A stretch of DNA of 64,000 nt, from assembly GCF_027359375.1 (NCBI RefSeq), contig NZ_CP114779.1:992001-1056000 (forward strand), written 5' to 3'. Made by a program: the position numbers and the translations under genes. Positions 1 through 64,000 of this stretch are shown here, in pieces (within the stretch, counting starts at the first letter, position 1; every line of letters starts with the position of its first letter). The notes below the pieces were generated by a model. It was not told the origin of the DNA. It did no database searches and saw nothing but the letters and a program-made list of their open reading frames with translations. The stretch comes from Prochlorococcus marinus str. MIT 0919 (GTDB lineage Bacteria > Cyanobacteriota > Cyanobacteriia > PCC-6307 > Cyanobiaceae).

Positions 1-308
1 AAAGCAGCTGTTAGCAACTGGATAATAATTGAAGCATTAATAAAGGGAAGAATGCCAAGTGCAAAAATCCCAAGAGTGGATATTCCTCCACCTGTGAAAA
101 TATCTAAAAAACCTATTAACTGGCCTCCTTGTTGAATAAATTCTTTAAACGCCTCTCTATCAATTCCAGGTACAGGTATATAAATGCCAAGCCTAACTAA
201 AAGCAACATACCCAAAGTAATCAATACCCTTCCTCTAAGTTCTTTGTTAAGAACAAGCTGAGTAACAACTTCACCAGCACTAGGATTTCGGCCTCGACTA
301 ACAAGCAT
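1..308 (-). CDS. secY: Preprotein translocase subunit SecY (N-terminal part, cut by window edge)
   Basis: Pore-forming subunit of the Sec translocon in the cytoplasmic and thylakoid membranes. Only about the first 102 codons lie in the window. Reading from the ATG at 308, the protein starts [15 protein letters not shown] and continues through the typical SecY N-terminal features: RIPVPG-like segment ([10 protein letters not shown]), a plug-like [15 protein letters not shown] stretch and the start of a membrane helix. It follows rplO by 40 bases, the usual place at the end of the spc operon. The rest of the gene lies beyond base 1. Confidence 0.95.
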
Positions 309-348
309 TTAAAATTTCTTTCTTGAAAATACTAAGTTCAATTTAAAT

Positions 349-816
349 CTACTCAGTTTTTTTGTCCTCAAAAATTTCACATGTTCCACCTGCAGCTTCT
401 ATTTTACTTTTAGCAGAAGCTGTAAAAGCTGATGCTTGCACATTAAGCTTAACTTTTAAATCTCCATTCCCCAGAATCTTCAATGGATACTTAGGACTAG
501 TTATAATTCCTTTCTTTACTAAAACATCCAGATTTACAGTCGCCCCTGACTTTAATTCGTTTAAGGCAGATACATTAACAATAGAAAAATTCTTTTGATT
601 AACAAGAGGAAAATGTTTCAACTTAGGGACTCTTCTATATAAAGGCATCTGCCCGCCTTCGAACCCTGGACGTGTTGGTCTCCCGGAACGTGATTTCTGA
701 CCTCGCATGCCAAAACCACAGCTTGCACCCTGACCAGCAGCTATCCCTCGGCCTTTACGCAATTTCTTTCTGCGAGACCCTTTGTTGGATTTTAAAGATT
801 CAAGTCTAATAGTCAT
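349..816 (-). CDS. rplO: 50S ribosomal protein L15
   Basis: Large-subunit protein L15, 155 residues, a normal length. The N-terminus has the glycine/arginine-rich extension of the family ([20 protein letters not shown]) that threads into 23S rRNA, followed by the globular domain. It sits five bases downstream of rpsE and just upstream of secY. There is no rpmD (L30) between rpsE and rplO, as is usual in cyanobacteria. Confidence 0.97.
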
Positions 817-821
817 GGTAA

Positions 822-1445
822 TTAGGAATAGATCTGTTCAAGAGAGATGCCCCGCTCTTTTGCAGTGGCTTTATGGGTACGAAGTTCAGCTAAAGCAACC
901 ATTGCTGCCCTTGCATTATTTAATGGCGTTTTACTTCCAAGTCTTTTAGCAAGAACATTTTTAATACCAGCTAATTCTAGAACTGTTCGAATCGATCCAC
1001 CAGCTATTACTCCTGTACCTGGGGCAGCAGGGCGAATTAAAACACTTGCTGCTCCATCTCTGCCATTTGAAAGGGTTGGGATGGAGCTATGACGAGTCAA
1101 AGGTACCCTGACTAAATTTTTCTTCCCATCAGCAACTCCTTTACGAACAGCGCCTATTACATCTCCTGCTTTTCCTACACCAACACCAACCTGACCTTTT
1201 TCATTTCCAACTACAACTATTGCTCTAAAACTCATCTTTTTGCCGCCTTTAACAGTCTTAGAAACTCTGCGAATCTGTACAACTCTCTCTTGCCACTCAG
1301 AATCTCGGTCCTGATTCCTCCGATCTGAGCGACGGTTTCTTTTTTCGCCACGATTACTATTTCTTTTATTTTCCTGGCGTCCATCTGCTGCTGGAACTGC
1401 AGAAGATGAATTGTCTTTAGTTGTTTTGGTTTTAGTTTCAGACAT
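822..1445 (-). CDS. rpsE: 30S ribosomal protein S5
   Basis: Small-subunit protein S5, important for decoding fidelity. The S5 double-stranded-RNA-binding fold starts near [18 protein letters not shown], and the C-terminal domain contains NVLAKRLGS. The first 60 or so residues are a charged, low-complexity tail (Asn, Arg, Lys, Asp rich). The frame is open to a TTG at 1463 that would overlap the rplR stop. I chose the ATG at 1445 ([10 protein letters not shown]), which leaves a short gap after rplR and matches the usual cyanobacterial beginning. Confidence 0.95.
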
Positions 1446-1459
1446 AATTTGAGCGGAAA

Positions 1460-1828
1460 TCAAAATTTAAGACCAGCTTCACGGGCTGCATTAGCTAGAG
1501 CTTTAACCCTACCGTGATAAAGATTACCTCCTCGGTCAAAAATCACTTGCTTAATACCTTGAGCAAGAGCTCTTTTTGCTACCAAAGAGCCTACAGCTAT
1601 AGAAGCATCACAGCTGCTCCCATTAGCTTTAAGATTCTCTTTTAGATCTTTGTCAAGCGTTGAGGCTGAACAAAGAGTATTTTGCGAATCATCATTAATA
1701 ACCTGTGCATAAATATGGTTATTAGAGCGAAAGACAGCCAATCTAGGCCTCTGTTCAGTGCCAATTAAGTGGCGTCTAAGACGCCTATGACGCTTTTGAG
1801 TTTGTTGCTTTTTAGATAGTGTTGTCAT
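1460..1828 (-). CDS. rplR: 50S ribosomal protein L18
   Basis: L18, the 5S rRNA-binding protein of the central protuberance; 122 residues. The basic N-terminus ([16 protein letters not shown]) and the C-terminal signature [26 protein letters not shown] are characteristic. It lies between rplF and rpsE in the standard spc order. Confidence 0.97.
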
Positions 1829-1861
1829 TGTTAGATGAGAGTCATTTGAGAAAAGGTCGGC

Positions 1862-2401
1862 TTATTTCTTGCCTGACTTACCAGCCTTTCTAATTATCCG
1901 TTCACCTTCATATTTAATACCCTTACCTTTATAGGGTTCAGGAGGACGAATTGCTCGTATTTTGGCAGCCTCATTGCCAACCAATTCTTTATCCACTCCT
2001 GAAACAATGACATTTGTATTGTTTTCAACCTTAAAGGTGATTCCCTCTGGAGGAACAACTTCTACAGGATGACTATATCCAGCACTTACAACAAGATTCT
2101 TTCCCTTGACTTGGGCTCTAGAACCAACACCCACTATTTCTAATTTTCTGGTATACCCATTGCTTACTCCTTCAACCATATTTGCAACTAAAGAACGGGA
2201 TAAACCATGACGCTCTCGAGACTTTCTTTTTGTACTAGTTGCGGAAATGACAATTGAATTTTCAATTTGGGATACGCTTACACCTTCTGGCAAAGTTTTA
2301 TGAAGTTCACCTTTAGGACCTTTTACGGTAACTGAAAGCCCATCAAGGGTGACATCAACCTTCTCAGGCAATGCAATAGGTTGTTTACCAATACGTGACA
2401 T
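1862..2401 (-). CDS. rplF: 50S ribosomal protein L6
   Basis: L6 of the large subunit, 179 residues, near the factor-binding site. It has the two-fold repeated L6 fold, with the family signature [16 protein letters not shown] near the C-terminus. It starts with ATG at 2401, twelve bases after the rpsH stop, with an AGGAGG-like sequence in front (seen on the plus strand as cctcct at 2409-2414). Confidence 0.97.
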
Positions 2402-2413
2402 GATTAAAACCTC

Positions 2414-2815
2414 CTAATAGACGTAACAAAGTACTTCTCCACCGACACCTTGCTTGCGAGCGTCGCGGTCACTCATAACCCCTTTCGAAGTAGAAATAAT
2501 AGCCACTCCTAAACCACCTAAGACTTTGGGCAAACCGCGAGTGTTTTTATAAATTCTTAAACCAGGCCTACTAACCCGCTGCATTGAACGAATTGTGGGA
2601 TGTCTATGCTTTCCGCTGTACTTAAGCTCCAGAATGAGTTGGGTTTTGAAACCCTCTCCTTCCTCACTAATTTGAGCAATAAAGCCTTCTTGCTGAAGAA
2701 CCTTCGCAATGCTTCTAGACATGCGAGAAGCAGGAACTCGAGTTGTTTGATGACGTTTTTCACTCGAGTTTCTAATTCGAGTGAGCATGTCAGAAATAGG
2801 ATCGTGATTAGCCAT
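2414..2815 (-). CDS. rpsH: 30S ribosomal protein S8
   Basis: S8, a primary 16S rRNA-binding protein, 133 residues. It begins [16 protein letters not shown] and ends with the family signature [20 protein letters not shown]. It follows rplE directly; rpsN (S14) is not between them, which is the normal cyanobacterial arrangement. Confidence 0.97.
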
Positions 2816-2831
2816 ATGTGTCTAAAAAAGC

Positions 2832-3371
2832 TCAGTTACTACGAAAAGGAATTCCCAACGCCTTTAAGAGAGCTCTGCCCTCTTCGTCAGACCTAGCACT
2901 TGTAACTATGGTGATATCCATTCCTCTAATTGAGTCAATTTTATCAAAAGAGATTTCAGGAAAAATTAATTGCTCTTTTACCCCAAGAGTGTAATTACCC
3001 CGACCATCAAAACTCTTAGGGCTAACACCTCTAAAGTCTCTAATTCTCGGTAAAGCAAGATTAATTAAACGCTCTAAAAAAGAATACATTCTGTCACCTC
3101 GCAAAGTAACAGTGCAGCCAATAGGCATACCTTGACGAATCTTAAATCCAGCAATGGCTTTCTTTGCTCTAGTTACTAAAGCTTTTTGCCCAGTAATAGT
3201 GGCAACTTCAGCTAGTGAAGCTTCTAAAGTCTTAGAGTTTTGAGCAGCTTCTCCTAACCCCCTATTTACGTTGACTTTCACAACCTTAGGGACTTGATGG
3301 ATATTGGAGAGGCCCAAGTCTTTAAGTAATTTGGGGCGAATTGTCTCTCGATAACGAGTTTTGAGTGACAT
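2832..3371 (-). CDS. rplE: 50S ribosomal protein L5
   Basis: L5, which contacts 5S rRNA and the P-site tRNA; 179 residues. Recognised from [20 protein letters not shown], the conserved GLGEAAQN segment and [26 protein letters not shown] at the end. It is preceded by a gap of about 100 bases, the largest inside this operon, with two inverted repeats described separately. Confidence 0.97.
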
Positions 3372-3387
3372 GGTGGGTAGTTTGTTT

Positions 3388-3495
3388 AATTCTGGTCTTT
3401 GTCAGAATTGAAAAAAAGAAAAGGATTGAAGGTAAGTTGTCGGGTACAAAAAACAACAAAATCAAACTGGTGAATTAATCAATCAACTCACCAGT
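3388..3495 (-). promoter_or_regulatory. Paired hairpins in the rplX-rplE gap, possible internal attenuator
   Basis: Two inverted repeats lie between rplX and rplE. One has eight-base arms (ACTGGTGA/TCACCAGT, 3466-3473 with 3488-3495) spanning the rplX stop codon. On the transcribed strand it is followed by a T-rich run including TTTTTT. The second has seven-base arms (AATTCTG/CAGAATT, 3388-3394 with 3403-3409) 17 bases upstream of the rplE ATG. The first resembles a weak intrinsic terminator, so partial termination or processing here is possible; this is inference. Confidence 0.4.
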
Positions 3496-3834
3496 TTTCT
3501 TAAGTCGTCGTTTCTTAGAACCATCTTTATCAACAAAGATTTCAACCCTACTCGCCACTTTTTTGGCAGTGGAATAAAGCATGACATTTGAGGCATGGAG
3601 AGATGCTTCTTCAGTCACGATGCTTCCAGATTCACCTTCTTGGGTTGGCTTCACATGTTTCGTTCGAAGGTTTACACCTTCTACAACTACACGGTTTTGA
3701 AAAGGGAGGGTTTTCAAAACTTCACCTGTTTTCCCCTTTTCTTTACCATTAATAACCTGCACTGTATCTCCTTTCTTAAGGCGCATTTTTAGCCGAGTAG
3801 CCAAAGACTTACTTGTCTGATTCAGGTTCATCAT
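3475..3834 (-). CDS. rplX: 50S ribosomal protein L24
   Basis: L24, an assembly-initiating 23S rRNA-binding protein with a KOW motif ([21 protein letters not shown], residues about 19-39). Length is 119 residues. The ATG at 3834 directly follows the rplN stop, so the two genes are probably translationally coupled. A second ATG at 3831 and a third at about residue 17 (MRLKKGD) are alternative starts. Confidence 0.96.
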
Positions 3835-4200
3835 TTAAATCACCTCCGGAGCTAAAGAAACGATTTTAGTGAAATTTCTTTCTCTTAATTCCCGGGCAAC
3901 TGGTCCAAAAACCCTAGTTCCCCGAGGGTTTTTATCCTCATTGATCAAAACAGCAGCATTGTCATCAAAACGAATCGAGTTACCAGTCTCCCTTCTTAAT
4001 GTGGCCTTTGTGCGAACTACTACCGCTTTAACCACATCAGACTTCTTAACACCCATGTTTGGCAAAGCATCTTTGACAGCAGCAACTATTACATCGCCAA
4101 CATGGGCATATCTTCTATTGGAACCGAGAACCCTAATACATTGAAGTTTCTTAGCTCCACTGTTATCTGCAACAGTAAGGAATGTCTCTTGTTGAATCAT
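3835..4200 (-). CDS. rplN: 50S ribosomal protein L14
   Basis: L14, 121 residues, strongly conserved: [19 protein letters not shown] at the start and the [23 protein letters not shown] ending. The start overlaps the rpsQ stop in an ATGA arrangement, pointing to translational coupling. Confidence 0.98.
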
Positions 4201-4463
4201 TTTGCACCCTCCTGAGAATTACTAGCAGTTCTTAAAACCTCAGCGACAGTCCAGCGCTTGCTAGCACTAAGAGGGCGTGTTTCTGTAATCCGAACTTTGT
4301 CCCCTAGCCTGCAATTATTCTCGGCATCATGAACTTTATACCGAGCCGTTCTGCTAACAATCTTTTGATAGATGGGGTGAGGGAAGCGGTTCTCAACGGC
4401 TACAACCACCGTTTTATCCATCTTGTCACTAACGACTGTGCCTACCCTTTCTTTAAGTGCCAT
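4197..4463 (-). CDS. rpsQ: 30S ribosomal protein S17
   Basis: S17, a primary 16S rRNA binder with an OB fold; 88 residues. Signature seen: [21 protein letters not shown] followed by [18 protein letters not shown]. It lies between rpmC and rplN and shares four bases with rplN. Confidence 0.97.
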
Positions 4464-4476
4464 GGTTTCTAATTAA

Positions 4477-4692
4477 TCAAGAGGAGGTTGAGGAACGACT
4501 TCTGTCGTTCTGAACCGTTAACAACTGGGCTAGCTGAACGCGAGCCTGTTTAAAACGGTGAGATTGGGTGAGCTGCCTAGTAGCTCGCTGGAATCTGAGA
4601 TCAAAGAGCTCTTTACGAATCTCTTCAATTTTATTTTTGAGATCATCATCAGTGAGCTTTGATACCTCAGATTGTTCGGACTTAGCCATCAT
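4477..4692 (-). CDS. rpmC: 50S ribosomal protein L29
   Basis: L29, a small helical-hairpin protein near the exit tunnel; 71 residues. The core LTDDDLKNKIEEIRKELFDLRFQ is typical. Its start is fused to the rplP stop as TAATG (ATG at 4692, with a second ATG at 4689 that may be preferred). Confidence 0.95.
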   Translation of the reverse strand: MMAKSEQSEVSKLTDDDLKNKIEEIRKELFDLRFQRATRQLTQSHRFKQARVQLAQLLTVQNDRSRSSTSS

Positions 4693-5174
4693 TAAGACTC
4701 CAAGGTAGAGACAGGGGATGAGCTCGAAGACTCTTGATTTAATTCAGGAGGTGAGATGTAATCCTCCTTAACTAAAAACTTTGTCTTTACAGGAAGCTTG
4801 TATTGAGCTAAACGCATTGCTTCCCTTGCTATTGATTCAGTAATCTCTTCCCCTCCCATTTCAAAAAGTATTCGACCAGGTTTAATAACAGCAACCCAAA
4901 ATTCTGGGTTGCCCTTTCCCGATCCCATGCGAGTTTCAGCGGGACGCATAGTCACGGGTTTATCAGGGAAAATTCTGATCCAAATTTTGCCTCCCCGTTT
5001 TACATAACGAGTCATTGCTCGCCTGCTTGCTTCAATCTGACGAGAAGTAATCCAGCCACACTCTTGAGCTTGCAAGGCAAACTGACCAAATGCAATTGTA
5101 TTGCCTCTTGTGGCAATACCTCTCATACGACCACGTTGTTGCTTCCTGAATTTTGTGCGTTTAGGACTGAGCAT
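4692..5174 (-). CDS. rplP: 50S ribosomal protein L16
   Basis: L16, 160 residues, at the A-site side of the large subunit. Conserved segments: [33 protein letters not shown] and [20 protein letters not shown]. The C-terminus has a serine-rich tail that is longer than in most bacteria, as is common in picocyanobacteria. Confidence 0.97.
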
Positions 5175-5187
5175 GATTTAAACCTCC

Positions 5188-5919
5188 TTATTTACCATCA
5201 TTGGATCTGTCCTCAAAGTTTTGAGGTCTTCGATTACCCTTTCTTCTTGGACTCGCGCCAACAGGCAAGGGTTGATCTTCTTTAGAAAGCACTTCTCCTT
5301 TGAAAACCCAAACTTTTATTCCCAAAACACCATAAGTAGTATTAGCAGTTTTATTTGCATAATCGATTTCAGCTCGAAGAGTGTGTAATGGAACACGGCC
5401 TTCACGAGTCCATTCTGACCGAGCTATTTCAGCGCCGTTCAATCTACCTCCAACCTGAATCTTAAGTCCTAGCACACCTGCTCTTTGAGCTCGCTGAACT
5501 GCCATTCGAATCGTTCTTCGAAATGCAACACGCTTCTCAAGTTGTTGAGCAATATATTCAGCAAGAAGTTGAGCATCCGCATCAACTCGTTCAATCTCAA
5601 CAACATTGATTCGAACTTGCCTACTTCTATCTCCAATTGTTTTTTGAATGCCAGATCTCAATTCCTCTATTCCACTTCCTTGTCTACCAACAATTACTCC
5701 AGGTCTTGCCGTTTTCAATTCAACCTCTAACTGATCAGCTTTGCGAGCAATTAAAACATCGCTAATGCCCGCAGAGGAATATTTCTTCTGAATAAAGCCT
5801 CGAATCCGATCATCTTCTTGGAGAAGCAGTGGATAAGTTTTGCTGGAGGCATACCAGCGTGAACGATGCTCTTGGGTAATGCCAAGGCGCAAGCCATTTG
5901 GGTGGATTTTATGTCCCAT
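5188..5919 (-). CDS. rpsC: 30S ribosomal protein S3
   Basis: S3 at the mRNA entry channel, 243 residues. It starts [16 protein letters not shown], contains the KH domain ([18 protein letters not shown]) and ends in the basic tail [13 protein letters not shown]. The rplV stop and this ATG overlap as TGATG. Confidence 0.98.
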
Positions 5920-6305
5920 CAGTCAGAAGCCTCGGGGTTCATTGATTCAGAAGAAGGTGCCACTGAGATACTTATGTGGCAAGATTGTTTTTTGATCGCA
6001 AAGGCTCGCCCTTGCGCTCTTGGTCGATACCTTTTCAGGGGAGGTGCCATATCTGCTGTAGCACTTGTAATGACCAACGAAGAAGGGTCTAAACCCATAT
6101 TATTCTCGGCATTAGCAACAGCAGAACGTAATACCTTAGTAATTGGGCCTGTTGACCGGTAAGGCATAAACTCGAGCATAATTAATGCATCTCTGTAGGA
6201 CCTTCCTCGAATCTGATCAAGTACTCGACGAACCTTAGAAGCAGATCCACGAATATAACGACCATGGGCCTGAGCATATGAGGACTGAATAGAAGAATCA
6301 TTCAT
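5919..6305 (-). CDS. rplV: 50S ribosomal protein L22
   Basis: L22, whose beta-hairpin lines the exit tunnel; 128 residues. The sequence [25 protein letters not shown] and the [20 protein letters not shown] hairpin tip are characteristic. It lies between rpsS and rpsC. Confidence 0.97.
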
Positions 6306-6308
6306 TGT

Positions 6309-6584
6309 CTAACGAGCTCCTTTTTTATCTCTAATGTGGCCTTTATAGGTTCGAGTTGGAGCAAACTCGCCTAATTTATGACCAACCATTTGCTCAGTAA
6401 TAAATACTGGAATATGAGTTCTGCCATTATGAACAGCAATTGTATGGCCAATCATCAAAGGCAGAATTGTTGAAGACCTAGACCAAGTTTTAATTACTGA
6501 GCGGTCTTCATTAGAATTTTGCTTTTCAACCTTTTTTAAAAGGCTGTCAGCTATAAAAGGTCCTTTTTTAAGTGAGCGTCCCAT
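6309..6584 (-). CDS. rpsS: 30S ribosomal protein S19
   Basis: S19 in the head of the small subunit, 91 residues. It starts [19 protein letters not shown] and has the signature [30 protein letters not shown] near the end. Standard position after rplB. Confidence 0.98.
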
Positions 6585-6625
6585 GGCGAATTACGAGTAA
6601 GAGAAGTAGATGAAGATGAAAGGCA

Positions 6626-7489
6626 TCAAGAATCTCGTCCCCCCCGACTCCGCTTGGAGACTCGGCGACGTTTTCTCAAAACAAACCTATTACTAGGCTT
6701 ATTTCGTTTACGTGTTTTCAAGCCTAATGCTGGTTTACCCCAAGGGGTTACTGGACCAGCTCGACCGACTGGTGCCTTGCCCTCACCTCCCCCATGAGGG
6801 TGATCACAAGGGTTCATAACTGCTCCGCGAACTTGTGGTCTCCTGCCAAGCCAGCGACGTCTCCCAGCCTTGCCCAGGCTGGTATTGCGAATCTCAGAAT
6901 TACCTACGGCTCCAAGAGTTGCATAGCATTCACGTCTTACTAAGCGAACCTCTGTAGAAGGGAGTCTTAAAGCAACATAGTCTCCTTCCTTAGCCATTAC
7001 CTGTGCACTGGCTCCTGCACTGCGAACCATTTGACCTCCTCTCCCTGCATATAACTCAACACAATGAACACTTGAGCCTAAAGGAATAGATGAAAGTGGC
7101 ATAGCATTGCCAACTTCTATTGGTGCATTTGGACCAGATATGACTTCTTGACCAATAGAGACACCTTCAGGAGCAAGAATATACCGCTTTTCACCATCTG
7201 CATAGAAAAGCAATGCTAATCGAGCATTACGATGAGGATCGTAGTGAATAGCGGCAACTTTAGCTGGTACATCTGGTTTATTTCTTCTGAAATCAACAAG
7301 TCTGTATAGGCGTTTATGCCCTCCACCCCTATGTCGACAGGTAATTACCCCTCTATTATTACGACCTTTCAAACGATGTTTAGATACAACTAAAGAACGC
7401 TCAGGCTTGTTACCTGTTATTTCATTAAAGTCCGTAACTACTCGAGTTCGAGTACCAGGGGAATAAGGACGAAATTTACGAATTGCCAT
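6626..7489 (-). CDS. rplB: 50S ribosomal protein L2
   Basis: L2, essential for subunit association and peptidyl transfer; 287 residues. The RNA-binding and C-terminal domains are complete, including [19 protein letters not shown], the family signature with the conserved histidine. It follows rplW by 13 bases. Confidence 0.98.
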
Positions 7490-7502
7490 TGTTTTTAAAA
7501 CC

Positions 7503-7805
7503 TCAAGACTCAGGGAATAATTGTATTGAATTGCCCTCGGCGAGCCTCACTATGGCTTTTTTCACCTGGGATCTTTTTCCAGCGAACCTCCCTACTCTTC
7601 GAGTCCTACGTGGAGGATTCATAGTACTGATGCCAATTACTTTGACATCAAACATTTTTTCGATAGCAGCTTTAATATCTGGCTTTGCAGCTCGAGGATC
7701 AACTTCAAAAGTGTACTGATTTAAATCCAACCCTCGTGTTGCTTTTTCTGTAATTAATGGGCGGCGAATTACGTCTGCCAAGCGTTCTTTAAACATTTTA
7801 GTCAT
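7503..7805 (-). CDS. rplW: 50S ribosomal protein L23
   Basis: L23 at the exit tunnel, docking site for trigger factor and SRP. About 100 residues, with [13 protein letters not shown] at the N-terminus and the [24 protein letters not shown] segment. The frame is open further upstream into rplD. I chose the ATG at 7805 ([12 protein letters not shown]), which gives the normal length and an eight-base overlap with the rplD end, consistent with coupling. Confidence 0.95.
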
Positions 7806-8433
7806 CGCTATATACCTCCTGGATTGTGGACAACGCGTCTTCCCCAACAATCAAATAATTTGCATTTAACAGATCAAAAACATTCAGCTGATCTGCACCT
7901 ATAACCTTGACTTTTTCAAGATTACGGATGGATCTACGAATAATTTCAGTTGGCTTTAACAGAATAATCAATACTTTTGAATCATGTGCTATGCCTAAAC
8001 GACTGATTGCATCAACGATCTCACGAGTTTTTGGAGATTTTAATTTCAATCCAAAATCCTTAACCACCTTTAGATCGTCAATTCTTGCCATAAGAGCAGT
8101 ACGCAAAGCAAGACGTCGCTCCTTCCTATTCATGTTGAGACTATAAGAGCGAGGCTTAGGACCAAAGATGATTCCACCACCTGGTCGCAAAGGAGTTCTT
8201 ATAGAACCTTGCCTGGCTCTACCCGTCCCTTTTTGCTTATAGGGCTTGCGGCCTCCACCTCTAACCTCAGATCTAGTAAGAGTACTTGCATTACCATGCC
8301 TTGAATGCGCCTGCTGTCGTAATACAGCCCTATGCATCAAATCAACCGCTGTGGTCTCTTTGGCAACTTTTAAATTCAGACTAGTTTCACCAGTCTCTTT
8401 ACCTTGCCAATCAAGAACAGTGCACTTAGCCAT
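7798..8433 (-). CDS. rplD: 50S ribosomal protein L4
   Basis: L4, 211 residues, with the long tunnel loop ([19 protein letters not shown]). In enterobacteria L4 also represses its own operon by acting on the leader RNA; whether that happens here is unknown, but see the leader hairpins upstream of rplC. The start overlaps the rplC stop as TAATG. Confidence 0.97.
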
Positions 8434-9092
8434 TATTTTTTACCTCCATCAATACTCTTGAATCCAACACGCTTCGCAGGTCGAATATTAAGAAGCGACC
8501 CTGGCTTGCCAGGAACTGATCCTTTAACTACTAATAAATTTCGGTCACTATCTATTTTCATGATCGTTAAGCCTCTGGTCGTTATTTTCTTGCCTCCATA
8601 ACGTCCTGCCATTCGCTTCCCTGGATATATCCTGCCTGGAGTAGTTCCAGCACCGGTTGAACCAGGTTGACGATGATTCTTAGAGCCATGGCTCATAGGG
8701 CCACGACTAAATCCATGCCTTTTCTGGTAACCGGCGAACCCTCTGCCCATAGAATCACCACTAACATCAACTTTTTGACCAGCCTCAAAACTGCCAACAG
8801 TAATTTGATTGCCTAATTCATAAGTACCTAAATCCTCAACACGATACTCTCGCAGATGCCTAAGAAGATCTGCACCAGACTTGGAAATATGCCCCTTAGA
8901 TGGTTTATTCACAAGCTTTTCACGAGTGATTCCAAATCCAATCTGAACAGCGGAATAACCATCTGTTGCCGAGCTTTTCAATTGAGTAATGCGACAAGGG
9001 CCTGCTTCAATCAAGGTGACGGGAACAGCTCTGCCCTGTTCATCAAAAAACTGGGACATGCCCAATTTCTTTCCTAAAATGCCAATAGACAT
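8433..9092 (-). CDS. rplC: 50S ribosomal protein L3
   Basis: L3, 219 residues, first gene of the operon here. It begins [20 protein letters not shown] and has the central loop near the peptidyl-transferase centre ([19 protein letters not shown]). rpsJ (S10) is absent from its front, as expected for cyanobacteria, where it sits with the str operon genes. Confidence 0.98.
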
Positions 9093-9117
9093 GACGAGGG
9101 AATAGCGCCAGCTAAAT

Positions 9118-9142
9118 AAAAAACAAAATCACAACGATTTTG
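9118..9142 (-). promoter_or_regulatory. Candidate attenuator hairpin in the rplC leader
   Basis: On the transcribed strand, arms CAAAATC and GATTTTG (9136-9142 and 9124-9130) with a five-base loop are followed immediately by six T residues, about 25 bases in front of the rplC ATG. A TATAAA-like -10 candidate lies upstream, near 9155-9163. This is the layout of a leader attenuator, but the stem is AT-rich and weak. The role is inference. Confidence 0.35.
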
Positions 9143-9172
9143 GAATATGAACTGATTTATATAACAGTTGAG

Positions 9173-9213
9173 AATCGAAAAATTAACCGTTCAAACGGTA
9201 GCTTAATTCGATT
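9173..9213. repeat. Nested inverted repeat upstream of rplC
   Basis: Outer arms AATCGAA (9173-9179) and TTCGATT (9207-9213) enclose an inner perfect hairpin ACCGT-TCAA-ACGGT (9186-9199 region) with TTA/TAA pairs between. It lies at or just upstream of the presumed rplC promoter, so it could be an operator or part of a longer leader RNA. It has no T run on either side, which argues against a terminator. Confidence 0.4.
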
Positions 9214-9475
9214 TAAACTAGCAAAATCAGCTGGCTGAGACTTGGTCGAAAATAAAATTCGATCAGTTTCTCGACAGATATTGGGTAAACGAACCCTTTC
9301 TGCACTGGCCTATTGATCCGATGCAATCACCGAATCAGCTGTTCTTTCTGGAGGCCCGGCTAGCGTACGGGCACAGAAAAGCACAGCGATTTTATACAAT
9401 ACACCACAACGGTCATATAAAAACCGAGGCATTTCACTGCCATACTTTCTATAAATTGAATTACTTTCAAAAGCA

Positions 9476-9937
9476 ATGCCTCTCTTGCTCTCAGGTAAAG
9501 AATTTCGTAATGACCTTGAAACTTATTCTTGTCTCGCAATACATGCTCCGCTTGAAGGTGGAGCCGAAACTCGTTTATTAAGACGTTTGAGAGCCGCTGG
9601 GTATAGAACTCAAATGACTTCTGCTAGAGGTTTTGGAGATCCAGAAGTTTTCTTATTGCAACTTCATGGAATCAGACCTCCTCACCTAGGTCACCAAAAT
9701 GTAGGCAGAAATGGAGCGCTTGGGGAAGTACAAGAAGTGATTCCTCAATTGCATGAATTACTCGTTGATAAACAACCCTTAGCTCTGTGGCTCCTAGAAG
9801 GACAAACTTTATCTCGGTCGGAATTATCAGCATTATGTGACCTCTCTGAGCGAGACAATCAGCTCAAAATCATTGTGGAAATGGGCGGAGAACGGAAACT
9901 CAAATGGAGACCAATGCGTAAATTTTTAGAAGAGTAA
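9476..9937 (+). CDS. ndhN: NAD(P)H-quinone oxidoreductase subunit N
   Basis: Subunit of the hydrophilic arm of the cyanobacterial/chloroplast NDH-1 complex, which takes electrons from ferredoxin and passes them to plastoquinone in respiration and cyclic flow around photosystem I. The 153-residue sequence is characteristic: [46 protein letters not shown] and [16 protein letters not shown]. It has no membrane helix. It is divergent from the ribosomal operon. Confidence 0.95.
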
Positions 9938-10031
9938 AAAATCTAGTCCTGATGAAATAACGTGGAACAATACAAAATATGCAATTATTTTGTGTAAGTT
10001 AACAAAGTCTTTCTAAAGTCTCAATTTCCAA

Positions 10032-10103
10032 TGGGGCGTCGCCAAGCGGTAAGGCAGCGGGTTTTGGTCTCGCCATTCCTAGGTTCGAATCCTAGCGCCC
10101 CAG
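10032..10103 (+). tRNA. tRNA-Gln (TTG anticodon)
   Basis: A full cloverleaf can be drawn: acceptor arms TGGGGCG/CGCCCCA, D arm GCC/GGC, anticodon stem GCGGG/CTCGC with loop TTTTGGT (anticodon TTG at loop positions 3-5) and T arm CTAGG-TTCGAAT-CCTAG. The U-A first pair (U1-A72) is usual for bacterial tRNA-Gln. CCA is not encoded. It ends 16 bases before the HAD gene. Confidence 0.95.
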
Positions 10104-10119
10104 TTTTTCAAAGTTTTTA

Positions 10120-10893
10120 GTGTCGATTAAGCCACTTTTAATTTTTGACTTTGATGGAGTCATTATTGATGGTCTTGTGGAGTACTGGAACAGTGCTCAA
10201 AAAGCGTACTTTCAGATAGTCAAACAGATTGACGAATTAAATGTTAATCAAGAGGTTCCTAATAGTTTTCGTGTATTGCGACCTTGGGTCAAAAATGGTT
10301 GGGAGATGGTCATTTTAGCTGGCGAAATTCTCGACCCTGAAAGCTCCTTAAATACCTTAGGCTCAAAAATATTTGCCCAGGATTATACAAAAAATTGCAC
10401 TCAAGCACTGATAAAAAATAGTTGGTCGCCTGAGCAACTACAAAAAGCGCTTGATAATGTCCGTAAACAAGCTATTAATGACAATCCTCACGAATGGTTA
10501 GCCAGTCACAAAGAATTTCCTTTCGTCGTTCAACGGCTCAAGCAACTACATAATGAAGACACTGATTTTGGCGTTTTAACCACAAAAAGTGCGGAATTCA
10601 CATCTAGTCTTTTAAATCACCTGCATATTTATCCAACACTGCTATACGGCCATGAGTCTGGAGAGAAAGCTGAAATACTCTATGAAATAGTAAAAACTCG
10701 TCCTGTTGCAGGCTTTATTGAAGACCGTAGATCGACTCTAGAAACCATTATAAATACTCCTGGACTCGAGTCTATAGATTGCTATTTAGCCACATGGGGT
10801 TATTTAAAGCCTGCTGATATGAGCAATCTTCCCTCAAAAATTCACTTATTAGAAAAAAAACAATTAATGTCCCCCTTGGCGAACTGGACTTAA
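10120..10893 (+). CDS. HAD-superfamily hydrolase-like protein
   Basis: A 257-residue soluble protein with a haloacid dehalogenase fold. Motif I is LLIFDFDGV, with nucleophile and acid aspartates at about residues 10 and 12. Motif II is GVLTTKS and the motif IV-like segment is GFIEDRR. A large helical cap separates motifs I and II. The start is a GTG 16 bases after tRNA-Gln, and the two may share a transcript. The substrate cannot be told from sequence; phosphatase or phosphoglycolate phosphatase-like activity is the family expectation. Confidence 0.75.
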   Translation: MSIKPLLIFDFDGVIIDGLVEYWNSAQKAYFQIVKQIDELNVNQEVPNSFRVLRPWVKNGWEMVILAGEILDPESSLNTLGSKIFAQDYTKNCTQALIKNSWSPEQLQKALDNVRKQAINDNPHEWLASHKEFPFVVQRLKQLHNEDTDFGVLTTKSAEFTSSLLNHLHIYPTLLYGHESGEKAEILYEIVKTRPVAGFIEDRRSTLETIINTPGLESIDCYLATWGYLKPADMSNLPSKIHLLEKKQLMSPLANWT

Positions 10894-10901
10894 CTCGTTA
10901 G

Positions 10902-10915
10902 GGTACGTCTGTACT
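10902..10915. promoter_or_regulatory. LexA (SOS) box upstream of recA
   Basis: GGTACGTCTGTACT fits the cyanobacterial LexA consensus RGTACNNNDGTWCB at every position and is near-palindromic. It lies about 90 bases in front of the recA ATG, next to a TACTAAT-like -10 region, where repressor binding would block transcription. Confidence 0.75.
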
Positions 10916-11005
10916 AATTAGAGACAATGGAAAGCTATGAGGATGGAATCCTGATTTAGTTCCACACTCGCAGAACTTTTCTCTTCTACTTTTCCACTGA
11001 ACACA

Positions 11006-12145
11006 ATGTCCGCCGTCCCCAAAACAAATCCATCCGCCAACACAGAATCTCGCCAAAGTGAGTCGCGATCAGAGGGAAGAGATAAAGCCCTCAATCTTGT
11101 CTTAGGTCAAATAGAAAGGAATTTTGGGAAAGGCTCAATCATGAGGCTGGGTGATGCCTCCAGAATGCGGGTGGAAACAATTTCGACTGGGGCTCTCACA
11201 CTTGATCTTGCACTGGGAGGTGGATATCCCAAAGGAAGAGTGGTAGAAGTGTATGGACCAGAAAGCTCAGGCAAAACAACTCTGACATTACATGCCATCG
11301 CAGAAGTTCAACGAAATGGTGGAGTAGCAGCCTTTGTTGATGCAGAACATGCCTTGGATCCTGTTTATGCTGCGTCTTTAGGTGTTGATGTGGAAAATCT
11401 CTTGGTGTCACAGCCAGACACTGGTGAGATGGCATTGGAGATTGTCGACCAATTAATCAGATCTGCTGCCGTTGATCTGGTTGTTGTGGATTCAGTAGCT
11501 GCACTAACACCTCGATCGGAAATAGAAGGTGAAATGGGAGACCATGTAGTAGGGAGTCAAGCAAGATTAATGAGCCAGGCCATGAGAAAAATCACTGGCA
11601 ATATTGGAAAATCTGGCTGCACAGTAATCTTCCTGAATCAACTCAGACTAAAAATAGGAGTTACCTATGGAAATCCTGAAACAACTACAGGTGGTAATGC
11701 ACTTAAATTCTATGCGTCAGTAAGGCTAGATATTCGTCGTATTCAAACACTTAAAAGAGGGACAGAAGAATATGGGATCAGAGCAAAAGTCAAAGTAGCT
11801 AAAAATAAAGTCGCCCCTCCTTTTCGTATTGCTGAATTTGATATCTTATTTGGTCGAGGTATTAGCACCATTGGATGTCTCTTAGACTTGGCAGAGGAGA
11901 CTGATGTTGTCACACGTAAGGGTGCTTGGTACAGCTACGAAGGAGACAATATAGGCCAAGGGAGGGATAACACAATTATATGGCTTGAACAAAATACAGC
12001 AGCTAAAGAAAAGATCGAGAAGCTAGTAAAACAAAAATTAACGGAAGGGTCAGAAGTCAGCGCCAATTCTATGAAACCTCTTGCTGCTGCAGCTCGTACA
12101 GGCACTACTCAACCTTCCATGAGTAAGGCTACAAGAGCTGCGTAA
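11006..12145 (+). CDS. recA: Recombinase RecA
   Basis: ATP-dependent strand-exchange protein and LexA co-protease. The 379-residue protein has Walker [10 protein letters not shown] at about residues 84-92, Walker [11 protein letters not shown], the L2 loop region (FLNQLR..., [19 protein letters not shown]) and a long Ala/Ser-rich C-terminal tail as in other picocyanobacteria. The ATG at 11006 starts [16 protein letters not shown] LexA-type operator in its upstream region points to SOS control. Confidence 0.98.
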
Positions 12146-12195
12146 AAGCCTATGAATCCACGCTCTTAAGCGAAGGAAATAATAAAAGCTGCTTA

Positions 12196-12432
12196 TTAAT
12201 GCAAGTCAGCCGGAATCCACCAACCAAAAGCAGGGCCAATAACACGAACTATGACCCAAACTAAAACCAACGCCCCAATTCCAACCCAACCTCCTCGAAT
12301 CGTTAAATCGATAAATTGATTCCTTTGCTTATCGGTAACTGGTAACCAAGAAAAGATTTTCTGTGAATCATTATTCTTTTTCTTAGGCCTAGGTGGTAGA
12401 CCCTGTGCAGTTCTTCTGCGTGCTTCTCCCAT
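12196..12432 (-). CDS. DUF2839 small membrane protein
   Basis: A 78-residue protein of the cyanobacterial DUF2839 family, function unknown. The N-terminus MGEARRRTAQGLPPRPKK is basic and probably cytoplasmic or stromal. A single hydrophobic helix (GGWVGIGALVLVWVIVRVIG, about residues 48-67) is followed by a short tail with WWIP. It is convergent with recA and 34 bases downstream of the helicase-like gene on the same strand. Confidence 0.75.
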   Translation of the reverse strand: MGEARRRTAQGLPPRPKKKNNDSQKIFSWLPVTDKQRNQFIDLTIRGGWVGIGALVLVWVIVRVIGPAFGWWIPADLH

Positions 12433-12466
12433 AGGTCCTCATTGTTTTTTAGTAAGGATAAGATAC

Positions 12467-13924
12467 CTAATCAGGCAATAAACGTTCCAATGGCGTCCAA
12501 GGCTCAAGCACTTTGAAAATCCTTTCCCCCCAACTCCTAGATCGAATACGTCCATCAAGAATAGCTAAACGTCCTTGGCACTTTCTAATTGGAAGAACTA
12601 ATTGTGGGAAGAAGTTTAATAATTCTGGCAAAAGTAAATCTCTAAACCAATCTTGACCTCGCTGTTTATGAGCCTCAACCCTTGCAGCTATCAAAGGGAT
12701 CTCCAAACTAGGAATTGGTAAAAGGCCAATAATTAACTGGTCAGGTGCAGGGAGTTGTTCTTGATAAGTTAACCACCACGAAGCATGGCAACAAATAACC
12801 CCGTTAGATTCTGGAGCAGTTGATTCTAAAATGACTCGTTTGCCAAATTCAGCAGCAAGCTCAGTAGTTAATTGTCTAAGCAAAAATTTATCATCTAACA
12901 AAATTATTGTTAATCCTTGGCGACCAAGAATTAACCGGCGACATTGATCTAAAAGGTATTCTGCAAAATATTCTGTGTTAGGCAAGGGCTGTCTTCTAGG
13001 TGCAAATACTTGTAGGGGTTCATGATGCTGAATGCTTGGCCCTCCGAGTTTGACCGCGACATCAAAAGGACCAAATAACGATCTAAATTGATTCTCGAGC
13101 AAATCATGCTGATTAAACCCACTTAGCATGATGTAAGAAGTTTCTTGAAAAAATTTCTTTAAATCTTCCAAGGGCTCAAGTGGTTGAAAATGCCAATACC
13201 AATCAAGTAATTTATGGTCCAACTCTGCCCAACTTGCCCACCCTTTCTTAGTAGCTTTAAGTACATCTGGCCAAGGAGTCGGTGAATCACCCAAAACACC
13301 TAAAAGGTCACTCAGTGCAAAAAAATCATTGAAGTCTGTCCGCACTGTTCCATCAATAGCAGTAACCATTGTAAAAAGTCTCTTGCTTAAGCGCTCATAA
13401 ACTTCAATAAGAGCAGAAGATGCTGCAGGGTAAGCTCTACGGAGGGTATCCCAATCACTAGAAGAAACCTTTATAGACATAACTTCTCTTAAGCGACTAC
13501 TAAAAAATTCGATTTCAGGAATAATTAATTGCTTAGCTTTTAAATGATCATTCTGGTAAGCCTCAAAAAAAGAACGGTGATCTAGCAACCAAAGCTGGCT
13601 ATCAGTAGGGGGCGTCGCGCTCTCCCAAATAGACAAATTTAAACCTTCTCGCTGCAATCTAGGTAACTCAAAATTCAGGAGACGTAGACGTTGCCTTTCA
13701 GTAAGAACTAAAACAATTCCTTTACTATTCAAACAAAGTGGAACTAGAACTCCTAGCCATGAATTTTCTAATTCTCCTATCTGAAGTTGGATATAAGATT
13801 TATCCTTTCTCCGTAAACTTCTGCCAATTAACCTACTTAAGGTTAAATTGTGAGGCCAATCAAAAGAATCCTTCTGAAAAAGATTTTTTAAATGATTGTG
13901 GGCATAAGCTTCCATCATATACAA
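12467..13924 (-). CDS. DinG-like helicase-related protein, probably without ATPase activity
   Basis: A 485-residue protein related to DinG/XPD-type superfamily 2 helicases in its C-terminal half. The last 70 residues (QLVLPIRKCQGRLAILDGRI ... FKVLEPW) resemble the motif VI region, where active enzymes have QGxGRLIR and an aspartate-rich turn. I find no Walker A GKT/GKS. A weak DEAH-like LLDHRSF is at about residue 110-120. It probably evolved from a helicase but may not hydrolyse ATP. It is divergent from tyrA. The ATG used is the first of MYMMEAYAHN; MMEAY would also be possible. Confidence 0.6.
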   Translation of the reverse strand: MYMMEAYAHNHLKNLFQKDSFDWPHNLTLSRLIGRSLRRKDKSYIQLQIGELENSWLGVLVPLCLNSKGIVLVLTERQRLRLLNFELPRLQREGLNLSIWESATPPTDSQLWLLDHRSFFEAYQNDHLKAKQLIIPEIEFFSSRLREVMSIKVSSSDWDTLRRAYPAASSALIEVYERLSKRLFTMVTAIDGTVRTDFNDFFALSDLLGVLGDSPTPWPDVLKATKKGWASWAELDHKLLDWYWHFQPLEPLEDLKKFFQETSYIMLSGFNQHDLLENQFRSLFGPFDVAVKLGGPSIQHHEPLQVFAPRRQPLPNTEYFAEYLLDQCRRLILGRQGLTIILLDDKFLLRQLTTELAAEFGKRVILESTAPESNGVICCHASWWLTYQEQLPAPDQLIIGLLPIPSLEIPLIAARVEAHKQRGQDWFRDLLLPELLNFFPQLVLPIRKCQGRLAILDGRIRSRSWGERIFKVLEPWTPLERLLPD

Positions 13925-14001
13925 AGCCTACTCATCAAAAACTTTTAGGTATATATTGACCAAAGGATCAAAATGTAGGTAAACATCCTTTTTCAAGGTT
14001 A

Positions 14002-14871
14002 ATGAAGTCTAATTCTAAGGGTTTAAATCAAATTGGTATAGTTGGTCTTGGCCTAATTGGTGGTTCAATAGGCTTAGATCTTCAAGCACAAGGGTATAAA
14101 GTTTGTGGCCTCGTGAATCGAGAATTAACAGTTAAAAAAGCTCAATCACGCAATCTTGCTCAAGTAATTGATACAGATCCCAAAATCCTTGCAAATTGTT
14201 CAATTATAATTTTAGCTCTACCTTTATCAGAAATTCTGAATCCATCAAGAGAACTATTAAACCATCTACCTATCAATGCTGTAATTACTGATGTTGGCTC
14301 AGTCAAAGTACCTGTAATAAAAACATGGACCAATTTACATCCACAATTTGTCGCTAGTCACCCAATGGCAGGAACCCATAAAAGTGGGGTAGAGGCTGGT
14401 CAACATAACCTTTTTAGAAATCGTCCTTGGGTTGCAACACCTACTAGAAGTACAAATTCTGAAGCAATCGAAATGGTCAAAAAGCTAGCGCAAGCATTGG
14501 GGAGTAAATGGATTATTGCTGATCCATACAATCATGATAAAGCAGTAGCATTAATTTCTCATTTACCAGTAATAGTAAGTGCCGCTTTACTCAATACAGC
14601 CACAGAAGACAACGACAATTTGTGGTATCTAGAACTTGCAAGAAAACTTGCATCTAGTGGTTTTAGTGATACGACCAGAGTTGGTGGTGGCAACCCTAAG
14701 CTTGGTGTCGATATGGCCTCTAACAATAGTCATTCAATACTTGAATTGTTGGACTTATACCAAGTTTCACTTGAAAACTTAAAGGAAATGATCGCGTCTA
14801 AGAAATGGGAAGAACTAAACAATGTATTGGACAAAGCTGCTAAAACCCGTTCTCAGTTCATTAACAACTAA
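14002..14871 (+). CDS. tyrA: Prephenate/arogenate dehydrogenase
   Basis: Oxidative decarboxylation step of tyrosine synthesis; the cyanobacterial enzymes usually prefer arogenate and NADP. The 289-residue protein has the dinucleotide fold GIVGLGLIGGSIG at about residues 12-24, ILALPLSEIL, the catalytic HPMAGTHKSGVEAG segment and a helical C-terminal dimerisation domain (SHLPVIVSAAL). It has no ACT domain, so no built-in tyrosine regulation is visible. It is convergent with the carotenoid desaturase-like gene, eight bases apart. Confidence 0.92.
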   Translation: MKSNSKGLNQIGIVGLGLIGGSIGLDLQAQGYKVCGLVNRELTVKKAQSRNLAQVIDTDPKILANCSIIILALPLSEILNPSRELLNHLPINAVITDVGSVKVPVIKTWTNLHPQFVASHPMAGTHKSGVEAGQHNLFRNRPWVATPTRSTNSEAIEMVKKLAQALGSKWIIADPYNHDKAVALISHLPVIVSAALLNTATEDNDNLWYLELARKLASSGFSDTTRVGGGNPKLGVDMASNNSHSILELLDLYQVSLENLKEMIASKKWEELNNVLDKAAKTRSQFINN

Positions 14872-14879
14872 CTATCCCT

Positions 14880-16391
14880 TTATTGGGGAACTATTAAATT
14901 TCCACCTCTACTAGCCAATAATTGCCGGCAAGCCATTAGTGCCGATTGTGTAACACCAGCAGTACCTTCCCCTGGATAGATAGAATCTCCACATAGCCAT
15001 AAACCGTTTAGTTGAGATCTACTTGGCAAGCCAAAAGGGCCAAAAGAATCCAAATTCTGCCCTAAACCACCGACAATACCCTCAGGACGACCTGTCCACT
15101 TAGCAAAGCTTCTTGGGGTGGCAAGTTCTTTATGCAACCATTTGTCAGGTGAAATATTTAAAGAAGAGTTTAGTAACCTGAGAATTTGTGTTAAAAATAA
15201 TTCTTTTTTGTAGAGATAAGCATTTTCGTCCAGACCATTCCATAAAGAAACCTTAGTAAAGGCACTAGCAATAAAGGTTGCCTCACCTATAGGTGCTCTT
15301 CCATCGCCATCCAAGCTTATTGAACAAAATAATGAGCCAATTTCTGAAGAATATATTTGCAGATGGTTAGCACAAATTTCTTGTAGATGTTCTCGTGCGA
15401 TTGCTCCGTAAAAGACCATTGCACCAGTTGGTTTAGGTAATTGCTCTAATCGTTGAAGATAGCGCTTTGGAATACTTGTATGATTTTTGATTAATTGCAA
15501 AAGGGATTGAGGGGGAAGACTAAATACCACATCCTTTGCAGTTAATTGCACTGTAGATCCAGTGTGATCTATAACATCAACTATCCAAGGTTGACTCTCC
15601 GTAGCAGGGATTAAACCTACAACCTTATGTTTTAAACGCAATTGTCCGCCATCACGCAGTAAGCAAGCTTCCAACGCATCACTGAGCTTTTGCATAGAGC
15701 CTTGTAGATGCCATAACCCAAGAGGAGCCTGTGCCATCTGTAATACAGTTGCGCCATATAACGCCGCTGTGCGCTCAGATGTTTCCTGGGAGTAAAGCTG
15801 AAGTTGCAGATCAAGAAATTTTTTCAGTCTGTAATCCTTGTGACATGAACACAACCAAAGAAGATCAGCTACTGATAGTCCAATAACTAAACCAGACAAA
15901 AGTGTAGTGAACCTCAATGCCTTTAAAGACTCTTTGATGTCCCATGCATTGGCTATAGGTAATACAGCATCTTGTTTAGCAAAATCCCAATTGCTTTGAT
16001 GCAAAAAACTACATAACGACCAAAACTTCTCACTTCCTGGAAATTGTTTTTTACGTTCTTCTTTCCACTTGAGAGGTTGATGCCACAAATAAATAGGCGT
16101 GGTCCCATCTCCAAGATCCACTAAACAACCTGGGTCTAAAATCTCTCCGTAAGGTAGTGGATATTTAAGATGACGAAAAACTCTTTCATGTATACCACCT
16201 TCTTCGAGACCAGCCACTTGAGTAGCCCCTACATCAAAAACATACTTTCCCCTTTTAAAAGTTCCAGCACAGCCTCCTGTCTGAAAATGTGATTCTAAAA
16301 GAATGACATCGATACCTTCAGACGCTAGTAATGCAGACGCAGTTAACCCTGCAATTCCTCCTCCAATAACTATTACTTGCTCATTCGTCAT
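14880..16391 (-). CDS. crtD: CrtD-like carotenoid 3',4'-desaturase / phytoene dehydrogenase family
   Basis: FAD-dependent amine-oxidase-fold protein of the carotenoid desaturase/isomerase group, 503 residues, probably membrane-associated. The N-terminal dinucleotide motif is VIVIGGGIAGLTASALLASEG, followed by GGCAGTFKRG. The C-terminal FAD signature is LWLCGDSIYPGEGTAGVTQS. It most resembles cyanobacterial CrtD (C-3',4' desaturase) rather than CrtH isomerase, but the exact substrate cannot be read from sequence; the symbol is tentative. Confidence 0.7.
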   Translation of the reverse strand: MTNEQVIVIGGGIAGLTASALLASEGIDVILLESHFQTGGCAGTFKRGKYVFDVGATQVAGLEEGGIHERVFRHLKYPLPYGEILDPGCLVDLGDGTTPIYLWHQPLKWKEERKKQFPGSEKFWSLCSFLHQSNWDFAKQDAVLPIANAWDIKESLKALRFTTLLSGLVIGLSVADLLWLCSCHKDYRLKKFLDLQLQLYSQETSERTAALYGATVLQMAQAPLGLWHLQGSMQKLSDALEACLLRDGGQLRLKHKVVGLIPATESQPWIVDVIDHTGSTVQLTAKDVVFSLPPQSLLQLIKNHTSIPKRYLQRLEQLPKPTGAMVFYGAIAREHLQEICANHLQIYSSEIGSLFCSISLDGDGRAPIGEATFIASAFTKVSLWNGLDENAYLYKKELFLTQILRLLNSSLNISPDKWLHKELATPRSFAKWTGRPEGIVGGLGQNLDSFGPFGLPSRSQLNGLWLCGDSIYPGEGTAGVTQSALMACRQLLASRGGNLIVPQ

Positions 16392-16423
16392 AATCTCATC
16401 TTGGGGTTCTTAATAAAAACATC

Positions 16424-17326
16424 ATGGAAACCTTTCTGATAGAACAAATAAATGGAAGTAATGGACCACTAGCAGGGTCTACGATAAAAAATACTACCTC
16501 TATAAAAGGAGGGTGTGTACATGATGCGTGGTGTCTGGAATTGAACGATGGAGAAAAGGTATTTGCCAAAACCAGTTCTCTTAAGAACTTTCAAATGCTC
16601 AAAGTCGAATCAGATGGACTAAAAGCATTGAACGAATACGCAAATAAAAACGTTCTTTATATTCCAAAACCTTTAATGGTCCAAAAATTAGAGACGCATT
16701 CAATTTTATTAATGCCTTGGATTAAATTCGCAAGAGGTGACGAATTAAAGCTTGGCGAAGGGCTTGCATTACTCCACAAAACCTCGGCAACAAAAGGGCA
16801 AGAATTTTTTGGATGGAGTGAAGATGGCTTTATAGGATTAGGTTCACAACTTAAAGGTTGGAAGAAACAATGGGGGGAATGTTTTACTGATCTACGGTTA
16901 AAACCACAAATTCAAATAGCTCAAAAATGGGGGTTAGATATCAATCTCAATAAACTAGATAAATTTCTTTCACAAATACGCTCTCTTTTAGACGAGCATG
17001 AACCAAGTCCATCTCTAGTGCATGGAGATCTATGGAAAGGTAATGCAGGTATAGACGAAAAAGGTTGCGGAATAATATTTGATCCAGCTGTTTGGTGGGC
17101 CGATAGAGAAGTTGATATTGCCATGACATTATTATTTGGTGGTTTCTCTAAAAATTTCTATGCTGGCTATCAAAAAATATGGCCCTTAGAAGAGAAGTGG
17201 GAGACAAGGGTAGATATTTATAACTTCTACCATCTACTAAACCACGCAAATATTTTCGGTGGATCGTACAAGTCACAATGCTATGAAGCTATCAAAAAAA
17301 TATATAAAGTATTAAACACTGAATAA
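16424..17326 (+). CDS. Fructosamine-3-kinase-like protein
   Basis: A 300-residue aminoglycoside phosphotransferase-fold kinase of the fructosamine/ketosamine kinase family, expected to phosphorylate sugar adducts on protein lysines so that they come off (deglycation). The catalytic loop is VHGDLWKGNAG (about 199-209), followed by the metal-binding DPAVWWADREVDIAM. KTSSLKNFQML carries the ATP-contacting lysine. It is divergent from the desaturase gene with a 32-base gap. Confidence 0.85.
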   Translation: METFLIEQINGSNGPLAGSTIKNTTSIKGGCVHDAWCLELNDGEKVFAKTSSLKNFQMLKVESDGLKALNEYANKNVLYIPKPLMVQKLETHSILLMPWIKFARGDELKLGEGLALLHKTSATKGQEFFGWSEDGFIGLGSQLKGWKKQWGECFTDLRLKPQIQIAQKWGLDINLNKLDKFLSQIRSLLDEHEPSPSLVHGDLWKGNAGIDEKGCGIIFDPAVWWADREVDIAMTLLFGGFSKNFYAGYQKIWPLEEKWETRVDIYNFYHLLNHANIFGGSYKSQCYEAIKKIYKVLNTE

Positions 17327-17338
17327 TTTATATCGAAC

Positions 17339-17704
17339 TTACCCTAGGTATTCCTTTCTAAGATTTTGAACTTTATCTACCACAGCTGTGCGTTTATCAC
17401 TAGTTGTAAGATTCTGCCAACTCCATTGACCAACTACTACAACTCCCAACAATTCCAATAACCCTGGCAAAATCGGGAAAAAGTTAATTGTGTCAATTAC
17501 AACTTTGATGATGATTTGAGCAACTATGACTACAGCAATAATCCCTGCTGCTTTGCCATACTTACCCATTTGAGACCAATCCACTTTGCCGAGAATTTCA
17601 TTGGCCTTACCCATCGCATCACCAGCTCTTTCTGAAATGGTTGGCCCAGCAGAGGGCATGCTTGGGGTTGAGTCTTGATTGGACTCAGGAATAGCATCAC
17701 TCAT
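17339..17704 (-). CDS. CAAD-domain membrane protein
   Basis: A 121-residue protein with the CAAD domain, first found appended to cyanobacterial aminoacyl-tRNA synthetases and also present in stand-alone thylakoid proteins (CURT1 family). The Pro/Ser-rich N-terminus is followed by an amphipathic stretch and two membrane helices (GIIAVVIVAQIIIKVVIDTI and LPGLLELLGVVVVGQWSW), then a charged C-terminal helix. By analogy it may shape or anchor to thylakoid membranes. It is convergent with the kinase gene. Confidence 0.8.
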   Translation of the reverse strand: MSDAIPESNQDSTPSMPSAGPTISERAGDAMGKANEILGKVDWSQMGKYGKAAGIIAVVIVAQIIIKVVIDTINFFPILPGLLELLGVVVVGQWSWQNLTTSDKRTAVVDKVQNLRKEYLG

Positions 17705-17784
17705 CTATAAAAACCTGCAATAAAATAAATTTGTGCAAACTTTAACTAAAGAATCTTTTTAATGCCAACATCTAAATAGAGATA

Positions 17785-18336
17785 ATGCCGAACCCTGATA
17801 GAGAAAATTCCGTACAACACTCAATAAAAATGAACCAGCCAACAATTATTCGGTTCAAATCAAAGTGTGATGAAGCACTCAGGAAAAATATTTTGGCTCC
17901 TGCACCTGAAGAAGGATGTGCTTTGTTAATTGGAACTAAAGCAAACGGAAAAACTCTGACAAACGAATTGATATGGGAGGTAAGTGTAATTTGGCCTTGT
18001 TGCAATGTTTGGGAATGCAACATGCAAAACTTCCATAAAAATCAATGCCAAAAGAATATCGGGCAAGAAAAAGCTTCGAGAATTAATCGTTTTGCAATTG
18101 ATCCAAGAGAACAACTTCGTGCACAAAAATGGGCTCGAAATGAGAAACTATCAATATTGGGTAGTGCTCATTCACACCCTTCTTCTTCAGCAATCCCATC
18201 AAAACTTGATCTATCTATGAATTATTCAACGGGGTTGATGACGATCATTAATGGACTAGGTGAAATTCGTGCTTGGTGGGTCAATAATCAAACAAAGAAA
18301 ACCTTAACTGAAATTAAAATTCAATTTCACTCTTAG
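17785..18336 (+). CDS. JAMM/MPN+ metallopeptidase (JAB1/Mov34-like, Mec+ type)
   Basis: A 183-residue zinc peptidase of the JAMM family. The full motif is present: a glutamate in EEGCALLIG (about residue 49-50) and HSHP-x6-S-x2-D at HSHPSSSAIPSKLD (about 131-144). A later ATG (MNQPTIIRFK, 17830) is an alternative start. The neighbour 24 bases downstream encodes a MoeZ-type E1 with rhodanese. In actinobacteria such a pair processes the sulfur carrier CysO, so this enzyme probably trims a ubiquitin-like sulfur carrier or its adduct. Confidence 0.88.
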   Translation: MPNPDRENSVQHSIKMNQPTIIRFKSKCDEALRKNILAPAPEEGCALLIGTKANGKTLTNELIWEVSVIWPCCNVWECNMQNFHKNQCQKNIGQEKASRINRFAIDPREQLRAQKWARNEKLSILGSAHSHPSSSAIPSKLDLSMNYSTGLMTIINGLGEIRAWWVNNQTKKTLTEIKIQFHS

Positions 18337-18359
18337 TCAAATTTAACAACCATCTTTCT

Positions 18360-19505
18360 ATGTCAATACAACCTATAAAAAATACTAATTGTACATTATC
18401 TTCTCAAGAATTAAAGCGTTATTCCAGACATTTATCCTTACCTGAAATTGGAGTTAATGGTCAAGAGAAATTAAAAAATAGTTCTGTACTTTGCATAGGT
18501 TGTGGAGGGCTTGGGTCGCCTCTATTGGTTTATCTTGCAGCAGCTGGAATTGGCAGAATCGGAATTATTGATCCTGACCTTGTAGAAGAATCAAACTTAC
18601 AAAGACAAATTATTCATAAAACCGAATCAATTGGCAAAGCAAAAGTTAACTCTGCAAGATCAAGTATAAAAGCACTAAATCCTTTCTGTAGTGTAGAAAC
18701 CTTTCAAGCATGTCTTACTAAGAGTAATGCTTTAGAAATTATCAAACAATTTGATATAATATGTGATTGTAGTGATAACTTCCCAAGCAGGTATTTAATC
18801 AATGATTCGTGTGTAATTCTAGAAAAGCCTCATATATATGGAGCAATTTCCAAGTTTGAAGGACAAGCATCTGTATTTAATATAGATCAGGATAGTCCGA
18901 ACTTTAGAGATTTAGTACCAACTCCACCGCCTATGAATCTTTTACCATCTTGTAGTGAGGCTGGTGTTATGGGAATACTTCCTGGGATAATTGGTATCAT
19001 TCAGGCCACAGAAACAATTAAGATTATTACTGGCATAGGGACTTCATTAAGTGGCAGACTTCTAGTCTTTAATGCACTCGATATGAAATTTAAAGAATTA
19101 AACCTTAAAAAAGAATCTAATAGAGAAAAGATAAAAAATTTAATTGATTATGAAACATTCTGCTCTGAAAAAATGCCAGATTTCAAAGCAATTAATATAT
19201 CACCCAAAAAGCTAAATGATTTAATGGAAAAAGATCCAGAAAATACTATTTTATTGGATGTAAGGAATGAAGAAGAATATTTAATTAACTCAATTCCAGG
19301 TTCGATTTTAATACCCCTAGTTAATATCCAAAATGGTGATGCTATTAAAAGAATTGAGGAGCTGAGTAAGAATAAGATTTTATATATACATTGTAAGACT
19401 GGTCAAAGATCATTAGAAGCAATTTATATCTTGCAGAAATATGGAATTAAAGCGATTAATATCGAAGGAGGAATAAATTCGTGGAACCAAATTAAATATT
19501 TGTAA
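18360..19505 (+). CDS. moeB: MoeZ/MoeB-type adenylyltransferase-sulfurtransferase (ThiF + rhodanese)
   Basis: A 381-residue E1-like protein. The ThiF domain (about 15-245) has ATP-binding GCGGLGSP, conserved SNLQRQI, the DCSDNF aspartate and catalytic PSCSEAGV. The C-terminal rhodanese domain (about 270-381) has active loop HCKTGQRS with its cysteine. The zinc-binding cysteine pairs of E. coli MoeB are replaced (NFRDLVP instead of C-x-x-C), as in MoeZ proteins. It should adenylate and thiolate the C-terminal glycine of a sulfur carrier such as MoaD, ThiS or CysO-like protein. No carrier gene is nearby. Confidence 0.88.
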   Translation: MSIQPIKNTNCTLSSQELKRYSRHLSLPEIGVNGQEKLKNSSVLCIGCGGLGSPLLVYLAAAGIGRIGIIDPDLVEESNLQRQIIHKTESIGKAKVNSARSSIKALNPFCSVETFQACLTKSNALEIIKQFDIICDCSDNFPSRYLINDSCVILEKPHIYGAISKFEGQASVFNIDQDSPNFRDLVPTPPPMNLLPSCSEAGVMGILPGIIGIIQATETIKIITGIGTSLSGRLLVFNALDMKFKELNLKKESNREKIKNLIDYETFCSEKMPDFKAINISPKKLNDLMEKDPENTILLDVRNEEEYLINSIPGSILIPLVNIQNGDAIKRIEELSKNKILYIHCKTGQRSLEAIYILQKYGIKAINIEGGINSWNQIKYL

Positions 19506-19520
19506 AACGCTTTAAGCAAC

Positions 19521-20732
19521 CTAATAATCTACGCCCCTTTTAAGGTTAACACCCTGCTCAGCATAATGTTTATGGCAAACCATCTCTGAATGAACACTAG
19601 CTAGGTCAAAATATGAAGGATAATTCTTACACCGGCCTGTAATTATAACTTCAGTTTCAGTTGGTTTACGCAACAAAGTTTCAACTATAGGTTCTTCTGG
19701 AAGAAGCTCTAAGTCAACTGTAGGGTTTAATTCATCAAGGATAACCGTCTTATAAAGACCACTGTCTATTGCCGCGCGCGCAATTTCCCAAGCCCGCTCA
19801 GCTTCAACATAATCAATAGGCTGCTGTTGACCTCGCCAAACAATCGCATCCCTTCCTGAACGAAGATGATCGACTAAATGAGGATAGCTTTCACGCAATG
19901 CAGCAATCGCGGCATCCTCTGTATAGCCACTACCTCCCTTTAACCATTGCAAGATTAGAACTCGGTGACTTTTATCCTGACTAATGCCACGTCCAATAGC
20001 CTGTAAAGCCTTCCCTAAAGCACTAGTAGATTTGCCCTTACCTTCACCTGTATATATTTCGATGCCACCTGAGAAATTAAATTGGGGCAATAATTCATCT
20101 GCATCATCAAGGCGTCTATGAGCTCTCATCTCTGAATGCAATTCAGCAATATTGATAAGAGCTTGTGGTGCTGCCCTACCAGTAACAATGATCTCCATCC
20201 CCTCTGATCGAGATCCAAGAGTTTTAACCACATCATCCAAAGGAAGTAACCCAAGATCCAAAACAGGATTCAACTCATCTAAAACAATTACTGAATACAA
20301 ATCACTAGCAATTGCTCCTTTGGCAATATTCCAACCTCTTTGAGCTTCACTAGCATCAAATTTCGTAGCCCCTTCAGCAGTAAAAAAATCTGCTCTTCCA
20401 GTGCGCACTTGATCAATTAAGTGAGGAAAACCTTGTTGAAGGGCCTCTATAGCAGCATCTTCGTCATATTCCCTCCCAGGACCTTTTAAAAAACGTAAAA
20501 GAAGAACTCTTGTTCTTCTTTTCTCACAGATGCCCAAGCCTATAGTTCTTAAAACAACTCCTAATGCAGCTTGGCTTTTACCCTTTCCATCACCATCATA
20601 AATATGTAATTGGCCGTGACTGCGTTCTTTGCTATCAGTTGCAGTAACTATTCCAATACGTTTTGTGCGACTTGCAGCTGGCGCCTGAGTCTGTTTAATG
20701 ACAACCTTAGTTTCTTCCTGTTCTGATTCCAT
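19521..20732 (-). CDS. Tandem-duplicated CobA/CobO-type corrinoid adenosyltransferase
   Basis: A 403-residue protein built from two copies of the P-loop cob(I)alamin (corrinoid) adenosyltransferase domain of the BtuR/CobO/CobP family, each about 185 residues. P-loops are DGDGKGKS (about 46-53) and TGEGKGKS (about 228-235), each followed by VLLLRFLKG/VLILQWLKG, VIVLDELNP/TVILDELNP and IIVTGR/VIITGR segments. Family members are normally single-domain. Prochlorococcus makes a B12-type corrinoid, so adenosylation is the likely role. The gene is divergent from the larE-like gene. Confidence 0.82.
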   Translation of the reverse strand: MESEQEETKVVIKQTQAPAASRTKRIGIVTATDSKERSHGQLHIYDGDGKGKSQAALGVVLRTIGLGICEKRRTRVLLLRFLKGPGREYDEDAAIEALQQGFPHLIDQVRTGRADFFTAEGATKFDASEAQRGWNIAKGAIASDLYSVIVLDELNPVLDLGLLPLDDVVKTLGSRSEGMEIIVTGRAAPQALINIAELHSEMRAHRRLDDADELLPQFNFSGGIEIYTGEGKGKSTSALGKALQAIGRGISQDKSHRVLILQWLKGGSGYTEDAAIAALRESYPHLVDHLRSGRDAIVWRGQQQPIDYVEAERAWEIARAAIDSGLYKTVILDELNPTVDLELLPEEPIVETLLRKPTETEVIITGRCKNYPSYFDLASVHSEMVCHKHYAEQGVNLKRGVDY

Positions 20733-20805
20733 AGAAGAATCTCACTACAAGTCAAGCTTAACCAGATCCACCAATGAAGATGGTTTTCAAGAAAATGTTG
20801 AAAAA

Positions 20806-21663
20806 ATGCAATTAAAACTTCAAGAGGATCTCAATCAATCTCAATTAGAAAAGCTTGAACGCTTAAGAAAGTTGATTAAAACCGTAAAGAAAGCCTGCGT
20901 TGCATATTCTGGAGGAGTTGATAGTTCCTTAATTGCTGCAATAGCTCAAGAACAATTAGGTGATAATGCACTTGCAGTGACAGGCGTCTCACATTCACTA
21001 GCTCCCCATCTCAGGGAAGAAGCTAAGCAACAAGCTGCTTGGATTGGCATTAAACATACTGAATGCCGAACAAATGAGCTTACAAACCCTGACTATTTTG
21101 AAAATCCACTCAATAGATGTTTTGCCTGTAAACAAGAATTGCATATTCACCTTAAAAATATTACAAACAAGTTCCAAGGAGCTGTAGTAATTGATGGGGT
21201 CAATTTTGATGACCTTAAAGATCATCGACCAGGAATTGACGCTGCTCGCCTCGCAGGTGTAAGGTCTCCACTCGCAGAGCTTCAAATTACAAAATCAACA
21301 ATTCGAGAGATCTCAAAAGCCCTTGGTTTTCCATGGTGGGACAAACCTGCTCAACCATGCTTAGCGTCAAGATTTCCTTATGGTGAGTCAATTACTTCAA
21401 TGCGTCTACAGCAAGTCGCAAGTGCTGAAAAGTGGCTAATCGATAAGGGGTTCTCAGAAGTCCGAGTACGTGTTCAAGGACCCAATGCCAAAATTGAAAT
21501 CCCTAAGAAAAATATAAAGGATTTATTATTAACAACAAAAAGAGAAGAAGTTGTACATTATTTCCTCTCTATTGGCTTCTCATCAATAAGTCTAGACCTT
21601 GAAGGGCTAGTAAGTGGAAAGCTAAATAGGGGCAATGCTGCAGGAGAAGAAAGCATAAATTAA
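20806..21663 (+). CDS. larE: LarE-like ATP-dependent sacrificial sulfur transferase
   Basis: PP-loop ATP pyrophosphatase of the LarE family. The PP-loop is AYSGGVDSS, and PCLASRFPYGE contains the cysteine that in LarE donates its sulfur; a further C-x-x-C lies at NRCFACK. In lactobacilli LarE sulfurates the nickel-pincer cofactor; in cyanobacteria the target is uncertain. The frame is open to an ATG at 20698, but that start lies inside the divergent adenosyltransferase gene. I prefer the ATG at 20806 (MQLKLQEDL), giving about 285 residues, which is the family length. Confidence 0.8.
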   Translation: MQLKLQEDLNQSQLEKLERLRKLIKTVKKACVAYSGGVDSSLIAAIAQEQLGDNALAVTGVSHSLAPHLREEAKQQAAWIGIKHTECRTNELTNPDYFENPLNRCFACKQELHIHLKNITNKFQGAVVIDGVNFDDLKDHRPGIDAARLAGVRSPLAELQITKSTIREISKALGFPWWDKPAQPCLASRFPYGESITSMRLQQVASAEKWLIDKGFSEVRVRVQGPNAKIEIPKKNIKDLLLTTKREEVVHYFLSIGFSSISLDLEGLVSGKLNRGNAAGEESIN

Positions 21664-21697
21664 ATCATTCTGGCGACAAATTTTTTGATCTGTATAT

Positions 21698-22153
21698 CTA
21701 GACGAGACTGTGTGGTGTATCCCTAGTGATGTTTTTTAAAGAGCGATGTTTTGCTTGCAACTCCTTTGCAAGAAAATCACATGCTTTTTCAGGGAGAGTA
21801 TGTTCTCCACAGGTGAAAACATCCACAGCTGCATATCTAATTTCTGGCCAAGTATGTATTGAAATATGAGACTCAGCCAATAGAGCTAATCCTGTGACTC
21901 CAAATGGCTGAAATTTATGGGTAATTAAGTTGAGAAGCTTCGCACCAGAAGCTTTTGCTGAAAGTGTGATAGTTGTTCTAATAAACGCTTCATCATTGAT
22001 TTTGACTGCATCGCATTCGTAAAGTTCAAGAATACAATGCTTGCCAAGCATTCTTTTGAGTTTAGCTTTTCTTTTTTCAGCAGCTACATAATTATCACTA
22101 TCCCTATCGCTCCATCCAGGGTTTGGATGTAAACAAGAAGTATTTGGGTCCAT
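21698..22153 (-). CDS. speD: S-adenosylmethionine decarboxylase proenzyme
   Basis: Makes decarboxylated SAM, the aminopropyl donor for spermidine. This is the small prokaryotic class: 151 residues with the self-cleavage site [14 protein letters not shown], where cleavage between Glu94 and Ser95 gives the pyruvoyl group. The [12 protein letters not shown] segment with catalytic cysteine follows. The N-terminal extension of about 35 residues before [10 protein letters not shown] is longer than in minimal SpeD. Convergent with larE, 34 bases apart. Confidence 0.93.
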
Positions 22154-22200
22154 GCAATAACCTTCAACGATTTCTTACATTAGCCGACTAACTACGCTCC

Positions 22201-23304
22201 TTATTGATTCTCCAATCGCAGAATTTGGGAATCTACTTTCCAGTCACCTTCAAATGCCTCAAGATGAGTAGCACTAATTAGGCATTGATGATTTTTACCA
22301 ACAGCCTCAAGCAGTAATAACTGCCTAGAAGGGTCTAATTCTGCTAAAACATCATCCAAGAGCAGGATTGGGTGATCCCCATATACTTCACTGAGGAGTT
22401 CTAACTCAGCAAGTTTAAGAGCTAAGACTATAGTTCTTTGCTGCCCTGCTGATCCAAATCTCCTTCCAGAAACACCATTGATTAAGAATTCAATCTCATC
22501 TCGATGTGGCCCCACTTTGCAACTACCTATTTTCTTCTCAATAGGCCTCTGGCAAAGTAGCTGCTCTTGAATACTCGTACTCCATTTCAACTCATCCTCG
22601 TCCTCGTCCTCGTCTAAGACAGATCCTGGCAAATAACTAATCATTAAATTCTCTTTCCCATTGCTCAGCCTTTGTTGCCACAACGAAGCTAAAGGTTTCA
22701 GCCTTAATAAAGCTCGTTTTCTACGTCTGTGAATCCTTGTGCTAATTAATGCCATCTGCACATCAAAAGTGTCCAATAGAGCATCAATTTCTGATGAAGA
22801 AACATTTCTCCAATTTCGCAAGAGTTGATTCCTTTGTCTCAATAGTCGCAGCGATCTACTTATTAAATCTGAGTACACTGGTTCCAATTGAAGGACAACT
22901 CGATCAAGCCAAGTTCTACGTAATGACGGTTCCCCTCTCACTAATGGCAAATCAAGAGCACTAAACCCCACGCATCGCATGGGGCCTATTAAGTCTAATT
23001 GCCTTGTTAAGAGTTTTTCATTCTTATAGGCTCTTCGACCACCCTTCCTGCTTAACTCTAAGCCTAATTTATCTGTCTCGTCAGTAATAGCTTCTATTAA
23101 AGCAATCTGTTCATCCCACTTAATAAGATCTTTGTCAGTACTTGAGCGATGAGATCGCAAACTACCCAGAAGTTCAACAGCCTCTAATAAGTTTGATTTA
23201 CCCAGGCCATTTGAGCCAACAACTAAAAGGCGTTTTTCAGTCAACTCAAATTTGAGCCGCCTGTAATTGCGGAAACAATTTAGTTCTAGGTGGTGAAGAC
23301 TAAT
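22201..23304 (-). CDS. recF: DNA replication/repair protein RecF (apparent ATT start)
   Basis: SMC-like ATPase that helps load RecA at gaps. Walker A is GSNGLGKSN, the signature-motif region [22 protein letters not shown] and Walker [12 protein letters not shown]. The first ATG/GTG/TTG in frame is a TTG at 23244, but starting there would remove the conserved first strand. The frame continues upstream with [21 protein letters not shown], the true RecF beginning, before a stop at about 23350. No standard start exists in that stretch, so I place the start at ATT (23304). An acidic DEDEDEDE run interrupts the middle. Confidence 0.85.
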
Positions 23305-23385
23305 CTTACTTTTGCAACCTTTAGCTAAGGTAGCGAAATAGAGGCTTTAAAAGCGAAGTCTCCCATAGCGGCATATCGCCGATTC

Positions 23386-23459
23386 GGGCATGTAGCTCAG
23401 CTGGATAGAGCATCAGATTCCGGTTCTGAGAGTCGGGGGTTCGAGTCCCTCCATGCTCG
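23386..23459 (+). tRNA. tRNA-Arg (CCG anticodon)
   Basis: Cloverleaf: acceptor GGGCATG/CATGCTC (one G-T pair), D arm GCTC/GAGC, anticodon stem TCAGA/TCTGA with loop TTCCGGT (anticodon CCG), T arm GGGGG-TTCGAGT-CCCTC (one G-T pair). CCA is not encoded. It lies head-to-head with recF, about 80 bases from the recF start, and its complement supplies the in-frame region upstream of recF. Confidence 0.95.
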
Positions 23460-23474
23460 TCAATTATTAAACAA

Positions 23475-23927
23475 CTAACGAAGCCTATAGGCCATTACTC
23501 TAATCCCACTTGGATCCAACAAAAAACCCTGAGCTTTCAAAGCATCAAACGCCATGGAAGGTGCAGCCAATGAAACACTACATCCAGGTAATTCCTTTCT
23601 AATAATCAAAAGGGATTGATGTACTAATACACCAAAAAATTGCTTTTGATAATGCCCGGGCTCAGCAACAAGATCCCAAAGATTTGCATTTAGCCCTTTA
23701 TCACTCGTTACACGAACAAACCCACACAATTTATTTGTCTTATTTTCTTTCAAGCTTGCATTACAAAAACTATTTTTCAAAGCTAAAACTAATTTCCTAG
23801 GTGGGTGAGCTTCTCCATAGCACCTCGATAAAAGTTTATTCAATTCATTAGGAGATGGAGGTACTTTCAGGTCTAAATAAAAGCCCTTAGGAATTTGAGG
23901 TGTCTTAGAGTTCTGGAAAGGAAGCAA
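23475..23927 (-). CDS. GNAT-type acetyltransferase-like protein
   Basis: A 150-residue protein with a probable GNAT fold: the central LCGFVRVTSDKG strand-turn and LWDLVAEPGHYQKQFFGVLV, which sits where GNATs bind acetyl-CoA, then FDALKAQGF, the common C-terminal GNAT helix and strand. The pyrophosphate-binding Q/R-x-x-G-x-G/A loop is not clearly present. The only start codon giving a full domain is a TTG three bases after the ppc stop, suggesting coupling to ppc. The substrate is unknown. Confidence 0.65.
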   Translation of the reverse strand: MLPFQNSKTPQIPKGFYLDLKVPPSPNELNKLLSRCYGEAHPPRKLVLALKNSFCNASLKENKTNKLCGFVRVTSDKGLNANLWDLVAEPGHYQKQFFGVLVHQSLLIIRKELPGCSVSLAAPSMAFDALKAQGFLLDPSGIRVMAYRLR

Positions 23928-23930
23928 GTC

Positions 23931-26900
23931 TTAACCTGTATTTCTCATCCCTGCAGCAATCCCATTGATAGTTAGCAGGGCACCTCTTAACAATTCACTA
24001 CGACTATACGTGCGTGCTATATCTCCACCAGAAGCAACAGTTTCACTAACAGGCGGTTGGCGGTTTTGATCACGTAATCGTCTCAACAAAGCAACCTGAA
24101 GAAAGCCCAGAGGTACAATAGTACGATTCCTAAGTTCTACGGATGCTTGTAAAGCAGGGTCTGCACTTAAGAGCTTTGATTTATCAGTAATACTTAAAAT
24201 TAAGCGCTTAGTTAGAGCATATTCTTTAGAAATAATCTTGAAGATTTGAGTGAACGCCTCTTTATTATTTTGACTACCAAGACTGGTTACATAGTGATTA
24301 GCTACTTCCAGGTCAACTTTCGACAAGGTCATCTCTACCTTAGAAACCAACATCCGAAAGAAAGGCCAACGTTGATGCAACATTCTTAATAATTCAATCT
24401 GGTCTTGATCAGCTTCTAATTCAGCTGCCAAGGCTGTCCCTACACCAAACCAACTTGGCAAAAGAAACCTACTCTGAGTCCAGCCGAATACCCAAGGTAT
24501 TGCTCGAAGACTTGATAATTGCTTCGTTCCAGATTTCCTACGGGCTGGTCGGCTAGAAATTTGTAATTTACTAATTTCTTCAATTGGAGTTACTTCCTGA
24601 AAAAAAGCTACTAAATCAGGATTATCATGAACAAGTGATCGATAATGCGATCGTGAACGTGCTGCCAATCTTGTCATTAGTTCATTCCAGGAAGGGGTAG
24701 CATCCAGTTGATTAGTAACCAAACTATTTTGTAAGACAGCCGTAGTAACCGTTTCTAAGTTATAAAGAGCAAGCTCAGGAAGGCTATATTTAGAAGCTAA
24801 AACCTCTCCTTGTTCAGTAATTTTAATTCGACCCTTCAAAGTACCACTAGGCTGAGCAAGTATTGCTTGATAAGCAGGTCCGCCGCCGCGACCAACAGAA
24901 CCACCTCGGCCATGAAATAGACGTAAAGCAACTCCATATCTACTAGCAAGATTTTGTAGAGCAATTTGCGCCTGATGAATTTCCCAATTACTAGATAAAA
25001 ATCCTGAATCTTTATTACTATCAGAGTAACCAAGCATAAGTTCTTGCAAAGGTTGAAGTTTTTCTCCTACACGAGGCAATAAATCCAAGTAGAACTTTGA
25101 AGCAAAAAGCTCTTCCATGACTGCTGGAGCTCTTTGTAAATCCTCAACCGTCTCAAATAAAGGAACTACAAGCAAGTCCGCACTGCCAGAAGAAACATCA
25201 GCCAGTCCAGCTTCTTTGGCCAACAAAAGCACCTCAAGCAGATCAGAAACAGAATGGCTCATAGAAATTACATAAGAGCTACAAATTCGACTACCAAACT
25301 CCTCCTGCAAACGATGCAGCATTCGGAACACTGCAATAGTCTCCTCAGTATTTTTAGACCATTCAACTGCGGAAGGAATTAACGGTCTTCGAGTTTGCAA
25401 TTCTTCAGTTAGCCACTTGATTCTTTCCAGCTCCTCCATATCGTCATAAATTACTGGCAACTCAAGAAACTGTGTGAGTTCATTTAAAGCATCACTATGG
25501 CGATTGCTTTCTTGACGAATATCTAAACTTGCTAAAGAAAAACCAAAAATATGAACCTGGGTTAATAATGTATCTAATGGCTCACAACTTAATTCCGTTG
25601 CAACCAAACTATTGCGAATAAGTTCTAAATCACAACGAAATTCAGCAATTGAGGTGTACGAAAAATCTTCCAGAGTTTTCCCAGATGAACTTAAATAAGG
25701 GATAGCTTCGGGAACTGTCTTCCAACCTGCATCTGCAAGTTCTTGATTACGTTTATGGGTTAATTTAAGTCGCTGTAAGATATAACTTAATTTTAAGCGA
25801 TAAGGCTCTAACCGATATCTAGCTGCTCTTTCCTCATAAACATCTGGGAAGCGTACTCGATCCATTTCAAGAGACTCTAATAACGGAGAACTAACCTGAC
25901 TCCATTGCATTGAAATGCTTAATTGGTCTCTTAATTCTTGAACAGAGTTGATATAGCGCTCCAACATTAATTGACGCTGGTAGCAAGCTGCTCTCCAAGT
26001 TATTTCAGGCGTAACCGAAGGGTTCCCATCACGATCAGAACCTACCCAAGAGCCAAAAGTGCAAAAGGCTTCTGTAGGTATCTCTACATCTGGGTAACTT
26101 TTAGATAATGCTGAATTGATTCGACGTCGAAGCTGAGGCATCGCGTCAAATAAAACTTGCTGAAAATAATGAAGGGCATAATCTACTTCATCTAAAACAG
26201 TTGGCTTAAACTGATGTAATTCATCTGTACGCCACCAAAGCCTGATCTCTTCTTCCAATTGAAGTCTTAGACTTTCCTTTTCTGTCAACGAAATGACTAT
26301 ATCTGACTGAAGCCTCTGTAATAAATTCGCTACCCTACGTTGCTTATGACGAACGGTATGTCTCACTATTTCTGTTGGATGAGCTGTAAAAACCAACCGA
26401 ATATCTATCTGCCTTAATAATTCTTCTAATTGGCCTGGAGGTACATTGAGGCGTTTTAAACGTTCAAAAAGCTCACTAAAGGTTGCTGGAGCAGTCTGAC
26501 TAGCAAGTGGGGGTGCAAAAGGGTTTAATTCATTCGCAATATCATTTGACTTAAGACTGCTAATGCTTTCTAAATAAGTATCTTCTTCTATCCTCTGCTC
26601 AAGAATATTAACTAATTGAAAATATAAGGAAAATGCTCGTGCTGCAGAAATCGCCTCAACTAAATCCATCTGCTCAATTAACAAAACTATTTCGTCAACT
26701 GGATTTTTGGCATCTAAGTCTAATGAATGAATGGGATTACTTAATTCCTTAAGACGAAGTACTCGGTCTATTTGTTCAGCAGGACATTCACTCCGTAAAA
26801 CTGTTTGCCAAAGGTCTTCAACAAGAGTCAATCTCGTTTGCAATAAATGTTGTTTAGCAACAGGATGATCTGCTAACGCAGGATTATCTCCTGATTGATG

Positions 26901-26951
26901 CTTATCAAGAGTGTCATTATTTGGCAAATTTTCTAGTTCAGATCTAGGCAT
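23931..26951 (-). CDS. ppc: Phosphoenolpyruvate carboxylase
   Basis: Adds bicarbonate to PEP to give oxaloacetate, the main anaplerotic step of cyanobacteria. About 1006 residues, normal for cyanobacterial forms. Signatures include [12 protein letters not shown] with the catalytic His, [32 protein letters not shown], the glycine-rich [14 protein letters not shown] loop, and the C-terminal RNTG end. The ATG at 26951 is two bases after the gshA stop; the frame is open to a TTG two codons earlier. Confidence 0.98.
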
Positions 26952-26953
26952 AA

Positions 26954-28093
26954 TCAATCAAATTCTACTGATGTTTGTCTTTTCAAGACTTCTTCACTTT
27001 CCATATCTTTAATAGTCTTTTTTAAAAGAGTTTGTAGTGATTCTCCTTTTGAATAAGAGTCAATCCATTGCATAGCTTGATTACCATTTTTTAACACCTC
27101 AGTAATAGGAGAAAGTTGCTTATAAAGGTCTAGCTGATTTGCCAAAGGTGTTACCTCCTCAAAGAGTTCTAATATCCATTGACGACAAGAAATTTCTTTC
27201 CCATCAACCCAGTGATTTAGAGTTGCATCCAGACTAAATCTTGCTGATGCTTCTTCATTCATAGCAATAAGTTTCAATAACTGTTGATCACTTAAACGTG
27301 TTGCGTGAAAAGGATCTAAATGACCTGGATTATTTAAAAGGCTCAAAACTCTTAATTCAAGCAAAGTTGTCACTGCTAAAAGTAAATCGCAGTTAGTGAT
27401 GAGATCACAAATGCGCAATTCTAGGCGGTTTAATTCATATGGTCGGTTTGGGCCATTAGGCCTTACAGCAGTCCATAAATGCCGAGGATTGTGCATTGCC
27501 CCCTGCCTAAGTTGATCTTCTATCCAAGTAATATATTCCGCATGATTCTTAAATAGTGGAACTTCCCTAGGCGTTATTGGGAATTGGATCCATCTTTGAG
27601 AGTGAGCTCCAGTAATTACCCCATCCAAAAAGGGGGAGCTTGCACTAAGTGCTAAAAATAAAGCTGCCTCACACCTAAGCAATCTAAGCGCAGAAAAAAG
27701 GAATGATACGTCTTCAATCCCCAAATTGATATGAACACTTGCTGTGACAACCCTTGTCCCGTAATTCTTCTCTATATATTCATGGTAGGAGTTAGAAGTG
27801 TCAGATCTTTCAAATTGGTTACTATTCCCCAAAGTCAATGTACTACCAGGCAAAATTGTCAGATCGCGATGCTTGAGCCATTCTCTTAACTTTCTTCGGG
27901 GTTCTAGAAGTAGTTCTTTTAAATTAGAATAATCTCTTTCAGGTTGAGTAATATATTCCAAATTACGTTTATCAGGCTCTTTAACAAAATCGGAAAATTC
28001 CTTAGTTACTTCTGCAGAAACTCCAACATTTTCTCCAGAAAAGTGACCAGTAAATAATTCAACTTCAAAGCCTTTTAGTAATAAATTATTCAT
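26954..28093 (-). CDS. gshA: Glutamate-cysteine ligase, cyanobacterial type
   Basis: First step of glutathione synthesis. The 379-residue protein belongs to the cyanobacterial GshA family: [20 protein letters not shown] at the N-terminus, [32 protein letters not shown] and [30 protein letters not shown]. It overlaps the trpE stop by one base and lies directly upstream of ppc, so trpE-gshA-ppc look like one transcription unit. Confidence 0.92.
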
Positions 28094-29610
28094 TAATTAT
28101 CCTGCTGTAGACAACCTAAGGCATGAAGCATGCCTTTTGCTTTATTTATAGTTTCTTGAAATTCATTTGATGGAATAGAATCAGCCACAACGCCTGCTCC
28201 TGCTTGTACTTGAACACTTAACTCACCCTGAGCATTTCGGGAAACAACCATAGTGCGAATAGTGATAGCAGTATTTAAAGCTCCATTTAAGTCCATAGAT
28301 CCATACACTCCCGAATATGGACCTCGAGAATCTCTTTCAAGCTCATTAATTAATTGCATTGCTCTTATTTTAGGAGCTCCCGAAACTGTTCCAGCAGGAA
28401 ATGCAGCCATCAATAAATCCCAGACATCTTTCCCTTCTTCTAATTTTCCTTGAACCTCACTAACTATGTGCATGACATGTGAATACTTTTCGATAACCAT
28501 TAACTCTTTCACTGAAACACTTCCCGGAATACATACACGGCCTAAATCATTGCGGCCCAAATCAACCAGCATTACATGTTCAGCCCTTTCTTTAGGATCA
28601 GATAACAGCTCAATTGCTAATTGTTCATCTTCTTCATTATCCTTCCCTCTAGGTCTTGTTCCAGCTATAGGGCGCAAACTTGCAGAAATAGAATCTTTAT
28701 ATGGCGTTGCTTGCACCATAACCTCAGGACTCGATCCGATTAACTGCCAATCACCAAAATCAAAGAACGCCATAAAAGGTGAAGGGTTCACCATGCGCAA
28801 GCTGCGATAAATTTCAAATGATTCATTAGTTACCTGAGTAGTTAATTTCTGACTTAAAACAATTTGAAAAATATCTCCACGTTTAATAAATTGCTTAGCC
28901 GAATTGACTGCGCTTTCGAATTCAGTTTTAGTTGTATTGCTCTGAATTGAAGCAGGTATATCTGTTGTCGAACTCCATCGAAGAGGTTTGATAGAAGGCA
29001 AAGGAGCTTCTAAAAGTGATTCTAAATATTTTGTTCCCTTTAAAGCAATCTCATAGGCCTCTGAAGGAGAGTCATGAAGCACTAGATCGCCATAAGAAAC
29101 TGCATGGATCAGACGTTTGACTTGATCAAAAATAATAATTCTATCCATAAACATCCACACACCATCAGGCGGATCGTTCTTTCCTCTTGCAAACGTTGGA
29201 ACAGTAGCTTCTATCCACTGAATTAATTCATAGCCCCACATCCCATACAATTGCCCGAGAAAAGGCAAGTCAGGGATCGGTTCTGAACGATAAGGTCTTA
29301 AACAATCTCTAAGGGTTTCAAATGGATTGCCGACAAATTCATCAGACTCTCCATTCCGCCAACTCCGAATTAATTTATCGCCATTAGCTTTTGCTACCCA
29401 TAGTGGATCAGATGCTATAACACTCCATCTCCCAAGTGTTTCACCGCCTTCGACAGATTCCAATAAAACACCTGGAGGTTTACCTTGCCCAACTTTTAAC
29501 CAGGTGGTGAGAGGAGTCTCAAGATCTGCAGGCCAACTCTCAACAAGGGGAATAAAAGTTAAGCCTCTAGAAGCAGCTTGTAAAAATGAATCACGATCAG
29601 AACTATGCAT
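28093..29610 (-). CDS. trpE: Anthranilate synthase component I
   Basis: Converts chorismate to anthranilate with TrpG-supplied ammonia. 505 residues with the N-terminal regulatory domain carrying the LLES tryptophan-feedback motif (PGVLLESVEGG, about residues 43-53) and the C-terminal chorismate-binding domain (IFQIVLSQ, PSPFMAFFDF, GTRPRGKDNEED, AFPAGTVSGAPKIRAM). It is followed without a gap by gshA, and psaD lies 69 bases upstream on the same strand. Confidence 0.96.
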   Translation of the reverse strand: MHSSDRDSFLQAASRGLTFIPLVESWPADLETPLTTWLKVGQGKPPGVLLESVEGGETLGRWSVIASDPLWVAKANGDKLIRSWRNGESDEFVGNPFETLRDCLRPYRSEPIPDLPFLGQLYGMWGYELIQWIEATVPTFARGKNDPPDGVWMFMDRIIIFDQVKRLIHAVSYGDLVLHDSPSEAYEIALKGTKYLESLLEAPLPSIKPLRWSSTTDIPASIQSNTTKTEFESAVNSAKQFIKRGDIFQIVLSQKLTTQVTNESFEIYRSLRMVNPSPFMAFFDFGDWQLIGSSPEVMVQATPYKDSISASLRPIAGTRPRGKDNEEDEQLAIELLSDPKERAEHVMLVDLGRNDLGRVCIPGSVSVKELMVIEKYSHVMHIVSEVQGKLEEGKDVWDLLMAAFPAGTVSGAPKIRAMQLINELERDSRGPYSGVYGSMDLNGALNTAITIRTMVVSRNAQGELSVQVQAGAGVVADSIPSNEFQETINKAKGMLHALGCLQQDN

Positions 29611-29679
29611 TTATGCATCATCGCAGCCTATTGGTATACGAGTAAAATTTAGGCAAAAATATTTCTTAGATTCGTACAG

Positions 29680-30105
29680 CTAAGAATCGAAAGTTTTCTT
29701 ACCTGTAAATTTTATGCTTGCAGGATTTGGGTTCTCACCAATCCTACGAGGATTGTGATTAATAATGCTTCTACCTTCATTTACCTTCTCAGGGAATACT
29801 CCATCTTTAGGATGAAGAAACTCGGTATCTCCTCCAGGGAAAACTCTATATATTTTATAGTCTTCAATTCTTGGTTTAAATGACCTCAGCTGAGTTCCTA
29901 AAGCAAGACATTGTTCTTTACGAGCAAAATACATCAGGTTCTCGCCTTCGTTCATAACAGCTGCACCTCCAGTGGGTAGCTCAAAGGCCTGGGATTTTTT
30001 ACTACTCCAGGTAATTGCATATTTTTCTTCGGTTTCCGCAGCATTAAGTAAACCACCGGTGCTTCCAATGCTTTGAGGAAGACTGCCTTTCAAAACTTCT
30101 GTCAT
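29680..30105 (-). CDS. psaD: Photosystem I reaction centre subunit II
   Basis: Stromal-side extrinsic subunit of photosystem I that docks ferredoxin and stabilises PsaC. The 141-residue sequence is complete, with [70 protein letters not shown] and the conserved end. I found no convincing light-response (HLR1) direct repeat in the 110 bases upstream. Confidence 0.98.
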
Positions 30106-30215
30106 TGCTGTTCTCGCAATTAGGCATTCAATTACAAATTGAAAGTAGCACTATCCTTTGTACCTTTTGTTACTTGCAATGCAGAACCTTCACACGAGTC
30201 AACATTAAGCAAGCA

Positions 30216-31592
30216 TTATTTTGCTTCTGCGATCGGAAAAAAAACAATTAGCCCTCTATCCCGACGACTAGTCAAACGTCCTCCCAGACTTGCTAAAAGC
30301 CTCTGAGTAGCACCTTGCGTCAATTGCAAACTCCCAGTATTAGGGTTCCAACTTAAGACAGTTCCAAGATCAGAATTTTGCTCAATACCATGATGCTTTT
30401 TATACTTTTCGGGGGGGGATTCATCAATGATTTGAAGCTTTAAGCGCTGTCCTGCAGGCCTTAAAACAAGAGAAATTCTTCCTCCAGGAGGAAGGCCTCG
30501 TGTGTTTCTATCGATCAATCCTCCTAACATCAACTCCAACCTCTCCGGATCACTTAAAACCTGAGGTAAATCTGAAGCTATATCTAAATTCAACGCTAAA
30601 CCCCTTCTATACAATTTTTCTTTCCATGCTGGATAAAGCATTTGAAGCATATTCCCTAAATCAGTGCTAGCTAAATTTGATTTCTTAGTTTCATTTCGTT
30701 CAAGCTCTACAGCATTAAAAATCAAACCAAATCTATCAATTTGCTCAGTGCATTCGGTATCAATCTGTTTAAGTCTAGAAATTACAACCTGAGAGAGGTC
30801 TTTTCTTCGTAATAAAGATCTTATAAGCGTTCTAATAGTTGCCAAAGGAGTCCTAACTTCATGGGTCAATGCTTCTAGCAGCAAGATTTCTTCACTAGTT
30901 TTTGTTTCTAATTGATCTAGATTTTCACTGTCTGGGAGAGTCTGAATGTTTAAGCTTGGGGCAATCCCTGCCATCCTGGAAGCAAGCAAGGGCCAAAAAA
31001 TCTTTGAAAGATCTTCATTACTTCTTAATTGACCCAAATTGGCCAATGCTTCCCTCAGTTGATTGGCCTGATGAGATTCTTCACTATCAAGTCTTATATC
31101 TAACATAGTAAGCAAATCTTTAAATGTTTCAGGATCACTTCTCATAAGCAAATTTCTTTCACCAGGATTTCCTTGGAGAGCAATTGCAACTTGTACTTCA
31201 GGGGTAATAATTATTAATAAAGGGTCATGTCCATCATCCTTTAGTAAAGGGAATCTATTAAAATTATTTTTTTGAGAATTACTCTTTTGATTAATAGATC
31301 TCGCGCTAGATGGAGGAAGTAAAAAAGGATTAAGATAATTAAGATTAGATAACTCATCAGGAGCCCAAACCCAACCTTGAAGATGATCTAATAATCTTGG
31401 TTCATATAGTGCTGGCAAGGGAGAAGCAAGCCACAACCCTTTTGTAAGATTCATTGGGAGCAATATTTCATCCTGCAAAGTATCTAAGGCTGCCCACCAT
31501 AATCTTCTAACAATTTGCTCATCAACTCTTCCTAGTGGGACCCCTTGAGCCATTCGCTTGTGAATAGAGCTAATTGAAATTTGATTAGTCAC
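30216..31592 (-). CDS. Sensor histidine kinase with degenerate ATP-binding domain
   Basis: A two-component histidine kinase-like protein of about 458 residues with no membrane helix. The N-terminal 200 residues are an unassigned sensor region. The phosphoacceptor box is intact (LTHEVRTPLATIRTLIRSLL, His at about 244). The catalytic domain is unusual: the N box reads LIDRNTRG rather than LLDNAxKY, the G1 box DESPP rather than DxGxG, and the G2 position GSLQLTQ rather than GLGLxI. The GTG at 31592 overlaps the rodA stop as GTGA. No response regulator is adjacent. Phosphorylation may depend on a partner. Confidence 0.75.
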   Translation of the reverse strand: MTNQISISSIHKRMAQGVPLGRVDEQIVRRLWWAALDTLQDEILLPMNLTKGLWLASPLPALYEPRLLDHLQGWVWAPDELSNLNYLNPFLLPPSSARSINQKSNSQKNNFNRFPLLKDDGHDPLLIIITPEVQVAIALQGNPGERNLLMRSDPETFKDLLTMLDIRLDSEESHQANQLREALANLGQLRSNEDLSKIFWPLLASRMAGIAPSLNIQTLPDSENLDQLETKTSEEILLLEALTHEVRTPLATIRTLIRSLLRRKDLSQVVISRLKQIDTECTEQIDRFGLIFNAVELERNETKKSNLASTDLGNMLQMLYPAWKEKLYRRGLALNLDIASDLPQVLSDPERLELMLGGLIDRNTRGLPPGGRISLVLRPAGQRLKLQIIDESPPEKYKKHHGIEQNSDLGTVLSWNPNTGSLQLTQGATQRLLASLGGRLTSRRDRGLIVFFPIAEAK

Positions 31593-32869
31593 CAATTTTT
31601 ATTAAATGATCTGCCTCTTCGAGCCACTGATAAACAAAGCCCTAGAGAAATGAAATTAACTAATAAGGCAGTTCGGCCATAACTCATAAATGGTAATGGA
31701 ATTCCAGTTATGGGTCCAAGTCCTATAGTCATAAAAATATTAACAACAACTTGGAAGATAATCATTGAAGCCACACCTATTACAACCAAAGATTCAAAAT
31801 CTGTATGCGCATCCCTCGAAATATTAATGAGTCTAAGTATAAAAATGAGGAAAGAGATGATGACAAAAAGTGTTCCTAAAAAACCAGTTTCTTCTCCTAG
31901 GGCACTAAAAATAAAATCTGTATGCTGTTCTGGAATAAAACGCAGTTTTGTTAACTGACCTTGAAATAAGCCAGTCCCAAGTATTCCTCCCGAACCAATT
32001 CCAATAGTGCTTTGAATTAAATGATAACCACCTCCCAGAGGGTCCTTAGTAGGTTCAATAAATAAAAGCAATCGATCTCTTTGATAATCTTTTAGACCAT
32101 AATTCCATAGCCACGGGGTTAACCATGCAATTAGAGATTGTAAAGACATGATCAAAATTGCTGGTAAATTCTTCTTCCCTAGAGATTTGTAAGCCAAAAA
32201 ACCTATAAAAGGTATCCACGCAAATAGGAGTAAAGGGAAAAGTCCTGATAAAATTGATGTGAATATCCCAGACAAAGAAATTAGTAGCCATTCAAGAGGC
32301 ATCCCAGACCAATAAAGCATAATTAATAACACCGCACCAAATACAAGCGAGGTTCCTAAGTCTGGTTGAATAAATACTAAGAACCAAGGCAAACTTATTA
32401 CTAGCAATGGTTTCCACAATTGTCGTGGAGAGTCAAATTTCTGACGCTCTAATAAGGCAGCTAGAACAACAATTAAAGTGATTTTTGCAATTTCTGAAGG
32501 CTGAATATTAACCCCTCCAAAACTCAACCATCTTTGAGCACCTAGAGCAGATACACCAAAAAATCTAACGGCAAGCAGAGCGGAAATCGTTAGAAAATAT
32601 AAGGGCATTAAAAATAAACGTATCCTTTCTAAAGGCAATTGTGCTAAAAAAAAAGCAACCAATATACCTAATATTCCTGTGAACCAATGTTGGTACCATT
32701 GAGCATAATCAATATTCCTCTGTGTGCTAGCAATTAATAACCCTGATAAAAAGACTAGGATGATAGGTATTGTCCAAAGAATCCATTCAATATCTTTTAG
32801 TTTTCGGGGAGTAAAAGAGAATCTTCTGCTAAATTTTTTACTTTTAATAGGAGTCAAAGGACTAGCCAT
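31589..32869 (-). CDS. rodA: Rod shape-determining protein RodA (SEDS glycosyltransferase)
   Basis: Polytopic membrane peptidoglycan polymerase of the FtsW/RodA/SpoVE family, 426 residues with about ten hydrophobic helices. Typical segments: ALGAQRWLSFGGVNIQPSEIAK, VFIQPDLGTSLVFG, STIGIGSGGILGTGLFQG and EQHTDFIFSALGEETGFLG, ending in GIPLPFMSYGRTALLVNFISLG. It lies between mrp (upstream) and the histidine kinase gene, which it overlaps. Confidence 0.93.
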   Translation of the reverse strand: MASPLTPIKSKKFSRRFSFTPRKLKDIEWILWTIPIILVFLSGLLIASTQRNIDYAQWYQHWFTGILGILVAFFLAQLPLERIRLFLMPLYFLTISALLAVRFFGVSALGAQRWLSFGGVNIQPSEIAKITLIVVLAALLERQKFDSPRQLWKPLLVISLPWFLVFIQPDLGTSLVFGAVLLIMLYWSGMPLEWLLISLSGIFTSILSGLFPLLLFAWIPFIGFLAYKSLGKKNLPAILIMSLQSLIAWLTPWLWNYGLKDYQRDRLLLFIEPTKDPLGGGYHLIQSTIGIGSGGILGTGLFQGQLTKLRFIPEQHTDFIFSALGEETGFLGTLFVIISFLIFILRLINISRDAHTDFESLVVIGVASMIIFQVVVNIFMTIGLGPITGIPLPFMSYGRTALLVNFISLGLCLSVARRGRSFNKNW

Positions 32870-33947
32870 TATTTACATTATTATTAATACTATTTACAAT
32901 CTTTTGTGAAATTTCTTTAAAAGCTTGAGCACTTAAAGAGTCTGGATGAGTATTAACTATAGGAGCTCCTTCATTGCCACTTTCTAGTACGTGTATTTCC
33001 ATAGGCACTTTACTTAATAATGGAATATTATGTTCTTGAGCTAATTTTTCACCTCCTCCAGAACCAAATAAAGTATATTTTCTTTGGGGCAAATCAGGTG
33101 TGATGAATACAGACATATTCTCAATGACTCCAAGAATAGGTATCTCCATTTGCTTAAACATAACCAATCCTCTCCTTGCATCTTGGAGTGAAACTTTTTG
33201 AGGAGTAGTAACTATTATTGCACCTGTGATTGGGACTGCTTGAGCTAGTGAAAGTTGTGCGTCACCTGTACCTGGGGGCATATCTACAACCAAAAAGTCT
33301 CTCTCGCCCCAAGAAGCCTGGTACAGAAATTGTCGGATAATGCCATTAAGCATTGGTCCTCTCCATATCACTGGTTGGTCCTCATCAATAAGAAATCCCA
33401 TAGAAACCATTGCTATCCCAAAACTTTCAATAGGCACAATTTTTTGATCTGCACCACTACCAAATACTTCTGGTGTTTGTTGAGCGACACCAAGCATTGT
33501 TGGGGTATTTGGACCATAAATATCAGCGTCTAACAAGCCGACTTTGTATCCACTTTGAGCAAGCGCGCAAGCAAGGTTGACAGAAACAGTGCTTTTGCCA
33601 ACTCCTCCCTTGCCACTAGTTACTGCAATGATATTTTTAACGCCTTCTATAGATTGCAAGGGTTGAATTTGGCCATGTCCAGCTTTTCCAATTGATCCTT
33701 CTTCAGAAGCAGTGCCTAATTCAATTTGCACTTCATGAATGTCTTCTAGTCTTTCTAATACAGCTTTTGTTTCTTTAGCTATGCGCTCTCTTTGACTCTG
33801 CGCAAAATTTGGAAGCGTAAGCCTAAGTGTCACTCTCGGAGGTGCAACTCTGATCTGATTTAACCAACCAAGTTCAATTAGTGATTTCCCGCTACCAGAA
33901 TCTTTTATTGAAGAAAGAGCTGTAATTGCCTCTGCGGCATTAGTCAT
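32862..33947 (-). CDS. mrp: Iron-sulfur cluster carrier protein Mrp/ApbC
   Basis: ParA-like ATPase that binds and transfers Fe-S clusters. 361 residues from the ATG at 33947 (MTNAAEAITAL). An N-terminal MIP18/DUF59 domain covers about residues 10-85. The deviant Walker A VTSGKGGVGKSTVSVNLA is near residue 108-125, followed by LLDADIYGPNTPTMLG and VDMPPGTGDAQL. The C-terminal Cys pair found in many Mrp proteins is not obvious. It overlaps rodA by eight bases. Confidence 0.93.
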   Translation of the reverse strand: MTNAAEAITALSSIKDSGSGKSLIELGWLNQIRVAPPRVTLRLTLPNFAQSQRERIAKETKAVLERLEDIHEVQIELGTASEEGSIGKAGHGQIQPLQSIEGVKNIIAVTSGKGGVGKSTVSVNLACALAQSGYKVGLLDADIYGPNTPTMLGVAQQTPEVFGSGADQKIVPIESFGIAMVSMGFLIDEDQPVIWRGPMLNGIIRQFLYQASWGERDFLVVDMPPGTGDAQLSLAQAVPITGAIIVTTPQKVSLQDARRGLVMFKQMEIPILGVIENMSVFITPDLPQRKYTLFGSGGGEKLAQEHNIPLLSKVPMEIHVLESGNEGAPIVNTHPDSLSAQAFKEISQKIVNSINNNVNNG

Positions 33948-34033
33948 AATTAGCAATTTTAATTCTTTAATCCTAAAGCGGTATTCTGCTGTGCCTATGT
34001 CCTACTCTCAAAAAGAAAATAGAGATATAAAAA

Positions 34034-35065
34034 ATGTCACTACCAAAACCTCCTAGTAATTCTCGACAAAAAGCTAAAGAGCTTTTAATGGGTTTGCAAG
34101 ATGAAATTTGTGAAGGACTTGAAAGTATAGATAAAGAAGGTGCCTTCCAGGAGGAATCTTGGATAAGGCCAGAAGGTGGTGGTGGCAGGTCTCGTGTCAT
34201 GAGTGAAGGAAGAGTTCTTGAACAAGGAGGTGTGAACTTTTCAGAAGTTCAAGGAGAAGAGTTACCTCCATCCATAATTAATCAAAGACCAGAAGCCAAA
34301 GGCCATAAATGGTTTGCAACTGGAACCTCCATGGTTCTTCATCCCCGCAATCCTTATATACCAACAGTGCACCTAAATTACCGTTATTTCGAGGCTGGGC
34401 CAGTGTGGTGGTTTGGGGGCGGTGCTGATTTAACTCCTTACTACCCCTACTTAAGCGATACTAGACATTTCCACAAAAGCCATGCAGAAGCTTGTGATTC
34501 TATAAATCCTGAACTTCACAAGGTTTTCAAGCCTTGGTGCGATGAATATTTTTTCTTAAAGCATCGCAATGAAAGCAGAGGGGTTGGAGGTATATTCTTT
34601 GATTATCAAGATGGATCAGGCATACTCTATAAAGGTCCAAACCCTCAAGGCTCTGCTGCAAAGATTTCCAATGAGCTAGGTAAACACCCAATGTCTTGGG
34701 AAGAGCTTTATTCTTTAGCTAAAGCATGCGGAAAAGCATTCTTAAAGTCATATATTCCAATAATTGAAAAGCGACATAATCAAGTATATGGTGACCGTGA
34801 AAGACAGTTTCAACTTTACAGACGTGGCAGATATGTTGAATTTAATCTCGTGTGGGATAGAGGAACAATTTTTGGTCTCCAAACGAATGGGCGAACAGAA
34901 TCAATTTTAATGTCTCTTCCTCCTTTAGTTAGATGGGAGTATGGCTACAAAGCAGAGCCTGGGTCCCGAGAGCAACTACTTACAGAAGTTTTTACAAAGC
35001 CTCAGGAATGGTTTCAAGATCAGGAGTTAGATGAAAGATGTCGCCCTTTGGGCGCTTTGGATTAA
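34034..35065 (+). CDS. hemF: Oxygen-dependent coproporphyrinogen III oxidase
   Basis: Makes protoporphyrinogen IX for chlorophyll, heme and bilins using oxygen; soluble. 343 residues with the family core [60 protein letters not shown] and [13 protein letters not shown]. Heme made downstream feeds heme oxygenase and the peb genes further along this window. Its last 74 bases overlap the 3' end of the convergent amidase gene. Confidence 0.97.
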
Positions 35066-35837
35066 ATAAATTTTTTTGATTAACTCCCCAGGAAATTGCG
35101 TTCACAACCCTTTCGGCTATTGCTTGAATGGTTGCTTCTCTAGTGTTTGTATCCCGTAAAGAATTCTCCAAAGCACCTTCTAGTTTGCCAATTTCTAGTA
35201 GTCTTATTTGCCTTCTAGGGCCTCCAAGACCTCCTCTAAAAAATAATGGATAACGGCCAAAATTCCTTGCTAAGGATTCGTCTATATTGTTCATTCTCGG
35301 AGATATAGGTGGTATCAAACCAGAGCCAAAACCATGGTGACCATATGAATCAAAATGAATTTCCAAAGGGTATCCTCCCTTGCGTGCATGTATAGCACCT
35401 ACTGACCAGTTGGTATGTAGATTATTTGCATCAACAATAGTTCTTACTCCAGGATCATAAAAGCTTATATTCAATCCTTGTTCTTTCCCCAGCTTTACCA
35501 CAGCACTACATACTTTCAAGTTCCAAAAAAGCTCATCGCTAATATTTGCATCCATTGGTGGAAGCCCGTTCAAATCAACTGCCTCCCCAGAAGTACCAGC
35601 TCCTTCAATCCCTTGAGAATCTGCGTGGCCAGCAAGTATCAGTATTGCAATCGAAGGAGATACTGCTTTATTACCAAACCAAAAACTCTTTTTTGGAAAC
35701 TTTTCACCAAGTTGCAATTCACTCTTACTAGTCGTTAAAGAATGGTCAACTTTTTTGAAAGCAAGTTGTAGAAAGACGAAAATCCCAATGCTTGTTAACA
35801 AAAATAAGTTTAAAAGATGCAATTTAAGTCTGGACAT
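34992..35837 (-). CDS. N-acetylmuramoyl-L-alanine amidase-like protein (Amidase_3 type)
   Basis: A 281-residue exported or membrane-anchored protein. An N-terminal hydrophobic segment ([20 protein letters not shown]) follows MSRLK. The zinc amidase pattern is recognisable: [32 protein letters not shown] and [10 protein letters not shown], which would place His, Glu, His and the catalytic Glu. Likely role: trimming peptidoglycan cross-link stems in the periplasm. I chose the ATG at 35837 over the upstream TTG. Tail-to-tail overlap with hemF. Confidence 0.7.
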
Positions 35838-35843
35838 TGTCAA

Positions 35844-36461
35844 TTAAATAGGTGATGCAAGCAAAGAACCATCACTTTTTAAAACAAGTTTCTTTCCAAG
35901 CTCTAATTCCATTGCAATTAGCTCATCTCTATGTGCCCGTAAACGTAATACACTGCTTGACTCCTCCGTGACGCTAAGCAACTGGAGTTCCACACACTCA
36001 GTCCTAAAAGCTCTATACCTATAAAACAACCCTGCCAAAGGACCAAGCAAGAGAAGAGATAATGGCCACCAAGCAATTACAGGGAAGAGTTGGCAAAAAA
36101 CCAATCCCAAGCAAGCCCCCCCAAGAGCACATAACAATGACAAGAAAACAGCCAACCAAGGGCTGTAAGAAACCTTTCCATTAAAACGCAAAACCTGCCT
36201 ATCAATATCACCTCCCTCTCTGCGCCATCCTCTCGCTTCTAACCAATCACTAATTCCAGTAAGGACCTCCACAGGAGGCAATTCAGAAGCTATATCTACA
36301 ATTGTTGTTCTATCTTTACTGGCAGCACGTAGAAAAAATCCTAAGCCAATGGCCAGCAAGATAGTCAAAGCTAACGTTGTGTTGTAAGAAGCAGTCGACA
36401 TTCCCAAAGCAGCAAACGATAAATCAAGAAATGAATTCAGATGAAATTTAATCTCTACCAC
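35844..36461 (-). CDS. Cofactor assembly of complex C subunit B-like membrane protein
   Basis: A 205-residue protein resembling the cyanobacterial CCB/DUF2930 family, which helps attach the high-spin heme c(n) to cytochrome b6. One N-terminal membrane helix (TTLALTILLAIGLGFFLRAA) and a pair in the middle (LAVFLSLLCALGGACLGLVF, WWPLSLLLLGPLAGLFYRY) flank soluble parts; SKDRTTIVDI and WLEARGWRREGGD are the recognisable segments. The start could be at MSTASYNTT (about residue 21). It lies six bases upstream of the amidase gene. Confidence 0.6.
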   Translation of the reverse strand: MVEIKFHLNSFLDLSFAALGMSTASYNTTLALTILLAIGLGFFLRAASKDRTTIVDIASELPPVEVLTGISDWLEARGWRREGGDIDRQVLRFNGKVSYSPWLAVFLSLLCALGGACLGLVFCQLFPVIAWWPLSLLLLGPLAGLFYRYRAFRTECVELQLLSVTEESSSVLRLRAHRDELIAMELELGKKLVLKSDGSLLASPI

Positions 36462-36643
36462 TAAATTTTAAAGACTTGCAACTGATTCTCTACATCTGTG
36501 CATTTCATCATTAAATAGTCCCTCGGAATAAAGAAAAAAGTTTAAATACAATATAAATTGTAAAATGCAGTTCTGTAGTCTTCAAAGATTTTTCAGACAT
36601 CTAACTTTAAGACTCTTGTTTGTTGTCGTGCTAATGACCACTT

Positions 36644-37288
36644 ATGCCTCTTCATCCCAACTCACCACATACGTTCAATATCTTTAATCAAGACCTGAAT
36701 GAAGAAAGCTTTCGTAGATATAGCAAAAAACAAGCTCTAGCAATAGATACTGAAGCTATGGGGCTGATTCATGGAAGAGATAGGCTATGTCTGGTTCAAA
36801 TTTGTGATGAATCAGATAATGTTACATGTATAAGAATTGAACAACATCAAACCTCAGCACCTCTTTTAAAAAATCTGATGGAAGATCCATCAATTCAAAA
36901 AGTTTTTCATTTTGCTCGATTTGATATTGCTGCAATGTCAAGCAATCTTGGAATCAAGGTTAACCCTAACTTCTGCACTAAAGTTGCAAGTAAGCTTGGA
37001 AGAACATATAGCCCTAGACATGGTCTGAAAGAAGTAATCATGGAACTTGTAAACGTTGAACTCGATAAGCAAGCTCAAAGTAGTGATTGGGGGGAAGTTA
37101 ATGAACTTACAGATAAACAATTGATGTATGCAGCTAATGATGTGAGGTATCTACTAAAAGCAAAAGAAAAATTAGAACTAATGCTGAAAAGAGAGGATCG
37201 GTGGGAACTAGCTCAAAGATGCTTTCAATGCATACCAGTCATGTCAGATTTAGATATAAATCGCTTTGGGAACATATTCGAACATTAA
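36644..37288 (+). CDS. RNase D-like 3'-5' exonuclease
   Basis: A 214-residue DEDDy exonuclease domain without the HRDC domain of full RNase D. Motif Exo I is AIDTEAMGL (Asp and Glu), Exo II FHFARFDIAAMSSNLG, Exo III QLMYAANDVRYLL (Tyr and Asp). It probably trims tRNA or other structured RNA 3' ends. A short overlapping reading frame on the same strand begins 79 bases upstream. Confidence 0.88.
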   Translation: MPLHPNSPHTFNIFNQDLNEESFRRYSKKQALAIDTEAMGLIHGRDRLCLVQICDESDNVTCIRIEQHQTSAPLLKNLMEDPSIQKVFHFARFDIAAMSSNLGIKVNPNFCTKVASKLGRTYSPRHGLKEVIMELVNVELDKQAQSSDWGEVNELTDKQLMYAANDVRYLLKAKEKLELMLKREDRWELAQRCFQCIPVMSDLDINRFGNIFEH

Positions 37289-37290
37289 AA

Positions 37291-37560
37291 CTAATCTTCT
37301 ACTAAAAAATTTTCTTCTTCAGCAAGTGCTTCGAGCAAAGTATCAAGTTGACTGGTTATTGAAGACTCTCCTTTTAAAGCTAAAGCTCTCGCTTCATCCA
37401 GCATAAGTTGAGCTACTTTCTTTCTAGAAGCTAAATCTTTAGCACCTTGCTTGGCAGCAACAATATCAATCTTCTTACTAGCAGCAGCAATGCTAATACT
37501 TAAGCAAGAAGCTAACTCCGCGCACACTTTCAAATAATCATGCTCCTTGATACCCGCCAT
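37291..37560 (-). CDS. DUF3181 protein
   Basis: An 89-residue soluble, largely helical protein of the cyanobacterial DUF3181 family, function unknown. The acidic C-terminus (LEALAEEENFLVED) is typical. It is three bases from the convergent exonuclease gene and lies 13 bases after the glycosyltransferase-like gene on the same strand, so the two may be co-transcribed. Confidence 0.75.
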   Translation of the reverse strand: MAGIKEHDYLKVCAELASCLSISIAAASKKIDIVAAKQGAKDLASRKKVAQLMLDEARALALKGESSITSQLDTLLEALAEEENFLVED

Positions 37561-37573
37561 AATCTAAAAACTA

Positions 37574-38838
37574 TTAATACCTTATTAAAAACTTTAAAAC
37601 AAATGATGCCAATATTGAACTACCACCCATGCAACCCATACGTCGTATACCTCTATTAGACAAATCACTTCTCAGAGCCTCATCATTCAGTAGTAACTCT
37701 GCAGATTCCGCCAAGTGAAGAGTACTTCTACACGGAATCACTGCTCCCCCTAGCAAGCGGCTCTGACGAATAGCAAATGATTTCTTAAACTGAGGTCCGC
37801 TGCCTGGCAAGGAAAGGCAAGGAGTCCCCAATCCAACCAATTGCTCAGTCGCAGTTCCTGCATTTGCAAGACCAATCTCAGCAAAAGCTGCCCAATCTTG
37901 AAATTTTTTAACTCCAATAAAAACCGAACACAAACCTTTTCTCCAACTGCTATCAAAGTGGAAAGTATTCTCGACAGAGGAAGCCTGAAGAAAGCCTAAT
38001 GTTTTTAAAGAGTCTTCAATCTCAAATAAAGACGGCTCAGTTCCTACCGTCACTAATATTGCCAAAGGCTTTTTACTTCTAATTAGTAAAGCCGAACTCA
38101 TTAAACGCCTAAAGTTTTTTAAGGCCTCAGGCATGCGGCTACCACAAAGCAATAAAATACATCTAAAGCTTTTCAATTCATTAGGGCATTCATTTAGAAG
38201 AAACCCATCCATCATTGGATTGCCAGGAGCAATAACATTGATGGATTGTCTTGCCAAACCTCTAGCTGTTAAGTGATCTCTAACTGCTACAAATTTACAT
38301 CTATTAGACCTCATCAATACCCATTCCCAAGGATCCCATTCCGATCCTTTGAGTCGATGATAATAATCACTAAGTGATTGACTGGGAAGAGTCGCCCATG
38401 TGTAATCACTTTTTGGGGTACCTACAAAGCCATACAATCCACCAGTACTCCAGGCAAAAAACAAAGGTAACAAATCTCCCACAGCCAATACCGTCTTACC
38501 ACTCAACACCGAACGTCTTACATAAACCCAATGCTTGAGGGTGAAATAAAATAGGCCTGCAAAAACATCAGAAAAAAAACCAGTCAGACTTTGATTACTA
38601 AAACCACCACTAGGCAAACGAAAAATAGGACCTTTTTTAACTAACCAATTCTCAGCAATCGCGGAGGCAAAAACATGTCCTTCTCCTACTAAAGGCAATA
38701 CTTCAAGGTTTAATTCTGGTTCTTTGTCATGAATAGCCTCTAAGATTCTTAAAGCAATTAAATCTTCTCCATGCCCATTAGATAGAACTAAAACTTCCTT
38801 GTTAGGTTGATTGATAGCTTTTTCAAAAGTAAAATCAT
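37574..38838 (-). CDS. Lipid-A-disaccharide synthase-related protein (possible 5' frameshift)
   Basis: A protein of about 410 residues related to LpxB/glycosyltransferase B-fold enzymes (the TIGR03492 group of cyanobacteria). VLVLSNGHGEDLIALRILEAI opens the N-domain, GNPMMDGFLL lies centrally, and the C-domain has LANAGTATEQLVGLGTPCLSLPG. The long frame continues upstream across tRNA-Cys in antisense, which cannot be coding. Below the tRNA there is no in-frame ATG, GTG or TTG before the conserved core. An ATG at 38838 lies one frame off and would be joined to the core by a -1 shift in the run of five A at 38818-38823 region. Coordinates assume that ATG. Confidence 0.75.
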
Positions 38839-38848
38839 TCTGATATTC

Positions 38849-38919
38849 GGCGGCATGGCCAAGTGGTAAGGCAGAGGATTGCAAATCCTTTATCCCCAGT
38901 TCGAATCTGGGTGCCGCCT
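38849..38919 (+). tRNA. tRNA-Cys (GCA anticodon)
   Basis: Cloverleaf: acceptor GGCGGCA/TGCCGCC, D arm GCC/GGC, anticodon stem AGGAT/ATCCT with loop TGCAA around anticodon GCA, T arm CCCAG-TTCGAAT-CTGGG. CCA is not encoded. It is head-to-head with the glycosyltransferase-like gene, only about ten bases from its presumed start, and borders an AT-rich non-coding stretch. Confidence 0.95.
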
Positions 38920-39274
38920 TTTTAAAACTGCGCTTGATTTTCTTGAAACCACGCTCTAGCAAAATGCTCCATTTGTAGCGTGTTGCAAGTTTCAAATTTT
39001 TTAGGTTTATAGAAAATAGTATGGCAATGAAAACATCTGCCTGATTTCATTTTGCCAAAGTTCTGGTCTATACACTACCAAAAGAATCCGTATCACTAGC
39101 CAAAGAAGGAGTTAATTAATATTTAAAAGATTAATAATTGTATGAAATAATAAACAAGAATCTATATCCAGAAATAATCAAATTAACAAAATATAGATAA
39201 TAAATCCATCAAGAACTAGATGAATGAGTAACAACAGTTTTATTAAATGTCTAAGTATATTAGAGCTGAAATTT
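38920..39274. other. AT-rich intergenic region after tRNA-Cys
   Basis: About 355 bases without a supportable gene. The 75 bases next to the tRNA belong to an antisense continuation of the upstream gene frame; the rest is very AT-rich with many stops in all frames. I see no repeats, terminator or conserved reading frame. It may be decayed sequence at a tRNA-linked insertion point. Confidence 0.5.
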
Positions 39275-39868
39275 TTATCTTTCAGAAATTTTCTTAGCTG
39301 GCACTCCTGCTACTAATGAGAAAGCCGAGACATCCTTTGTTACAACAGCTCCAGCCGCAATTACTGCTCCTTTTCCTATCCTTACTCCTTTAGTAATCAC
39401 ACAATTAGATCCAATCCAGACATCATTTTCAATAACTATCTTGCCACTTCTATGACCCTGTAATTGAATTAATTTATCTCTCTGGCTAAAAATATGATCC
39501 GCGGCACGTAAAACAACATTGCTGCCGATTAAGACATCGTCACCAATGATTATTTCACCACTTGATGCTCCAATAATAATATTAGTATTCAATTTTAAAT
39601 TATTACCAATCTTTATTTCACCTTTACAAGCATGCATATAAAGTCCTCCCATAGATGAAAAGTTCTTTCCTATAGAAATATTCTCTGGATTACTGATTGA
39701 AGAGCTAAATGCTTTGACACGAAAATTTTGACCGCAAGCTAAAAATGTATAAGCTATTAAATGCGAGAACAACCTGTCTAAAAGGTTTATAAATGTCTTC
39801 GTAGACCTTAGTATAATTAATGGAATAATTGACAGAGCCTTATTAGAAATACTATAAAAATCTTTCAT
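39275..39868 (-). CDS. Hexapeptide-repeat acyltransferase (LbH family)
   Basis: A 197-residue left-handed beta-helix acyltransferase. The hexapeptide repeats run from about residue 60 to 185 (for example [65 protein letters not shown]), with the loop histidine in AADHIF and the closing VAGVPAKKI as in maltose/galactoside and polysaccharide O-acetyltransferases. The hydrophobic N-terminus may anchor it. It stands alone in AT-rich non-coding DNA and probably modifies a surface sugar; likely an accessory gene. Confidence 0.85.
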
Positions 39869-40013
39869 ATCTCATCTGGAATAGATGCTCAAACTACTAG
39901 AAAATATAAGCATAATCTTTTAGATGATCAAGTTTATAAAAGATTTAAAATGATCCTATAATTTTTTGCAGAATAGTTGCTTCTGCTATGAAAAAAAGCA
40001 TTTATGGATAGGG

Positions 40014-40118
40014 GTTCCCGCAAATTCCCCGTTAAAGGGCGTCAAAAAATTGTAAGGGCATCTCAATTCCTAGCAGATGCCCTTGAGTCAAGATCATAGT
40101 TGGGGTGCATCTTGACTC
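40014..40118. other. Three tandem hairpins, candidate structured RNA
   Basis: Three consecutive inverted repeats: GGGG/CCCC (40014-40033 region, with a loop of about 12), AAGGGCATCT/AGATGCCCTT (40054-40063 with 40075-40084) and GAGTCAAGAT/ATCTTGACTC (40085-40094 with 40109-40118). The last two have perfect ten-base arms and abut with no spacer. On the minus strand the middle hairpin is followed by ACAATTTTTT, like an intrinsic terminator. The element could be the end of a minus-strand small RNA. No protein frame fits. Confidence 0.5.
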
Positions 40119-40306
40119 CTTCTCTATTTCTAGAAACAAAAGAAGAAGTGGTCACTAAGTAAAAACTCCTGAATACAGCTTTATTGAAAAGTTTATTTAG
40201 CAAGGCTCAAGTCTCAATACAAACACAACAATATTTAGGCCAAAAAAAATGGGCCAAAAATCCCTAGAAATACTAATGGTAAAAAAAACTCTCGCAGGAC
40301 AAACCA

Positions 40307-40367
40307 TAAAAAATGGGCGCCCTCGACGAGCAGCGCCCTTATGGACAATTGTGTGAGGAGTGTCCTC
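40307..40367 (-). ncRNA. yfr1: Yfr1-like small regulatory RNA
   Basis: On the minus strand the 11-base element ACTCCTCACAC (40361-40351) matches the unpaired core of cyanobacterial sRNA Yfr1 exactly. It is followed by a strong terminator (GGGCGC ... GCGCCC, 40338-40333 and 40320-40315) and a run of T. TATAGT (40377-40372) lies in -10 position, predicting a start near 40367 and an RNA of about 60 nt, the known Yfr1 size. Yfr1 represses outer-membrane porin mRNAs by antisense pairing. The 5' stem-loop of other Yfr1 RNAs is not obvious here, so identity is likely but not certain. Confidence 0.7.
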
Positions 40368-40762
40368 CTTAACTATACCAATCTCAAAGGCACTTATAAC
40401 AATTGTTTGTTTTTGTACAAAAAATCCTTGATGTGCAAATAATTTGCCTAAGTCTTTTTAGTCTCTTCTCACTAGGAGATAGCCTAAGAATTTAGCCTTT
40501 CATCATATTTCAGATGGTCTTAAGTAACTGGTATTAATTAGCTCAAACCATTGCAAGAGTTGCTGTTTGATAGATTACCAAGCTTTTAAGAAGCAATTTA
40601 GATTGGATCATTTCAGCATTTCCAAAAAAGGAAAGTTGACAATAAAGGAGAGTTAAAAATTTGCCAAGGATCTACCGTAGTCAAAAAGCTAGCTTGAAAA
40701 TTATTAAGAAGTGTACTCTCTTAGTAGATCCTCTTATACAGTTAGACACCTTCTTCGTAATT
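40368..40762. other. Intergenic region between the sRNA candidate and a small membrane gene
   Basis: About 395 bases. Apart from the sRNA promoter at its left edge I see only an AAGGAGAG Shine-Dalgarno-like sequence at 40645-40652, ten bases before a TTG at 40661 that is in frame with the small membrane protein. There is a TTGACA at 40636 without a matching -10 box. No other gene is supported. Confidence 0.45.
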
Positions 40763-40894
40763 ATGGCAACTAAATTTCAGCCTCAGGACAATTTGTATGG
40801 TCTTTTTGTTGTAGTTGTTGTGTCAGGTTTTATTGTAGCTTCACTAGGCGCCCTACTAGGATATGAAAAAGTTTTCTTCCCATTCATAAATTAA
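40763..40894 (+). CDS. Small single-helix membrane protein
   Basis: A 43-residue peptide from the ATG at 40763 (MATKFQPQDNLYGLF), with one membrane helix (LFVVVVVSGFIVASLGALLG) and a short tail ending FFPFIN. I do not recognise it; it does not match HLIP, PsbX, PetM, PsaM or other small photosystem subunits that I can recall. The frame extends upstream to a TTG at 40661 with a good ribosome binding site, giving 77 residues with a basic N-terminal extension, so either start is possible. Confidence 0.55.
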   Translation: MATKFQPQDNLYGLFVVVVVSGFIVASLGALLGYEKVFFPFIN

Positions 40895-41004
40895 AATTAG
40901 ACAAAAACTAATTCACTGATAACAATTAAATAGCAAAAAAAATTCAAAGATATTTAATAAATTCTAGGTAATTAATAAGGAATTATCAATAATAGCAAAG
41001 TAAG

Positions 41005-41187
41005 CTAGTATTCATTGTCTGCTACGCAAATACCCAAACACCTTAGTCCATTGTTTTTTGTGCGTTTGCAATGTATGCAAAGGATTTTATCTTCCTCAGT
41101 TAATTGCAAAAGACTTTTTTCTAGATTATTTTTTTCGAAATTTTTATTAAACAAGTTACCCTTGCCTTCCTCACCGATATTAGACAT
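41005..41187 (-). CDS. Small Cys-rich protein conserved in picocyanobacteria
   Basis: A 60-residue protein with a charged N-terminal half (rich in Glu, Lys, Asn) and a C-terminal core ILCIHCKRTKNNGLRCLGIC, where C-x-x-C and C-x-x-x-C could bind a metal. Function unknown. It starts 16 bases after the next minus-strand gene, so the two are probably co-transcribed. Confidence 0.65.
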   Translation of the reverse strand: MSNIGEEGKGNLFNKNFEKNNLEKSLLQLTEEDKILCIHCKRTKNNGLRCLGICVADNEY

Positions 41188-41203
41188 TAGATCAGATCAA
41201 GTG

Positions 41204-41827
41204 CTATTCCTCTAAATTATTAACTATTTGCACAACGCTTTGAGAAGGCAGATCAACAATCTTGACTTGTGAACTCTCATCAGAAGAAGGTCTTACCTTC
41301 TCCTCAGCTTTATTTGTTAATTCTTCTCCCTTAGAGCAAGCTTCCAAAGCCTCTCTCAACAATGAATCAAAAGTTGCTCCAGGCAATCTATGTCGAGCAA
41401 TTTCTAAAAAAGTTCTCGGCAAAGATTCACTAGCAGCATCTTTTAAAGCAGGATTGTTGCTTCTATGTTCCTGTTCATCTTCTATAGCCCTAATAAATCT
41501 CAGAGTTACTTCATGCTTTGTAGAAGCTTTAATCAAAGTGTCATTATCTTTAGATAGGTCATCTGTATCAGTTTCTAAATCATTAATACGTCTTTCCAAA
41601 CTAGAAAGTACTTCCTCAGCTTCCTTAAAGATATGAGCCAATTGGCCATCAGAAAGATTAGGGAGATCTGCTACATAAACCTTCCCATGATCTCTCAAAG
41701 TTAAAAAAGTAGGTTTTGGTCCCTGTCGAGTATCGACATTTGCAAAATTAGGTAAAGGGCGTCTTGGAGGAACAGGTCCTGCTGAACTACGCCTACGCGT
41801 TGAACGCTGTTGATTTTCAAAGGGCAT
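41204..41827 (-). CDS. Hypothetical picocyanobacterial protein
   Basis: A 207-residue soluble protein that I do not recognise beyond its picocyanobacterial look. It has an Arg/Pro-rich disordered N-terminus (to about residue 40), a globular part starting KPTFLTLRDHGKVYVADLP, a coiled-coil-like stretch (about 62-95, EAEEVLSSLERRINDLETDT), helices and an acidic disordered tail before VKIVDLPSQSVVQIVNNLEE. No catalytic motif is seen. Confidence 0.6.
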   Translation of the reverse strand: MPFENQQRSTRRRSSAGPVPPRRPLPNFANVDTRQGPKPTFLTLRDHGKVYVADLPNLSDGQLAHIFKEAEEVLSSLERRINDLETDTDDLSKDNDTLIKASTKHEVTLRFIRAIEDEQEHRSNNPALKDAASESLPRTFLEIARHRLPGATFDSLLREALEACSKGEELTNKAEEKVRPSSDESSQVKIVDLPSQSVVQIVNNLEE

Positions 41828-41993
41828 TGAACTAATTCAAGATCTAGCTACACAGCTTCCGAAAGAATATTCGGCTTGCATTAACTAAATATTAGTATCC
41901 ATCATCATCAAATTAGGTGCAAAAGTCATTGTCTTTTAACTCCGATGCAAAATTAATGAAATAACGAAAGTTAATTTCCGAAAAAATCGATTT

Positions 41994-43025
41994 TTATAAG
42001 CCAAGCAATTTTGGCTTATCCGATAGTTCTGATTTTTGGACTTCACCAATTGGCCAAGCCTGATATCCATTTCCTATAGAAATTTCTATTACTGCTTGAA
42101 CTTTCTCTATGGGAACAACTAAACAAAACCCTATTCCCATATTAAATGTATTCCATAAATCAGCCTCAGGAATTTGGCCTTCCTTTTTTAACCATTGAAA
42201 AATTTCAGGGACATCCCAACTATTTTTATCGATGCGAGCAACTAAGCCATTTGGTAAGCATCTCGGTAAATTTTCAGGCAATCCACCACCAGTTATATGG
42301 GCCATCCCTTTGAGAGGAATAGATTCAAGAAGAAGTTGTTGGACTAATTCAACATATAAAACAGTTGGTTTTAATAAAGTTTCAATCAAAGGAAGCCTGT
42401 TTGACCCAAAAACAGTTTTTTGATCTGCGTTGACCTTTGATAAAACTTTTCTAACAAGACTAAATCCATTACTATGCACTCCACTGCTTTGAACTCCAAT
42501 AATCTGATCACCTGATTTAATTTCACTGCCATTAATAATTTTCTCTTCTTCAACTACTGCCAAACAAAATCCTGCAATGTCATAACGCTCATTTGAATAA
42601 AAACCTGGCATTTCAGCGGTCTCTCCACCTAACAAAACACACTTAGAAAATACGCAACCTTCTGCAATACCTTCGATGACTTCTGACAGGGCTTGAGGAG
42701 CTAGCTTTCCAGTAGCTATATAATCCAAAAAAAATAATGGTTCTGCACCGCTGGTAATAACATCATTAACACACATGGCAACTGCGTCGATGCCTACTCC
42801 TTTGTGAGAATGATGGTCCTGAGCCAATTCAAGTTTAGTCCCTACCCCATCTGCTCCAGCAACCAATACAGGCTTACTCAGCCCTTGAGGCAAACGCATT
42901 AACCCTCCAAACCCCCCAATACCCCCTATAACTTCTGGACGTGCAGTTTTTTGAACGCTTGATCTAATACGATCAACAAACGCCCTTCCTGCTTGCACAT
43001 CTACACCAGCGGTTTTGTAATCCAT
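41994..43025 (-). CDS. purM: Phosphoribosylformylglycinamidine cyclo-ligase
   Basis: Fifth step of purine synthesis: ATP-dependent closure of FGAM to AIR. 343 residues, normal length. It starts [20 protein letters not shown] and shows [13 protein letters not shown], the [27 protein letters not shown] stretch, [13 protein letters not shown] and [16 protein letters not shown]. Divergent from panC/cmk with a 137-base gap holding no visible element. Confidence 0.97.
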
Positions 43026-43162
43026 AATTTGCCTTAATCATCCTTTACTCATCTTCTGATCTTCCTTTCTAGATGATTTTTAAGCCAGTATGTAATAAAT
43101 AGTATTTAGCATTCAAAACAAAGCTTCTTTAAAACCTAACAAAGAATCGCTCCCAATACATC

Positions 43163-44713
43163 GTGAAAATCCCCATTCTACGCACAAATACTGATCTTCG
43201 ATCTTGGCAAGCCAATCAAAACCAAGGAATTAATTTTGTTCCAACCATGGGGGCTTTACATGAAGGGCACAGCAAATTGATCAATGCAGCCAAAAAATTA
43301 CCTTGCCTTGAAAACCATTCTGTCTTAGTCAGTATTTTTGTAAATCCTCTTCAATTTGGTCCCAACGAAGATTTCCTCAAATATCCACGAGATTGGGGAA
43401 ATGATGCAATTATTGCTGAGGATGCAGGAGCAAGTGCTATCTGGATACCTGAATACGAAGACATATTCCCAGGAGGCACTAGTGCAAATTTTCAAATTAA
43501 GGTACCTGAAAAACTAATATCCAATCTTTGTGGAGCATCTAGAAAAGGGCATTTTGATGGAGTTGCCACAGTAATAGTAAGACTTTTGAACATAGCAAAA
43601 CCCACTGAACTATTCCTTGGAGAAAAAGACTGGCAACAACTGGTGATCATTAAACAACTTATAAATGATTTAGGAATACCTGTAAAAGTTAGGGGTGTAC
43701 CAACATTTAGAAATAGCCAAGATTTAGCCTACAGTTCAAGAAACACTTATTTAACAAGTCATGAGATGGTGAAAGCCCTTGCTTTACCTCATGAACTGAA
43801 AAAAGCTTCAATAATATTTCAAAAGAAAGAGCCATTAAATTTAAAAGAAATTGAAAATAATTTGAAAAAGAATGGATTAAGGATTGAATATATAGAAGCT
43901 GTAGATCCACAATTTTTAACTCCTGTTTCTTATGATCAAAACCTATGCTTACTTGCCGCAGCGGTGCGCTGTGGAGATACTCGATTAATAGATCACATAT
44001 TTTTAATGGCACGTCATCCAATTGTGGCTATAGATGGACCCGCAGGAGCTGGTAAAAGCACAGTCACTCGTCAATTCGCCAAGCAACTGGGGTTGATATA
44101 TCTTGATACAGGTGCAATGTATAGAGCCGTAACATGGTTTCTCGAAAAAAATAAAATAAAGTACCAAGATGATGCTCTGCTTAAAGATGCCTTAAAAGAT
44201 TTGAATCTAGAGCTCAAAATTTCATCATCAGGAATGCAAGATGTGTTCCTAAATCAACAAAACATCACTAATGAGATTCGTGCTCCAAAGATTACAGAGA
44301 AAGTTCCATTAATAGCATCTAAAAATATAGTACGAAAAATGTTGACTGAGCAGCAGCAAAAATTAGGAAAAAATGGAGGTCTTGTAGCTGAAGGTAGAGA
44401 TATAGGAAGTGCAGTATTCCCAGATGCAGAATTAAAAGTTTTTCTGACAGCAAGTCCAAAAGAGAGGGCTAAAAGAAGAGCTTTAGATTTACAGAAGCAA
44501 GGGTTTTCGTGTCCAAGTTTATTAGAATTGGAAGAGCAAATTCTGGAAAGGGATAGAATAGATAGTTCTCGCAAAATTGCACCTCTGATTAAGTCAGAAG
44601 ATGCCAGGGAACTCATTACCGATGGAATGGATATTGATGAGGTAGTAAATGCATTAATTGATATGTTTCGCATGAAAGTAGCTGAAGAGGTTTGGCAAAC
44701 CCCTATTGATTAA
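43163..44713 (+). CDS. panC/cmk: Bifunctional pantoate-beta-alanine ligase / cytidylate kinase
   Basis: A 516-residue fusion. Residues 1-280 are PanC (pantothenate synthesis), with PTMGALHEGHSKLI, FVNPLQFGPNEDF, KDWQQLVIIK and YSSRNTYL. From about 289 (HPIVAIDGPAGAGKSTVTRQFAK) it is CMP kinase, with DTGAMYRAVTW, LVAEGRDIGSAVFPDAELKVFLTAS and RDRIDSSRKIAPL. The fusion is known in cyanobacteria. The start appears to be a GTG (MKIPILRTN). The last 11 bases overlap the convergent phosphatase gene. Confidence 0.96.
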   Translation: MKIPILRTNTDLRSWQANQNQGINFVPTMGALHEGHSKLINAAKKLPCLENHSVLVSIFVNPLQFGPNEDFLKYPRDWGNDAIIAEDAGASAIWIPEYEDIFPGGTSANFQIKVPEKLISNLCGASRKGHFDGVATVIVRLLNIAKPTELFLGEKDWQQLVIIKQLINDLGIPVKVRGVPTFRNSQDLAYSSRNTYLTSHEMVKALALPHELKKASIIFQKKEPLNLKEIENNLKKNGLRIEYIEAVDPQFLTPVSYDQNLCLLAAAVRCGDTRLIDHIFLMARHPIVAIDGPAGAGKSTVTRQFAKQLGLIYLDTGAMYRAVTWFLEKNKIKYQDDALLKDALKDLNLELKISSSGMQDVFLNQQNITNEIRAPKITEKVPLIASKNIVRKMLTEQQQKLGKNGGLVAEGRDIGSAVFPDAELKVFLTASPKERAKRRALDLQKQGFSCPSLLELEEQILERDRIDSSRKIAPLIKSEDARELITDGMDIDEVVNALIDMFRMKVAEEVWQTPID

Positions 44714-45176
44714 CGCATATAAATAAACCGTTTACAGCATCATCTAAAAGATCTAATACATCATCAAATCCTTCATCGCCACCATAGTATGGATCTGGCA
44801 CTTCCAAGAGATTTGTATTTTCTGCATAGCTGAGAAAAGGTCGAATTTCTACTTTAGAGGTTGGTTTTATTTCTTGATAAAGTGAATTTACATCTGCAAA
44901 ATTTGAATTATCCATCGTAAGAACTAAATCAAATTCCTGAAAATCAGTAGCGCAAATCTGACGAGCACGACTTTCAATATTGATGCCTCTTTTTAAAGCA
45001 GCTTTGCGCATTCTAGAGTCAGCTAATCTTCCAACATGCCATCCTCCAGTACCAGCCGAATCAACTATGTATTGATCTTCAACGCCTTCACGCCTTAACT
45101 TGTTCAAAAAAACAGCTTCGGCTGCTGGAGAACGACAAATATTACCAAGACAAACAAATAAAATTTTTACGGGCAT
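44703..45176 (-). CDS. Low-molecular-weight protein tyrosine phosphatase
   Basis: A 157-residue soluble phosphatase of the arsenate-reductase-like fold. The catalytic P-loop is FVCLGNICRSPAAEAV (CX5R, Cys at about residue 9) and the general acid loop VPDPYYGG near residue 127-134. In bacteria these often act on tyrosine-phosphorylated exopolysaccharide kinases, but no kinase is near. Its 3' end overlaps panC/cmk. Confidence 0.92.
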   Translation of the reverse strand: MPVKILFVCLGNICRSPAAEAVFLNKLRREGVEDQYIVDSAGTGGWHVGRLADSRMRKAALKRGINIESRARQICATDFQEFDLVLTMDNSNFADVNSLYQEIKPTSKVEIRPFLSYAENTNLLEVPDPYYGGDEGFDDVLDLLDDAVNGLFICVNQ

Positions 45177-45275
45177 AGTAATAAAGTAAAAAAATTATGC
45201 TGCCAATCTACTCGTAAATAGAAAATATTTTATACTTTTATGTTGAGAATTATAGTAAGTTTACTCACGAAATTT

Positions 45276-46049
45276 CTATAAAGGGAACAAAGCAGTATTG
45301 ATAAATGCTTCAGTCCACTCCTTACCATAAAATCTAGAAAGCATACCTCTAGCAGGGTCTTTTGCTCTTCTATAATTAACATATGCTTTTTGCCCAGATA
45401 AAAGTTTAGAAGAGCGCTCTGTAGAAACTGGGTGAGAATTCTTCAGCAAATCAATATAAAGTTCTAAATATTCATTAAATGCTTGTCTTAACTCATTCAC
45501 GATAATCTTATCACTTTCAATACTTAAGGGTAATCTTGACCACAAAAAACCTTTAGAGAAAAAGGGCTTTGCTTCTTCGGGAATTGGACCTCCTGAAGGA
45601 AAAAATGATTTCCAACGTTGATAAATTGGTATTAATCTAGAAAATACATAATTATTATGTAAATCATCTTTATGTAATACAGGTTGTAAATCTAATGCCA
45701 GTAAATGTCCAGAGGGTAAAGTAACAAAATCTGCTCCAAAAAATGGCAATTCAAAATCATGCTGAGGATTAATGACAAGGTTTAACACAGAAGCTGCTTT
45801 ACCTGCATCAATACATGCAGCTCTTGCTTGTCGAATCTTTTCTGTTTTACATGCCCAAAGCATTGCTTTCGCATTAATTCGAGTTTTTTTGTAGTCAATG
45901 CTATTTTCTTTATATAAAAATTCTGGAGAAATAGGGTAAGGTTGATGCTTAAAAGTTGATAGTGCATTGAGTGCATCATTTATAAAAATTGACCACCGCC
46001 AATTAGTCAGGGTTATAGGGTCATTGCTTTTATTTCGAGATTTCTTCAT
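45276..46049 (-). CDS. pebB: Phycoerythrobilin:ferredoxin oxidoreductase
   Basis: Ferredoxin-dependent bilin reductase that converts 15,16-dihydrobiliverdin to phycoerythrobilin. 257 residues of the FDBR fold, with the conserved aspartate in LLALDLQPV, the GGPIPEEAKPFFSKGFLWSR segment and YRRAKDPARGMLSRFYGKEW near the C-terminus. It is 12 bases downstream of pebA in the same direction. Confidence 0.93.
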   Translation of the reverse strand: MKKSRNKSNDPITLTNWRWSIFINDALNALSTFKHQPYPISPEFLYKENSIDYKKTRINAKAMLWACKTEKIRQARAACIDAGKAASVLNLVINPQHDFELPFFGADFVTLPSGHLLALDLQPVLHKDDLHNNYVFSRLIPIYQRWKSFFPSGGPIPEEAKPFFSKGFLWSRLPLSIESDKIIVNELRQAFNEYLELYIDLLKNSHPVSTERSSKLLSGQKAYVNYRRAKDPARGMLSRFYGKEWTEAFINTALFPL

Positions 46050-46061
46050 AAACTGAGAATA

Positions 46062-46784
46062 TCAAATGTCTAACTGATCTTTCCCAATACTATTTGGGAA
46101 AAGGAACTCTTGTAAAAAGCGATCAGCCCATTCTTTACCAAAATAACTTCTAAATAAACCATGGGCAGGGTCTCTCTGAGCACTATATATATCGTAAGAA
46201 ATATGCAATTCTTTAACCTTATTATATTTTATATAAGACTCTTCCAAATGAGAATTTTGAAAAAGTCTAAAATAAGACTGTAAAAAACTAGTAAAAACTA
46301 TTGGGAGAGAAGAATATTTTTCTCCTTGAGTTCCTTTTAATAAAAGAACCCAAGGGGAAAAATATTGGTTTAAATCATAAGATCTGACGGTGTCTTGATT
46401 GGTGAATTCAGGGTATTTTTTTTTTAAAAGCTTAAGTTCATTATAATACCTGGCAAAATAAACTTTTTCTTGAACAAGAGGCTGAAAATCCATAACAGCA
46501 ACTAATTTTTTACTTGTTTCAAACCAAAGAAGATCTATACCCATGATAGGTTGATCATTAGCGTAATCAGGATAGGCTACTGAATTAAGAACCTGTAGTT
46601 TTCCAGCAATATCCATTCTTGTAACACGCCACCTTCTGAATCCAGGTAGAGACCAAAGCCAACTTCTTATATAACCTTTTCCTTTAAGGGAATAACATTC
46701 AGCCAAGCCTTCTGAGAGTGGGATTAATTTACCATTTTTTAGTTTTAAATTAGAATTTAATTCTTCAAGGTAAGTATCGAACAT
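46062..46784 (-). CDS. pebA: 15,16-dihydrobiliverdin:ferredoxin oxidoreductase
   Basis: First step from biliverdin to phycoerythrobilin; ferredoxin supplies electrons. 240 residues, FDBR family, with the catalytic aspartate in VAVMDFQPLVQEK, GIDLLWFETSKKLV, and YSAQRDPAHGLFRSYFGKEWADRFL. PebA and PebB probably channel the intermediate. Encoded between ho1 and pebB in one minus-strand run. Confidence 0.93.
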   Translation of the reverse strand: MFDTYLEELNSNLKLKNGKLIPLSEGLAECYSLKGKGYIRSWLWSLPGFRRWRVTRMDIAGKLQVLNSVAYPDYANDQPIMGIDLLWFETSKKLVAVMDFQPLVQEKVYFARYYNELKLLKKKYPEFTNQDTVRSYDLNQYFSPWVLLLKGTQGEKYSSLPIVFTSFLQSYFRLFQNSHLEESYIKYNKVKELHISYDIYSAQRDPAHGLFRSYFGKEWADRFLQEFLFPNSIGKDQLDI

Positions 46785-46845
46785 TAAATTAAGTCAATCG
46801 ATATTTTGCAAGATAATCAATCATATTAATAAATAATATATCTAA

Positions 46846-47550
46846 TCAAGTACTTCCAGAACGTTTTGTCCTTGTTAAAAATCCAAACAAAACTTTCCCT
46901 ATTGCAGCTATGAGATTACCCTCAAGTTCTTTAAACATATCCATATTGCATTTAAAAGCATAATTCGCCTCATCTATAATTAAATCAGCCTTTTCTTGAT
47001 CGAGAGGTAATGCATTCAAGGTTTGACTATATTTGTTTTTAAATACCTTCTCATCAGGAATAGCGTCGAATTCGTAAAAGCTTAAACCATATCCATCAGA
47101 AAGATTCATTGCCTTTTGAGCAATTCTTTTTAAAATTTGACCGCCTGAAAGATCTCCAATATATCTTGTGTAATGGTGACCTATTAATAGCTCCGGAGAA
47201 GTCTTGGCAAGTTGTCTGATTCTCTGGGCATAAGCATTAGCAGAAGGAGAAGGCTTCACAAGTGATTGCCAATCTTCTCCACAAAAAAAAGCCAAGTCTT
47301 TTTCTAATGAATTTCGTCGATTTAGTTCATTAAAGCTTATAGGTGTGATGAGAGGATGTCGCTGGGCAGAGAGCTTATCAATTTCCTCCTCCATAGCTGA
47401 ATAAACAATATGAAGGTCTACCAATAGATTCTTATAAGTCTCTTTATCAACAACACCTTTCAAAAAGCAACTTACAAAGCCTGTATTTTCAGCCATTGTA
47501 TGAGACTTTCTTGTACCTTCTCTCAGTTGTTTAGCCAAATCTAGGGACAT
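46846..47550 (-). CDS. ho1: Heme oxygenase
   Basis: Opens heme to biliverdin, CO and iron using ferredoxin. 234 residues, starting MSLDLAKQLREGTRKSHTMAENTGF with the proximal heme-ligand His at about 17. YIGDLSGGQILKRIAQKAMNL is the distal-helix signature. It is first in the ho1-pebA-pebB run, which supplies phycoerythrobilin although no phycoerythrin gene is in the window. Confidence 0.96.
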   Translation of the reverse strand: MSLDLAKQLREGTRKSHTMAENTGFVSCFLKGVVDKETYKNLLVDLHIVYSAMEEEIDKLSAQRHPLITPISFNELNRRNSLEKDLAFFCGEDWQSLVKPSPSANAYAQRIRQLAKTSPELLIGHHYTRYIGDLSGGQILKRIAQKAMNLSDGYGLSFYEFDAIPDEKVFKNKYSQTLNALPLDQEKADLIIDEANYAFKCNMDMFKELEGNLIAAIGKVLFGFLTRTKRSGST

Positions 47551-47654
47551 ATCAGAAAGCTTTCAAAAGTAAGGGTGTCCCCACCATAATGTTTCTACTG
47601 TAATAAGCATTAGTAGAAAAAACTAAGAGAAGCAAATCCATCAAGAAAAGACTC

Positions 47655-48071
47655 TTAAGGGAACAAATCAAATAAATCTCTACAAATAGAATGCAATTGA
47701 TCAATTTCTGAAGATTCTGGCAAATGAGAGCCTGTTGGTGTCCAATCACCAACAGTAGCAATTCGCCATCTTTCTCCATCAAAAGTCATCCCCCTAATCA
47801 AAACTCCAAGAAGCTGAGGCAATGGTTCATTTGCCTTGTTTGCAATATTTAACTGAATTAAAAAACTTCTGCACTCGAGTCGAGGACTCCAGCCTGGGAA
47901 ATGAAAAGCCAAATCAAGACTTTCTTCTTCTTGCCAGAACCTTGTTTGAGGATCATCCCTCCAAGGGCTTAGGTTTAAAGATGCTGCGGGGAAATAATTA
48001 CGCACAAGAGTGCCTATCGAAGCAATTACCTTCGCGCTAGGTATATTTTTTGCTTGCTCTAATGCATTCAC
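47655..48071 (-). CDS. Hypothetical picocyanobacterial protein
   Basis: A 138-residue soluble protein without recognised domain. Aromatic-rich segments include LNLSPWRDDPQTRFWQEE, LDLAFHFPGWSPRLECRS and GERWRIATVGDWTPTGSHLP. It lies 104 bases upstream of ho1 in the same direction, so a link to the bilin operon is possible but unproven. It is divergent from icd. Confidence 0.6.
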   Translation of the reverse strand: MNALEQAKNIPSAKVIASIGTLVRNYFPAASLNLSPWRDDPQTRFWQEEESLDLAFHFPGWSPRLECRSFLIQLNIANKANEPLPQLLGVLIRGMTFDGERWRIATVGDWTPTGSHLPESSEIDQLHSICRDLFDLFP

Positions 48072-48233
48072 TTTCTAAACTTTGCAAACCAAAGCTGCAG
48101 ATTTGCTCTATTTCAGCAGCCTACATATTTATAACTCAGGTTTAAGGATCGGTTTGAAAATGCGAATTTGTTCAAACATTCACCAAAAAGACATATTCTC
48201 AAAAAATACTTTGACGAGACTAATTAAATCTTT

Positions 48234-49658
48234 ATGACTGGATTTGACAAGCTGACTGCCCCTTCCAGAGGGTCAAAAATCATTTTCGACAAAGGAGTAC
48301 CACAAGTACCTGAGAACCCAATTATTCCATTTATACGTGGAGATGGGACAGGGATTGACATTTGGCCTGCGACACAAAAAGTCATTGATATGGCAATAAA
48401 TAAGGCTTATGGGAAAGATCGACTGATTGAGTGGTTTAAAATTTATGCAGGGGATGAAGCTTGTGATTTATATGGGACATACGAATATCTTCCTAATGAC
48501 ACCATTGAAGCCATTCGAACATATGGAATAGCAATAAAAGGGCCTTTGACGACACCTGTTGGAGGCGGCATAAGATCTTTAAATGTTGCCCTCAGGCAAA
48601 TCTTTGATCTATATAGTTGCGTCAGACCATGTAAATACTACAAAGGCACTCCTAGCCCCCACAAACATCCTGAAGCCTTAGACGTCATTGTTTATAGAGA
48701 AAATACTGAAGATATTTATATGGGGGTGGAATGGGAAGAAGACGACCCTATTTGTCAAACTTTAATTGAGTATCTAAATCAAAAAGTCATACCCCAGAGC
48801 GTAAAAATAAAAAATAGAAAAATACCTGAGAATGCAGGGATAGGAATTAAACCTGTAAGCAAATTAGGAAGTCAAAGACACATTAGACGAGCAATACAAC
48901 ATGCTCTAAAACTAAATGGCAGTAAAAGGCACGTGACTTTGGTTCATAAAGGAAACATTATGAAGTTCACAGAAGGAGCCTTTCGAGATTGGGGCTATGA
49001 ATTAGCAAAGAAAGAATTTCGAGAAGTCTGTATTACGGAAAGGGAAAGTTGGATTCTCGGGAATTTAGAAACACACAGCAACCTAGATATAGAAGAAAAT
49101 GCAAAAATGATTGACCCAGGTTTCCAATCAATGACTACAGAAAAAAAGAAAGTTATTTGTGAGGAAGTTAAAAATGTAATCGCAGCAATAAATCCCACTC
49201 ATGGACAAGGCAAATGGAGGAAAATGGTGATGGTCGACGATAGAATTGCAGATAGTATTTTTCAACAAATTCAAACACGTCCAGAAGAATATTCCATATT
49301 GGCAACTCTGAACCTTAATGGAGATTACATTTCAGATGCTGCTGCAGCTATTGTAGGTGGATTAGGTATGGCTCCTGGAGCAAATATTGGGGACAGCGCT
49401 GCAATATTTGAAGCAACTCATGGGACAGCTCCCAAGCATGCAGGCCTAGATCGTATTAATCCAGGTTCAGTAATACTTAGTGGCGTAATGATGCTCGAAT
49501 TTCTTGGATGGCAACAAGCAGCAAATTTAATTACTAAAGGTTTAAGCCAAGCAATAGAAGATAAAAAAGTCACTTATGACCTGGCGCGTTTAATGGAACC
49601 AAAAGTAGAGCCTTTAAGTTGTAGTGGATTTGCAAATGCAATAATAGAAAGATTTTGA
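48234..49658 (+). CDS. icd: NADP-dependent isocitrate dehydrogenase
   Basis: Produces 2-oxoglutarate, the carbon skeleton for ammonia assimilation. 474 residues, the bacterial homodimeric type, with IPFIRGDGTGIDIWPATQ, KGPLTTPVGGGIRSLNVALRQ, IVYRENTEDIYMGVEW, VHKGNIMKFTEGAFRDWGY, GDYISDAAAAIVGGLGMAPGANIG and EATHGTAPKHAGLDRINPGS. Convergent with the sugar-acid kinase gene, 11 bases apart. Confidence 0.98.
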   Translation: MTGFDKLTAPSRGSKIIFDKGVPQVPENPIIPFIRGDGTGIDIWPATQKVIDMAINKAYGKDRLIEWFKIYAGDEACDLYGTYEYLPNDTIEAIRTYGIAIKGPLTTPVGGGIRSLNVALRQIFDLYSCVRPCKYYKGTPSPHKHPEALDVIVYRENTEDIYMGVEWEEDDPICQTLIEYLNQKVIPQSVKIKNRKIPENAGIGIKPVSKLGSQRHIRRAIQHALKLNGSKRHVTLVHKGNIMKFTEGAFRDWGYELAKKEFREVCITERESWILGNLETHSNLDIEENAKMIDPGFQSMTTEKKKVICEEVKNVIAAINPTHGQGKWRKMVMVDDRIADSIFQQIQTRPEEYSILATLNLNGDYISDAAAAIVGGLGMAPGANIGDSAAIFEATHGTAPKHAGLDRINPGSVILSGVMMLEFLGWQQAANLITKGLSQAIEDKKVTYDLARLMEPKVEPLSCSGFANAIIERF

Positions 49659-49669
49659 ACCATAATCAA

Positions 49670-51043
49670 TCAGCTTGACTCCATAATATTTTTTAAGTTT
49701 AAAAGTGTCTTTTTATCGCCCAAATTACCCGGCAATGTTAAAACTGGTAAAGCATCATTAGAATTCATCTTAGAAGACCTTACAACTGATACTCCAGGTA
49801 TGATTTGCCCTAGCAAATGTAGAGATTCCAATTGCATACCAGTCAACATAATTGCATTTGTAGTGATACCACCTTTGCTAATTAAATAGCCTAACTCTTG
49901 GCTAATACCTGAAACTAATCGAGCAATAATTTCTGCTAATTTCAGACCAAAACTTAAACGTAAAGAAGACGACTGAAAATTTAACTCTTTCCTACTTGTA
50001 TAAATTACAGGCGTTTTGTTTGTATCTATTATTTGATAAAGTTGGGAAAGCCAGTTCTTTTCAAGATCAGATATTAAATATTCCGCAAACGAGCCTTCCA
50101 AAGCTCTAGCAATCTTTGGGACCGAGATCTCAATACCTGAACAAGATTTATCCAAAAGTAAGTTTTGCAATTGATCATTAGCAAGCTGTACATGCGAACC
50201 AACCACAATTAAGCCAGGCTTATGGTAACCTTTATCATTCTTTAATCTGAAAGAAGAAAAGTCTTTAATAGGATTAGAAGAGGAGGTAACATTTGCCAAA
50301 CCATTAATCAAACTTGCTGCAGATCTAAAAAGAAATCTTTTTCTATGTATTAAGCTTCTAACTGCATCACTAAAAATTTTAATATGAGCTGGAGTTTTAG
50401 CATCAACAACTGATTGTTGATTATAGTTAAAATTAGATAAGTAATTAATTAATTGATTCATTCCATCTTTGCTATTAATAGCTGATTCAAGTCTTTCAAT
50501 TGATATTAATTCCACATTACTTTCTTTAATCTTGCCATTACTTTTAGCTTCAAGCCAAGCAGGTAGAAAACTTGTTTCATAGCCAAAAATTTTATCTTTA
50601 GCAAAGATAGTTTTATGTACTGGCAATCCATCTAAATAATGCATGCCATCAACCGTAGTCCTCCCTCCTTCTAGAAATGCTGGTACATGAAATGTTGCAT
50701 CAAAAGGTCCTAATGCTTGGTTTAGGATGAATGGCTCTAGAACTCCATGGCCTCTAAGTGTGGAATCGCCACGACTAATAAATAAAATATCTTCGATGCT
50801 GATCTTTTCTTTGTTCAAGATATTTAATAATGATCTGCAAATTTTCTTTGTCCTTTTTTCCACTAAGCTGGGTGATAATGCACGAGTATTAACTAACAAA
50901 AAAAGCATTTTTGATGATTCTTTAAATGCCTTATATAATAAATCTTCATTCCATTTTAAAAGTAAAGTACAGTTAAAAACTGTTTGAGATCCTGTTGGAT
51001 CATCATCGAATATAATGATTTTTTTAAAGCTTTTCTTAATCAA
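49670..51043 (-). CDS. Four-carbon acid sugar kinase family protein (DUF1537)
   Basis: A 457-residue two-domain kinase of the OtnK/DtnK type. The N-domain begins KKIIIFDDDPTGSQTV and has FISRGDSTLRGHG. The C-domain has LIVVGSHVQLANDQL and LGYLISKGGITTNAIM, with the closing LTLPGNLGDKKTLL. Family members phosphorylate D-erythronate, D-threonate or similar acids. The usual dehydrogenase and aldolase partners are not next to it. The neighbour is a 2-hydroxyacid oxidase, 24 bases upstream. Confidence 0.83.
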   Translation of the reverse strand: MIKKSFKKIIIFDDDPTGSQTVFNCTLLLKWNEDLLYKAFKESSKMLFLLVNTRALSPSLVEKRTKKICRSLLNILNKEKISIEDILFISRGDSTLRGHGVLEPFILNQALGPFDATFHVPAFLEGGRTTVDGMHYLDGLPVHKTIFAKDKIFGYETSFLPAWLEAKSNGKIKESNVELISIERLESAINSKDGMNQLINYLSNFNYNQQSVVDAKTPAHIKIFSDAVRSLIHRKRFLFRSAASLINGLANVTSSSNPIKDFSSFRLKNDKGYHKPGLIVVGSHVQLANDQLQNLLLDKSCSGIEISVPKIARALEGSFAEYLISDLEKNWLSQLYQIIDTNKTPVIYTSRKELNFQSSSLRLSFGLKLAEIIARLVSGISQELGYLISKGGITTNAIMLTGMQLESLHLLGQIIPGVSVVRSSKMNSNDALPVLTLPGNLGDKKTLLNLKNIMESS

Positions 51044-51067
51044 ATTAATAAAGTCGAATAGTCAATT

Positions 51068-52240
51068 TTAATCCCAATGCTCAGGTACTTTGACAAAAGA
51101 GCGATCTAACTTTTGAACAGAATCACAACCCAATAATTTCATTGTGCGCAAGATATCAGTTTTCAAAATCTCAATTGCCCTTGCTACACCAGCTCCTCCA
51201 GCTGCTGCTAGTCCATAAGCATATGCCCTGCCAACTAGAACACCTTTAGCTCCTAAACACAAAGCTTTAACTATGTCACTACCTCTACGAATTCCGCCAT
51301 CTAATAAAACATCTATTTCTCCATTCGATGCTTTAATGATTTCTGGAAGTGATCTAATAGTGGGGGCAACTCCATCTAATTGACGCGCTCCATGATTAGA
51401 AACAACAATCGCATCAACGCCTAAATCAATAGCTTTTCTCGCATCATCACCAATATGAACACCTTTAACAATTATTTTGCCGCCCCAGGCTTCTCTAATC
51501 CAACTCAAATCCTCCCAAGTTACAACTGATTCCTCTAAAGCAGGAGCTATTTCCGTATACCCCATAGGCCCACTCTCGAGTTCAACATTTGGGAAATTCA
51601 TTAAACCACCATCACTGAACCATTGAGTTAGCCAGCATGGTTTAACTAGCATCTGAGAAATATGCGGAAGCATTTTTACAGGATTCATAGAAAGCAATTC
51701 TTTAGTTCCATTTCTAAGATCTCTTTCTCTTAAACCAGAAACTGGGGTATCAATGGTGACAATAATTGCTGAGAAGCCTGCATCTTTTGCTCTTTGAATA
51801 GTTTTTAGTGCGACATCTCTACCACCAAGTAAATAAAGCTGATACCAAGCTGGGAAATTTGTTGCTGCTTTAACTTCTTCCAACCTACAACCAGACAAAG
51901 TAGATAATGAATAACCTGTACCTGCAATCCCTGCTTCGCGAGCTGCTACCACTTCTCCTTTTGGGTAAAACATTCTGCTACTACCCACAGGAGCAAGAAT
52001 GAAGGGGAGCTCAAAATTCTGGTTGAAAATTGAAATTGACAAGTCGCAAGATGGTATTGCAACAGCACACCTTGGACGGAACAAGATTTCCTTATATGCA
52101 CTGCAATTCTGAGATAAAGTTTGCTCTCTATCGGCACCACTATCTATATAATCAAAAACCATTTGTGGCAAACGGTTTTTTGCTAATAGACGAAGATCAC
52201 TGATATTTACAACCTTTGGCGATGAAACATTGGCTCCCAT
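51068..52240 (-). CDS. FMN-dependent alpha-hydroxy-acid oxidase/dehydrogenase
   Basis: A 390-residue TIM-barrel flavoprotein of the glycolate oxidase/L-lactate oxidase family. Seen: MVFDYIDSGADREQTL, ILAPVGSSRMFYPKGEVVAAR, WYQLYLLGGRDV, VVSNHGARQLDGVAPT with the catalytic His, and LLDGGIRRGSDIVKALCLGAKGVLVGRAYAYGLAAAG. The substrate may be L-lactate or glycolate. The gene lies between a mutarotase-like gene and the sugar-acid kinase with short gaps, all on one strand. Confidence 0.92.
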   Translation of the reverse strand: MGANVSSPKVVNISDLRLLAKNRLPQMVFDYIDSGADREQTLSQNCSAYKEILFRPRCAVAIPSCDLSISIFNQNFELPFILAPVGSSRMFYPKGEVVAAREAGIAGTGYSLSTLSGCRLEEVKAATNFPAWYQLYLLGGRDVALKTIQRAKDAGFSAIIVTIDTPVSGLRERDLRNGTKELLSMNPVKMLPHISQMLVKPCWLTQWFSDGGLMNFPNVELESGPMGYTEIAPALEESVVTWEDLSWIREAWGGKIIVKGVHIGDDARKAIDLGVDAIVVSNHGARQLDGVAPTIRSLPEIIKASNGEIDVLLDGGIRRGSDIVKALCLGAKGVLVGRAYAYGLAAAGGAGVARAIEILKTDILRTMKLLGCDSVQKLDRSFVKVPEHWD

Positions 52241-52252
52241 GATGGCAAGGAA

Positions 52253-53107
52253 TTAATTGGATAAGAACCTACAACTCAGCTCTTTAGAAGCTCCGGGTTC
52301 TAGGAAAAGCATACGATCACCACTAGCCAAAGACTCTCTTGGGCTAGTCCAAGGCTCTAAACAAATCATTTGCCTTGGCGGATCAGTCCATATGACAGTT
52401 AAATTCATAGGACTTTGATGATGTAATTCAAGAGTGCTACCTTCCAAAGAGTCAATTAAAGTAATTGGTTCGTTAGAAATAGAAAGAAAGTCGACACCTT
52501 TAGACAATTTTTGTAATTGCGTCTTAGTTACCACCTCACTCTTATCAATATGATTGATACATTTCTGAGGCAAGCCATTAATCAAAACATGGTCTAAATC
52601 TTTGACTAAGAAATAAGGATGCAATCCAAAACTAAAAGGCATAGTTTCATTGCCACGATTTGTGATAGAAATTCTAATTTCTAATGAATTATCTATTAAC
52701 AAGATCTTCATCTCGATCAAAAAAGAAAAAGGGAAGGATTCTTTTGATTTATCTGAGTCAGACAAGCATAGTAAAATGCCGTATTCATCCTCTAAAGACT
52801 TTATTTTCCATGGCATATCTCTAGCAAATCCATGTTGATTAATCTTGAATTGTCCTTGAGGTAAGCATAAATAATTCCCAGGTAAATCCCCACAAATTGG
52901 AAATAGTACAGGGATACCTCCTCTAACACTTGCAAGTTTATTTTGAAAACGTTCGGCATCAAAGTAAAGAACTTCCCTTCCATTACAATTCCAAGCTGTA
53001 ATCAAACCTCCTCGCTCAGGTACTATCCGTAAATAATCTCCAGAATCAATATTTACAAACTGCCAATGAGGATATGGAGAATCTTTTCTAGTCAAACAAT
53101 TTGTCAT
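52253..53107 (-). CDS. Aldose 1-epimerase / galactose mutarotase-like protein
   Basis: A 284-residue beta-sandwich protein of the mutarotase (YeaD-like) family. It has RGGIPVLFPICGDLPG near residue 62-77, NQHGFARDMPW with a catalytic-type His, and SFGLHPYFLV. These match hexose-phosphate mutarotases. It stands 12 bases upstream of the hydroxyacid oxidase gene. The real sugar is unknown. Confidence 0.85.
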   Translation of the reverse strand: MTNCLTRKDSPYPHWQFVNIDSGDYLRIVPERGGLITAWNCNGREVLYFDAERFQNKLASVRGGIPVLFPICGDLPGNYLCLPQGQFKINQHGFARDMPWKIKSLEDEYGILLCLSDSDKSKESFPFSFLIEMKILLIDNSLEIRISITNRGNETMPFSFGLHPYFLVKDLDHVLINGLPQKCINHIDKSEVVTKTQLQKLSKGVDFLSISNEPITLIDSLEGSTLELHHQSPMNLTVIWTDPPRQMICLEPWTSPRESLASGDRMLFLEPGASKELSCRFLSN

Positions 53108-53127
53108 AAGTCAAGGTATCAAACAAT

Positions 53128-54075
53128 TTAACTCTCGAGCCAATTAAGCATTTCTTGATTCACTAGCTCAGGCACTTCATCATGGGGACAGTGACCTGCT
53201 TGTAAAAGAACCTCTCTAACTTCTAAAGAAGCTTGCTTTGCAAAAAGCCTAAATTTTTCTTGTTTAGCCTTTGCATTTCTCAACCACGGATCACTTTCAC
53301 CCCAAAGCAACAGCAAAGGAGCTTGCAAATCATTAAATAACTCGTCAATAGGTTTTCCTTTCAAGCCCCTAGCCTGGAAAACCTTTTGAAAAACCTTAAA
53401 AGCCCCAGGGTCTAAAGAAGGTCTTCTAATAGATTCAATTAGAGCATCATCTACATTTTTAGGATTAATGTAAACTTGCTGCAAAGTTTTTCTAATAACA
53501 TTAGGTCTACGTAAATTTTCAAATATTAATCTTTGAATCAAAGGATAAACAAGCCATTTAATCAACAAATCTCTCGACAAACCCTTCCCAATAATCTGTC
53601 TCATCTTAGAAATCCCATCCTTCGGTTGATATGCAAATTTCTCATCACTGAAATAACCAGCAGCATTTAATAAAACTACTCCTGCTGATTGAGATTCCAA
53701 TGCAGCTCCTGCTGCAAGAGCTGCATAACCCCCAAGAGAATTACCAACAATAACTGTCGGCTTACAAATTCTTTCCTTGACATATGCAACCACCTGTTCT
53801 TTCCAAAGCTCCCCGCCATAATCCAACTCAGAAGGCTTCGCACTTCTACCAAACCCCAATAAATCAATCGCATGAACCTCGTGAGACTTTGCTAAAGCAG
53901 GTATGTTGTGTCGCCAGTGATCTGTAGAGGCTCCAAAACCATGAACGAGCAATAAAACGGGTGCTTCTTTGAATTCTTTATTCGCTCCAAAATCTTTGGG
54001 ACTACTACTCACAGAAAACACTTGATGACCTAAATAACTCCAAGGTTCATTTGGGTTTGCAACTAAAGGGTTCAT
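53128..54075 (-). CDS. Alpha/beta-hydrolase
   Basis: A 315-residue hydrolase-fold protein. Oxyanion loop VHGFGASTDHW (about 43-53), nucleophile elbow VGNSLGGYAAL (Ser about 115), acid in LLWGESDPWL and His in QAGHCPHDE near the C-terminus complete the triad. Similar proteins in cyanobacteria are chlorophyll- or lipid-related esterases, but the substrate cannot be told. Probably co-transcribed with the mutarotase gene 20 bases downstream. Confidence 0.88.
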   Translation of the reverse strand: MNPLVANPNEPWSYLGHQVFSVSSSPKDFGANKEFKEAPVLLLVHGFGASTDHWRHNIPALAKSHEVHAIDLLGFGRSAKPSELDYGGELWKEQVVAYVKERICKPTVIVGNSLGGYAALAAGAALESQSAGVVLLNAAGYFSDEKFAYQPKDGISKMRQIIGKGLSRDLLIKWLVYPLIQRLIFENLRRPNVIRKTLQQVYINPKNVDDALIESIRRPSLDPGAFKVFQKVFQARGLKGKPIDELFNDLQAPLLLLWGESDPWLRNAKAKQEKFRLFAKQASLEVREVLLQAGHCPHDEVPELVNQEMLNWLES

Positions 54076-54202
54076 TTGAAGAATTGTCTTTCCGACTAAG
54101 AAGTGAAATGTTAGCCACTAAAAAATAAGAATTTAATTTATTCTTTATCTTAGTTATGAGTCAAATTTAATTATAGAAAGTTGATAGCAACTTACTTAGT
54201 GT

Positions 54203-55573
54203 TTACACAAGACCAACTGGATCTGCAGCGATATCATCTGGGATGGAATTCCCTCCACCAGGTTTCTTATCTTTAAGTACTAACCTCAATAACAATGGAG
54301 CAAGAAAAGTAGTACCTATAACCATCAGCAAAATTGCTGCTTCCAAAGAAGGAGTTAACAAACCTGCACTTGTTCCCAAGCCAAGGAAAATTAAACCAAC
54401 CTCACCTCTAGGCATCATCCCTAAGCCAACAACCAACCTATTAGTAGGCTTATCAATTACAAATGACCAACCTGATGCAATTTTTCCAACAATTGCAACA
54501 ACTAAAAGGAAGCCAGCGACAATTAAGGCTGACCTACTTGAAGGGTCTAAAGGATTAATTACTGACAGATCCATACCGGCTCCCACTAAGACAAAGAAAA
54601 TAGTTGCAAAAAGAGAAACAAGGGGCAGTACTGACTGCTGAATTGCATGATTATTTTTAGAACTACTTAAAATCAAACCGGCTGCAAATGCCCCCAAGGC
54701 AGCCTCTAAACCTATAGCAGTCGCAACAAAACAACTAAGGACAAGTATCACAAACGAAGCTACTACTACTGCTCCTGGAGCCTTTAATCGATCAAGAAGC
54801 CAATCAAAAGCAGGAGCGGCTGTCCTACTTAAAGCTATTGCGGCTATGACAAAAACAGTTGCTGCCAAGACAAGTTTCACGATTGGTGCAATTTCTAACG
54901 AACCGCCTGTTGCCAAAGCTACTACTACTGCAAGAATCACTATTCCTAAAATGTCATCCAATACAGCAGCTCCAATAACTATTTGCCCCTCTCGTGTTTT
55001 GAGATAGCCAAGTTCTCCAAAAACACTTGCCGTAATGCCAATACTTGTCGCAGTCATTGATGCACCAGCAAAAATTGCTGGAATTAAATCAACCTGAAAA
55101 AGAAACATTAATCCGAAGGTACCAAATGCAAAAGGCAAAATCACTCCTGCCATAGCCACAGTGAATGCTTGGGCTCCTACTGCAACTAATTCTTCAAGTT
55201 CACTTTCTAATCCTGTTAGGAAAAGCAACGCATATAAACCGAGGGTAGCCACTGCTTGGAGGGAAGGGAAAGTCTCGAAATATAAGTCAGGGACTGCATC
55301 TACAGGAATCGAGGCTAATGAGCTAATTAAATTAACTAATCCTTCATTCAAAGCTGTATGCGAACTTGGGGGGATCAACAAATGCAAGCCCGAAGCACCA
55401 ATTAAGACACCGGCAAGCAATTCTCCAACAATCGTAGGTAGACTAAGTCTTACCAAAATCTCGGCCAAAGTTCTTGCAGCAACAAATATCAAGAGGAAAC
55501 GAATAACGCCTATTAGTGTTTCTGCAACCTCCACATCGTGAGTACTAAGCACTGAAATCAAAGGTGTCATCAT
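54203..55573 (-). CDS. Cation:proton antiporter (CPA2, NapA/NhaS3-like)
   Basis: A 456-residue polytopic membrane protein with about 12 helices. It carries AGASMTATSIGITASVFGELG and the ion-binding double aspartate in IGAAVLDDILGIVIL, plus ATIGLEAALGAFAAGLILSS-like and GMMPRGEVGLIFLG segments. It likely exchanges Na+ for H+ and supports ion homeostasis in the sea. No regulatory C-terminal domain is present. Divergent from glgP. Confidence 0.9.
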   Translation of the reverse strand: MMTPLISVLSTHDVEVAETLIGVIRFLLIFVAARTLAEILVRLSLPTIVGELLAGVLIGASGLHLLIPPSSHTALNEGLVNLISSLASIPVDAVPDLYFETFPSLQAVATLGLYALLFLTGLESELEELVAVGAQAFTVAMAGVILPFAFGTFGLMFLFQVDLIPAIFAGASMTATSIGITASVFGELGYLKTREGQIVIGAAVLDDILGIVILAVVVALATGGSLEIAPIVKLVLAATVFVIAAIALSRTAAPAFDWLLDRLKAPGAVVVASFVILVLSCFVATAIGLEAALGAFAAGLILSSSKNNHAIQQSVLPLVSLFATIFFVLVGAGMDLSVINPLDPSSRSALIVAGFLLVVAIVGKIASGWSFVIDKPTNRLVVGLGMMPRGEVGLIFLGLGTSAGLLTPSLEAAILLMVIGTTFLAPLLLRLVLKDKKPGGGNSIPDDIAADPVGLV

Positions 55574-55738
55574 CAGGAACTGGGTTCTAGGAAGCCGTTA
55601 AAAAATAAACTGCTAAAAAGCAAGATTGACCAGTTTCCTTTGTATTCAAACTTTTTGAGGAATCTGGTGTTGATCTGAAGTTACTACAAGATGAGTTACG
55701 AAAAGCTTGGCTAGCGTCCTTCCATATAAGAAGCCATT

Positions 55739-58261
55739 ATGAGCAGCTCACAGCCAATAGAACTGCGTCTGCCAACTCCAGGCTGTTACGCAGACCCTAT
55801 AAAAGCTGGTATAGATGCTGATGCAGTCTTTGATGGCATGACAGAGCATCTGTTTTTCACTCTTGGAAAGTTAGCGACTACTGCAAGTTTGAGAGATCTT
55901 TACATGGCTTTAAGTTATGCAGTCAGAGATCGACTTATGACTAGATACTTAGCCACGCAAGAAGCAATTAGAGCCAAACCTCATAAAACTGTTGCTTATC
56001 TCTCAGCAGAATTCTTAATCGGACCACAATTAAATAACAACTTATTAAACCTTGGAATACAAAAAGAAGCAGAAGAAGCAGTTAAAAGATTTGGTATTGA
56101 ATCACTCAGTGACATACTTGAAGTTGAAGAAGAACCAGGGCTTGGCAATGGTGGACTAGGCAGGTTAGCTGCCTGCTACATGGAATCATTAGCAAGTCTT
56201 CAAGTACCTGCCATTGGATATGGTATTAGGTATGAATTTGGAATTTTTAATCAAATAATTCGTGATGGATGGCAAGTAGAAGTTACTGATAAATGGCTTA
56301 AAGGAGGCTGGCCATGGGAATTACCTCAACCCGACGAGTCATGTTTTGTAGGTTTTGGTGGAAGAACTGAAAGTTATATCGACGATCAAGGTAATTATCG
56401 ATCTCGATGGATACCATCAGAACATGCTATTGGTGTCCCGCATGATGTACCAATTCTTGGTTATAGAGTAAATAATTGTGATCGACTACGATTATGGCGT
56501 GCCGATGCAACAGAAAGTTTTGATTTTTACGCATTTAACATTGGTGATTACTACGGTGCCGTTGAAGAAAAAGTAGCTTCAGAAACTCTTTCTAAAGTTC
56601 TTTATCCAAATGATGGGACAGATGAAGGTAGGCGATTAAGGCTTAAGCAACAACACTTTTTTGTAAGCTGTTCACTGCAAGACATGTTAAGAAGTCTTGA
56701 GAAAAGAAATATTCCTATAGAAGAATTTCCCCGGCATTGGACTGTTCAACTAAATGACACCCACCCAGCTATTGCAGTAGCTGAGTTAATGAGATTATTA
56801 ATAGATAATCATCATATGGAATGGGAAAAGGCCTGGGATATTACTAATCGATCAGTTGCATATACAAACCACACTTTATTACCAGAAGCGCTAGAGAAAT
56901 GGGATTTAAATTTATTCAAAAACTTGTTGCCAAGGCATTTAGAAGTAATTTATGAAATCAATAAGAGATTCTTACAACAAGTCAGGCTTCGTTATCCAGG
57001 CAATGACAGCATATTAAGGAAGCTTTCGATTATTGATGAAGATGGTGGGAAAGCAGTCAGGATGGCTCATTTGGCAACTATTGGTGCACACAATGTAAAT
57101 GGTGTTGCTGCTTTGCACTCGGATTTAATTAAACGTCAATTAATGCCTGAATTTGCAGATTTATGGCCTCAAAAATTTACCAACGTCACAAATGGAGTTA
57201 CACCTAGACGCTGGGTGGCATTAGCAAACCCTGAACTTGCTTCACTTTTAGATAAAGAAGTCGGTTCAGGTTGGATTACAAATATGGATTTATTGACCAA
57301 ATTGGAAAAGAAAGAACTAGATACAAACTTTCTAGAGCTATTTGGTTCTACAAAGTTATCTGGCAAACGAAAACTAGCGGGCTATATACATAGACAAACT
57401 GGTGTATTAGTTGATCCCTCTAGCCTGTTCGATGTCCAAGTAAAAAGAATCCATCAATACAAACGCCAGCATCTAAATGCTCTACAAATTATTGCTCAAT
57501 ATCTCAGAATTAAAAATGGAAATATAAGCAATATGGCTCCAAGAACAGTAATTTTTGGGGGCAAAGCAGCGCCAGGTTATTTTATGGCAAAGTTGATGAT
57601 ACGTTTCATTAATGGAATAGCAGAGGTTGTTAACGCAGATCCTGATATGGATGGACAACTTAGAGTTGTATTTCTGCCTGACTATAATGTAAAGCTAGGG
57701 GAGCAGGTATATTCAGCGACTGACTTATCAGAACAAATTTCTACTGCCGGGAAAGAAGCTTCTGGAACTGGAAATATGAAATTTGCAATGAACGGTGCCC
57801 TTACTATTGGAACATTAGATGGTGCAAATGTAGAAATTCGTGACCGGGTTGGTGCAGATAACTTTTTTCTTTTTGGTAATACAGAATCTGAAATAATGGA
57901 ACTTCGAAAGAATGGTTATAACCCTAAAAAGTATATAGAAAGTTGCCCTGAATTATCTGAGGCATTACGATTAATAGAATTAGGACACTTTAGTAATGGT
58001 GATACTGAATTATTCAGACCTCTTTTAAATAGCCTTAATGGATATGATCCATTTTTTGTCATGGCAGATTTTGCAGATTATCTATTAGCCCAAGATAAAG
58101 TTAGCAAAGCCTGGCAAGATCATAAAGAATGGAATCGCATGGCGCTTCTTAACACTGCAAGATCAGGATTTTTCTCCTCAGATAGATCAATAAGAGAATA
58201 CTGTGAATCAATATGGAATGTAAGTCCTCTTGAAGTTGAGATTACTTGTGATGTTAATTAG
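55739..58261 (+). CDS. glgP: Glycogen phosphorylase
   Basis: Releases glucose 1-phosphate from glycogen at night. 840 residues, normal for the family. Seen: VAYLSAEFLIGPQLNNNLLNLG, EEEPGLGNGGLGRLAACYMESLA, RHWTVQLNDTHPAIAVAELMR, VKRIHQYKRQHLNAL, and the pyridoxal phosphate site EASGTGNMKFAMNGALTIGTLDGANVEI with its lysine at about residue 681. It has no N-terminal regulatory extension. No adjacent glg gene. Confidence 0.98.
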   Translation: MSSSQPIELRLPTPGCYADPIKAGIDADAVFDGMTEHLFFTLGKLATTASLRDLYMALSYAVRDRLMTRYLATQEAIRAKPHKTVAYLSAEFLIGPQLNNNLLNLGIQKEAEEAVKRFGIESLSDILEVEEEPGLGNGGLGRLAACYMESLASLQVPAIGYGIRYEFGIFNQIIRDGWQVEVTDKWLKGGWPWELPQPDESCFVGFGGRTESYIDDQGNYRSRWIPSEHAIGVPHDVPILGYRVNNCDRLRLWRADATESFDFYAFNIGDYYGAVEEKVASETLSKVLYPNDGTDEGRRLRLKQQHFFVSCSLQDMLRSLEKRNIPIEEFPRHWTVQLNDTHPAIAVAELMRLLIDNHHMEWEKAWDITNRSVAYTNHTLLPEALEKWDLNLFKNLLPRHLEVIYEINKRFLQQVRLRYPGNDSILRKLSIIDEDGGKAVRMAHLATIGAHNVNGVAALHSDLIKRQLMPEFADLWPQKFTNVTNGVTPRRWVALANPELASLLDKEVGSGWITNMDLLTKLEKKELDTNFLELFGSTKLSGKRKLAGYIHRQTGVLVDPSSLFDVQVKRIHQYKRQHLNALQIIAQYLRIKNGNISNMAPRTVIFGGKAAPGYFMAKLMIRFINGIAEVVNADPDMDGQLRVVFLPDYNVKLGEQVYSATDLSEQISTAGKEASGTGNMKFAMNGALTIGTLDGANVEIRDRVGADNFFLFGNTESEIMELRKNGYNPKKYIESCPELSEALRLIELGHFSNGDTELFRPLLNSLNGYDPFFVMADFADYLLAQDKVSKAWQDHKEWNRMALLNTARSGFFSSDRSIREYCESIWNVSPLEVEITCDVN

Positions 58262-58281
58262 GGTAAAATACTAAATTATTG

Positions 58282-58749
58282 TTAATTTGATTGATTTCTA
58301 TCTGGCAAGTCTGGAGTTTGGTGCAAAAGTCTATTTAAACGTAACCGATCAGGGTTTAATGGGTCAGGAGCTAGTTCCCCTGCCAATTCTCTGAATTTAT
58401 TTTCTATAGATTCAGGGACTCTTACATCAAATATTTTTTCCATTAAAACTTCTATAGAGTAAAGGTGAGCATTAATACTTTCAAGATCGGTAAGAGCTTG
58501 ATTAACTTCATCTGTTAAAGATGAATCTTGAGAAATATCTGAAATACTTTCTGCCAAAGGATCTGATGGTTTGGAAACATATTGCTTCTGCAAATCATCA
58601 AGAGCTCGACTAGCTAATGTCCGAAAAGATTGTAAAGCCGCCCAATTGATCTCTTGTTGCTCACGAAGAGTTGGAAACTCTCGCACTAATCGATCGTGTT
58701 CTTTATAGAACCTTTGACAGTCAGGGCATTGACAAGGCTGTTCAGGCAA
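58282..58749 (-). CDS. Hypothetical protein with N-terminal cysteine triad
   Basis: A 155-residue, mostly helical and acidic protein that I do not recognise. The N-terminus MPEQPCQCPDCQRFYKEHDR has cysteines in C-x-C-x-x-C spacing, followed by helices (REQQEINWAALQSFRTLASRALDDL) and a central acidic linker. The three cysteines could bind a metal, but no fourth ligand cysteine is present. It lies between glgP (convergent) and another unknown gene. Confidence 0.55.
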   Translation of the reverse strand: MPEQPCQCPDCQRFYKEHDRLVREFPTLREQQEINWAALQSFRTLASRALDDLQKQYVSKPSDPLAESISDISQDSSLTDEVNQALTDLESINAHLYSIEVLMEKIFDVRVPESIENKFRELAGELAPDPLNPDRLRLNRLLHQTPDLPDRNQSN

Positions 58750-58819
58750 CTCAGTCCTAATAGCTCATTTCCATCATTACATCTTTACAGCCCATAAAGT
58801 TAATCAACTACCAATATCG

Positions 58820-59116
58820 TTAAAGCTCGTCTGATCGCTCATCAGTTTCCGGTATGGGAATTTCAATACTTGTAACAACCTGAATAACATCTCTCAACCT
58901 CATTGAATCAGCAAACCATCCCATAGCTTGTTCAGTATCGCCTTTCCCTTCTGCTTCACTGGCTTGATCTTCGTGTGCTTCAGCTAGAAGCGCTAACCAA
59001 CAAAGACACCTTGCTTGAACAATTGATAAATCCAAATCAGTATTTTGTGATTGAGCAATTTGCTCACTCTCCTGTTGTACCAAAAGACGTAAACGTAAAT
59101 CGTGAAGCTGTGTCAT
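58820..59116 (-). CDS. Hypothetical protein, small helical
   Basis: A 98-residue protein of unknown function. It looks like a pair of helices of TPR or similar type (VQARCLCWLALLAEAHEDQA, then TEQAMGWFADSMRLRDVIQVV), with an acidic C-terminus. No catalytic motif. It sits 70 bases upstream of the Cys-triad gene on the same strand, and tRNA-Arg(CCT) is upstream of it on that strand. Confidence 0.55.
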   Translation of the reverse strand: MTQLHDLRLRLLVQQESEQIAQSQNTDLDLSIVQARCLCWLALLAEAHEDQASEAEGKGDTEQAMGWFADSMRLRDVIQVVTSIEIPIPETDERSDEL

Positions 59117-59212
59117 TTGGACTATCCAACTGAACCTACACTAGCGAGAGAGTTCGATTTGTGCCCACCCGCTATATATAGTTTTTTTTTTGCCTAATAA
59201 AGAAATTAATTA

Positions 59213-59286
59213 CGGGGCTGGCGGGACTTGAACCCACGACCTACGGTTTAGGAAACCGTCGCTCTATCCAACTGAGCTACAGCCCC
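59213..59286 (-). tRNA. tRNA-Arg (CCT anticodon)
   Basis: Minus-strand cloverleaf: acceptor GGGGCTG/CAGCCCC, D arm GCTC/GAGC, anticodon stem ACGGT/ACCGT with loop TTCCTAA (anticodon CCT), T arm GTGGG-TTCAAGT-CCCGC. CCA not encoded. It is divergent from rnpB with about 38 bases between, where both promoters must be packed. Confidence 0.95.
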
Positions 59287-59324
59287 ACTGGAATGAATGA
59301 TTCCTACAAGGCATTATGGAATAT

Positions 59325-59716
59325 GAAAGCAGGAGAGGTAATCGCAATCAAGATTTATCGCTTTTAGCAATAAATCAATGGTTGAGGAAAGTCCGGGCTC
59401 CGCGATGGTCAAGCTTGCTGGGTAACTCCCAGTGCGGGTGACCGTGAGGATAGTGCCACAGAAACACACCGCCGATGGCCTAAGAGTCATCTTAGGCACA
59501 GGCAAGGGTGCAAAGGTGCGGTAAGAGCGCACCAGCAGTATCGAGAGGTACTGGCTTGGTAAACCCCGGCTCGGAGCAAGGCAAAGGAGCAAAAATGGCC
59601 ATCTAATGCTCCTGAAAAAGCCGCTTGAGGCTGTTGGAGACATCAGTCCCAGATAGATGATTACCGGCTAACCTAGTTTGGATAGCTAACAGAACCCGGC
59701 TTATGACCTGCTTTCA
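59325..59716 (+). ncRNA. rnpB: RNase P RNA
   Basis: Catalytic RNA of ribonuclease P, about 390 nt, type A. The first bases GAAAGCAGG pair with CCTGCTTTC at 59707-59715 to form helix P1. The universal core GAGGAAAGTCCGGGCTCC (59393 region) and the matching 3' core (GAACCCGGCTTATGACCTGC) are present, as is ACAGAAACA. It lies downstream of tRNA-Arg(CCT) in divergent orientation and before rnc. Confidence 0.95.
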
Positions 59717-59779
59717 CTCTATAAACTTTTACACTTCACGGAATCATTTAAGTAATAACGAAAACTCTACGGGGGCTCC

Positions 59780-60532
59780 ATGAATCCCAATCAAAAAGAA
59801 ATAATTTCAAGCGACAGAAAACAGCAAATATACGCCTTAATCAGCAGACTTAATGTAAAAAAAATCTATATTGAGTTTATCCAAGAAAATGAATTATTTT
59901 GCTTAGAAATACTCAATGAAGCTTTAACACATACTTCTAGAAACCAAAGAAAGAATCATGAAAGATTAGAGTTCCTTGGGGATGCTGTACTGAGACTTGC
60001 AGCCTCAGAACATATACAAGAAAATTTTCCTTCTTTAAAAGTTGGTGACCAATCTGAATTAAGAGCCCACATGGTCAGTGACGCTTGGCTTGCAGAGGTT
60101 GGCGAAAGAATAAATATCAAAGAAGGAATGCTAATTGGCACAAAAGCATATAAAGATCATGCTGCTGCTGAAACTATAAAAGCTGAAGGAACTGAGGCCT
60201 TAATAGGGGCACTATATGAATGCTTGAACAATTTAGATGTCATACATAATTGGCTATCACCTTATTGGAAGCAAACTAGCAAAAAAATTCTTGCTGACCC
60301 TCATCGATTAAATTCCAAGTCTGCATTACAAGAATGGAGTCAAGGTAAAGGATTTAAAACTCCAATATACAAAACTGAAGAACTTTCCACGTTGCATGGT
60401 GATCAAAAGAGATTTTATTGTGAAGTACTTATCAATCAAGAAGTTTTAGGGAAAGGGTGGGGTAGTTCCAGAAAACAATCAGAAAAAGAAGCAGCTCTCT
60501 TAGCCTTAGAAAGTGTTAAGAAGTCAAACTAA
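59780..60532 (+). CDS. rnc: Ribonuclease III
   Basis: Double-strand-specific endoribonuclease for rRNA and mRNA processing; 250 residues. The N-terminal RNase III domain has RLEFLGDAVLRLAASEHI, with the conserved acidic residues, and EGTEALIGALYE. The C-terminal dsRNA-binding domain has SKSALQEWSQGKG and KGWGSSRKQSEKEAALLAL. Placed directly after rnpB. Its end overlaps the convergent ndhS by nine bases. Confidence 0.95.
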   Translation: MNPNQKEIISSDRKQQIYALISRLNVKKIYIEFIQENELFCLEILNEALTHTSRNQRKNHERLEFLGDAVLRLAASEHIQENFPSLKVGDQSELRAHMVSDAWLAEVGERINIKEGMLIGTKAYKDHAAAETIKAEGTEALIGALYECLNNLDVIHNWLSPYWKQTSKKILADPHRLNSKSALQEWSQGKGFKTPIYKTEELSTLHGDQKRFYCEVLINQEVLGKGWGSSRKQSEKEAALLALESVKKSN

Positions 60533-60694
60533 ATCAAGGTATTTCAAAGGAATAGTTAACAATTTATCCCAATTTCCACCTTCGAAAAGTACTGCTGCCT
60601 TATCTTCCGTTATCCTTTGAACAAATCCTTTGTAGCCATTATAAATTGAATTACTATCATTAACGATTACCGATGAACCTGGCAAAATCAGCAT
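60524..60694 (-). CDS. ndhS: NAD(P)H-quinone oxidoreductase subunit S
   Basis: Small SH3-like subunit at the ferredoxin-docking site of NDH-1. From the ATG at 60694 it has 56 residues: MLILPGSSVIVNDSNSIYNG, then GFVQRITEDKAAVLFEGGNWDKLLTIPL, the family signature. The frame continues eight residues further to 60718 (MFHVQNSK), but the shorter start matches NdhS. Together with ndhN this shows the cyanobacterial NDH-1 complex. Confidence 0.92.
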   Translation of the reverse strand: MLILPGSSVIVNDSNSIYNGYKGFVQRITEDKAAVLFEGGNWDKLLTIPLKYLDLV

Positions 60695-60761
60695 TTTTGA
60701 ATTCTGCACGTGAAACAAACAACTATTTACAGCTTAATTATTAATGGTCTAATTTTCCCAA

Positions 60762-61292
60762 ATGTTTGACCAACAATCCTGGTTATCCATAGGAGAACTG
60801 GTAAAAGCTCATGGTTTAAAGGGAGAAATAAAAGTCAACCCAAGTAGTGACTTCCCAGAAAGATTCATTAAACCAGGAGATCGATGGCTCCAACGCGGTA
60901 ACACAGAACCATGGAAAATAAAATTGGAAACAGGAAGAGAAGTCCCTGGGAAATCTGTTTATATAGTTTCATTCTTAGGAATAAACAATAGAACTGACGC
61001 TGAATCAATAATTGGAAATAAACTATTAGTCCCATCAAATAATAGGCCTCAACTAGCAAATGGAGAGTTTCACTACTGTGATCTATTAGGGTTAGAAGTG
61101 AGGCTAAAAGAAAAAGATCAAGCTATTGGTAAAGTTGTTGATTTAATTAGCTCAGCCAACGATCTTCTGGAGATTAAACTTTCTACGGGCAAGGCTGTTT
61201 TAATACCTTTTGTCACAGCAATCGTCCCTAAAATAGACATAGAACATGGATGGATTCTTCTTACTCCTCCACCAGGGTTACTAGAACTGTGA
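60762..61292 (+). CDS. rimM: 16S rRNA processing protein RimM
   Basis: Ribosome maturation factor for the 30S head; binds S19. 176 residues with the N-terminal RimM domain (LSIGELVKAHGLKGEIKV) and PRC-barrel-like C-terminal domain (FHYCDLLGLEV, LIPFVTAIVPKIDIEHGWILLTPPPGLLEL). Upstream gap to ndhS is short and divergent. Convergent or parallel partners give no further clue. Confidence 0.94.
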   Translation: MFDQQSWLSIGELVKAHGLKGEIKVNPSSDFPERFIKPGDRWLQRGNTEPWKIKLETGREVPGKSVYIVSFLGINNRTDAESIIGNKLLVPSNNRPQLANGEFHYCDLLGLEVRLKEKDQAIGKVVDLISSANDLLEIKLSTGKAVLIPFVTAIVPKIDIEHGWILLTPPPGLLEL

Positions 61293-61350
61293 GCCATCAC
61301 AAGGAAGCATCTTTTCTATGTTGTATTTATCTACAAGCAAAATTATATAA

Positions 61351-62799
61351 ATGACAAATCTACCCCTTATCCCTGTAATCCTATGCGGCGGAACTGGCAC
61401 TAGGCTTTGGCCATTATCAAGAGCAAGTTATCCCAAACAGTATTGGCCTTTATGTGGAGATGGGAGCGAAACATTACTTCAGCAAACTCAAAACAGACTA
61501 AAAGGCCTGGCAAATATTGAAAACCCCATCTTAATTTGCCATGAAGACCATCGGTTTGTTGTTGCTGAACAAATGAGAGAAATACATATCAAGCCACAAG
61601 AGATAATCCTTGAACCAATTGGACGTAATACAGCTGCTGCTATAACTCTGGCTGCTCTAAAAGCTTATCAACAAGGGAATGATCCCAACATTCTCGTTCT
61701 ATCAGCTGATCATGAGATTACGAATGTAAGCAAATTTCAAGAAGTTATTTCTGAAGGACGTAATGAAGCAGAAAAAGGACGTCTTATAACCTTCGGAGTT
61801 GTCCCGACCTCTGCTGAAACAGGTTACGGATACATTCAAGCCAATGAACCTATAACAAATGATTCCTTAAAAGCTTCGAAAATTAATCAATTTATTGAAA
61901 AGCCTAATCAACACACTGCCGAGCAGTTGGTAAAAGACTCTCGATATAGCTGGAATAGTGGAATGTTCCTTTTTCAAGCCTCAGTAATACTTAATGAAAT
62001 AGAAAAACTGGCACCTGAAATATTTAGTGCTTGCAAATTAGCTCTTAATTCTGAAGTTAAAGATTTAGATTTTTTAAGACCCAATAAAAAGGAGTTTATT
62101 AAGTCTCCAAATTTATCAATAGATGTGGCAGTCATGGAAAAAACAAGTCTTGGTTCTGTTATTCCACTTGATGCGGGATGGAGTGATGTAGGGAATTGGC
62201 GATCATTATGGGAATCTTCTAAGAAAGATCAAGATGGAAATGTTGTCAAAGGGAAAGTAATTGCAAAAAATTGCAAGAATACTTACTTAAGAAGTGAGAA
62301 GAGATTAGTAGTTGGTTTAGGTATAGAAAAATTAATAATTGTTGAAACTGATGATGCAGTACTCGTTGCAAATCAAAAAGAAGCAGAAAATATAAAAAAT
62401 ATAGTTAAGGAACTTGAAAGAGACAACGTAGCTGAAAGCAAAGCGCACCGCAAAATCTATAGACCCTGGGGACATTACACTTCAATAGTTAAAGGGAATA
62501 GATGGCAAGTTAAAATAATTGAAGTTAAGCCTGGTGCATTTCTATCACTGCAAATGCACCATCATAGAGCAGAGCACTGGGTTGTAGTGAAAGGAACAGC
62601 TTTAATTCAGAGAGATGGTAAAGAAGAGTTATTAGGTGAAAACCAAAGTACATACATACCATTAGGTTGTAAACATCGTCTTGGCAATCCTGGTAAAATG
62701 CCCCTGGAACTAATTGAGATTCAAAGTGGTGCATATATAGGAGAAGATGATATTTTACGAATTGAAGATGAATATGGAAGGGTAGATAAGAATACGTAA
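61351..62799 (+). CDS. manC: Mannose-1-phosphate guanylyltransferase / mannose-6-phosphate isomerase
   Basis: Makes GDP-mannose for surface polysaccharide. 482 residues, class II type. The N-terminal nucleotidyltransferase domain has ILCGGTGTRLWPLSRASYPKQ, PIGRNTAAAITLAAL, FIEKPN and the GWSDVGNWRSLWE motif. The C-terminal cupin domain (about 365-480) has YRPWGHYTSI, LSLQMHHHRAEHWVVVKGTA and HRLGNPGKMPLELIEIQSG. Convergent with glmS. Confidence 0.95.
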   Translation: MTNLPLIPVILCGGTGTRLWPLSRASYPKQYWPLCGDGSETLLQQTQNRLKGLANIENPILICHEDHRFVVAEQMREIHIKPQEIILEPIGRNTAAAITLAALKAYQQGNDPNILVLSADHEITNVSKFQEVISEGRNEAEKGRLITFGVVPTSAETGYGYIQANEPITNDSLKASKINQFIEKPNQHTAEQLVKDSRYSWNSGMFLFQASVILNEIEKLAPEIFSACKLALNSEVKDLDFLRPNKKEFIKSPNLSIDVAVMEKTSLGSVIPLDAGWSDVGNWRSLWESSKKDQDGNVVKGKVIAKNCKNTYLRSEKRLVVGLGIEKLIIVETDDAVLVANQKEAENIKNIVKELERDNVAESKAHRKIYRPWGHYTSIVKGNRWQVKIIEVKPGAFLSLQMHHHRAEHWVVVKGTALIQRDGKEELLGENQSTYIPLGCKHRLGNPGKMPLELIEIQSGAYIGEDDILRIEDEYGRVDKNT

Positions 62800-62805
62800 A
62801 TTTAA

Positions 62806-64000
62806 CTATTCAACAGTTACACTTTTGGCTAGATTTCTTGGTTGATCAACATCCAAACCTCTCTGAGCCGCAATATAATAACTCAACAATTGCATAGGAA
62901 TTACTGTCAATAAAGGACTCACCCATTCACTCACTTTAGGAATAGGCAATAAATAATCAAAAACTTCAGTTTCAGGTGCTTTCGGGCCAATCCCAATTAA
63001 CTTTGCATCCCTTGCTTTAGCTTCTTGAGCATTACTTAAAACCTTTTCGTAAACCACACCCTGAGTAGCTATTGAAATAACAGGCACTCTTTGATCTAGC
63101 AAGGCAATAGGGCCATGCTTCATTTCACCAGCTGGATACCCCTCAGCATGGATATAACTAATCTCTTTAAGTTTCAATGCTCCCTCAAGTGCAATTGGAT
63201 AATTAATACCCCGCCCCAAAAAGATCACATCTTCAGTCTCTGAAAAACGATGAGCTAATTCCTCAGCCATTTGGTTATGTTGCTTTACTAGATCTTTTAA
63301 CTGATCTGGAATAGCTCTCAATTCCTTACATAAATTTTGTATTTCTTCAGATGATCTACTCTTTCTACGAGTAGCAAAACTAATAGCTAATCCATAAAAA
63401 GCTAATAATTGTCCTAAAAAAGTTTTAGTAGCTGCAACTCCAACTTCTATACCTGCTTCAATATCAAGAATATTAGAAACTTGCAAACCTAACGAACTTT
63501 CAGGACTATTAGTAATCCCAAGCTGGACAGAAGCAAAATCCTCATCATTCAAAGCTGTCCGTCGTTGATGTTCCATTGCCAAGGCAGCAAGAGTATCTGC
63601 GGTCTCTCCTGATTGAGTTACGCCAATAGTCAATGTGTGAGGTGAAACAGGAGGAGGTGCGTAGCGAAATTCACTAGCAAAGAACACAGAAGTTCTAATA
63701 CCAGCAAATTGTTCTAAAAGATATGCCCCAACAAGTCCTGCATGCCTACTAGTTCCACAAGCTAAAATCTGAATTTGATCTACAGATTCATAAACAGATA
63801 AGTCATATGGAGATGCCACTGGGCTTTCACTTGGTAAATCAACTGGCAAATATTTAGATAGCCATAACTCAACAGTTTCTGGTTGTTCATGAATTTCCTT
63901 GAGCATGAAATGACGGAAATTTCTTTTATCGATAACTTGATCAAGGCCACTTAGGAACAAAGGACTCCTATTTTTACGATTGCCTTGAATGTCATAAAGC
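62806..64000 (-). CDS. glmS: Glucosamine-fructose-6-phosphate aminotransferase (C-terminal part, cut by window edge)
   Basis: Glutamine:fructose-6-phosphate amidotransferase, first step to UDP-GlcNAc. Only the C-terminal part lies in the window: the frame is open through base 64000 (LYDIQGNRKNRSPLFLSGLDQ) into two SIS isomerase domains. Seen: FRHFMLKEIHEQPE, ILACGTSRHAGLVGAYLLEQ, VTQSGETADTLAAL, GVAATKTFLGQL, EGALKLKEISYIHAEGYPAGEMKHGPIAL and the C-terminal DVDQPRNLAKSVTVE. The glutaminase domain lies beyond the window. Confidence 0.97.
   Translation of the reverse strand, partial: LYDIQGNRKNRSPLFLSGLDQVIDKRNFRHFMLKEIHEQPETVELWLSKYLPVDLPSESPVASPYDLSVYESVDQIQILACGTSRHAGLVGAYLLEQFAGIRTSVFFASEFRYAPPPVSPHTLTIGVTQSGETADTLAALAMEHQRRTALNDEDFASVQLGITNSPESSLGLQVSNILDIEAGIEVGVAATKTFLGQLLAFYGLAISFATRRKSRSSEEIQNLCKELRAIPDQLKDLVKQHNQMAEELAHRFSETEDVIFLGRGINYPIALEGALKLKEISYIHAEGYPAGEMKHGPIALLDQRVPVISIATQGVVYEKVLSNAQEAKARDAKLIGIGPKAPETEVFDYLLPIPKVSEWVSPLLTVIPMQLLSYYIAAQRGLDVDQPRNLAKSVTVE

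Follow-up and report, generated by a model that had tools for sequence, protein, structure and literature searches.

Does a Prochlorococcus genome that carries the core sequence of the small RNA Yfr1 at an unfamiliar place hold a Yfr1 that has moved, or a different RNA that does the same work? Of 33 cyanobacterial genomes, only those of SS120 and MIT9211 were reported to lack Yfr1 (for MIT9211 in 2007); to our knowledge, it is otherwise almost universal in cyanobacteria. The preliminary description of an intergenic stretch in Prochlorococcus marinus MIT 0919 proposed a relocated or second copy of Yfr1. Yfr1 consists of a 5' stem-loop and a free core between two stems and, in marine strains, lies between guaB and trxA; its published criteria are a 5' stem-loop of 6-10 bp, the core within an unpaired stretch of 16-20 nt, and a GC-rich terminator, 6-9 bp long, that ends in a U tail (PMC2190773). 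In Yfr10, by comparison, a stem carries the core in its loop (PMC6778093, PMC2518516). We analyzed the element in a window of 64,000 nucleotides, in its complete genome and among its relatives, and our reading, with a probability of about 80%, is that it is the gene of a trans-acting Yfr10-type small RNA of about 58 nt, transcribed leftward, that inherited the job of Yfr1.

The element is a conserved 58-nt unit

The exact 11-base core described previously, ACTCCTCACAC, was confirmed on the minus strand at positions 40351-40361. The window has this one copy, against an expectation of 0.01, and a whole-genome exact search found this to be the sole exact copy in 1,716,770 bp. The TATAGT -10 box (40377-40372) is preceded by TG, giving an extended -10 element TGGTATAGT (40380-40372) that is conserved in relatives, and downstream of the core a GC-rich terminator hairpin GGGCGCUGCUCGUCGAGGGCGCCC (40338-40315) is followed by six T residues (40313-40308); the promoter box and the strong terminator reported earlier were thus both confirmed. 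From the spacing to the -10 box and from the T run, the transcript would start at about 40365 and end at 40308. The predicted 58 nt agree with the earlier estimate of about 60 nt, and the 5' end placed earlier at 40367 shifts to about 40365 with standard -10 spacing. The features are as follows.

40308-40365, minus strand: predicted Yfr10-type sRNA of about 58 nt, GGACACUCCUCACACAAUUGUCCAUAAGGGCGCUGCUCGUCGAGGGCGCCCAUUUUUU (congeneric identity and score with the R1 model described below; ends predicted)
40372-40380, minus strand: extended -10 promoter element TGGTATAGT (sequence; same distance in the sister genomes)
40351-40361, minus strand: ultraconserved core ACUCCUCACAC in a hairpin loop, with its first A in the closing pair (unpaired probability of the loop bases 0.9-1.0)
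40361-40365, minus strand: 5' arm of the core-bearing hairpin, GGACA (covariation with 40343-40347 in 14 relatives)
40343-40347, minus strand: 3' arm of the core-bearing hairpin, UGUCC (covariation)
40308-40338, minus strand: intrinsic terminator GGGCGCU-G-CUC-GUC-GAG-GGCGCCC, then A and U6 (four covarying stem pairs)

Among the three congeneric genomes the 58-nt unit is 98-100% identical and the -10 region 82-91%, as opposed to 39-43% for the upstream DNA and 25-35% for the downstream DNA (all ungapped). The element is present once, at the same locus, in both other species of the genus (G001 and G002). This confinement of identity to the 58 nt and the -10 region indicates strong selection on a unit that extends from promoter to terminator.

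The core is presented in a hairpin loop

An alignment of 14 relatives from several genera revealed 15 pairs, in the core hairpin and the terminator stem, that are formed in 100% of cells. Six of these pairs show compensatory changes; none of 500 shuffles was as good, and slid controls fell to 42-60% paired. Two of the covarying pairs, with G-C/C-G and C-G/G-C changes, belong to the 5-bp stem GGACA/UGUCC that encloses the core, and four to the terminator stem, whose apical CUCGuuGAG is also conserved. The preliminary description had found the usual 5' stem-loop not to be obvious. A stem is in fact present, GGACA (40365-40361) pairing with TGTCC (40347-40343), but it surrounds the core rather than standing before it. 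We rejected an alternative GAGG/CCUC hairpin that hides the core in minimum-energy folds started from 40367-40372, as G001 and G002 cannot form it; it uses bases ahead of the predicted start at 40365 and, within the genus, is peculiar to this genome.

We carried out the covariance-model check suggested in the preliminary description. At the gathering thresholds of Rfam no sRNA was found at the element, and a relaxed search gave 16.8 bits with RF02362 (Yfr10), below the threshold of 43. This low score indicates that the element departs in sequence from high-light Yfr10 outside its core, and because of it we use the term Yfr10-type without assigning the element to RF02362. The threshold was passed by four genomes of genus g18, which are probably high-light, and by G005. 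With R1, a covariance model of Yfr10-like RNAs built from 14 sequences including the element, the element scores 84.7 bits as a member of that model; g18 Yfr10 sequences score about 22-23 bits and Yfr1 sequences 9.8-13.6 bits. A locus of G005 whose core has one change (L169) gave 43.9 bits with RF02362 and 31.8 bits with R1.

The core in a hairpin loop, the 5-bp stem that is 100% paired and the intrinsic terminator are all as expected for the Yfr10 type. In common with Yfr10/Yfr18 of high-light Prochlorococcus (RF02362; PMC2518516, PMC6778093), the element has ACUCCUCACAC in a 5' hairpin loop, the last pair of the hairpin taking up the core's first A, a terminator-like hairpin at the 3' end followed by a T run, and Yfr2 as probable partner. 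Relatives of the element also stand in tandem directly upstream of Yfr2 (L149, L153 and L154), those of G028, G033 and G089 on the same strand as Yfr2, which is where high-light strains have their Yfr10. The element differs from Yfr10/Yfr18 in its stem (GGACA rather than AUCAGAAA), its terminator sequence and its sub-threshold Rfam score, and the window copy is alone, not adjoining Yfr2, with a predicted length of about 58 nt compared with 78.

In 2019 a Northern blot revealed a Yfr10 in SS120 (PMC6778093). The SS120-sized genome G012 has an ortholog of the element at the same locus (83.1 bits); the window genome and the MIT9211-sized one are of a different genus. Outside long reading frames G012 has one exact core, at the ortholog site, the other copy being inside a long ORF, and the ortholog is therefore most likely the RNA detected in SS120. 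A literature search of incomplete coverage found no earlier report of such an RNA for the MIT9211 lineage.

R1 detects relatives in 56 of the 400 genomes, spread over 30 of 59 genera, many of them multicopy and many alongside Yfr1. Other low-light-like lineages have up to six matches per genome to Yfr10-type RNAs (CGACACUCCUCACACAAGUUUGUCG and terminator; L045-L074 and other R1 matches), and G028, G033, G076 and G095 gave no match to the Rfam Yfr10 model despite their R1 matches. We set aside Yfr103, abundant in MIT9313, as a different RNA whose paralogs in Synechococcus CC9605 measure 290-328 nt (PMC5069720), and L042 of a deltaproteobacterial metagenome-assembled genome, which has the 18-mer but not the structure and is probably a chance match. 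A viral collection contained no match to the element.

The locus is inherited within the clade

At the loci examined in the genera g1, g11 and g17 we found one copy beside the same genes, with the exceptions of G259 and L039 (another copy). On one side lie a small membrane protein, a CxxC protein and the ORF at 41204-41827, and on the other, wherever the locus reaches that far, a lipid-A-disaccharide synthase-related gene (TIGR03492). These shared neighbors suggest that the RNA is an old resident of its place; relatives outside the clade have other neighbor genes. Of the two neighbors named in the preliminary description, the small membrane gene is kept across the clade, whereas the acyltransferase, a same-strand gene approximately 440 nt downstream of the element, has no match at the other clade loci.

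Two further observations concern the surroundings. The 43-residue membrane-type protein (MATKFQPQDNLYGLFVVVVVSGFIVASLGALLGYEKVFFPFIN; window positions 40763-40894, plus strand) has no Pfam or NCBIfam match and is found beside the sRNA clade-wide. Just downstream of the sRNA, at 40050-40174 on the minus strand, another non-coding stretch is conserved, with 82-83% identity in G001 and G002 and no match to an Rfam family. It comprises two hairpins, AGTCAAGAT...ATCTTGACT with loop GCACCCCAACTATG and then AGGGCATCT...AGATGCCCT, has a T-rich tail in two of the three genomes and contains AGGAGU, a complement of ACUCCU, twice; from its sequence it looks like another small RNA.

Yfr1 was lost once

The preliminary description had placed the element outside the Yfr1 context and named the guaB-trxA spacer as the place to look. 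That proved to be the right place, as the spacer of this genome is there without the core, and the genome search found no other copy of the core. The opposite outcome that had been considered, a better Yfr1 elsewhere with the present locus unconserved, is contradicted on both counts: the exact-core search found no other site and the locus is conserved in relatives. A covariance model built from seven Yfr1 sequences (R2) and run at E ≤ 0.001 against 400 Cyanobiaceae-type genomes finds Yfr1 in 338 of them. In the same scan there was no Yfr1 in this genome, and none in the 19 R1-positive genomes of g1 (3), g11 (13) and g17 (3), some of which are incomplete. When the guaB-trxA spacer was read directly, the core was absent in 10 of 10 clade genomes readable through and present in 14 of 14 others; the contig of G001 ends before trxA. 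A GuaB tree requires one change for the loss of Yfr1 (support 99/94).

The clade contains G002 (g1; one contig of 1,688,963 bp), which we take to match MIT9211, and G012 (g11; 1,751,080 bp), presumably SS120, and on these assumed identities it holds both strains with a reported absence of Yfr1. Because Yfr1 and relatives of the element occur in the same genera, both RNAs predate the loss: the ancestors of the clade had Yfr1 between guaB and trxA together with Yfr10-type RNAs, and Yfr1 was lost once. Given this clade-wide loss and the single copy of the core, the element is probably the only RNA left to control outer-membrane porins via ACUCCUCACAC.

The loop is complementary to porin start sites and to Yfr2

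In MED4, the porin PMM1121 is under repression by Yfr1, from which Yfr2 releases it; mutation of UCCU within the core abolishes the binding of both Yfr1 and Yfr10 to ppa mRNA, and the targets of Yfr10 and Yfr1 overlap only partly (PMC6778093). In the present genome, GUGUGAGGA stands a few bases before the ATG of the SLH/OprB porins at 628044 and 213888 and is a perfect complement of the loop UCCUCACAC; a third porin has GUGUGAG. The calculated energy between the loop and the porin site is -16.7 kcal/mol, whereas 75 start regions taken from the window gave a mean of -5.2 (S.D. 2.3) and a best value of -11.6. Porins keep a GUGUGAGGA-type site in G001, G002, G012, G089, G018, G090 and G117, all without Yfr1 in these searches. 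Across 22 genomes the pattern was found at 52 sites, of which at least three are antisense of Yfr10-type genes, and its reverse at 7; as the AGGA part is an ordinary Shine-Dalgarno sequence, specificity resides in the GUGUG extension alone. In G002 and G000 the other GTGTGAGGA-ATG matches, L209 (G002:454853) and L208 (G000:688102), lie in frames of a few codons and are probably due to chance, so the pattern alone is no proof of a target. The MIT9211-sized genome also has two near-identical tandem porins with the same leader, GGGCACAGTGTGAGGAACCCAATG (L211, G002:1131000-1135000).

The genome has one match to RF01701 (Cyano-1), at G000:740885-740952, which from its sequence and context we read as Yfr2. 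Carrying the complement of the core and not the core itself, it is the likely antagonist of the element: its 5' end, UUGUGAGGAGU, is a perfect complement of the loop and would form ten contiguous pairs with it (-16.6 kcal/mol). In the genomes searched, most of the core has its complement in the 5' end of Yfr2. The GUGAGGAG motif of Yfr2 is kept in the genomes checked, with small changes in a few copies, and Yfr2 is retained in each. Whole-sequence duplex prediction for the sRNA and Yfr2 was no better than for shuffles, but such prediction ignores intramolecular structure and is uninformative here, so the loop-only calculation was used instead.

Together with the findings in MED4, these complementarities lead us to propose a mechanism. 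The 58-nt RNA would be made from the extended -10 promoter; its 5' hairpin would expose the core ACUCCUCACAC in the loop, and the terminator would follow. The loop UCCUCACAC would bind the ribosome-binding site GUGUGAGGA ahead of the start codon of som/SLH-OprB porins and block the initiation of translation, and the 5' end of Yfr2, UUGUGAGGAGU, would bind the same loop bases and titrate the sRNA from its targets. That the RNA is transcribed, that it pairs in the cell, that it represses porins and that Yfr2 titrates it are here all predicted by analogy with Yfr1, Yfr10 and Yfr2 of MED4 (PMC6778093).

Alternative explanations

It is very improbable that the element is Yfr1 itself, moved from its place between guaB and trxA. 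With Yfr1 (PMC2190773) it does share the 11-nt core ACUCCUCACAC, a GC-rich terminator with U tail, a similar size and the complement in porin ribosome-binding sites, and Yfr1 is missing from its usual place. However, Yfr1 has a separate 5' stem-loop and presents the core single-stranded between two stems, whereas the element has no separate upstream stem-loop, its sole conserved 5' helix enclosing the core, and does not lie between guaB and trxA. With R2 the element reaches 15.7 bits, far from the 80-92 bits of two true Yfr1 sequences and from its own 84.7 bits with R1, and its locus is orthologous clade-wide, which overturns the proposal of a relocated or second Yfr1. Moreover, genera with Yfr1 at guaB-trxA also carry relatives of the element, and the occurrence of both RNAs together in, for example, G005, G028, G033, G076 and G095 largely refutes the idea.

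A trans-acting RNA could also be doubted altogether. The same-strand acyltransferase gene some 440 nt downstream might suggest a DNA or cis element, such as an attenuator or leader of that gene or a terminator, and a short open frame antisense to the element might suggest a small plus-strand reading frame. We consider this hardly probable, since the element stays at sister loci that have no match to the acyltransferase, both stems carry compensatory changes, conservation begins at the promoter and ends at the T run, and relatives outside the clade lie among other genes. Unlikely, though less so, is that this Yfr10-type RNA now serves mainly to buffer or decoy Yfr2 after the loss of Yfr1, its abundant partner. 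Its predicted pairing with Yfr2 is as strong as that with the porins, Yfr2 is present in every genome checked, and in MED4 these RNAs are bound more strongly by Yfr2 than by ppa mRNA (PMC6778093). Yet the full GUGUGAGGA complement persists at the porin sites of genomes that lack Yfr1, which a pure decoy would not need. Taken together, the sequence comparisons support the element well as a small-RNA gene, the only carrier of the exact core in this genome and the probable heir to the targets of Yfr1.

Meaning for Prochlorococcus

We lean toward the view that a low-light branch exchanged its core regulator: after a single loss of Yfr1, its porin targets and its antagonist Yfr2 passed to an RNA of other structure with the same core. 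If this is true, one Yfr10-type RNA, one Yfr2 and two or three porins would form a minimal natural version of the network in the genus. The Yfr1 gap of SS120, partly closed in 2019 by the detection of Yfr10, is now closed on the MIT9211 side as well; both trace to the same inherited locus, and Yfr1 disappeared only once. The R1 family, which lies outside the Rfam Yfr10 model, is widespread and is multicopy in deeper low-light lineages. The present genome is the simplest case of the Yfr1/Yfr10/Yfr2 system, with a single RNA that carries the core, a single one that carries its complement, and porin targets whose sites match perfectly, and it makes directly testable whether a core held in a hairpin loop can substitute for the open form of Yfr1.
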